DNA of 32,587 bases, from contig CAJONO010000212.1 of the NCBI GenBank assembly GCA_905235905.1, forward strand, positions 1 through 32,587. Direction: 5' to 3'. The notes under the pieces were generated by a model that was not told the origin of the DNA, ran no database searches, and saw only the letters and a program-made list of their open reading frames with translations. This document shows, piece by piece, positions 1-32,587 of this stretch. Both the position numbers and the translations under genes were made by a program. This stretch comes from an uncultured Prevotella sp. GTDB lineage: Bacteria > Bacteroidota > Bacteroidia > Bacteroidales > Bacteroidaceae. Numbering within the stretch: the first letter of the stretch is position 1; every line of letters starts with the position of its first letter.

Positions 1-20
1 AGGTATACTTGGGGTGTCTT

Positions 21-98
21 TTTGCCCGAAATCACGCGAAACACCGAAGATTCTGCGGAAAGCGCAAAATACAACATTTAAACATTTAAACATTTGCA
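21..98. repeat. Dispersed non-coding repeat, copy A
   Basis: This stretch, with the shared core CCGAAATCACGCGAAACACC, then GCGGAAAGCGC and an AACATTT-rich tail, recurs at 22345-22415 with small changes in the middle and fewer AACATTT units. I see no ORF in it. The two copies are about 22 kb apart and in the same orientation. Its function is unknown. Confidence 0.75.
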
Positions 99-179
99 AC
101 ATTTACGCTTGGAAACATAGCCTCGAAGCCTCTGGAAATGTAAATTTCTGTGGAAGAAATTGAAGAAAGCTAATAATTT

Positions 180-209
180 GGGCAAATCGTTTTGTGGTTT
201 GCCCTTTTT
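180..209 (+). terminator. Possible Rho-independent terminator upstream of ftsY
   Basis: GGGCAAA (180-186) and TTTGCCC (198-204) form a 7-bp inverted repeat followed at once by TTTTT (205-209). This fits an intrinsic terminator for a gene lying left of the window. It overlaps the predicted ftsY promoter, so it could instead be an operator. Confidence 0.45.
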
Positions 210-221
210 GCCGTACCTTTG
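191..221 (+). promoter_or_regulatory. Bacteroidota-type promoter of ftsY
   Basis: TTTG at 191-194 and TACCTTTG at 214-221 are separated by 19 bases. This matches the Bacteroidota consensus TTTG-N19-21-TAnnTTTG. The expected transcription start near 228 leaves a leader of roughly 16 bases before the ftsY ATG at 244. It probably drives the long run ftsY to batB/C, since no equally good promoter is seen inside that run. Confidence 0.75.
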
Positions 222-243
222 CAATTGAATTTAATATAGCTAT

Positions 244-1185
244 ATGGGATTATTCGGTTTTTTCAGTAGTAAAAAGAAGGAAACGCTCGACAAGGGCCTT
301 GAGAAGACAAAGACTTCGGTGTTCGACAAGCTGGCTCGTGCCGTGGCGGGGAAGTCGAAGGTGGACGATGAGGTGCTCGACAATCTGGAGGAGGTGCTGA
401 TCACCTCGGACGTGGGTGTTGAGACGACTCTGAAGATTATCAGGCGCATTGAGGAGCGGGTGGCTCGCGACAAGTATGTATCGACGGGCGAACTGAACGG
501 CATTCTGCGCGAGGAGATTGCTTCGCTCCTGGCCGAGACGGAACCCACCGAAGCTCCCCTTTCGGGGGCTGCTCCCTACGTGATACTCGTCGTTGGCGTG
601 AATGGTGTGGGGAAGACTACTACGATTGGCAAGCTGGCCTGGCAGTTCAGGCAGGCCGGCAAGAAGGTGTGGCTGGGTGCTGCCGACACTTTCCGTGCGG
701 CTGCCGTAGAGCAGCTGTGCATCTGGGGCGAGCGTGTCGGTGTGCCTGTGGTGAAGCAGCAAATGGGGTCTGACCCGGCAAGCGTGGCGTTCGACACGCT
801 GCAGAGTGCCAAGGCCAACGGGGCCGACGTGGTGATTATCGACACTGCCGGCCGCCTGCATAACAAGGTGGGGCTGATGAACGAGCTGAAGAAGATTAAG
901 GAGGTGATGAGGAAGGTGCTGCCCGATGCGCCCGACGAGGTGCTGTTGGTGCTCGACGGCTCGACGGGGCAGAATGCTTTTGAGCAGGCTAAGCAGTTTG
1001 CTGCCGTCACGCAGATTACGTCGCTTGCCATAACAAAACTCGACGGTACGGCCAAGGGGGGTGTCGTGATTGGCATCAGCGACCAGCTGAAGGTGCCGGT
1101 GAAATATATAGGTCTGGGCGAGGGTATGGAGGATCTGCAACTGTTTGACCGTAAGCAGTTCGTCGACTCATTGTTTGGGATATGA
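244..1185 (+). CDS. ftsY: Signal recognition particle receptor FtsY
   Basis: This is the SRP receptor GTPase, which docks ribosome-SRP complexes at the inner membrane for co-translational insertion. The 313-aa protein has a short basic N-terminus, a helical N domain (about 20-100) and a G domain with P-loop GVNGVGKTT (118-126), DTFRAAAVEQL (148-158), DTAGR (200-204) and TKLDGTAKGG (264-273). The long acidic A domain of E. coli FtsY is absent, as is usual in Bacteroidota. The ATG at 244 follows a good promoter and there is no Shine-Dalgarno sequence. The stop overlaps the rimO start by 4 nt (ATGA). The N-G linker (about 100-110) contains a small GC-rich palindrome that is noted separately. Confidence 0.97.
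   Translation: MGLFGFFSSKKKETLDKGLEKTKTSVFDKLARAVAGKSKVDDEVLDNLEEVLITSDVGVETTLKIIRRIEERVARDKYVSTGELNGILREEIASLLAETEPTEAPLSGAAPYVILVVGVNGVGKTTTIGKLAWQFRQAGKKVWLGAADTFRAAAVEQLCIWGERVGVPVVKQQMGSDPASVAFDTLQSAKANGADVVIIDTAGRLHNKVGLMNELKKIKEVMRKVLPDAPDEVLLVLDGSTGQNAFEQAKQFAAVTQITSLAITKLDGTAKGGVVIGISDQLKVPVKYIGLGEGMEDLQLFDRKQFVDSLFGI
552..570. repeat. Small palindrome in the ftsY linker
   Basis: AGCTCCCC-TTT-CGGGGGCT forms a short imperfect hairpin in the variable linker of FtsY. Its first 13 bases differ at one position from the start of the palindrome at 12279. It may be a remnant of the same element family, but the match is short and could be chance. Confidence 0.35.
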
Positions 1186-2516
1186 GAACGGTTGACGTCA
1201 TCACAATGGGGTGCTCGAAGAACCTGGTCGACTCGGAGCGGCTGATGGGGCTCTTTGAGAAGAACGGGTTTCGCTGTACGCACGACAGCGACAACCCGCA
1301 AGGCGAGATTGTCGTGGTGAACACTTGCGGGTTCATAGCCGATGCCAAGGAGGAAAGCATCAACACTATCCTTGAGTTTTGCGAGGCAAAGAGGCGTGGC
1401 AGGGTGGAACGTGTCTACGTGATGGGATGTCTGTCGGAACGCTATCTGGCTGACCTTGAAAAGGAAATCCCCGAAGTTGACGGGTGGTACGGGAAGTTCA
1501 ATTATAAGCAACTGGTGGAGGATTTGTTGAGAGATGAGAGTTCAGAGTTGAGAGATGAGAGTTTAGTCTCTCAACCCTCAACTCTCAACCCTCAACCAAG
1601 GGTTATCACCACTCCCCGTCACTATGCCTATGTTAAAATCAGCGAGGGGTGTGACCGTCATTGTGCCTATTGTGCCATACCTTTGATAACGGGCAGGCAT
1701 CGGAGTAGGCCCATGGAGGAAATCCTGGACGAGGTGGGTTGGCTGGTGTCGCAGGGGGTAAGGGAGTTTCAGGTCATAGCGCAGGAACTTACCTACTATG
1801 GTGTCGACCTGTATGGGGAGCAGCGCATTGCGGAGCTTGTGGAGCGCATGTCGGACATAGAGGGGGTGGAATGGATACGCCTGCATTATGCCTATCCTGC
1901 CCGTTTTCCTTGGGACTTGCTGCGGGTGATGCGGGAGAAAGGGAATGTCTGCAATTATCTTGACATTGCTCTGCAGCATATTTCTGACCGCATGCTGAGC
2001 CGTATGAAGCGGAATGTGACGAAGGCGGAAACCATGGATCTCATAGAACGCATGCGTCGTGAGGTGCCAGGCATTCATCTGCGCACCACGCTGATGGTGG
2101 GCTTTCCCGGCGAGACCGAAGAGGATTTTCAGGAACTCGTCGATTTCGTGAAGTGGGCTCGCTTCGAGCGGATGGGGGCTTTTGCCTATAGCGAAGAGGA
2201 GGGCACCTATTCGGCCGAGAACTACAGGGACGATGTGCCTGAGGACGTGAAAAAGCGAAGATTAGACAAGCTGATGCGCATACAGCAGGGCATTAGTGCT
2301 GAGATAGAAGCCGCAAAGACAGGGCAGACGCTTCGCGTCGTTATAGACAGGGTGGAAGGCGATTATTACGTAGGCCGCACCGAGTTCTGCTCGCCGGAAG
2401 TGGATCCTGAAGTTCTCGTAACTCACTGTAAGCCATTAGTGACAGGTGGTTTCTATCAAGTAAGAATAACAGATGCGGAGGAGTTCGACCTCTATGGAGA
2501 AATAGTGTATGAATAA
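1182..2516 (+). CDS. rimO: Ribosomal protein uS12 methylthiotransferase RimO
   Basis: RimO is a radical SAM enzyme that methylthiolates the conserved aspartate of ribosomal protein S12 and carries two 4Fe-4S clusters. The 444-aa protein shows the N-terminal methylthiotransferase cysteines C11, C49 and C83, the radical SAM motif CDRHCAYC (C157, C161, C164) and a C-terminal TRAM-like region. The DxxGC-type S12 target and the opening TMGCSKN motif favour RimO over MiaB. It overlaps ftsY by 4 nt and the HU gene by 8 nt, so translation is likely coupled. Residues about 117-139, between the two domains, are encoded by an inserted GAGTTGAGAG/CTCAACCCTC repeat that keeps the frame open. Confidence 0.95.
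   Translation: MRTVDVITMGCSKNLVDSERLMGLFEKNGFRCTHDSDNPQGEIVVVNTCGFIADAKEESINTILEFCEAKRRGRVERVYVMGCLSERYLADLEKEIPEVDGWYGKFNYKQLVEDLLRDESSELRDESLVSQPSTLNPQPRVITTPRHYAYVKISEGCDRHCAYCAIPLITGRHRSRPMEEILDEVGWLVSQGVREFQVIAQELTYYGVDLYGEQRIAELVERMSDIEGVEWIRLHYAYPARFPWDLLRVMREKGNVCNYLDIALQHISDRMLSRMKRNVTKAETMDLIERMRREVPGIHLRTTLMVGFPGETEEDFQELVDFVKWARFERMGAFAYSEEEGTYSAENYRDDVPEDVKKRRLDKLMRIQQGISAEIEAAKTGQTLRVVIDRVEGDYYVGRTEFCSPEVDPEVLVTHCKPLVTGGFYQVRITDAEEFDLYGEIVYE
1526..1596. repeat. In-frame inverted repeat element inside rimO
   Basis: GTTGAGAGATGAGAGTT occurs twice (1526-1542 and 1548-1564). It is followed by CTCTCAACCCTCAACTCTCAACCC-type sequence (1568-1596) that is largely its reverse complement. 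The element has no stop in the rimO frame and encodes a Ser/Glu/Pro-rich linker peptide. Related CTCAACCC or CTCACCCC tracts occur at 18687, 18832, 19165, 21621 and 22415. Confidence 0.8.
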
Positions 2517-2796
2517 TAAAGAGTTTGTTGCTGAACTGTCGCAGCGTATGGGCTATAATACTGACCATACGCAGAAATTGCTGCTCAATGTGCTGAATGC
2601 TATGGGCGACAGCTTTCAGGAGGGAAATGCTGTTCAGATACCAGGTTTTGGACTATTTGAGGTGAAGAAGAAAATGGAGCGTGTTATTGTGAACCCCACA
2701 ACGGGTCAACGCATGCTCGTACCGCCGAAACTGGTGTTGGGATTCAGACCAAACGCTACATGGAAAGGCAAGGTGAAAAATGGAGGGCGTGAGTGA
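2509..2796 (+). CDS. HU/IHF family DNA-binding protein
   Basis: This is a 95-aa nucleoid protein of the HU/IHF superfamily, expected to bind and bend DNA as a dimer. The N-terminal helices are followed by QIPGFGLFEVKKK (the beta-arm base), NPTTGQRMLVPPK (the arm tip) and LGFRPNATWKGKV (the C-terminal helix region). The length is close to the usual 90-100 aa. The ATG lies in the overlap ATGAATAA with the end of rimO. The next gene begins at or just before its stop codon and also has an HU domain, so the two could heterodimerise, although that is inference. It is divergent from classical HU and I give no symbol. Confidence 0.9.
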   Translation: MNNKEFVAELSQRMGYNTDHTQKLLLNVLNAMGDSFQEGNAVQIPGFGLFEVKKKMERVIVNPTTGQRMLVPPKLVLGFRPNATWKGKVKNGGRE

Positions 2797-4058
2797 TGGC
2801 AAGATTGACAATACAAGACCTGGCGGCTGTGCTCATGAAGAAAAACAGTCTGCCGGAGGATGAAGCGCTGAAGTTCGTAACGGCTATCTTTGATGTGATT
2901 CAGATGGGTGTTGAACTCGATAAAACTGTGAAAATCAAGGGGCTGGGTACGTTTAGGGTGATAGATGTCGATGCCCGGGAGAGTGTGAACGTAAACACGG
3001 GTGAACGGGTGGTAATCGATGGCCATGCCAAGATTTCGTTCGTGCCTGACGCTACGATGAAGGAACTTGTAAACAAACCTTTTTCTGGCTTCGAGACGGT
3101 GGTGCTCAATGATGGGGTTGAGTTCAGCGATATTTCCATGCAGGAAGAAGACGCTCCTTCTCAGGATGATGATGAAACTGCCGAAAGCATGGTGGAAGAA
3201 TCGGTTGCAGAAGAGCAGCCAGAAGTAGCTGAAACTCCTGTAGAGACAGTCAACACTCTTGAGGAGGAAGTCCCTGTTGAGGAGGAAGTCCCTGTTGAGG
3301 AGGAAGTCCCTGTTGAGGAGAAAGCCCCTGTTGAGGAGGAGGTCCCTGTTGAGGAGGAGGTCCCTGTTGAGGAGGAAGTCCCTGTTGAGGAGGAGGTCCC
3401 TGTTGAGGAGGAAGTCCCTGTTGAGGAGGATACCCCTTGTTCGGCTCCCGTCATTGACATGCCTGTTGATACGGAGGAGAAGGAGGACGAGTCTCAGCAT
3501 AGCAAGATGTGGATAGTTTGGACGTTATTGGCTTTGGTGGCATGTGGGGCGAGCTTCGTAGCTGGTTTCTGTTTGGGTAGTAACTATTCGCCGGAAGTGG
3601 CGATGCCGGTTGACGAGAAGCCTGTTTCTGCAGCGACATCAGAGCAAAGCCCGACTGCCATAGCACAGAACGACAGCATAACGGAAAAGAACGCTCTTGT
3701 TTCCGGGAAGAGCGATTCTGCTAAGACCGTTGTCGCTACCATTGAGGAACTGGAACGAAAGGGAAAAGACGAGATGACGGACTCTCTTATTGTGGAGGCT
3801 AACAAGAAATATGCTGCGATGGACGCCCGTATTCGTACAGGTGCCTATTATATTGTAGGCACGAAACAGGTGGTCAAGGTGCGTGAGGGCGACACGCTTA
3901 TGAGAATTGCCCGTAGAACTGTAGGCCCGGAATTGTTGTGCTATATTGAGGCATATAACGGTATCAAAGCCACTGATTCCTTGAAGGTAGGCCAGACGGT
4001 GAAGATTCCTGATTTGAAATGGAAAAAGTATTTTAAGAAAAAACAATTAAATAAGTAA
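2796..4058 (+). CDS. HU domain-transmembrane-LysM protein
   Basis: This 420-aa protein has four parts: an HU-like domain (about 1-95, with IKGLGTFRV, NVNTGERVVI and ISFVPDATMKE), an acidic linker with about ten EEEVPV hexapeptides (156-215), one transmembrane helix (about 238-260, starting MWIVWTLLALVA), and a C-terminal LysM domain (about 366-411, VREGDTLMRIARRTVG...LKVGQTVKIPDL). LysM domains bind peptidoglycan, so the expected topology is HU in the cytoplasm and LysM in the periplasm. A role tethering nucleoid to cell wall is inferred, not shown. I chose the ATG at 2796, which overlaps the previous stop by 1 nt. GTG at 2793 is an alternative. The moxR gene follows after 2 nt. Confidence 0.9.
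   Translation: MARLTIQDLAAVLMKKNSLPEDEALKFVTAIFDVIQMGVELDKTVKIKGLGTFRVIDVDARESVNVNTGERVVIDGHAKISFVPDATMKELVNKPFSGFETVVLNDGVEFSDISMQEEDAPSQDDDETAESMVEESVAEEQPEVAETPVETVNTLEEEVPVEEEVPVEEEVPVEEKAPVEEEVPVEEEVPVEEEVPVEEEVPVEEEVPVEEDTPCSAPVIDMPVDTEEKEDESQHSKMWIVWTLLALVACGASFVAGFCLGSNYSPEVAMPVDEKPVSAATSEQSPTAIAQNDSITEKNALVSGKSDSAKTVVATIEELERKGKDEMTDSLIVEANKKYAAMDARIRTGAYYIVGTKQVVKVREGDTLMRIARRTVGPELLCYIEAYNGIKATDSLKVGQTVKIPDLKWKKYFKKKQLNK
3261..3440 (+). repeat. 18-bp tandem repeat encoding EEEVPV
   Basis: The unit GAGGAGGAAGTCCCTGTT is repeated about ten times, with GAA/GAG variation and one EEKAPV unit; the last copy is degenerate. The unit length of 18 bp keeps the frame, so copy-number change would only lengthen or shorten the acidic linker. 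Several long ORFs in the track on the opposite strand are shadows of this repeat. Confidence 0.95.
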
Positions 4059-4060
4059 TT

Positions 4061-5056
4061 ATGGCAGAAGCTATTGACATCCGGGAACTGAACATCCGGA
4101 TAGAACAACAAAGTGCGTTTGTAACAAATTTGGTGACGGGAATGGATCACGTCATCGTAGGTCAAAAACATCTGGTCGATTCCTTGCTCATTGGATTGCT
4201 GAGCGACGGTAATATACTGCTGGAAGGCGTTCCTGGCTTGGCTAAGACGTTGGCTATCAAAACATTGGCACAGCTCATCGATGCAAAGTATAACCGAATC
4301 CAGTTTACGCCCGACCTGCTACCTGCCGACGTGACAGGCACGATGATTTATTCACAGAAAGACGAGAAATTCCTTGTGAAGCAGGGACCGGTATTTGCCA
4401 ACTTCGTGCTGGCCGATGAAATAAACCGTGCCCCGGCAAAAGTGCAGAGCGCACTGCTGGAGGCAATGCAGGAAAAACAGGTGACTATAGGCAGTCAGAC
4501 GTTCGACCTTCCATCTCCCTTCTTAGTGATGGCTACGCAGAACCCTATTGAGCAAGAGGGAACTTATCCTCTGCCTGAGGCACAGGTTGACCGCTTCATG
4601 CTGAAGGTGGTTATCGATTATCCCACGTTGGAAGAAGAGAAGAAGATTATTCGCGAGAACATTGGCAGTGGTTTGCGTAGAGTGACTCCCGTGACCACGG
4701 CCGAGGAGATATTGAAGGCTCGCGAGGTGGTACGTGAGGTATATATCGATGAGAAGATTGAGCAGTATATTGCCGACATCGTTTTTGCTACCCGCTATCC
4801 TGACCGTTATGGGCTGAAAGACATGAAGGAGATGATTTCGTTTGGAGGCTCTCCCCGTGCTTCAATTAATCTGGCTAAAGCAGCCCGTGCCTACGCATTC
4901 ATTAAGCGTCGTGGCTACGTCGTTCCAGAAGACGTGCGTGCCGTTGCCCACGACGTGTTGCGCCATCGCATAGGGCTTACCTACGAGGCCGAGGCCAGTA
5001 ACGTGACCAGCGAGGAAATCGTTTCAAAGATTATTAATAAGGTGGAAGTTCCCTGA
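4061..5056 (+). CDS. moxR: MoxR family AAA+ ATPase
   Basis: MoxR AAA+ ATPases act as chaperones that activate partner proteins carrying VWA domains. The 331-aa protein has Walker A GVPGLAKT (56-63), Walker B VLADE (116-120), the MoxR-typical INRAPAKVQSALLEAMQE segment right after it, and sensor 1 ATQNP (158-162). It is followed by a DUF58 gene and two VWA-domain Bat proteins, the standard MoxR-DUF58-VWA arrangement. The gene starts 2 nt after the HU-LysM gene and ends 8 nt before the DUF58 gene, so it is almost certainly co-transcribed with both. Confidence 0.96.
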   Translation: MAEAIDIRELNIRIEQQSAFVTNLVTGMDHVIVGQKHLVDSLLIGLLSDGNILLEGVPGLAKTLAIKTLAQLIDAKYNRIQFTPDLLPADVTGTMIYSQKDEKFLVKQGPVFANFVLADEINRAPAKVQSALLEAMQEKQVTIGSQTFDLPSPFLVMATQNPIEQEGTYPLPEAQVDRFMLKVVIDYPTLEEEKKIIRENIGSGLRRVTPVTTAEEILKAREVVREVYIDEKIEQYIADIVFATRYPDRYGLKDMKEMISFGGSPRASINLAKAARAYAFIKRRGYVVPEDVRAVAHDVLRHRIGLTYEAEASNVTSEEIVSKIINKVEVP

Positions 5057-5064
5057 TCCTTGCA

Positions 5065-5934
5065 ATGGAAACAAGTGAAATCATTAAGAAAGTCCGTAAG
5101 ATAGAGATTAAGGCACACGGCCTAAGCTCGAATATCTTCGCCGGTCAGTATCATTCGGCCTTCAAGGGACGAGGCATGGCCTTCAGCGAGGTGCGCGAGT
5201 ATCAGTACGGTGACGACGTGCGCGACATCGACTGGAACGTAACTGCCCGTTTCCACAAACCTTACGTGAAGGTGTTTGAGGAAGAGCGTGAGCTGACCGT
5301 GATGCTGCTCATAGACGTGTCTGGCTCTCAGGACTTTGGTACGCAGAAGCAGATGAAACGCGATATGGTGACCGAGATAGCCGCTACGCTGGCTTTCTCG
5401 GCCATTCAGAACAACGATAAGATTGGCGTGATCTTCTTCTCTGATCAGATTGAGAAATATATTCCTCCGAAGAAAGGACGAAAGCACATCTTATATATTA
5501 TACGCGAGATGCTCGACTTCCATGCTGACTCTAAACGAACCGATGTCGCACAGGCTGTAGAGTTCCTCACCGGAGTGTCGAAGCGCCGTTGCACAGCCTT
5601 CCTCATGAGCGACTTCTACGTGCGTCAGGACTTTCTTTCCCAACTGACCATAGCCAATCGTAAGCATGATGTGGTGGCTATTCAGGTGTATGACAAACGG
5701 GCATGTGAACTGCCCGATGTGGGGCTAATGAAGGTGGTCGATGCCGAGACGGGCTTTGAGCAATATGTAGATACGGGTAGCCGTCGGCTTCGTGAGGCAT
5801 ACCGTCGCTATTGGCTGAGACGCCAGTCACAGCTGAAGGAAACATTTGCCAAGAGCAACGTAGACAGTGTATCGATAGCCACCGACGAAGATTATGTAAA
5901 GTCGCTGATGACCTTGTTCATGCAACGGGGGTGA
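5065..5934 (+). CDS. DUF58 domain protein of the Bat cluster
   Basis: This 289-aa cytosolic protein has the DUF58 signature REYQYGDDVRDIDWNVTAR (44-62) followed by a VWA-like fold with a MIDAS-type DVSGS motif (84-88). DUF58 proteins are regularly encoded next to MoxR ATPases and are presumed to be their partners; the biochemical role is not established. No transmembrane helix is seen. The ATG at 5065 is 8 nt downstream of moxR. Confidence 0.93.
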   Translation: METSEIIKKVRKIEIKAHGLSSNIFAGQYHSAFKGRGMAFSEVREYQYGDDVRDIDWNVTARFHKPYVKVFEEERELTVMLLIDVSGSQDFGTQKQMKRDMVTEIAATLAFSAIQNNDKIGVIFFSDQIEKYIPPKKGRKHILYIIREMLDFHADSKRTDVAQAVEFLTGVSKRRCTAFLMSDFYVRQDFLSQLTIANRKHDVVAIQVYDKRACELPDVGLMKVVDAETGFEQYVDTGSRRLREAYRRYWLRRQSQLKETFAKSNVDSVSIATDEDYVKSLMTLFMQRG

Positions 5935-5949
5935 GCGGATTTGTCAAAA

Positions 5950-7095
5950 ATGAAGAAAGAAATGAGAATAAACAATAGTATGCACAGACCTCACTGTTGG
6001 CTGCTAACGATGATAAGCCTTTCCTTTGTCATCTGTCAGTTGCCATTTGCCAAAACGGTGGCACAAACAATATCGGTTGAGGCTCGTATCGACTCCATCG
6101 AGATGTTTGTAGGCCAACAGACGCATGTGACGGTGACGGCTACAATGCCTGAAGGTGCAAAGGCTGCCTTTCCTGTATTCAGGCCTTCTGAATATCTCAC
6201 GCCAGGCGTAGAAGTCCTGTCGAGTACCGAACTGGGTGTTCATGGCATTGAGAATGGCTTCGTGGAGCGATCGGTAGTCTATACACTTACGTCATTTGAC
6301 GATACGCTCTATTATCTGCCGCCCTTCGTGGTCAATGTCGACGGAAAAACCTATGAGAGCAAGAGTCTGGCACTCAAGGTACTTACTTTCGAAGTCGACA
6401 CGCTCCATCCTGAGCGCATCTTCCCTCCGAAGGATGTTCAGCAGAATCCCTTCCTGTGGAGTGATTGGAGCTTGTCGTTCTGGCTGAGTGTGGTCATGCT
6501 TTTGCTCATGGCAGTAGGCTATTACTTGTATCTTCGCTTGCGCGACAACAAGCCCATCATTGCTACTATTCGCATTGTGAAGCGTTTGCTGCCACACCAG
6601 AAAGCTATGAGGGAGATAGAGGCTCTGCGGACTGAACATCGTGGCATGAACGACGATAATCAGGAGAGCCAGAAGGAGTATTATACCAAACTGACCGATG
6701 CCCTGCGCCGTTATATTGAGGAACGCTATGGTTTCTCGGCAATGGAGATGACAAGTGCGGAGATTATTGAACGCTTGACGAAAGATCCCGACACCAAGTT
6801 ACTCGATGAACTGCGCCAGCTGTTCCAGACGGCCGACCTTGTGAAGTTTGCCAAGTATTCTACGCTCATCAATGAGAGCGATGCCAATCTGATGAGTGCC
6901 ATCGAGTTTATCAATGAGACTAAGCAGGAAAACCTGCCTACAGAAGAAACCGTGAAACCGCAACTCACTGCCGAAGAGCAACGCTCACAAAAGGAGCGGA
7001 CAGCCCTGAAGTGGACGGTTGTTGGCATAGCGGTAGTATGTATCGTCCTGCTTGTCTATGTGGTCTACAGTGTTTATCAGCTATTAGTACCCTAA
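5950..7095 (+). CDS. BatD-like membrane protein of the Bat cluster
   Basis: The 381-aa protein has an N-terminal signal-like hydrophobic segment (about 17-33), an extracytoplasmic beta-rich region opening with ARIDSIEMFVGQQ (as in BatD-type N-termini), a transmembrane helix (about 176-195), a cytoplasmic helical region containing ALRRYIEERYGFSAMEMTS, and a last helix near the C-terminus (about 357-378). The C-terminal part resembles DUF4381-type proteins found in MoxR-VWA clusters. It is shorter than a full BatD (about 600 aa). The track begins at a TTG at 5941; I prefer ATG 5950, and ATG 5962 or 5980 are possible. BatA follows after 6 nt. Its function is not known. Confidence 0.85.
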   Translation: MKKEMRINNSMHRPHCWLLTMISLSFVICQLPFAKTVAQTISVEARIDSIEMFVGQQTHVTVTATMPEGAKAAFPVFRPSEYLTPGVEVLSSTELGVHGIENGFVERSVVYTLTSFDDTLYYLPPFVVNVDGKTYESKSLALKVLTFEVDTLHPERIFPPKDVQQNPFLWSDWSLSFWLSVVMLLLMAVGYYLYLRLRDNKPIIATIRIVKRLLPHQKAMREIEALRTEHRGMNDDNQESQKEYYTKLTDALRRYIEERYGFSAMEMTSAEIIERLTKDPDTKLLDELRQLFQTADLVKFAKYSTLINESDANLMSAIEFINETKQENLPTEETVKPQLTAEEQRSQKERTALKWTVVGIAVVCIVLLVYVVYSVYQLLVP

Positions 7096-7101
7096 GAAAA
7101 A

Positions 7102-8103
7102 ATGGAATTTGCCAACAAAGAATATTTCTTTCTGCTCCTGCTTATCATACCTTATATAATATGGTATGTCATGTATCGCAAAAAGAGCGAGCCAACCATT
7201 CGGATGGCCGATACCTTCGCTTTCCGTTATGCACCACGTAGCTGGAAAGTGACGCTGATGCCCCTGCAGATGCTATTGCGCATCGTGGCGTTCACCATGC
7301 TTGTCGTCATCCTTGCTCGTCCGCAGACCCATAATTCGTGGAAAAATCAGACCGTCGAGGGCATCGACATTATGCTGGCCATGGACGTGTCTACATCGAT
7401 GCTTGCTGAAGATTTGAAACCGAATCGCATCGAGGCGGCAAAGAACGTGGCTGCCGAGTTTGTGGCTGGGCGCCCGGACGACAATATTGGCTTGTCGATC
7501 TTTGCAGGAGAAGCGTTCACGCAATGTCCTATGACCACCGACCACGCTTCGTTGCTTTCGTTGCTGCAGGGCGTTCGCACGGATATTGCCGCCCGGGGGT
7601 TAATTGAAGACGGCACGGCTATAGGCATGGGACTTGCCAATGCCGTGAGTCGTCTGAAAGAGTCGAAGGCTAAGAGCCGTGTGGTGATTCTGCTCACCGA
7701 CGGTTCCAACAACCGTGGTGACATATCGCCCCTGACGGCAGCCGAGATTGCAAAGAGCCTTGGCATCCGCGTCTATACGATTGGTGTGGGAACAACGGGT
7801 ACGGCCCCAATGCCGCCCAGTGCAACAGGATTGCCGCAGTATGTGAACCTTCCAGTGGAGATCGATGAGAAAACACTGAAAGGTATTGCTGCCGCTACCG
7901 ATGGTGACTACTATCGGGCTAAGAATAACAAAGAACTGAACCAGATATACAAGGAGATAGACAAGCTGGAGAAGTCGAAGCTGAATGTCAAGCAATACAG
8001 TCGCCGCTACGAGGCCTACCAATGGCCCTTTGCCGTCATTGCCATTTTGGCGCTGTTCCTCGAAATATTGCTCAGAATCACCGTGTTCCGGCGTATTCCG
8101 TGA
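7102..8103 (+). CDS. batA: Aerotolerance protein BatA (VWA domain)
   Basis: This is a 333-aa inner-membrane protein with N-terminal hydrophobic segments (about 8-24 and 52-71), a VWA domain with the MIDAS motif DVSTS (95-99) and the following TDGSNNRGD, and a C-terminal transmembrane helix (about 306-325). Bat proteins were linked to oxygen tolerance in Bacteroides fragilis; the molecular mechanism is unclear. The VWA domain is expected to work with the MoxR ATPase encoded upstream. A 55-nt gap, the longest in this run, separates it from batB/C. Confidence 0.93.
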   Translation: MEFANKEYFFLLLLIIPYIIWYVMYRKKSEPTIRMADTFAFRYAPRSWKVTLMPLQMLLRIVAFTMLVVILARPQTHNSWKNQTVEGIDIMLAMDVSTSMLAEDLKPNRIEAAKNVAAEFVAGRPDDNIGLSIFAGEAFTQCPMTTDHASLLSLLQGVRTDIAARGLIEDGTAIGMGLANAVSRLKESKAKSRVVILLTDGSNNRGDISPLTAAEIAKSLGIRVYTIGVGTTGTAPMPPSATGLPQYVNLPVEIDEKTLKGIAAATDGDYYRAKNNKELNQIYKEIDKLEKSKLNVKQYSRRYEAYQWPFAVIAILALFLEILLRITVFRRIP

Positions 8104-8118
8104 ATGAAGACGTGAGTC

Positions 8119-8151
8119 AAATCGTAAATCGTTAATAAGTAAATCGTAAAT
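8119..8151. repeat. Short direct repeat between batA and batB/C
   Basis: AAATCGTAAAT occurs at 8119-8129 and 8141-8151, with a 22-bp period. These 55 intergenic bases hold no recognisable promoter. The pattern resembles the other short AT-rich direct repeats in the window. Confidence 0.6.
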
Positions 8152-8158
8152 AGAATCG

Positions 8159-9847
8159 ATGTTTAGATTTGAAGACCCGAAATATTTGTATCTGCTGGCA
8201 TTGGTTGTGATGCTGGCATTGATTCGTTTCGTAACCTATCGCAATCAGCGGAAACGTATGCGCAAATTTGGCGACCCTCAATTGCTGAATAGCCTGATGC
8301 CAGACGTATCACGTTTACGGCCTACTTTAAAATTCTGGTTGCTCGAAGCCGCCTTGGCACTGCTTATCGTTATGTTGGCACGTCCACAGTTTGGCACACG
8401 TATAAGCCATGAGAAGCGGACAGGTATTGAGACCATTATCTGTATGGATATCAGTAACTCTATGCTGGCCGAAGACGTGGAGCCAAGCCGCCTTGACCGT
8501 GCGAAGATGATGGTTGAGAACATGGTAGACAATTTCACCAACGATAAGATTGGTCTCATCGTATTTGCCGGGGAGGCTTTTGTACAGTTGCCCATTACGA
8601 GTGACTATGTCTCGGCTAAAATGTTCCTTTCAAATATCGACCCCTCGATGATGCAGAGTCAGGGAACCGATATAGCTGCGGCTATTCGTACGGGCCTGCA
8701 TAGCTTCACACAGCAGGAAAATATAGGAAAGGCTATCATCGTCATTACCGATGGTGAAGACCATGAAGGCGGTGCACTCGAAATGGCAAAGGAGGCAAAG
8801 GAGAAGGGCATGCGTGTCTACGTCTTGGGCGTTGGCTCCACCAAAGGGTCACCCATCCCCATCCCCGGCACTGGCGATTATATGCGTGACAATACGGGCA
8901 ACACAGTGATGTCGGCACTCAACGAACAGATGTGCAGCGAAATTGCACAGGCGGGAGGAGGTGCCTACATACATGTGGAAAACAACTCGAATGCCCAGCG
9001 ACTTCTTGACGAGGAACTCGACAAGTTAGAGAAAAACGAGACAGAGAGTACCATTTATAGTGAATATGATGAGCAGTTTCAGGCGGTAGGCTGGATAGTC
9101 CTCTTGCTTCTTGTCCTTGAGGTGTGTATTCTCGATTGCAAGAATCCGTTTATGAAGAATGTTTCATTGTTTGGTAAAAAGAAAAAGATTGTTGCCGCCT
9201 GCCTCTTGATGGTGGCAGTTGGTGTGCAGGCACAGACAGACCGCCAGTACATTCGGCAGGGCAATAAGATGTTCCAACGGGGTGACCTTGAAAAGGCTGA
9301 AGTTGCCTATACCAAGGCTGTAGAGAAAAACGACAAGAATCCTCAGGCACATTACAACTTAGGACGTGTGTTGCAGGAGCAGAAGAAAGATTCTGCTGCC
9401 GTCGAGGCCTACCAACGGGCAGGACGCTTGGAAACGAACCCCTTGCGTAGGTCGCAGGCTTATCACAATATGGGGGTAATTTGTCAGCAGGGCAAACTCT
9501 ATGGCGAGGCAATCGAGGCATATAAGCAGGCTCTCAGACTGAATCCTGCCGACGATGCTACACGGTATAATTTGGTGCTTTGTAAACATCAGAAACAAAA
9601 ACAAGACCAGCAGAAGCAGGAACAGCAGCAGGAGCAGAACCAGCAGGAACAAAAGCAAGAGCAGCAAAAGCAGAATCAGCAAAAGAAGGATGAGAAAGAC
9701 GAGCAGCAACAACAGAAACCTGAGCCCAAGATGAGCAAGGAGAATGCCGAGCAACTTCTGAATGCTGCTATGCAACAAGAGAAGAATACCCAGCAGCGCA
9801 TGCAACAGAAGAAAGGACAGCGCCAGCAGAATGAAAAGAACTGGTAG
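8159..9847 (+). CDS. BatB-BatC fusion: VWA domain plus TPR protein
   Basis: The first part (about 1-335) is BatB-like: hydrophobic helices at about 8-24 and 57-75, the MIDAS motif DISNS (97-101), TDGEDHEGG, and a third helix near 310-325. The second part (about 332-562) is BatC-like: a hydrophobic stretch that looks like an old signal peptide (about 344-358, ending VGVQAQ), roughly three TPR units (about 362-475) and a long Gln/Lys/Glu-rich tail. Separate BatB and BatC proteins are usual in Bacteroides. An in-frame ATG at 9152 (M332) starts what would be a normal BatC signal peptide, so BatC might also be made separately. No batD or batE follows; the next gene is rpoD. Confidence 0.9.
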   Translation: MFRFEDPKYLYLLALVVMLALIRFVTYRNQRKRMRKFGDPQLLNSLMPDVSRLRPTLKFWLLEAALALLIVMLARPQFGTRISHEKRTGIETIICMDISNSMLAEDVEPSRLDRAKMMVENMVDNFTNDKIGLIVFAGEAFVQLPITSDYVSAKMFLSNIDPSMMQSQGTDIAAAIRTGLHSFTQQENIGKAIIVITDGEDHEGGALEMAKEAKEKGMRVYVLGVGSTKGSPIPIPGTGDYMRDNTGNTVMSALNEQMCSEIAQAGGGAYIHVENNSNAQRLLDEELDKLEKNETESTIYSEYDEQFQAVGWIVLLLLVLEVCILDCKNPFMKNVSLFGKKKKIVAACLLMVAVGVQAQTDRQYIRQGNKMFQRGDLEKAEVAYTKAVEKNDKNPQAHYNLGRVLQEQKKDSAAVEAYQRAGRLETNPLRRSQAYHNMGVICQQGKLYGEAIEAYKQALRLNPADDATRYNLVLCKHQKQKQDQQKQEQQQEQNQQEQKQEQQKQNQQKKDEKDEQQQQKPEPKMSKENAEQLLNAAMQQEKNTQQRMQQKKGQRQQNEKNW

Positions 9848-9881
9848 TACGGTTAAAAAGAGTTAATAATCGCTCTTTAGG

Positions 9882-9913
9882 CTTGACACGTATGATTTTT
9901 TTTCGTAATTTTG
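9882..9913 (+). promoter_or_regulatory. Likely promoter of rpoD
   Basis: CTTG at 9882-9885 and TAATTTTG at 9906-9913 are 20 bases apart and fit the Bacteroidota -33/-7 pattern, with one mismatch in the -33 box. The predicted transcription start is about 50 bases before the rpoD ATG. The 122-base gap after batB/C also suggests an independent transcription unit. Confidence 0.65.
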
Positions 9914-9969
9914 CAAACTTTTTGGAGTAAAAGGGTTTAAAAGATAACGCTAATAGCATAGTTTAAAGG

Positions 9970-10842
9970 ATGAGACAACTTAAAATTCAGAAGAGTATCA
10001 CTAACCGTTCGAGCGAGGCGCTCGACAAGTATCTCGTGGAAATTGGCCGTCAGCCACTCGTTACCATTGACGAGGAGATAGAACTTTCACAGGCTATCCG
10101 CCGTGGAGGACTTGAGGGTGAAAAGGCACGTGAGCGGCTTGTCAAGGCCAATTTGCGTTTCGTGGTTTCGGTAGCCAAACAGTATCAGCATCAGGGTCTT
10201 TCGCTGACCGACTTGATTGACGAGGGAAACGTGGGACTCATCAAGGCTGCTGAGAAATTTGACGAGACTCGTGGTTTTAAGTTTATATCATACGCTGTCT
10301 GGTGGATTCGCCAGAGCATATTGCAAGCTATCGCCGAGCAGAGCCGAATTGTCCGCCTGCCACTGAATCAGAGTGGTGCTCTGAGCAAAATTAATCAGGA
10401 AATAAACCGTTTTGAGCAAGAGCATCAGCGACGTCCGTCGGTCACTGAGCTGTCGGAACTTACTGGGGTTGACGATGAGAAGATTGAACAGTCGATGAAG
10501 GCCGACTCCCATCATTTGAGCATCGACGCTCCTTTCGGCGAGGACGATGACAATTCCATGGCAGATTTGCTGTCTTCGGGCGATGATAGCAGGACAGACA
10601 AGGCGGTAGACTTCGAGTCGCTTACCTCTGACTTAGATAACGTGCTTCGTAAAGTGCTCAAGGAACGCGAGTTGCGCATCGTCAAGGAGTGCTTCGGCAT
10701 TGGTTGTCATGAGAAAGGATTAGAGGAAATTGGCACTGAGATGGGGCTGACCCGTGAGCGTGTGCGCCAGATTCGTGAGAAATCGATAGCCAAGCTGCGT
10801 GAAAGCGGCTATGCCAAGATACTGATGAAGTATTTGGGTTAG
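9970..10842 (+). CDS. rpoD: Primary sigma factor RpoD/SigA, Bacteroidota type
   Basis: This is the housekeeping sigma-70 factor that directs RNA polymerase to the -33/-7 promoters seen here. It has 290 aa, typical of the Bacteroidota form that lacks region 1.1. It begins MRQLKIQKS, then region 1.2 (EALDKYLVEIG), region 2 (LTDLIDEGNVGLIKAAEKFD, GFKFISYAVWWIRQ), region 3 and region 4 with a helix-turn-helix (GLTRERVRQIREKSIAKLR). A single gene appears to lie downstream of its own promoter. A 21-bp tandem duplication lies just after its stop. Confidence 0.97.
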   Translation: MRQLKIQKSITNRSSEALDKYLVEIGRQPLVTIDEEIELSQAIRRGGLEGEKARERLVKANLRFVVSVAKQYQHQGLSLTDLIDEGNVGLIKAAEKFDETRGFKFISYAVWWIRQSILQAIAEQSRIVRLPLNQSGALSKINQEINRFEQEHQRRPSVTELSELTGVDDEKIEQSMKADSHHLSIDAPFGEDDDNSMADLLSSGDDSRTDKAVDFESLTSDLDNVLRKVLKERELRIVKECFGIGCHEKGLEEIGTEMGLTRERVRQIREKSIAKLRESGYAKILMKYLG

Positions 10843-10853
10843 CGCTTCTTTCT

Positions 10854-10895
10854 TTTCAGTAGTCCTCTTGCAAATTTCAGTAGTCCTTTTGCAAA
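10854..10895. repeat. 21-bp tandem duplication between rpoD and pgi
   Basis: TTTCAGTAGTCCTCTTGCAAA (10854-10874) is followed directly by a copy with one change, TTTCAGTAGTCCTTTTGCAAA (10875-10895). It fills half of the 83-base gap between rpoD and pgi. I see no convincing pgi promoter in the gap, and the duplicate might be part of one. Confidence 0.9.
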
Positions 10896-10925
10896 AAAGC
10901 ATACTTTTCAATAAAATAATTCAAA

Positions 10926-12278
10926 ATGAAGAACATTAGTCTTGACATCACGAAGGCTGCCTGCTTCTTAGAGGCTGGCGCAGTGAAGGCTTTCGAGCCG
11001 AAGGTAAAGGCCGCACAAGAGGCCCTGGAGAATGGTACATGTCCTGGAAACGACTTCCTCGGATGGCTGCATCTGCCCACCGGGATCATGCCCGCCTTCC
11101 TCGACGAGATTGAGGCTACAGCCAAGGTGCTGCGCGAGAACTGCGAGGCTGTGGTTGTGGCCGGTATCGGTGGAAGCTACCTGGGTGCGCGTGCCGTCAT
11201 CGAGGCACTGAGCAACTCATTCGGCTGGCTCGTACAAGATCAGAAGAATCCGACGATTCTCTTTGCAGGCAATAACATCGGTGAGGACTATCTGTTCGAA
11301 CTGACTGAATACTTGAAGGGAAAGAAGTTTGGCGTAATCAATATTTCAAAGTCGGGTACGACGACCGAGACCGCCCTGACCTTCCGTTTGCTGAAGAAGC
11401 AGTGCGAGGCTCAGCGCGGCAAGGAGGAAGCCAAGAAGGTGATTGTGGCCGTGACCGATGCCAAGCGCGGTGCTGCCCGTACCTGTGCCGACAAGGAGGG
11501 TTACAAGAGCTTCATTATTCCCGACAATGTAGGTGGTCGCTTCTCGGTGCTCACGCCGGTGGGTCTGCTGCCCATTGCCTGCGCTGGTTTCGATATCAAG
11601 GCGCTGGTCGAGGGTGCCCAGACTATGGAGAAGGCCTGCGGCAAGGACGTTCCCTTCGAGGAGAACCTCGCTGCCCAGTATGCTGCCGTGCGCAACGGTC
11701 TGTATCAGGCAGGCAAGAAAATTGAGATTATGGTGAACTACCAGCCGAAACTGCATTTCGTCTCTGAATGGTGGAAACAGCTCTATGGAGAGTCGGAAGG
11801 CAAGGACAAGAAGGGCATCTTCCCCGCCAGCGTCGATTTTACGACCGATCTGCACTCCATGGGTCAGTGGATTCAGGACGGCGAGCGTACTATCTTCGAG
11901 ACTGTCATCTCGATTGAGGAGCCCGAAAAGAAGTTGCTGTTCCCTGAGGACGAGGAGAACCTGGATGGTCTGAACTTCCTTGCTGGCAAGCGTGTGGATG
12001 AGGTGAACAAGATGGCTGAGCTCGGTACCCGTCTGGCTCATGTCGATGGTGGTGTGCCCAACATCCGCATCTCTGTGCCCAAGCTCAACGAGTTCTACAT
12101 CGGCCAGCTCATCTACTTCTTTGAGATTGGCTGTGGCATCAGTGGCAATGTGCTTGGTGTGAATCCGTTCAACCAGCCCGGCGTGGAAGCCTACAAGAAG
12201 AATATGTTTGCCCTGCTCGACAAGCCTGGCTACGAGGCAGAGTCGAAGGCCATTAAGGAACGTCTGGCAAATGAATAA
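10926..12278 (+). CDS. pgi: Glucose-6-phosphate isomerase
   Basis: This enzyme interconverts glucose-6-phosphate and fructose-6-phosphate in glycolysis and gluconeogenesis. The 450-aa length is that of the shorter bacterial form found in Firmicutes and Bacteroidota. Motifs include [16 protein letters not shown] near residue 80, the phosphate-binding [16 protein letters not shown], and [14 protein letters not shown]. The C-terminal [16 protein letters not shown] is also typical. Its last codons overlap the HAD gene start by 8 nt (ATGAATAA). Confidence 0.97.
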
Positions 12279-13071
12279 AGCCCCCCTTTCGTCCCCCGTG
12301 GGGGATACAATAGCATCTGAAGCCTCCTCGGGGGCAGCAGGGGGGGCTATTGCGCAATACTTAGGGAAGCACGGTTTTGAGGCACTGCACCCCAAAGCCG
12401 TGCTTTTTGATATGGACGGGGTGCTCTATGACTCGATGCCCAACCATGCCGTAGCCTGGCAAAAGTCGATGGAGAGGTTTGGCATCAAGATGCTCCCGCA
12501 GGATGCCTACGCCACCGAAGGAGCACGAGGAGTAGATACTATCAGGCAGATGGTCAGGAAACAGCAAGGACGTGACATCGACGAGGCAGAGGCCCAACGC
12601 ATGTACGATGAGAAGACACGCATTTTCCATCAGATGCCCGAGCCAAACATTATGCCTGGCGTTCTCGAACTAATGGCGCAAATCCATGCCGACGGCCTGT
12701 TAGTGGGGGTGGTCACAGGTAGTGGCCAGCGTCCCCTTATCAATCGACTTCTCAAGGATTTTGGCCGTTTCTTGGACGAGAGCCAGATAACAACGGCTTA
12801 CGATGTGAAGCAGGGGAAACCGAACCCCGATCCCTATCTCAAGGGGCTGCAAAAAGCAGGAAACCTCGAGCCATGGGAAGCAGTGGTAGTCGAGAACGCC
12901 CCACTTGGTGTCCGTGCCGGCGTTGCTGCCCGTATTTTCACTATTGCAGTTAATACTGGTCCCTTGCATGCAGATGCCTTGCTGCAGGAGGGTGCCAACC
13001 TCATTTTCAGCCAGATGCCCGAATTGAGCAGGCAATGGCAACATCTTTTCAGCTATGATAAACCAAGATGA
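12271..13071 (+). CDS. HAD-superfamily hydrolase, beta-phosphoglucomutase-like
   Basis: This is a 266-aa HAD subfamily IA protein with the nucleophile motif [21 protein letters not shown] (motif II), a conserved lysine in [11 protein letters not shown] and [15 protein letters not shown] (motif III/IV). It may be a sugar-phosphate phosphatase or phosphomutase; the location after pgi suggests sugar phosphates as substrates, by inference. The ORF track begins further upstream inside pgi, but ATG 12271 overlaps the pgi stop by 8 nt and is more plausible. Residues about 3-26 are encoded by a GC-rich palindrome (12279-12348), so the true domain begins around [18 protein letters not shown]. Confidence 0.88.
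12279..12348. repeat. GC-rich palindrome encoding the HAD protein N-terminus
   Basis: AGCCCCCC (12279-12286) pairs with GGGGGGCT (12341-12348). Inside, TCCCCC-GT-GGGGGA (12292-12305) makes a second perfect stem. The 70-bp element sits between the pgi stop and the conserved HAD coding region and is open in the HAD frame. It looks inserted at the gene junction. Confidence 0.75.
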
Positions 13072-13345
13072 CCGCTGGGAAAAGCATTACAACGAGATAG
13101 TGCAGTTTATGGAAGCCAACAAGCGGCGACCCTCCAAATATTGTGCTGAGGAACGACACATGCAGCATTGGCTCAAGTACAACAAAAAACTGGCTACACA
13201 AGGAAAATTGCCAGAGGAGAGGGAAGGGAGATTCAACGAACTGCTCTCCTTGGCAAAATCAATGCAGCGCCTTAACCAGTATGCCTATGCCGACGACACC
13301 AAGCGGAATCGAGAAGCAGTCAGTTCTCAATTGTCGCTGTTTTAG
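13055..13345 (+). CDS. Small helicase-associated-domain-like protein
   Basis: This 96-aa protein starts RWEKHYNEIVQFMEANKRRPS and continues with ...MQHWLKYNKKL and GKLPEEREGRFNELL. The pattern (W near the start, PS-Y, W-x-x-x-x-K/R, KL-x-x-E/R) matches the helicase-associated domain (PF03457), a small helical unit of suspected nucleic-acid binding. It is a stand-alone copy here. The ATG lies in a 17-nt overlap with the HAD gene. Its 3' end overlaps that of the convergent lipoprotein gene by 26 nt. Its function is unknown. Confidence 0.75.
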   Translation: MINQDDRWEKHYNEIVQFMEANKRRPSKYCAEERHMQHWLKYNKKLATQGKLPEEREGRFNELLSLAKSMQRLNQYAYADDTKRNREAVSSQLSLF

Positions 13346-13886
13346 TCGTATCGCCAGAAGTGTCAAGATCGGTGTCGCGCTCAATGTGTATGCCCCTTAA
13401 ATTGTCGACCGACAGCTTTAGCGGTATGAATTCATCGTCGCTTTCCGGCAACGACACGCTTACTGCAAACTCCAGTTCCTTGCCTTTTGCCCCAAGGAAA
13501 ATCATGCTCCGTAACAGGGCATTCTGCCTAAACGAATCGTCGAGATAGGAAGCAAACGAACTTTTTGTGAACACTTTCTTGAAGAAGGTGCTGCCATCCT
13601 GCCGCCCAACAATGACGGTGATACGGTTGTCGACAAACTGTTGGCCCGTCTCGTCCTTTACCAATGGCAGACTGTCGGAAGCCACTCGCTCTATTCGCAC
13701 TGAATAGCTGCGCTGCAACCAGTCGGCCTCGCTCGTTCTCACGTCGGCAGGCATGGCTATCGGTGCCTGTAGCCGTTTGGGTACATACTTCGTGGTGATG
13801 ATTTCCTTCTTTGGCTTCTGGTCTTTGCATGCTGGCACCAGCATCATGATGCCGGCAGCCAATAATAACGGTAATATTTTTTTCAT
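13320..13886 (-). CDS. Putative lipoprotein, DUF4738-like
   Basis: The 188-aa protein starts MKKILPLLLAAGIMMLVPAC, a lipoprotein signal with lipobox VPAC and lipidated Cys20. The mature part has no enzyme motif I recognise; its length and layout resemble the Bacteroidota DUF4738 family, but I hold that lightly. The ORF track begins four codons upstream (MSLI), which would fall inside the predicted promoter, so the MKK start is better. The 3' end overlaps the convergent small gene by 26 nt. Confidence 0.8.
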   Translation of the reverse strand: MKKILPLLLAAGIMMLVPACKDQKPKKEIITTKYVPKRLQAPIAMPADVRTSEADWLQRSYSVRIERVASDSLPLVKDETGQQFVDNRITVIVGRQDGSTFFKKVFTKSSFASYLDDSFRQNALLRSMIFLGAKGKELEFAVSVSLPESDDEFIPLKLSVDNLRGIHIERDTDLDTSGDTTKTATIEN

Positions 13887-13895
13887 AATCAGAGA

Positions 13896-13903
13896 CAAAG
13901 TTA
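13896..13903 (-). promoter_or_regulatory. -7 element of the lipoprotein gene
   Basis: On the minus strand this reads TAACTTTG, matching TAnnTTTG. No good -33 TTTG is found at the usual distance. The predicted start site is only a few bases before the ATG at 13886, which would give an almost leaderless mRNA. Confidence 0.45.
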
Positions 13904-13966
13904 CAAAAAAAGGTCGTAACGGCGAAGTAATTTTAGAAGATTAACACTGTGTTTTTTAATTATAGG

Positions 13967-14031
13967 TTGAATTACCTCGCAATTCAGCATGAATTAGCGC
14001 ATAATCCAGCATGAATTGCGAGGTAATTCAA
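13967..14031. repeat. Perfect 19-bp inverted repeat
   Basis: TTGAATTACCTCGCAATTC (13967-13985) and its exact reverse complement (14013-14031) flank a 27-base spacer. The spacer holds AGCATGAATT, repeated across the second arm (CAGCATGAATT at 13985-13995 and 14008-14018). It lies between the stop of the TrmH gene and the start of the lipoprotein gene. There is no T-run, so a classical terminator is unlikely. Confidence 0.9.
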
Positions 14032-14054
14032 CATGTCCCTTCAAAGAGGCGTTT

Positions 14055-14867
14055 TTATGGGTTGTTTGTGGTAGGTCGCAGTTGCCAGAATGCCACTGCC
14101 GAGGCTGCGGCTACATTGAGTGAGTCTACGTGGTTTGCCATGGGTATGCGAGCCACAAAGTCTGCCGAGGCAATGGTTTCTTGTGGCAACCCGTCGCCCT
14201 CTGTGCCTACGACGATTGCTAATCGCTTTTGCTGTATGAGAACAGGGTCGTCGATAGATACCGAGTTGTCGGTAAGTGCCATGGCTACGGTGGTAAAGCC
14301 GAATTGGTGCAGATGGGGTAGGGGTGCGTCATACCATGTCCACGGCACTAAGAAGACGCTTCCCATTGACACGCGCACTGCTCGCCTGTTGAGTGGGTCG
14401 CACGAGTCGGGTGTCAGCAGTACGCCCTCGATGCCCAGTGCCGCTGCCGAGCGGAAAATGGCCCCGATGTTGGTGGTGTCCACCACACCATTGATGACAA
14501 CGATGCGGCTGGCGTTTCCACACACTTCGTCGATGGCTTTCGCTGCCGGCCTGCGCATGGCACAGAGCACCCCCCTTGTCAGCTTATATCCTGTTAGTTG
14601 TGCCAGTAGTTCTCGTTCGCCGGTATAGATGGGAATATTGGCACACTGCGCCATAATATCGGCAGCATCGCCAGTGATGTGGCGCTGTTCGCAGAGCAAG
14701 GCCAAAGGCTCGTAGCCGGCAGCGAGAGCCACCCGAATCACCTTGGGGCTTTCTACGATGAAGATGCCCTTTGAGGGTTCCAGGTTGTTGCGGAGTTCGG
14801 CTTCCGTGAGCCTGCTGAACATCTCGACGCCGGAATGGGAGAGTGACGATATTTTAACAATAGGCAT
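14055..14867 (-). CDS. SpoU/TrmH family RNA 2'-O-methyltransferase
   Basis: This is a 270-aa SPOUT-class RNA methyltransferase. The N-terminal part (about 10-100) resembles the SpoU substrate-binding domain (NLEPSKGIFIVESPKVIRVALAAG). The catalytic domain shows the three SpoU motifs: NIGAIFRSAAALGI, VVGTEGDGLP and IPMANHVDSLNVAAASAVAFW, which form the trefoil-knot SAM site. The substrate (23S rRNA or tRNA) cannot be told from the sequence. It has its own -7 element and is divergent from the HD gene. Confidence 0.92.
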   Translation of the reverse strand: MPIVKISSLSHSGVEMFSRLTEAELRNNLEPSKGIFIVESPKVIRVALAAGYEPLALLCEQRHITGDAADIMAQCANIPIYTGERELLAQLTGYKLTRGVLCAMRRPAAKAIDEVCGNASRIVVINGVVDTTNIGAIFRSAAALGIEGVLLTPDSCDPLNRRAVRVSMGSVFLVPWTWYDAPLPHLHQFGFTTVAMALTDNSVSIDDPVLIQQKRLAIVVGTEGDGLPQETIASADFVARIPMANHVDSLNVAAASAVAFWQLRPTTNNP

Positions 14868-14934
14868 GCTCGTTATTTTCTGTTTGTAGTTTCGGCTCCG
14901 TAACGTTCAGAGACGCTGTTGGCTACCGAGAGTG

Positions 14935-14942
14935 CAAAATTA
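14935..14942 (-). promoter_or_regulatory. -7 element of the TrmH-type gene
   Basis: The minus strand reads TAATTTTG, a full match to TAnnTTTG, about 68 bases upstream of the ATG at 14867. No clear -33 box is seen. Confidence 0.5.
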
Positions 14943-14998
14943 CGACTTTTTTCGTAAAAAAGTGTGTGGTTGTGCCAACATTTTTTCAGAAAAAGTTG

Positions 14999-15006
14999 TA
15001 TCTTTG
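14999..15006 (+). promoter_or_regulatory. -7 element of the HD-domain gene
   Basis: TATCTTTG matches TAnnTTTG and lies 28 bases before the ATG at 15034. The -33 region is AT-rich without a clear TTTG. Its position argues against the upstream ATG (14932) used in the ORF track. Confidence 0.65.
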
Positions 15007-15033
15007 CACCGCTTTTCATTATTACATCCAAAA

Positions 15034-15648
15034 ATGGAGAAAAAAGACTTTCAAGATGCCTTAGAACGGCATGCGTCACAAATTGAAGAAATGCGGCTTG
15101 TGGCTCATGAATTGCATCAGAATGTGAACCAGTCATACGGAGAGGGCCTGCCATACGGCTACCATCTCGACATGGTTGCCCATGTAGCAAGAGAGTATGG
15201 CCATTTGGTCTGTGCGAGCGAGAGCGACGTGATTCCCCTGATGTTTGGCGCCTATTTTCATGATGCCATAGAAGATGCGCGTCTTACATATAATGATGTG
15301 AAGAAGATTGCTGGCAGGCAAATGACGGACGAACAGGCACTAATGGCCACTGAGATTGTCTACGCACTGACCAACGACAAGGGGCGCACCCGTGCCGAGC
15401 GGGCTGGCGAGAAATACTATGCCGGCATACGTGTAACGCCCTATGCGCCGTTTGTGAAGCTCTGTGACCGGCTGGCCAATCTCACTTTCTCCTTTACGGG
15501 TGCCGACAGTTTCAACAACCGTATGAAAGACGTCTACAGGCAGGAGTTGCCCCACTTCCTTGCTTCAGTCCGTTCGCATAGCAATGACATACGCTTTGCC
15601 GTACCAGAAGAAATCGTAGGGCGAATGACCGAACTCGTTGAGAATTGA
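15034..15648 (+). CDS. HD-domain phosphohydrolase, MESH1/SpoT-like
   Basis: This 204-aa protein has HD-fold metal ligands H44 (YGYHLDMVAHVA), H76-D77 (YFHDAIED) and D145 (KLCDRLANL). The order and the segments FHDAIEDARLTYNDVKK, ALTNDKG and VKLCDRLANL resemble the hydrolase domain of SpoT and the small MESH1 proteins, which act on (p)ppGpp or related nucleotides. That substrate is inferred; there is no synthetase, TGS or ACT domain. The 238-aa ORF in the track starts upstream of the -7 element; I prefer ATG 15034. The lipoprotein gene follows after 2 nt. Confidence 0.85.
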   Translation: MEKKDFQDALERHASQIEEMRLVAHELHQNVNQSYGEGLPYGYHLDMVAHVAREYGHLVCASESDVIPLMFGAYFHDAIEDARLTYNDVKKIAGRQMTDEQALMATEIVYALTNDKGRTRAERAGEKYYAGIRVTPYAPFVKLCDRLANLTFSFTGADSFNNRMKDVYRQELPHFLASVRSHSNDIRFAVPEEIVGRMTELVEN

Positions 15649-15650
15649 AA

Positions 15651-16502
15651 ATGAAGTACTTAGGAAAGTTGCTGATGCTGGGTTGTGCAGCCGTTTTTTC
15701 CATGGCTGCCTGTAAAGACGGTAAGACCAACGAACCGTACACCCCTGCCGATAGGTTAGAGTCTGACTCGCTGGTTGTCATGGAGCAAGCGAAAACCGAT
15801 TCCTTGGCAGAAGTCGAGGCCAAGATGCCTGTAGCAGCCGACGAGCTGTTCGACGACTTCTTCTTCAACTATGCTACCAGCAAGCGCCTGCAGTTAGAGC
15901 GCACCGTCTTTCCCCTTCCTGTCCGAAAGGCCGATGGCCAGGAGCAGATAGGGCGGAAGCAATGGAAAATGGAACACTTCTTCATGCAGCAGGACTACTA
16001 TACCCTGCTTTTCGACTCGCCTGAAGAAGTAGAACTGGTGACCGACACGACGGTGAGCCATGTCGTCGTCGAGCATGTAATGCTGGCCGACGCAACCGTT
16101 TGCCAGTACCTGTTCAACAGGCAGAAGGGCATTTGGAGGCTTACGGAAATCGTGTACCAGCCACTGTCTCATAACCCGAATGCCCAGTTCTTCAGCTTCT
16201 ATCAGAGATTCGTGGCCGACTCCCTGTTCCAGCAGGCGAGCTTGGCGAAGCAGATAGACTTTCTGGGGCCCGACTCCGAGGACGATTTCCAGACGATCGA
16301 GGGAGTCATCACCCCCGACTTCTGGAGTGCCTTTGCTCCTGAGTTCCCTACTGGCGACCTCTATAATATAGTCTATGGTCACCAGAACCCGGCTGCCATT
16401 CAGAAGATATTCCTCATCAGGGGTATTGCCAACGGCTTAGAGGTGGAAGTGACCTTCGAACTGCAAAAAGGCCGATGGAAGCTAACTAAGCTCATGAACT
16501 GA
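15651..16502 (+). CDS. Putative lipoprotein, DUF4348-like
   Basis: This 283-aa protein starts MKYLGKLLMLGCAAVF with lipobox-like MAAC and lipidated Cys21. The mature part has DELFDDFFFNYATSKRLQLERTVFPLPV, which I associate with the Bacteroidota DUF4348 family. The function is unknown; an outer-membrane-anchored periplasmic protein is expected. The track uses a TTG two codons earlier; ATG 15651 is more likely. It is followed by murB with a 1-nt gap, so the two are probably translated from the same mRNA. Confidence 0.85.
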   Translation: MKYLGKLLMLGCAAVFSMAACKDGKTNEPYTPADRLESDSLVVMEQAKTDSLAEVEAKMPVAADELFDDFFFNYATSKRLQLERTVFPLPVRKADGQEQIGRKQWKMEHFFMQQDYYTLLFDSPEEVELVTDTTVSHVVVEHVMLADATVCQYLFNRQKGIWRLTEIVYQPLSHNPNAQFFSFYQRFVADSLFQQASLAKQIDFLGPDSEDDFQTIEGVITPDFWSAFAPEFPTGDLYNIVYGHQNPAAIQKIFLIRGIANGLEVEVTFELQKGRWKLTKLMN

Positions 16503-16503
16503 T

Positions 16504-17520
16504 ATGAGAGAAGAAACCGACTATAGCCTGTTAAGCCACAACACTTTCGGCATCGACGTGCGTTGCCGCCAGTTCCTTGAGTTTGCTTCCGTTCAGGAAG
16601 CCCGTGAGGCTGGACGCCTTCTTGCCGTCGGCCACCTGCCCTATATAATAATAGGTGGGGGCAGCAACCTTCTGCTCACTCGCCATTTCCCAGGCATTGT
16701 GGTGCGTTCCTGCATCAGGGGCATCCAGCCGCTTCACCGCGACGGGCAAAGCGTTCTTGTCAGCGTAGGGAGCGGCGAGAACTGGGATGCCCTTGTGGGC
16801 AAGTGCATCGATAATGGGTGGTATGGTGCCGAGAACCTCTCGCTCATCCCTGGCGATGTGGGAGCCTCGGCCGTACAGAATATCGGTGCCTATGGAGCCG
16901 AGGCTTGCGAACTGATAGACCAGGTAGAGGCCGTGAGGATTGCCGATGGCGCGGTAGTGACCATACCAGCCGCCGAGTGCCAGTATGGCTACAGGCAGAG
17001 CCGTTTCAAGCAGGAGTGGAAAGACCGCTTCCTCATTACCCATGTCGTGTTCCGCTTCTCGCTCACCTTCTCCCCTCGGCTCGACTATGGCAACCTGCGG
17101 GCAGAGGCCGAGCGAAGAGGCATCGTGAGTCCTACGCCACGGCAGCTCAGACAGATGGTAATCGACATACGCAGGGAGAAACTGCCCGACCCCTCGGTCG
17201 AGGGCAACGCCGGCAGCTTCTTCATGAACCCCGTGGTGAGTCGCCAACAGTTCCTGCGCTTGCAGCAACGCTATCCGCTGATGCCCCACTATGATGTCGA
17301 CGAGACCCACCAGAAGATTCCCGCTGCCTGGCTCATTGAGCAGTGCGGATGGAAAGGACGCACCGTAGGGCGCGCCGGCGTTCACCATCGGCAAGCCTTG
17401 GTGCTGGTCAATAGGGGTGGAGCCACCGGACAGGACATCGTCGACCTGTGTAACGCCATCCGTGCCGATGTCAAGTCTGCCTTCGACATTGACCTTCATC
17501 CCGAAGTAAACATCATATAG
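16504..17520 (+). CDS. murB: UDP-N-acetylenolpyruvoylglucosamine reductase MurB
   Basis: MurB reduces UDP-GlcNAc-enolpyruvate to UDP-MurNAc with NADPH and FAD in the cytoplasmic part of peptidoglycan synthesis. The 338-aa protein is the long type I form. It shows FAD-binding IIIGGGSNLLLT (48-59), LIPGDVGASAVQNIGAYGAE (114-133), YGYRQSRFK (161-169), the catalytic serine in GNAGSFFMNP (Ser238) and the C-terminal Glu334 in LHPEVNII. The tyrosine-containing YGYR loop is the type I signature. It begins 1 nt after the lipoprotein gene and ends 2 nt before the metallo-hydrolase gene. Confidence 0.96.
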   Translation: MREETDYSLLSHNTFGIDVRCRQFLEFASVQEAREAGRLLAVGHLPYIIIGGGSNLLLTRHFPGIVVRSCIRGIQPLHRDGQSVLVSVGSGENWDALVGKCIDNGWYGAENLSLIPGDVGASAVQNIGAYGAEACELIDQVEAVRIADGAVVTIPAAECQYGYRQSRFKQEWKDRFLITHVVFRFSLTFSPRLDYGNLRAEAERRGIVSPTPRQLRQMVIDIRREKLPDPSVEGNAGSFFMNPVVSRQQFLRLQQRYPLMPHYDVDETHQKIPAAWLIEQCGWKGRTVGRAGVHHRQALVLVNRGGATGQDIVDLCNAIRADVKSAFDIDLHPEVNII

Positions 17521-17522
17521 TC

Positions 17523-18293
17523 ATGACGATAACAATTCTCGGCACAGGAACATCGTGCGGCGTACCCGTCTTGGGCTGCCAGTGCAAGGTGTGCCAGAGC
17601 ACCGACCCGAAAGACCACCGCCTGCGTTGCTCCATTTTGGTGGAAACCGAAGAAACACGCCTGCTCGTTGATTGCGGGCCTGATTTCCGACAGCAGATGT
17701 TGCCACAGCCCTTCCGGCGCATCGACGGCATCCTCATCACCCATGCCCACTACGACCACATGGGCGGCATGGACGACATTCGACCCTATTGCCAGTTTGG
17801 AGCCATCAATGTCTATGCCGATGCCACTGCATGCAAGGGCATGCTGCAGATGCTGCCCTACTGCTTCGCCCAGAATCGCTATCCCGGAGTGCCCGCCATC
17901 GGCCTGAACGAGGTGGAAGCCGGTCGCCCCCTGCGCATCGGCGACATCGACGTGCTGCCCATCCGCGTCATGCACGGCCCACTGCCCATTCTCGGCTATC
18001 GGTTCGGCCCCTTTGCCTATATCACCGACATGAAGACCATCGACCCCGACCAGCTGCCCCTCCTTCAGGGCGTCGAGGTGCTGATGGTGAACGCCCTGCG
18101 GTTCGACAAGCCCCACCATTCCCACCAGTTAGTGGCCGATGCCGTGGCCTTTGCAAGGCAGGTGGGAGCCAGACAGACACTGCTCACCCATCTGTGCCAC
18201 GACATCGGCCTGCACGGTGAAGCCTGCTCCCGGCTACCTAAAGACATCAGCCTGGCCTACGACGGGCAGGTGGTGGAAATTCATAATTCATAA
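17523..18293 (+). CDS. Metallo-beta-lactamase-fold hydrolase, PhnP-like
   Basis: This 256-aa protein has the metal motif HAHYDH (74-79), a later HG and a C-terminal HLCHDIG. A cysteine-rich N-terminus (SCGVPVLGCQCKVC, 11-24) is like the zinc-binding turn of PhnP-type cyclic phosphodiesterases. Its substrate is not known; a phosphodiester such as a cyclic phosphate is a fair guess. The last residues (IHNS) and the stop codon are encoded by the ARTTCAT repeat that fills the gap before thrC. Confidence 0.9.
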   Translation: MTITILGTGTSCGVPVLGCQCKVCQSTDPKDHRLRCSILVETEETRLLVDCGPDFRQQMLPQPFRRIDGILITHAHYDHMGGMDDIRPYCQFGAINVYADATACKGMLQMLPYCFAQNRYPGVPAIGLNEVEAGRPLRIGDIDVLPIRVMHGPLPILGYRFGPFAYITDMKTIDPDQLPLLQGVEVLMVNALRFDKPHHSHQLVADAVAFARQVGARQTLLTHLCHDIGLHGEACSRLPKDISLAYDGQVVEIHNS

Positions 18294-18317
18294 TCATAGT
18301 TCATAATTCATAATTAT
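18278..18317. repeat. Heptanucleotide ARTTCAT repeat after the MBL gene
   Basis: About five copies of AATTCAT or AGTTCAT in tandem, one shortened, occupy 18278-18317. They supply the last codons and the TAA of the MBL gene and fill the spacer to thrC. A longer copy of the same repeat lies at 24573-24628. Confidence 0.85.
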
Positions 18318-18321
18318 AGGA

Positions 18322-19794
18322 ATGAAGTACTACAGCACAAACGGAAAAGCACCACTGGCCAGCCTAAGAAAAGCCGTGGTGAGAGGTCTGGCCGAAGACC
18401 GCGGCCTCTACATGCCCCAGCAAATCAACAAGATGCCCAAAGTCTTCTTCGACGACATGCCCCGGCTGTCGTTCCAGGACATAGCGTTCAACGTGGCCGA
18501 GACCTTCTTCGGCGAAGACGTCGATGCCGACAGCCTGCAGGACATCGTCTTCGACACCCTGCGCTTCGACTGCCCCGTGGTCAGGGTCACCGACCGCATC
18601 TACAGCCTTGAACTCTTCCATGGGCCCACGCTGGCCTTCAAGGACGTGGGAGCGCGCTTCATGGCCCGCCTGTTGCAATACTTTCTAAGAGTTGAGAGCG
18701 GAGAGCTACCCCTCAAACCCACCCCCGCCCCCTCCCAAGGGGAGGGGAGTGTAGATAGTTCTGTAACCTCAGATTCAAGTAGAAAGAGTAACCAAGCTCC
18801 CCTCCCCTTGGGAGGGGCTGGGGGTGGGTATCAACCCTCAACCCAAGTGACCGTGCTCGTGGCCACCAGCGGCGACACAGGCTCGGCCGTGGCCAACGGA
18901 TTCCTCGGCGTCGAGGGCATCCACGTCTGCGTACTCTATCCCAAGGGCAAGGTGTCGCCCATACAAGAGTGCCAGTTCACCACACTGGGCAGAAACATCA
19001 CCGCCATCGAAGTCGACGGCGTGTTCGACGACTGTCAGGCACTCGTAAAAAGCGCCTTCATGGACGAAGAGCTGCGCCAGCACCTGCAGCTCACCTCGGC
19101 CAACAGCATCAACGTGGCCCGCTTCCTGCCACAGGCGTTCTACTATTTCAACGCCGTGGCGCGGCTCTCAACCCTCACCCCTCACCCCTCACCCCTTGTG
19201 ATGTGCGTTCCCAGTGGCAACTTCGGCAATATCTGTGCCGCCCTCTTTGCCCACGAGATGGGACTGCCCATCGACCGCTTCATCGCAGCCAACAATGCCA
19301 ACGACATCTTCTACAAATACCTGCAGACAGGACAGTACACCCCCAAGCCTTCGAAGCAGACGCTGGCCAACGCCATGGACGTGGGCGATCCCTCGAACTT
19401 CGCCCGGATAGCCAGCCTCTACAGCAATGGCGGCAAGCTGACGGCACAACAGACCCACCAGCGCATAGCAAGCCTCATTGGCGGCGCCACCTACAGCGAT
19501 GAGCAGATCAAGGACACCATGAGGCGATGCTACGACCAGACGGGCTACATACTCGACCCACACGGAGCCTGCGGCTACCGAGCCCTCGAAGAGCAGCTGC
19601 GGCCCGGCGAGGTAGGCGTGTTCTGCGAAACGGCCCATCCAGCCAAGTTCAAGGAGAAGGTCGACGATATTCTCGGCATCGACCTGCCCATACCCGAACG
19701 CCTGCAAGCCTTCATGAAAGGCACAAAGCAGACCGTGCCCATGACAAAGAACTTCCAAGACTTCAAGGCTTACCTCATGAGCACTTTGCGCTGA
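18322..19794 (+). CDS. thrC: Threonine synthase with in-frame insertions
   Basis: ThrC converts O-phosphohomoserine to threonine with PLP. The 490-aa protein has the PLP lysine K107 in HGPTLAFKDVGARF, the phosphate-binding SGDTGSA (183-189) and PSGNFGNICA (297-306). Two stretches look foreign: residues about 124-173, Ser/Gly/Pro-rich, between FLR and TQVTVLVATSGDTG, and STLTPHPSPL near 283-292. Both are encoded by repeat elements. Without them the length would be close to the usual 430-440 aa. It lies 29 nt after the MBL gene and ends directly at the TonB receptor ATG. Activity cannot be judged from sequence. Confidence 0.93.
   Translation: MKYYSTNGKAPLASLRKAVVRGLAEDRGLYMPQQINKMPKVFFDDMPRLSFQDIAFNVAETFFGEDVDADSLQDIVFDTLRFDCPVVRVTDRIYSLELFHGPTLAFKDVGARFMARLLQYFLRVESGELPLKPTPAPSQGEGSVDSSVTSDSSRKSNQAPLPLGGAGGGYQPSTQVTVLVATSGDTGSAVANGFLGVEGIHVCVLYPKGKVSPIQECQFTTLGRNITAIEVDGVFDDCQALVKSAFMDEELRQHLQLTSANSINVARFLPQAFYYFNAVARLSTLTPHPSPLVMCVPSGNFGNICAALFAHEMGLPIDRFIAANNANDIFYKYLQTGQYTPKPSKQTLANAMDVGDPSNFARIASLYSNGGKLTAQQTHQRIASLIGGATYSDEQIKDTMRRCYDQTGYILDPHGACGYRALEEQLRPGEVGVFCETAHPAKFKEKVDDILGIDLPIPERLQAFMKGTKQTVPMTKNFQDFKAYLMSTLR
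18687..18842. repeat. Composite palindromic element inside thrC
   Basis: An outer pair, AGAGTTGAGAG (18687-18697) and CAACCCTCAAC (18832-18842), encloses a GC-rich inverted repeat: ACCCCCGCCCCCTCCCAAGG... (about 18707-18749) and its near reverse complement TTGGGAGGGGCTGGGGGTGGGT... (about 18797-18831). The whole is open in the thrC frame and adds about 50 codons. The GC-rich part is shared with the palindrome at 21969-22034 and the outer part with the rimO element. Confidence 0.85.
19165..19195. repeat. CTCACCCC repeat tract inside thrC
   Basis: CTCTCAACCCTCACCCCTCACCCC-type sequence (19165-19195) encodes RLSTLTPHPSPL in thrC, just before the conserved MCVPSGNFGN. It is in frame. The family also appears at 21621 and 22415. 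Confidence 0.8.
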
Positions 19795-21963
19795 ATGAAA
19801 AAAAAACTGATCATTTTGCCATTGCTGTGCGCAGGCATGACGGTGGCGGCACAGGGCGACGTGAGGACACATGGCCATGAGGAAGACTCGACCGATGTGT
19901 TCTTCCGTCATTTCAGCCTGAACGAAGTGACGGTGACCGGCATCACCGGCGACACGAAGCTGAAGCATGCCACGGCACCCATGAGCATCGTCACGCCACA
20001 GATGCTGCGGGCCACGGCCTCTACCAATATTATCGATGCCATCAGCCATCAGCCAGGCATCAGCCAGCTGACCACCGGCGGCAGCATCTCGAAGCCCATC
20101 ATACGCGGTCTGGGCTATAACCGCGTGGTGGTGATGAGCGAAGGTGTGCGGCAGGAAGGACAGCAATGGGGCGACGAGCATGGCATAGAGGTCGACGGCA
20201 GCAGCGTAGGCTCGGCAGAGATTATGAAAGGGCCAGCCTCGCTGATGTATGGTTCGGACGCCATGGCCGGCGTTGTTATCCTGCATCCCCATGCCCTGCC
20301 GGCAGAAGGAGAGACGCAGGCAAGCATAGCCACGGAGTATCAGACCAACAACGGCCTCTTTGCCTACCATCTGGCCATGGCAGGCTGCCAGCGGGGCTTC
20401 GTGTGGAACGCGGGCTACAGCGACAAGATGGCACATGCCTATAAGAACCCCTACGACGGATACGTGCCAGGCTCACAGTTTCGCCAGCGGGCAGGACGGC
20501 TCATGTTGGGACTGAACAAGCAGTGGGGACACTCACGGCTGACGTGGACGGCCTACCACCTGACGCCGAGCATAGCCGAGGGTGAGCGCGACCCCGAAAC
20601 GGGGCGGCTGCTGTGCGCGTCGGCTGCGCCCACAAGCTACGCCAAGACCCTGCCCTTCCAGCAGGTGAGGCACTACAAGCTGGTGAGCGACAACTCGCTC
20701 AGACTGCCCTCGGGCTACGTGAAGGCCGTCATAGGCTATCAGCAGAACCGGCGTCAGGAGTTCGAGGAGAGTGCCGACGACTACGAGCTGTTCTTCAAGC
20801 AGCACACGCTGACCTACGACCTGCGCTACGTGACCAGCGAGCTGGGCAGCTGGAAGCTGTCGGCAGGCGTCGGCGGCATGTATCAGAAATCGGGCAACGA
20901 GGGCGAGGAATACCTCATACCCGACTACCAGCTGTTCGACTTCGGACTCTATGCCACAGCCACCAAGACGTTAGGCCACCACTGGCAGCTGAGTGGCGGA
21001 CTGCGCTACGACCACCGCCGTCTGCACGGCGACGAGCTTACGGAGGATGGCCGACAGCGCTTTGCCGACTTCTCGCGACACTTCGGCGGCCTCACGGGCA
21101 GCATAGGCGCTGTCTGCAACATAGGCAGACAGCTGAACCTCCGACTGAACGTGGCCCGCGGCTTCCGTACGCCCAACATGAGCGAGCTGGCATCGAACGG
21201 CGTTCACGAAGGCTCACTGCGCTACGAGATAGGCTCACGGCAGCTGAAGGCAGAATACAGCCTGCAGGCCGACCTCGGACTCGACTACAGTTCCAGCCGC
21301 CTCTCGGCACAGCTGGCACTCTTCGCCAACCGAATAGACAACTATATCTACGTCCGCCGGCGGCCTGATGTCGTGGAGCCAGGTTATCTCACCTACGCCT
21401 ACACACAGGGCGATGCCCGGTTGCTCGGCTTCGAGGCAGGCATCGACTTCCATCCACTCCACTCAGTCCATTTCTCGAACACATTCAGCTATGTCGATGC
21501 CCGGATACTGCATGCCACGCACGAAACGAAGTACATCCCCTTCACGCCCGCCCCGCGATGGAACTCGGAGCTGAAGTGGGAACTCCTACACCACTCCCAC
21601 AGTACAGTAGGCCACCGGCACCTCTCACCCCTCACCCCTCACTTCTCACCTCTCAACAACCTCTATCTCGCTGCCCAGACAGAGTGCTGCCTGAAGCAGA
21701 CGCACATCTACAGTTCCGACGAAACCGAGACCGAGACCCCTGCCTACGTGCTGCTCAGCCTCGCCGTCGGCACCGATGTCATGGTAAAGGGAAAGAAGAT
21801 TGCCCAATTGCACGTAACGGCCGACAACCTTCTCGACAAGGCCTACCAGAACCATCTGAGCCGACTGAAATATACCGACGAGAACGTGGTCACGGGCCGT
21901 CGCGGCGTCTGCAACATGGGGCGTAACATCACGATAAAAGTCGTGGTGCCCATCAGCATGTGA
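19795..21963 (+). CDS. TonB-dependent outer membrane receptor
   Basis: This 722-aa protein has a signal peptide (about 1-20), a plug domain (starting near NEVTVTGITGD, with ISKPIIRGLGYNRVVVMSEGVRQEG and VGSAEIMKGPASLMYGSDAMAGVV) and a beta-barrel with a C-terminal TonB-receptor ending. No SusC-type N-terminal extension is seen, so a metal, siderophore or small-cofactor substrate is more likely than glycans, by inference. Residues about 609-621 (HLSPLTPHFSPL) come from an inserted CTCACCCC tract in a barrel loop. It starts immediately after the thrC stop, so it is likely in the same transcript. Confidence 0.92.
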   Translation: MKKKLIILPLLCAGMTVAAQGDVRTHGHEEDSTDVFFRHFSLNEVTVTGITGDTKLKHATAPMSIVTPQMLRATASTNIIDAISHQPGISQLTTGGSISKPIIRGLGYNRVVVMSEGVRQEGQQWGDEHGIEVDGSSVGSAEIMKGPASLMYGSDAMAGVVILHPHALPAEGETQASIATEYQTNNGLFAYHLAMAGCQRGFVWNAGYSDKMAHAYKNPYDGYVPGSQFRQRAGRLMLGLNKQWGHSRLTWTAYHLTPSIAEGERDPETGRLLCASAAPTSYAKTLPFQQVRHYKLVSDNSLRLPSGYVKAVIGYQQNRRQEFEESADDYELFFKQHTLTYDLRYVTSELGSWKLSAGVGGMYQKSGNEGEEYLIPDYQLFDFGLYATATKTLGHHWQLSGGLRYDHRRLHGDELTEDGRQRFADFSRHFGGLTGSIGAVCNIGRQLNLRLNVARGFRTPNMSELASNGVHEGSLRYEIGSRQLKAEYSLQADLGLDYSSSRLSAQLALFANRIDNYIYVRRRPDVVEPGYLTYAYTQGDARLLGFEAGIDFHPLHSVHFSNTFSYVDARILHATHETKYIPFTPAPRWNSELKWELLHHSHSTVGHRHLSPLTPHFSPLNNLYLAAQTECCLKQTHIYSSDETETETPAYVLLSLAVGTDVMVKGKKIAQLHVTADNLLDKAYQNHLSRLKYTDENVVTGRRGVCNMGRNITIKVVVPISM
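21621..21657. repeat. CTCACCCC repeat tract inside the TonB receptor gene
   Basis: CCTCTCACCCCTCACCCCTC... followed by ACTTCTCACCTCTCAAC (21621-21657) is in frame and encodes a Pro/Ser/Thr-rich loop of about 12 residues. It is closely related to the tracts at 19165 and 22415. Confidence 0.8.
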
Positions 21964-21968
21964 GAGGT

Positions 21969-22034
21969 GATACCCACCCTCAGCCCCCAAAAAACTACCC
22001 CCAGCCCCTCCCCTGGGAGGGGCTGGTGGGTATC
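21969..22034. repeat. GC-rich palindrome after the TonB receptor gene
   Basis: The core CCAGCCCCTCCC-CT-GGGAGGGGCTGG (22001-22026) is a perfect 12-bp-arm hairpin. The outer GATACCCACC (21969-21978) pairs with GGTGGGTATC (22025-22034). It could act as a terminator-like structure for the convergent genes. The GGGAGGGGCTGG...GGGTATC arm also forms one side of the thrC element. Confidence 0.9.
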
Positions 22035-22035
22035 A

Positions 22036-22101
22036 GTTAGGCATTAACTCTCGCGGAGTTAGGCATTAATTCTCGCGGAGTTAGGCATTAACTCTCATGC
22101 G
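22036..22101 (+). repeat. 22-bp direct repeat, three copies
   Basis: GTTAGGCATTAACTCTCGCGGA occurs at 22036-22057 and 22058-22079 (one change), with a third, degenerate copy at 22080-22101. There is no spacer between units, so it is not CRISPR-like. Confidence 0.9.
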
Positions 22102-22137
22102 CAGCCATTTATGTCAGATTTACGGATATTTATGTTC

Positions 22138-22311
22138 AAAAGTTTAATTCGTGTGATTCGTGTTCGTAAAAAAAATCATGATGTCGTTCTTTCTCGAACA
22201 CGAATCTCACGAATCACTCGAATTCCATTTGTTTTCCTTCGAACACGAATCTCTATTCTTGTCACGCGCAACAACTCTTAAAGTTTAATTCGTTTGATTC
22301 GTGTTCGTAAA
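22138..22311. repeat. ATTCGTG repeats in both orientations
   Basis: AAAGTTTAATTCGTGTGATTCG... (22138-22169) recurs with one change at 22280-22311. Between them are inverted versions (22193-22224, and shorter at 22238-22253). The first inverted pair can form a long hairpin. Confidence 0.85.
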
Positions 22312-22344
22312 GTTGTTTTGAGAGGAACATAAATCTACACAAAT

Positions 22345-22415
22345 TTTGCCCCGAAATCACGCGAAACACCTGTGTTTATTGCAGAAAGCGCGAATACAAC
22401 ATTTCAACATTTGCA
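22345..22415. repeat. Dispersed non-coding repeat, copy B
   Basis: This matches 21-98: CCGAAATCACGCGAAACACC, then GCAGAAAGCGC and AATACAACATTT. It ends next to the CTCTCACC tract. Function is unknown. Confidence 0.75.
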
Positions 22416-22446
22416 CCTCTCACCTCACCCCTCAACTCTCAACCCT
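22415..22446. repeat. CTCAACCC tract at the 3' end of the YbhN-like gene
   Basis: ACCTCTCACCTCACCCCTCAACTCTCAACCC-type sequence abuts the stop codon of the minus-strand gene. It belongs to the family seen inside rimO, thrC and the TonB receptor gene. Confidence 0.75.
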
Positions 22447-23438
22447 TATTTTTCTAACTTGATAAGCAGGAGGCCGATAGCCGTCCAGATGAGCTCGCGC
22501 AAACGGACGAGCAGGGCGACGAAGATGCCTGCCGAAGCCGTGAGCCCCAATCCTCCTGCCGACATGAGGAAGCCGCCCTCACGGCCGCCAAGCTGCAGGG
22601 GGATGAAGAAGAGCATGTTGGCAAACAGCGAGGTGAAGGCAAGGATGAGAATGGACTCTAAGTAGCTGGGAGAGGGCAGGATGACAAGCAGGCAGAAGTA
22701 GATTTCGAGGGCGGAGATGATTCGGCATGACAATTCGAGCAGTACGGCTGTCAGGAACGTGAAGCGGTTCTGATTGTGCAGGGCTGCTATCTGGTGGTCG
22801 ATCTCGCTGAGCTGCCCGGCGTGGTTGTCCATGAATCTGATGGCCCATCGCTTGGCGTAGGGGATATGGCCTACGATGTGGAGAATGCTGACGGCGATGC
22901 CACGCTTATAACCCTTGAGGAAAAACCAGATGGCTGTCAGGCAGAAAAGAGTAACGAGCGAGAGGATGATAGTCATGAAGACATTGAGTGGCTCTATGCA
23001 GACATAGAGCACACACGACAGGAGCCAGAACCAGAAATGGGAGAAGATGTGGGTCATGGTGTGCAGGATGACTGACGCTGTGGCCTGTTTCGTTCCTAAC
23101 TTGGGGGCGAGCATCATGATTTTATACGGCTCGCCGCCAAGCAGTCCGCCAGGCGTGGCGTAGTTGAGCGCAAAGCCCGACACGGTGACTTTGTAGAGCC
23201 ATAGGAATGACGGCCACCGGCTGCTGAATGTTGGTGGCGTGGCTTGCGAATTGATGATAATCCACCAGGCGGCGGTGTTCATGACGTAGAGGAAGAACCA
23301 GATGCCTACAACGGCCAAGAACCAATAGCCGGCACGGCTGATTCCTGCCCACACTTCGTGGTAGTCGAGCTGTGTGAGCATGACCGCGAGGATGGCCAGC
23401 CCCACGAAGAAAAAGATGTTCTGGTACTTCTTCTTCAC
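22446..23438 (-). CDS. YbhN/LPG synthase-type membrane protein
   Basis: This is a 330-aa polytopic inner-membrane protein of the UPF0104 (PF03706) family, with about eight predicted transmembrane helices. The conserved stretches NYATPGGLLGGEPYKIMML and FFIPLQLGGREGGFLMSAGGLGLTASAG are characteristic. Related proteins include lysylphosphatidylglycerol synthase membrane domains and flippase-like proteins; the exact function here is not known. The start is GTG and overlaps the pdxA stop by 1 nt (TAGTG), so it is probably translated by coupling. Confidence 0.88.
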   Translation of the reverse strand: MKKKYQNIFFFVGLAILAVMLTQLDYHEVWAGISRAGYWFLAVVGIWFFLYVMNTAAWWIIINSQATPPTFSSRWPSFLWLYKVTVSGFALNYATPGGLLGGEPYKIMMLAPKLGTKQATASVILHTMTHIFSHFWFWLLSCVLYVCIEPLNVFMTIILSLVTLFCLTAIWFFLKGYKRGIAVSILHIVGHIPYAKRWAIRFMDNHAGQLSEIDHQIAALHNQNRFTFLTAVLLELSCRIISALEIYFCLLVILPSPSYLESILILAFTSLFANMLFFIPLQLGGREGGFLMSAGGLGLTASAGIFVALLVRLRELIWTAIGLLLIKLEK

Positions 23439-24565
23439 TACTCAGCAGGGGTTTCTTTCGCGTCGGCCGGCGCTTGTTTCTTGGGCTGCTCCTTCGAGCG
23501 GAACCTTGCCTTCTCGCTTTCGTCACGCTTCTCGTGGTAGAGCTTGGGCAGGGGGCTGCGCAGCGGCGCATCGTAGTTGTTGCGATTGCGGAAGGCATCG
23601 ATGGCCATGTAGATGGCATGGCGCATAGGGTTGGCATCGAGCTTGTTCTGGCCTGCGAGGTCGAAGTGCGGGTCGTGGGCGGGGGCTGTGCGGACGAGGG
23701 GCAGGCCTGCCGTGAAGCGTATGCCGTCTTCGGGTGCCAGTGTCTTGAAGGGGGTGGTGCCCTGGTCGTGGTACATGGCGAGTGTGCCGTCGAAGTGCTC
23801 GTAGTAGCCAAGGCCGAAGTAGCTGTCGGCGGCGTAGGGGCCAAAGGCTTGTATGCCCTGTTTCTCCAGTTCTTCTATGGCGGGGGCTATCGTCTCTTTC
23901 TCCTCTTCGCCCAGTGCTCCGTCCTCGCCACAGCGTGGGTTCAGCGAGAGCACGGCAATGCGGGGGGTAGAGATGCGCAGGTCGCGGCGCAGTGCCTCGT
24001 GGAAAAGCCTGCCTTTCTCTACGATGATTTGCTTGGTGAGAGTTTCGGGAATGTCTCTGATGGCCAGGTTGTTGGTTACCAAGGCCACCCGCACGTTGTC
24101 GTTGGTGAGGATGCTGATGGCTTTCTCGCTGCTGCCGAGCATGCGCTCCAGATAGTTGGCGTGGCCTTGGAAGCCTCTGATGGTGCTACGGCAGACGGGG
24201 GCTGTTACGAGCACGTCGAAAGCTCCTTTCTTGTAGTCTTCGATGGCACGGTCGAGGGCTTGCAGGGCAGCTTGGCCCGACTCGGACGTCGGTTGGCCTA
24301 ACTCTATCTTGATGTCTGCGTCGCCAAAGCAGTTGAGCATGTTCACTTGGTCGTCTTTAGCCTCGCTAATGTCGTTGATGACGGTGAAGGGTATCTCTAT
24401 GTTGAGTGCCTTGGCATGATAGGCTGCCGCCTTTGGCGAGCCGTAGACGATGGGTGTACACAGTTCTGTCATGGTGGGGTCGCCAAAGGCTTTGAGAATG
24501 GCTTCGTAGCCCACTCCGTTGGTATCGCCATGTGTGATGGCAACTCTTATTTTCCTTTTATCCAT
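23438..24565 (-). CDS. pdxA: 4-hydroxythreonine-4-phosphate dehydrogenase PdxA
   Basis: PdxA oxidises 4-phosphohydroxy-threonine in pyridoxal phosphate synthesis. The 375-aa protein has THGDTNGVGYE (11-21; canonical GDPAGIGPE), GHANYLERML (H135), YHDQGTTPFKTL (H266) and AGLPLVRTAPAHDPHFDLAG. The expected metal-ligand region LNPHAGE reads LNPRCGE, so one histidine is Arg. A Lys/Glu-rich tail of about 35 residues follows the PdxA fold. The ATG is preceded by a repeat of ARTTCAT units. Likely in a transcript with rlmN and the YbhN-like gene. Confidence 0.93.
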   Translation of the reverse strand: MDKRKIRVAITHGDTNGVGYEAILKAFGDPTMTELCTPIVYGSPKAAAYHAKALNIEIPFTVINDISEAKDDQVNMLNCFGDADIKIELGQPTSESGQAALQALDRAIEDYKKGAFDVLVTAPVCRSTIRGFQGHANYLERMLGSSEKAISILTNDNVRVALVTNNLAIRDIPETLTKQIIVEKGRLFHEALRRDLRISTPRIAVLSLNPRCGEDGALGEEEKETIAPAIEELEKQGIQAFGPYAADSYFGLGYYEHFDGTLAMYHDQGTTPFKTLAPEDGIRFTAGLPLVRTAPAHDPHFDLAGQNKLDANPMRHAIYMAIDAFRNRNNYDAPLRSPLPKLYHEKRDESEKARFRSKEQPKKQAPADAKETPAE

Positions 24566-24572
24566 AATTTAT

Positions 24573-24633
24573 AGTTCATAGTTCATAGTTCATAATTCAT
24601 AATTCATAATTCATAATTCATAGTTCATAGTTG
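24573..24633. repeat. Heptanucleotide ARTTCAT repeat, long copy
   Basis: Eight tandem copies of AGTTCAT or AATTCAT occupy about 24573-24628, then a partial unit. On the minus strand they supply the TGA of rlmN (24625-24627) and the leader before pdxA. The same repeat lies at 18278-18317, also at a stop codon. Confidence 0.9.
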
Positions 24634-25689
24634 TCTGGCTTTCTTGCTGTAGAGCAAGCCGCAGGCTGCAAAAATATCCTGGCCGCGACTGGCACGGATG
24701 GTGGTGAACACACCACGGGCGGTGAGGAAGTCGCGCAGTTGCTGCATGCGCTGCTCGTCGGCTGCTGGGAGGTCGACACCGGGGATGGCATGGAAGCGAA
24801 TGAGGTTGATGCGGCACTGCAGGCCCCTGACAAGGTTCAGAATCTCACGACCGTGGGACAGCGAGTCGTTCAGTCCGCCAAAACAGATGTATTCGAACGA
24901 GCAGCGACGCTGGTGGGTGAAGTCATACTGTTTGAGCAGTTCGACGGTCTCGGCAATGGGCATGGCCTTTTCGGCAGGCATCAGGCTCAGTCGCTGCTGG
25001 TGAAGGGGTGAGTGCATGGAGATGGCTACATGGCAGTCGCTTTCGTCGAGGAAGCGCTTCAGCTTGTTCTTGATGCCAACAGTGCTGACCGTGATGCGCT
25101 TGGGACTCCAGGCATAGCCGTCGGCGGCCATAAGGATGGTAGTGGCACGAAGAACGTTGTCGAGATTGTCCATCGGTTCGCCCTGACCCATAAAGACTAC
25201 GTTGGTGAGCTGGTCACGTTCAGGAAGGGCATATATCTGGTTTAGGATGTCGGCTGCGGTGAGCTGTCCTTCGAAGCCTTGCTTACCTGTCTGGCAGAAC
25301 AGGCAGTTCATTTTGCAGCCTACCTGACACGACACGCAGAGCGTGGCGCGGTCGCCATCGGGGATGAAGACTGTCTCGACGTACTTGGTGCTTGCTGCAA
25401 TGTCGTCGCAGCATAATGAGCTACAACGAACGGGGAAAAGGTACTTAATGGTTCCGTCGTGAGAGTGCTGGCTCTCTATGGGGGGCATGGCTCCTATGGT
25501 GAAGTGCTCGGCCAGCTTTTCGCGGTTCTGCTTCGAGAGGTTGGTCATCTCGTCGATGGTTGTTGCATGCTTCGCGTAGAGCCATTGGGCTATTTGCATG
25601 CCTGTGAAAGATGGCATGCCCAAGTTGCGGCAGGCCTCTTTCAGCTCTGCCGGTGTCATTCCTAATAGTATTTTCTTGCCGCTGTCCAT
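24625..25689 (-). CDS. rlmN: 23S rRNA/tRNA adenosine C2 methyltransferase RlmN
   Basis: RlmN is a radical SAM enzyme that methylates A2503 of 23S rRNA and A37 of some tRNAs. The 354-aa protein has CKMNCLFC (the CxxxCxxC cluster motif), MGQGEPMDNLDNV, and the C-terminal catalytic cysteine in FAACGLLY. I chose ATG 25689 (MDSGKKILLGM); the longer start in the track (25734) would overlap the epimerase gene by 31 nt. The gap to the epimerase stop is 14 nt. The stop codon lies inside the ARTTCAT repeat. Confidence 0.95.
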   Translation of the reverse strand: MDSGKKILLGMTPAELKEACRNLGMPSFTGMQIAQWLYAKHATTIDEMTNLSKQNREKLAEHFTIGAMPPIESQHSHDGTIKYLFPVRCSSLCCDDIAASTKYVETVFIPDGDRATLCVSCQVGCKMNCLFCQTGKQGFEGQLTAADILNQIYALPERDQLTNVVFMGQGEPMDNLDNVLRATTILMAADGYAWSPKRITVSTVGIKNKLKRFLDESDCHVAISMHSPLHQQRLSLMPAEKAMPIAETVELLKQYDFTHQRRCSFEYICFGGLNDSLSHGREILNLVRGLQCRINLIRFHAIPGVDLPAADEQRMQQLRDFLTARGVFTTIRASRGQDIFAACGLLYSKKARQL

Positions 25690-25703
25690 GCCCGCCGCAG
25701 TTG

Positions 25704-26774
25704 TTAGGCTGTGTGATAGCAGCGTTTGTACCACTCGGCGAAGGCACGAAGACCGTCGCGAAGCGAGGTGCTGGGCTTGAAGCCGTAGTCGCGCTCTAAG
25801 GCCGAGGTGTCGGCATAGGTGACGGGCACGTCGCCTGGCTGCATGGGAACGAGTTCCTTATGAGCCTCGAAGTCGTAATCGGCTGGCAACACACCTGCAC
25901 GAATCAGTTCCTGCTGCAAGATGTCGACAAAGGTGAGCAGGTTCTCCGGCGAGTTGTTGCCGATGTTATAGACATTATAGGGAGGCAAGGGCAGGCCGTC
26001 CTCACCGTTCTTCTTCTCAGGTGCCCCCTGCATGATGCGCACCACGCCCTCGACGATGTCGTCGACATAGGTAAAGTCGCGCTTGCAGTTGCCGAAATTG
26101 AAAATCTGGATGGTCTTGCCGGCTACGAGCTTGTTGGTGAAGCCGAAGTAAGCCATGTCAGGACGACCGGCAGGGCCATAGACGGTGAAGAAGCGCAACC
26201 CCGTGGAAGGAATATTGTAGAGTTTCGAGTAGGCGTGAGCCAGTAGCTCGTTGCTCTTCTTCGTGGCGGCATAGAGCGAGACGGGATTGTCGACCTTGTC
26301 GTCGGTAGAGTAGGGCACCTTCTTGTTCGAACCGTAGACGCTCGACGACGAGGCATAGACCAGGTGCTCCACGCCCTTCTCGCCGTTGTCATAGCTGTGA
26401 CGGCAGGCCTCTAAGATGTTATAGAAGCCGATGAGGTTCGACTGGATATAGGCATCGGGGTTGGTGATGCTATAGCGCACTCCGGCCTGGGCAGCCAGAT
26501 TGACGACCACGGCGGGCTTGTACTGGGCAAAGATGCCGTCGATGGTCTGCTTGTCGGCAATGTCGCCCTTGATGAAGATGAACTTCTCGTTCGTTTCCAG
26601 TTCTTTCAGACGGGCTTCCTTCAATCGCACGTCGTAGTAGTCGTTCATATTGTCAATGCCGATGATGGTGGCTGTTGGCGCGTCCTTGAACAGGCGCTTC
26701 ACAAGGTTCGATCCGATAAAGCCGGCAGCACCAGTGACAAAGATATTCTTTCCTGCTAATTCAATTCTTTCCAT
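25704..26774 (-). CDS. NAD-dependent UDP-glucuronate 4-epimerase-like protein
   Basis: This 356-aa short-chain dehydrogenase/epimerase has the NAD-binding TGAAGFIG (14-21), the catalytic Ser in YASSSSVYG (about 140-148) and Y168-x3-K172 (YAATKKSNE), and RFFTVYGPAGRPDMAYFGFTN, typical of UDP-glucuronate/UDP-galacturonate 4-epimerases (LpsL/CapI/GAE type). Such enzymes interconvert UDP-GlcA and UDP-GalA. Its start overlaps the nucleotidyltransferase gene by 14 nt. Co-encoded with a galacturonokinase-like kinase, it may be the last step of UDP-GalA salvage. Another 4-epimerase substrate is possible. Confidence 0.9.
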   Translation of the reverse strand: MERIELAGKNIFVTGAAGFIGSNLVKRLFKDAPTATIIGIDNMNDYYDVRLKEARLKELETNEKFIFIKGDIADKQTIDGIFAQYKPAVVVNLAAQAGVRYSITNPDAYIQSNLIGFYNILEACRHSYDNGEKGVEHLVYASSSSVYGSNKKVPYSTDDKVDNPVSLYAATKKSNELLAHAYSKLYNIPSTGLRFFTVYGPAGRPDMAYFGFTNKLVAGKTIQIFNFGNCKRDFTYVDDIVEGVVRIMQGAPEKKNGEDGLPLPPYNVYNIGNNSPENLLTFVDILQQELIRAGVLPADYDFEAHKELVPMQPGDVPVTYADTSALERDYGFKPSTSLRDGLRAFAEWYKRCYHTA

Positions 26775-27525
26775 ATTTCTCTACTGCTTCATAATAGGTG
26801 TCTAAACTTCCGATGTCGAAACGACCGGCCGACATGGGCCATGCATGCATCACGGTGCGGTCGACCATATAGTGGGCCAGGTTGCCGGGGGCATCCTTGC
26901 CGCAGCCGTTTTCTACTGAATGGCGAACGAGGTCGAGGTCGGCTTTCTTATAAATATAAAAAGGTGGCACGGCCCAGTGTGACTTCGGTTCCTGGGGTTT
27001 CTCCTCCATATTGAGTACACGCATCTGTTCGTCGACGACGATGACGCCCGTGCGCTGGAGTTTCTCAATGGAGGGCTGCTCGTGGCACATGATGCACGAC
27101 GTCTGTTTCTCCTTGGCAAAATCGACGAACTCCTGGAACGAGAATAACAGGATGTTGTCGGCAGCCACGACAAGGATGTCATCGTCGATGGCAAGCTTGT
27201 TGAGAGCCATCAGCAAGTCGCAGACGGCGCCCAAGCGGGTGTCGTTGGTCTCTGTGCCGTCGTCGATGATGGTGATGGGCTTCCGAGCGGGAGAACCGCT
27301 CGGCACGGTGGCGGCGGTGCGCTGGCGGGCCCAGTCTTCGAAGATGTGGGCAAACTTGTGGTTGGTTACGACAATATGCTCGTCGATATTGGGTATGCGG
27401 TCGATGTCGTCGAGCATACGGTCGAGGATTGTGCTATTGCCAATCTTCAGCAGGGGCTTGGGGAAGTTCTTCGTGAGTTCTCCCAAGCGTGTGGCATAGC
27501 CGGCTGCTATTACGATATTTTTCAT
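26761..27525 (-). CDS. Sugar-1-phosphate nucleotidyltransferase
   Basis: This 254-aa RmlA/GalU-superfamily protein has the N-terminal signature AAGYATRLGELTKNFPKPLLKIG (7-29), with the pyrophosphorylase GxxxRL and K residues, plus VVAADN and EEKP motifs. Such enzymes make NDP-sugars from NTP and sugar-1-phosphate. It is short for GalU. Genes for a GHMP kinase and a UDP-uronate 4-epimerase flank it, so a UDP-galacturonate or UDP-glucuronate product is my inference. It overlaps the epimerase gene by 14 nt. Confidence 0.9.
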   Translation of the reverse strand: MKNIVIAAGYATRLGELTKNFPKPLLKIGNSTILDRMLDDIDRIPNIDEHIVVTNHKFAHIFEDWARQRTAATVPSGSPARKPITIIDDGTETNDTRLGAVCDLLMALNKLAIDDDILVVAADNILLFSFQEFVDFAKEKQTSCIMCHEQPSIEKLQRTGVIVVDEQMRVLNMEEKPQEPKSHWAVPPFYIYKKADLDLVRHSVENGCGKDAPGNLAHYMVDRTVMHAWPMSAGRFDIGSLDTYYEAVEKYGKN

Positions 27526-27543
27526 TGATTCTTTGCTTATTTA

Positions 27544-27561
27544 GCTGCGATAAATCGCAGC
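27544..27561. other. Perfect hairpin between kinase and nucleotidyltransferase genes
   Basis: GCTGCGAT-AA-ATCGCAGC makes an 8-bp perfect stem with a 2-base loop, in the 44-base gap between two minus-strand genes. No T-run follows on that strand. It may affect mRNA stability or relative expression in the operon. Confidence 0.75.
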
Positions 27562-27569
27562 ATACTTGA

Positions 27570-28757
27570 CTATAGGAAATCTACGCCGTTGGCAGGATCG
27601 CAGAAAAACAGCTCGAAGCTGTCCTTGTACTGTGGGTACTGCTTGAGATACTCCTCGGTCACTTTCTTGCGGATGCTTTCTTCCTTGGCGGGATCGACGA
27701 GGGCGATGCAGGCACCCTTGAAGCCGGCTCCGCTGAAGCGGCCTCCATAGACTCCTTCAGTCTCACGCAGAATCTTATAGAGGGCGATGAGTTCTGGCGA
27801 ACCGCACTCATAGTTGTTCATTGAGCTCTCGCAGCTCTGGAAGATGTATTCGCCAAACTTCTTGATGTCGCCTTCCTGCCAAGCCTTCACACCGTCGGTA
27901 ACACGGTCGCACTCAGTATAGAAGTGACGGGCACGCTTGGCAAAGCGCTCAGGCATCTTGTCCTGATACTTCAGGAACGTCTCTTCGGGCACGTCGCGCA
28001 GACGGGTGTCCTGTAGTTCCTTCAGGTGCTCATTCTCGTAGGCCTGCATAATCCAAGCTGCCGTCTTACATTCGCTGACGCGCAGGTTGTAGTCGGTGCC
28101 GGTGAGCTTGCGGGTCACGCCGCTGAAGAAGATACCTAACTTGAAGGGCAGTGGTTTCTTTCCGTCGCCGAAGGGTAGCAGCTGATACTCCGACGTGCGG
28201 GTGTCGAGATAGAGCAGCTTGTCGGCCTCGCAGAGCACCACGCAGGCCTGGTCGAGAATGCCGTTGTTCAGACCCACATAGTTGCGCTCGGCTTTCGATG
28301 CATACTCAATGACCTGCATCTTGGTAAGGCCGAGTGAGTTTACTTTATCGATAGCCATGACAAAACCACAGAGAAGAGCTGCCGATGATGACAGGCCGCC
28401 AATGGGCATCGACCCTTGGACGATGCCACGCACACCCTGCTTTAGTTGGAAGTCCTGTTGCAAGGCCCAGGCTGCACCGCGCAGATAGTCGCCCCAGTTC
28501 TCCTGCTTCTCGTCGATAGGACGGTTGACGTTGAATGTCATCAGTCCCTCGAACGAGAGCGATGCCATCTCCACCTTGCCCGTTTCGGTGGCCGAGAACA
28601 GAAACTCAATGCCGCTGTCGAAAGCAAAGCCCGTAACCAGGCCGTGCTGGTGGTCGACGTGTGCGCCTAACGGACAGATACGATACGGGGAAAAGAGCTG
28701 ATAGAGGGCATCGCCCTTGCCAAAGAACGTGCGGTATGCTTGAAATAAATCTCTCAT
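27570..28757 (-). CDS. GHMP kinase, galacturonokinase-like
   Basis: This 395-aa GHMP sugar kinase has the substrate motif SPYRICPLGAHVDHQHG (23-39), the ATP loop GGLSSSAA (120-127), NGILDQACV, YNLRVSEC and the C-terminal GVYGGRFSGAGFKGACIA. Bacterial galactokinase has GEHTDYN in place of GAHVDHQ. PLGAHIDHQGG, YNLRVSEC and NYECG are features I recall from plant galacturonokinase (GalAK), which makes galacturonate-1-phosphate. Plain galactokinase or another uronate kinase remain possible. I prefer ATG 28757 over the track's 28793, which would overlap the upstream gene. Adjacent nucleotidyltransferase and epimerase genes suggest a salvage pathway. Confidence 0.85.
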   Translation of the reverse strand: MRDLFQAYRTFFGKGDALYQLFSPYRICPLGAHVDHQHGLVTGFAFDSGIEFLFSATETGKVEMASLSFEGLMTFNVNRPIDEKQENWGDYLRGAAWALQQDFQLKQGVRGIVQGSMPIGGLSSSAALLCGFVMAIDKVNSLGLTKMQVIEYASKAERNYVGLNNGILDQACVVLCEADKLLYLDTRTSEYQLLPFGDGKKPLPFKLGIFFSGVTRKLTGTDYNLRVSECKTAAWIMQAYENEHLKELQDTRLRDVPEETFLKYQDKMPERFAKRARHFYTECDRVTDGVKAWQEGDIKKFGEYIFQSCESSMNNYECGSPELIALYKILRETEGVYGGRFSGAGFKGACIALVDPAKEESIRKKVTEEYLKQYPQYKDSFELFFCDPANGVDFL

Positions 28758-28770
28758 AACGTAGGTGCTA

Positions 28771-29013
28771 TTATCTCCTGAGAAGCGAAGCAATGTATAG
28801 AATAATTACGGCACCAATGATGGCAATGCCAAGCTGGCCGAGCAGACCTCCCCACTGAATGCCGAGAGCATCGAAAACCCAACCTCCGATGGCACCGCCA
28901 AACAGGCCGAGCAACAGATTCATGAAGAATCCGAAACCGCCGCCTTTCATTAATTTGCCGGCACAGAAACCTGCCAAGCAACCTATGATAATTGAACCAA
29001 TTAATCCTGTCAT
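28771..29013 (-). CDS. GlsB/YeaQ/YmgE family small membrane protein
   Basis: This 80-aa protein has three hydrophobic, glycine-rich helices (IGSIIIGCLAGFCAGKL, FFMNLLLGLFGGAIGGWVF, LGQLGIAIIGAVIILYIA), the hallmark of the transglycosylase-associated family (PF04226). Its function is not settled; relatives are often stress-induced. It lies 45 nt after the LpxA-like gene and 13 nt before the kinase gene, so it is probably part of the same transcript. Confidence 0.92.
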   Translation of the reverse strand: MTGLIGSIIIGCLAGFCAGKLMKGGGFGFFMNLLLGLFGGAIGGWVFDALGIQWGGLLGQLGIAIIGAVIILYIASLLRR

Positions 29014-29058
29014 AACAAAAAACTATTAATGTTTAATAATGATGTAAAAAGGGTTTGC

Positions 29059-29844
29059 TTATAATTTCGCGATAACGCCTAACTTGGTAGAGCGTATGAA
29101 TGAGATAATATTGCGTATTTCCGGACTATCAGGTACCTGTTGCTCTATCTGGTTCACGGCATCGAAGACCGAGGTGTTGCTCAAGTACACCAATCGATAG
29201 GCGTTGGCAATGTGCTTCAGGATTTTCTCTTCGACACCGTAGCTACGCCCCATCGTGAAGTTGACACCTCCATATTCAGCGCGTTTGGTGCAGATGATAT
29301 AGGGTGGCACATCCTTGGAGAAAGTGCTTCCAGCCTGAATCATGGCTCCTGTTCCTACACGGGTCTTGGCATTCTCAATGACCGATGATGAGAAGATAAC
29401 ACCGTCTTGAATCTCACAGTCGCCGGCAATCTTCGTACCGTAGCCGAACACGCAGTGGTTGCCCACTTTCGTGTCGTGGGAAATGTGGGTACCTTCCATG
29501 AGCACGTTGTCATTGCCAATGATGGTCTGTCCGCCAGTGTGGGTGGCACGGTTGATGACCACATTTTCACGAATGATGTTGTTGTTGCCAATAACACATT
29601 CGGTCTTTTCGCCACGGAAGTCGAAGTCCTGTGGCAGAGCACCGATTACCGAGCCTTGGTGAATCTTATTGTGACTGCCCATTCGGGTTCCGTCGAGGAT
29701 GCTGACAAAGGGAAAGATGATACAGTTGTCACCAATTACCACATCGTCCTCGATATAGACAAAGGGGAATATTTTGCAGTTATTGCCGATACGGGCCTTG
29801 GGGCTTATTTCGGCTCTTGGGGAAATATCACTTGCCATAATCAT
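29059..29844 (-). CDS. LpxA-like acyl-ACP-UDP-GlcNAc O-acyltransferase paralogue
   Basis: This 261-aa left-handed beta-helix (hexapeptide repeat) protein carries QGSVIGALPQDFDFRGE, HISHDTKVG (H120, H123, corresponding to E. coli LpxA H122 and H125) and the C-terminal helix region with AYRLVYLSN. LpxA starts lipid A synthesis by acylating UDP-GlcNAc at O-3. In Bacteroidota lpxA normally sits with lpxD and lpxC-fabZ; this stand-alone gene may be a second copy. The E. coli H144 and H160 equivalents are Asp142 and non-His residues here, so catalysis may differ. Starts at 29844 or 29838 are both possible. I give no symbol. Confidence 0.85.
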   Translation of the reverse strand: MIMASDISPRAEISPKARIGNNCKIFPFVYIEDDVVIGDNCIIFPFVSILDGTRMGSHNKIHQGSVIGALPQDFDFRGEKTECVIGNNNIIRENVVINRATHTGGQTIIGNDNVLMEGTHISHDTKVGNHCVFGYGTKIAGDCEIQDGVIFSSSVIENAKTRVGTGAMIQAGSTFSKDVPPYIICTKRAEYGGVNFTMGRSYGVEEKILKHIANAYRLVYLSNTSVFDAVNQIEQQVPDSPEIRNIISFIRSTKLGVIAKL

Positions 29845-29870
29845 TCAATTTGCAATTATCTGTTTTACAA

Positions 29871-31247
29871 TTACTTTGAGCCGCCTCCAAGTGCCTGATA
29901 CAAGTTGACAACGGCCTGCATTTTGTTGAAATCATCAGTGACTTTCGAGATACGGGCATTGAGCAGACTTGACTGCGCCTGAATAACTTCGATATAACTG
30001 GAGCCTTTTGAGGCGTAGAGCTGCTTAGTGTCGATTACGTTTTGTTCGAGCACCGTCACTTGCTTGGCATCGAGCTTGCTCTTCTCTTCGTTGGTGTTAT
30101 AGCTCACCAAGGCGTTCGATACTTCGTTGCCAGCTTTCAGAATCAGGTTTTGCCAGGTGTTGAATGCCTGTTCCTGTGTGGCCTTTGCAACTTTAAGGCC
30201 GGCCACAAGTTGACCGTGGGCGAAGATGGGTTGCGTGAGCGAACCCACTGCAGATAGAAGCCACTTGCCTGGATCTACTGCACCGTTCTGGTTGGTGAAA
30301 GATGCTGAGCCAGTGATGGTAATGCTGGGATAGAAGCGCGAACGGGCTGTTTCCACATCGTAGAAGCACTGGGCAAGAGACATCTCGGCAGCATGCACAT
30401 CAGCACGATTACTCAACAGTTGGATGCCAACGCCTGTCGCAAAGTTGGTAGGCAACGACTGGTTATAGAATTTGCCTCGCTGAATCTGGTGACCAGCCTC
30501 GTTGAGCAGGAGCGACATGGAATTCTCAATCTCGCGAATCTGCTGGCGCAGACCTGCTGCCTGTGCCTGCACACTATAGTAGCTGGCTTCAGCACTCTGT
30601 ACGCCTGTAGAGCGTACACGGCCCAACTCTTTCTGCAGCTTCATCATTTCCCAGGTCTCTTTGGTCAGACCTTCCATGTCGGTGACAATGGCGAGCTGCT
30701 CGTCGAGCATCATAAGTGTATAGTAAAGGTTGGCTACGCCGCAAATGACCTGTGTCTGGACGGCTACCTGATAATCTTTCGTCGCCAGTAGCTTTACCTG
30801 TGCCGAACGTTTTTGGGAGAGTAGGTTGCCGAAAAGATCGACATTCCAACTGGCAGTAATTGGCAATGAGTAGGCCTTGGTGACCGAACCGCCATCGAAC
30901 GAGCTAAGTGAGCCTGTGGGAGAGAACGTCAATGAAGGCAGGAAAGCCAGTTTCGACACGGTGAGCATCTTCTGCATCATGTCCACGTTGAGGGCCGCAT
31001 TACGCAAGTCTGTGTTCTGTGCCAAGGCTTTCTCAATGAGCGATTGCAGTTGTGGGTCGGTGAACACTTCTCGCCAAGGTAGGTTGCCGAAATTCTCGTC
31101 GCTATTTACAGCCAGCGTGTCAGTATCGCTCATGAGGTCGCGAAAAAGCCCCTTCGTATTTACGTCGTCTGGACGATGATATTTGTTGTAAAGACCGCAG
31201 CTCGACAGTAGTAAGACTGCGGATAAAAGGATAATTACTTTTTTCAT
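29871..31247 (-). CDS. TolC/NodT-family outer membrane factor lipoprotein
   Basis: This 458-aa protein begins MKKVIILLSAVLLLSSCG, a lipoprotein signal with lipobox LSSC and lipidated Cys17. It is followed by two long coiled-coil and beta-barrel repeats typical of OEP/NodT proteins (ALAQNTDLRNAALNVDMMQ, SNRADVHAAEMSLAQ, YNTNEEKSKLDAKQ). It forms the outer-membrane channel of a tripartite efflux system with the RND pump encoded just upstream. The inter-gene gap of 88 bp contains a hairpin. It is followed after 26 nt by the LpxA-like gene. Confidence 0.93.
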   Translation of the reverse strand: MKKVIILLSAVLLLSSCGLYNKYHRPDDVNTKGLFRDLMSDTDTLAVNSDENFGNLPWREVFTDPQLQSLIEKALAQNTDLRNAALNVDMMQKMLTVSKLAFLPSLTFSPTGSLSSFDGGSVTKAYSLPITASWNVDLFGNLLSQKRSAQVKLLATKDYQVAVQTQVICGVANLYYTLMMLDEQLAIVTDMEGLTKETWEMMKLQKELGRVRSTGVQSAEASYYSVQAQAAGLRQQIREIENSMSLLLNEAGHQIQRGKFYNQSLPTNFATGVGIQLLSNRADVHAAEMSLAQCFYDVETARSRFYPSITITGSASFTNQNGAVDPGKWLLSAVGSLTQPIFAHGQLVAGLKVAKATQEQAFNTWQNLILKAGNEVSNALVSYNTNEEKSKLDAKQVTVLEQNVIDTKQLYASKGSSYIEVIQAQSSLLNARISKVTDDFNKMQAVVNLYQALGGGSK

Positions 31248-31281
31248 GTTCGTTTCTTTTCTTTTGACAAGAGAAGGCTGG

Positions 31282-31322
31282 CTTCAGATTACAGACTTCC
31301 CAGGAATGCCTGTAGTCTGAAG
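31282..31322. other. Hairpin between RND pump and outer membrane factor genes
   Basis: CTTCAGATTACAG (31282-31294) pairs with CTGTAGTCTGAAG (31310-31322) with one mismatch; loop of 15 bases. No T-run follows on the minus strand, so I read it as an intercistronic stem-loop rather than a terminator. Confidence 0.75.
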
Positions 31323-31335
31323 TCACCTACTATCG

Positions 31336-32587
31336 TCATTTTTGCAGTTCATATTCTACAGGCCTGTTCGCATACTGCTGCAACTCTGTGGTCACATCGG
31401 GATTTTCTTCGTCACCTTCAAACTTGATGGGAGAGAACTTCTCCTGTATGGTTTGGAAGATGGTGAATAGCGTGGGAACCACCAACACTTGGCAAAGTGT
31501 ACCTATCAGCATTCCACCAACGGCAGCTGCACCCAGTGTCTGGTTACCGTTCTTGCCTACACCCGAGGCAAACATCATGGGTAACAGACCAATGACCATG
31601 GCCAACGACGTCATCAGGATGGGGCGCAGACGAGCTGCAGCACCCAGCACGGCCGACCATGAGACAGCCATGCCCGTTTGGCGGCGCTCCAGGGCGAACT
31701 GCACAATAAGGATGGCGTTCTTGGCCAACAGGCCTATCAGCATGATGAGTGAAATTTGCATGTAGATGTCGTTGTTGTGTCCGAACAGCTGAGTGAACAG
31801 GAAAGCACCTGCCAAACCAAACGGCACTGAGAGCACCACGGCAAGCGGCAGGATGTACGACTCATACTGTGCCGACAAGATCAGGTAGATGAAGATAAAG
31901 CACAGCAAGAAGATCAATGCCGTGGAGTTGCTCGACTTCGCCTCCTGACGGGTCAGGCCCTGATAGTCGTATGTATAGCCTGTAGGCAGCATGTCCTTGG
32001 CCACCTCTTCCACGGCCTTGATGGCCTCACCCGTGGAGTAGCCGTCGGCCACGGTAGCCGTCACGGTGATGGAGGTGAACAGGTTGAAGCGCGTGATGTT
32101 CGTCGGACCATAGACACGCTCCACATTACAGAACTCCTGCACGGGCGACATGCCCTTGGGTGTGCGTACATATATACTATTCAGCGATTCCTTCGTCATG
32201 CGTGTCTCGGGCGAACCTTGCACCATGACGCGGTAGAGCTTACCGTAGGCGTTGAAGTTCGACGCATAAAGACCGCCATAGTAGCCCTGAAGCGTGGTAA
32301 GCACGGTGTTGGGCGATATGCCGCTCTGCTTACACTTCGCCACGTCCACATGAATCATGTACTGCGGGTAGTTTGGGTTGTACGAGGTCTGTGCCATCTG
32401 TATTTCCGGACGCTTGTTCAGTTCGGCCAAGTAGTTCTTAGTGATGTCGAAGAACTTCGTCAGGTCACCACCCGTGCGGTCCTGCATGACGAGCGACACG
32501 CCGCTGTTGGCCGAGAAGCCGGGAATCATAGGCGGCGAGAAGGCCAGGATGGAGGCGTCCTTGATGTGGGCGGTCTTGATGTAAATC
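31336..32587 (-). CDS. RND efflux transporter (AcrB/MexB-type), C-terminal part
   Basis: This is the C-terminal portion (about 417 aa) of an inner-membrane RND drug transporter; its 5' end lies beyond the right edge of the window. The frame stays open to 32587, reading ...HIKDASILAFSPPMIPGFS, so the track's start at 32529 is internal. It shows periplasmic porter-domain segments and then helices with GLLAKNAILIVQFA and AVGGMLIGTLCQVLVVPTLF, typical of HAE1-family pumps. It ends 88 bp before the TolC-like gene. The periplasmic adaptor gene is presumably outside the window. Confidence 0.93.
   Translation of the reverse strand, partial: IYIKTAHIKDASILAFSPPMIPGFSANSGVSLVMQDRTGGDLTKFFDITKNYLAELNKRPEIQMAQTSYNPNYPQYMIHVDVAKCKQSGISPNTVLTTLQGYYGGLYASNFNAYGKLYRVMVQGSPETRMTKESLNSIYVRTPKGMSPVQEFCNVERVYGPTNITRFNLFTSITVTATVADGYSTGEAIKAVEEVAKDMLPTGYTYDYQGLTRQEAKSSNSTALIFLLCFIFIYLILSAQYESYILPLAVVLSVPFGLAGAFLFTQLFGHNNDIYMQISLIMLIGLLAKNAILIVQFALERRQTGMAVSWSAVLGAAARLRPILMTSLAMVIGLLPMMFASGVGKNGNQTLGAAAVGGMLIGTLCQVLVVPTLFTIFQTIQEKFSPIKFEGDEENPDVTTELQQYANRPVEYELQK

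Follow-up and report, generated by a model that had tools for sequence, protein, structure and literature searches.

In Bacteroides fragilis, the bat (Bacteroides aerotolerance) operon consists of five separate and contiguous genes, encoding the VWA proteins BatA and BatB, the TPR protein BatC, BatD and BatE, placed behind moxR and a DUF58 gene (PMC3557215). The fusion of BatB to BatC is already known as such: in Leptospira biflexa, which belongs to another phylum, batB and batC are likewise joined in one gene, and other bat fusions have been reported for Borrelia, Spirochaeta and Francisella (PMC3557215). The function of the Bat complex is unsettled, because deletion of bat in L. biflexa produced no growth or oxidative-stress phenotype (PMC3557215). 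The locus that we present here contains members of the same families as the B. fragilis operon, but batB and batC form a single frame and batD and batE lie at another locus. To the known fusion we add a testable reading of how it is tolerated.

The window, that is, the whole 32,587-nucleotide stretch that was analysed, is contig C212 of a draft genome of 231 contigs, 82% complete and with an estimated contamination of 0.11%. In public records its relatives are assigned to Prevotella; most are uncultured, and they come largely from ruminants. The features on which the argument relies are the following.

4061..5056, plus strand: moxR AAA+ ATPase gene, first of the bat cluster (domain match)
5065..5934, plus strand: DUF58 gene of the bat cluster (domain match)
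5950..7095, plus strand: small BatD-like gene with a weak BatD match, a standard member of the cluster in relatives
7102..8103, plus strand: batA (domain match)
8159..9847, plus strand: batBC, fused BatB-BatC ORF of 562 aa (ORF, domains, same frame in many relatives)
8159..9133, plus strand: BatB part, aa 1-325 (domains, sequence, loop charges)
9134..9196, plus strand: basic linker, aa 326-346, predicted cytoplasmic (alignment, charges)
9152..9154, plus strand: in-frame ATG (M332), not conserved (alignment)
9188..9232, plus strand: internal BatC signal peptide, hydrophobic core plus V-Q-A, aa about 344-358 (judged from sequence)
9230..9235, plus strand: predicted signal peptidase I site A358/Q359 (alignment of fused proteins)
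9233..9847, plus strand: BatC part, aa 359-562, TPRs and a Gln/Lys-rich tail, predicted to be periplasmic after cleavage
9883..9913, plus strand: Bacteroidota-type promoter match ahead of the sigma factor gene (consensus match only)
9970..10842, plus strand: rpoD-type sigma factor gene, now 3' of batBC and outside the bat cluster in relatives

The initial annotation had read 8159-9847 as one ORF of 562 aa joining the VWA and TPR proteins, with the BatC signal peptide turned internal, and both statements hold. The 562 codons are free of internal stops, and Pfam places the BatA/B N-terminal domain (PF07584) at residues 1-76, the VWA domain at 92-228 and TPRs at about 366-475. The scores on the BatB side are 31.1 bits for PF07584 (cut-off 25.9), 73.3 for PF13519 and 69.1 for PF00092. 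Two N-terminal membrane segments precede the VWA domain, whose metal site (D97-x-S99-x-S101) is intact, and a third membrane segment follows at about residues 308-325. The N-terminal and VWA domains, together with adjacency to moxR, DUF58 and batA, identify this part as BatB, and what comes directly after it, a signal peptide judged from sequence (residues about 344-358) and then TPRs, has the composition of BatC. The linker of residues 326-346 differs among relatives in both sequence and length. A sequencing error joining two ORFs is excluded, because many species, each sequenced independently, carry the same unbroken frame.

The fusion is indeed common. By hand count, an unbroken BatB-BatC frame is present in about 90 of 200 sampled genomes of the genus; further genera of the family have it too, and it appears sporadically among more distant relatives within the phylum. 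The cultured isolate Prevotella sp. P6B1 (L073) is one of those with a fused batBC. Many of the split species carry batB and batC adjacent and in frame, with one stop between them. On a quick, unrooted, single-gene tree of BatB from 132 loci, built under a simple model, no fewer than 17 changes of the fused or split label are needed, of which well-supported branches force 12, in a count that pools fusions and fissions. With at least 12 to 17 changes of label, the state has therefore changed often.

We give a probability of roughly 0.7 to the reading that batBC encodes a precursor split by signal peptidase I into a membrane-bound BatB and a periplasmic BatC. The loss of the stop between adjacent batB and batC would yield one frame, in which the third membrane segment of BatB would end in the cytoplasm and the short basic linker would stay there. 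The former BatC signal peptide would then serve as an internal signal taking the TPR part to the periplasm, and signal peptidase I would cut after A358, releasing BatC and leaving BatB in the membrane. Released BatC would start with a Gln that would become pyroglutamate. The outcome would be about the same two proteins that split-gene species make, in a fixed 1:1 ratio. The mechanism has an experimental precedent in FbcH, the cytochrome b/c1 precursor of Bradyrhizobium japonicum, a single polypeptide comprising a membrane protein and an exported protein that are cut apart at a signal peptide in its interior. FbcH and BatBC are unrelated proteins that would work alike if our reading is right; processing was established experimentally for FbcH and is predicted for BatBC.

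The topology that this requires is suggested by the distribution of charges. In the fused set, the median net charge is +6 in the loop between membrane segments 1 and 2, +1 at one end of the VWA domain and -3 at the other, and +5 in the linker, so that, by the positive-inside rule, the VWA domain would be periplasmic and the linker cytoplasmic. Such an arrangement would place the BatC signal peptide correctly for export of the TPR part, and it is because of this placement that the fusion could form without harm. The internal signal peptide, with a predicted orientation from cytoplasm to periplasm, and its cut site are both conserved in the aligned sequences.

This conservation is best seen in an alignment of the junction of 80 distinct fused proteins. 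Columns of the linker and of the hydrophobic core rank with the most variable there, at entropies of up to 3.4 bits, and amid these highly variable neighbours Ala is kept at -1 in 74 proteins and Gln at +1 in 75, counts that rest on fixed alignment columns, a count taking the best of about 25 positions being biased. Position -3 is mostly Ala, Val, Ser or Thr. The Ala(-1) is encoded by all four of its codons (GCC 23, GCA 21, GCT 15, GCG 15), and thus the residue has been retained through substitutions at the third codon position. The uncharged run before the site has a median of 16 residues in fused and split proteins alike, and hydrophobicity is similar in both. Within the large fused clade, some of this conservation is due to common descent. 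Isolated fused lineages (such as L042, L063, L088, L101, L135, L137, L169, L170, L171, L173 and L177) and the distant fused proteins L209 and L210 also keep the A/Q pair. The motif is not absolute, since L130 has Glu at +1 and L172 has Gly at -1. Judged from these alignments, the internal signal peptide of BatC is not a relic. The Gln at +1 fits what has been described for Bacteroidetes as the Q-rule, by which signal peptidase I exposes a Gln that is cyclised to pyroglutamate (PMC5837995, PMC10653852). A gene of the signal peptidase I family is present in the genome. So are M28-family proteins, the family to which the bacterial glutaminyl cyclases of Bacteroidota belong.

The same observations bear on two other fates of the BatC part. 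BatBC might stay whole, its old signal peptide now serving as a fourth membrane segment and holding the periplasmic TPR domain to BatB. This is compatible with the topology proposed above, and tethering would fix a 1:1 complex of BatB and BatC, which are thought to act together. We nevertheless find it unlikely, for in a protein that is never cleaved nothing would favour keeping the cut site, yet Ala(-1) and Gln(+1) persist beside a varying core, and the core of the signal peptide has not been lengthened to the usual length of a membrane segment. BatC could also be made, additionally or exclusively, from an internal translation start, and the initial annotation had proposed ATG 9152 for this role. 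That codon is in frame and lies just 5' of the signal peptide core, and residue 332 is likewise encoded by ATG in L015, L019 and L038, three of the closest relatives with a fused gene. It is not conserved all the same: residue 332 is Met in 5 of the 80 fused proteins and Leu in 57, and an in-frame ATG anywhere in that stretch occurs in 33, at scattered places, leaving 47 with none. GTG or TTG codons in the stretch of 56 of the 80 leave some room for alternative starts. Overall we regard an internal start as very improbable, and a separate BatC more likely comes from signal peptidase cleavage after residue 358 than from ATG 9152.

In the window, batBC is succeeded by the gene of an rpoD-type sigma factor and then by that of phosphoglucose isomerase, and not by batD and batE. 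The initial annotation had taken these two genes to be absent, which is correct for the region directly downstream of batBC and incorrect for the genome. A BatD family search of the genome located both together on contig C77: batD, of 621 aa with three BatD domains, and, about 27 bases after it and in the same frame, batE, of 260 aa with TPR and SH3_3 domains. They are followed by a PAP2 gene and one further gene, as in relatives, where gene maps give the usual order as moxR, DUF58, the small BatD-like gene, batA, batBC (or batB, batC), batD-batE, PAP2 and one further gene. Since the block from batD to the gene after PAP2 is intact but detached, the break in the cluster falls between batBC and batD, and the batD-batE half has moved to another locus and has not been lost. 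Nor did the suggestion that the upstream BatD-like gene compensates for a missing batD stand. This gene, whose start at 5950 is the first ATG of a TTG-started ORF (5941-7095), also sits between DUF58 and batA in mapped relatives, and is no substitute, because it is present in those with a full batD-batE.

Elsewhere in the genome, BatD domains were also matched by a GH10 protein on C58 and by a C10 peptidase on C83, both of them unrelated. On contig C94 (L012:4043-6074), the gene of a Sel1-repeat and BatD-domain protein (413 aa) overlaps that of a VWA protein (265 aa), and constitutes a second, small Bat-like pair. Just 5' of the detached batD there are two Bacteroidota-type promoter matches (L011:8413-8586, minus strand), which are consensus matches only.

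An ancestral linkage between batBC and rpoD can be rejected, as in the relatives examined the orthologous sigma factor is not flanked by any of the tested window genes within 1.5 kb. A consensus scan found no terminator after batBC in the window, and the promoter match at 9883..9913 suggests that the sigma factor gene is a separate transcription unit. The gene at 9970-10842 of the window and another at G000 contig C6:31795-32652 both encode RpoD-type sigma factors, each of about 290 aa and 62% alike. At the other end of the cluster, just before moxR, the window encodes a protein that combines an HU-type DNA-binding domain with a LysM domain (2793-4058); relatives of this protein at the corresponding position show poor conservation (36-63%) next to neighbours that are well conserved.

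The junction of batBC with rpoD, or the separation from batD-batE, might instead be an assembly artefact. The draft is fragmented and incomplete, and in two other genomes, G119 and G116 (L050, L051, L059, L060), contigs end close to, or right at, the batBC/batD junction, where a repeat or mobile element may lie. An artefact is barely credible, though, given the low estimated contamination, the occurrence of the fusion in many independent assemblies, long contigs included, and the fact that close relatives of the C77 batD occur in the same genomes as those of batBC. Moreover, batBC and batD stand apart, with flanking sequence present, in four other genomes (G129, G057, G034 and G072). A detailed comparison, made for G129, shows that the two halves have other outer neighbours there than in the genome of the window, so that a single common break is not supported. 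G129 also has a very stable hairpin with a T-run directly 3' of batBC (L044:4530-4580; fold z-score -7.4).

The other half of the operon shows a parallel fusion. Of the 48 distinct loci with data, 41 have BatD and BatE in a single open frame (for instance L045-L058 and L063-L107), and in the genome of the window they are separate but in frame (C77, L011:8386-5711, minus strand). At this join, which was analysed less deeply than that of BatB-BatC, a signal peptide adjoins what is presumed to be a cytoplasmic tail, and the +1 position is not regularly Gln. We would put at even odds the broader idea that the bat complex of Prevotella and its relatives is assembled from a BatB-BatC and a BatD-BatE precursor, both of which separate themselves: in each, the two proteins would be linked on the cytoplasmic side and parted by cleavage at an internal signal peptide that has been retained. 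Repeated toggling between fusion and fission would then leave the products unchanged.

If BatBC is cleaved as we propose, one-gene and two-gene annotations of bat would describe the same proteins, and the two partners of the Bat complex would be supplied in a fixed 1:1 dose. The internal signal peptide would make the fusion of the genes nearly neutral, and the locus would provide a clear natural case in which the loss and gain of a stop codon is tolerated through protein export signals.
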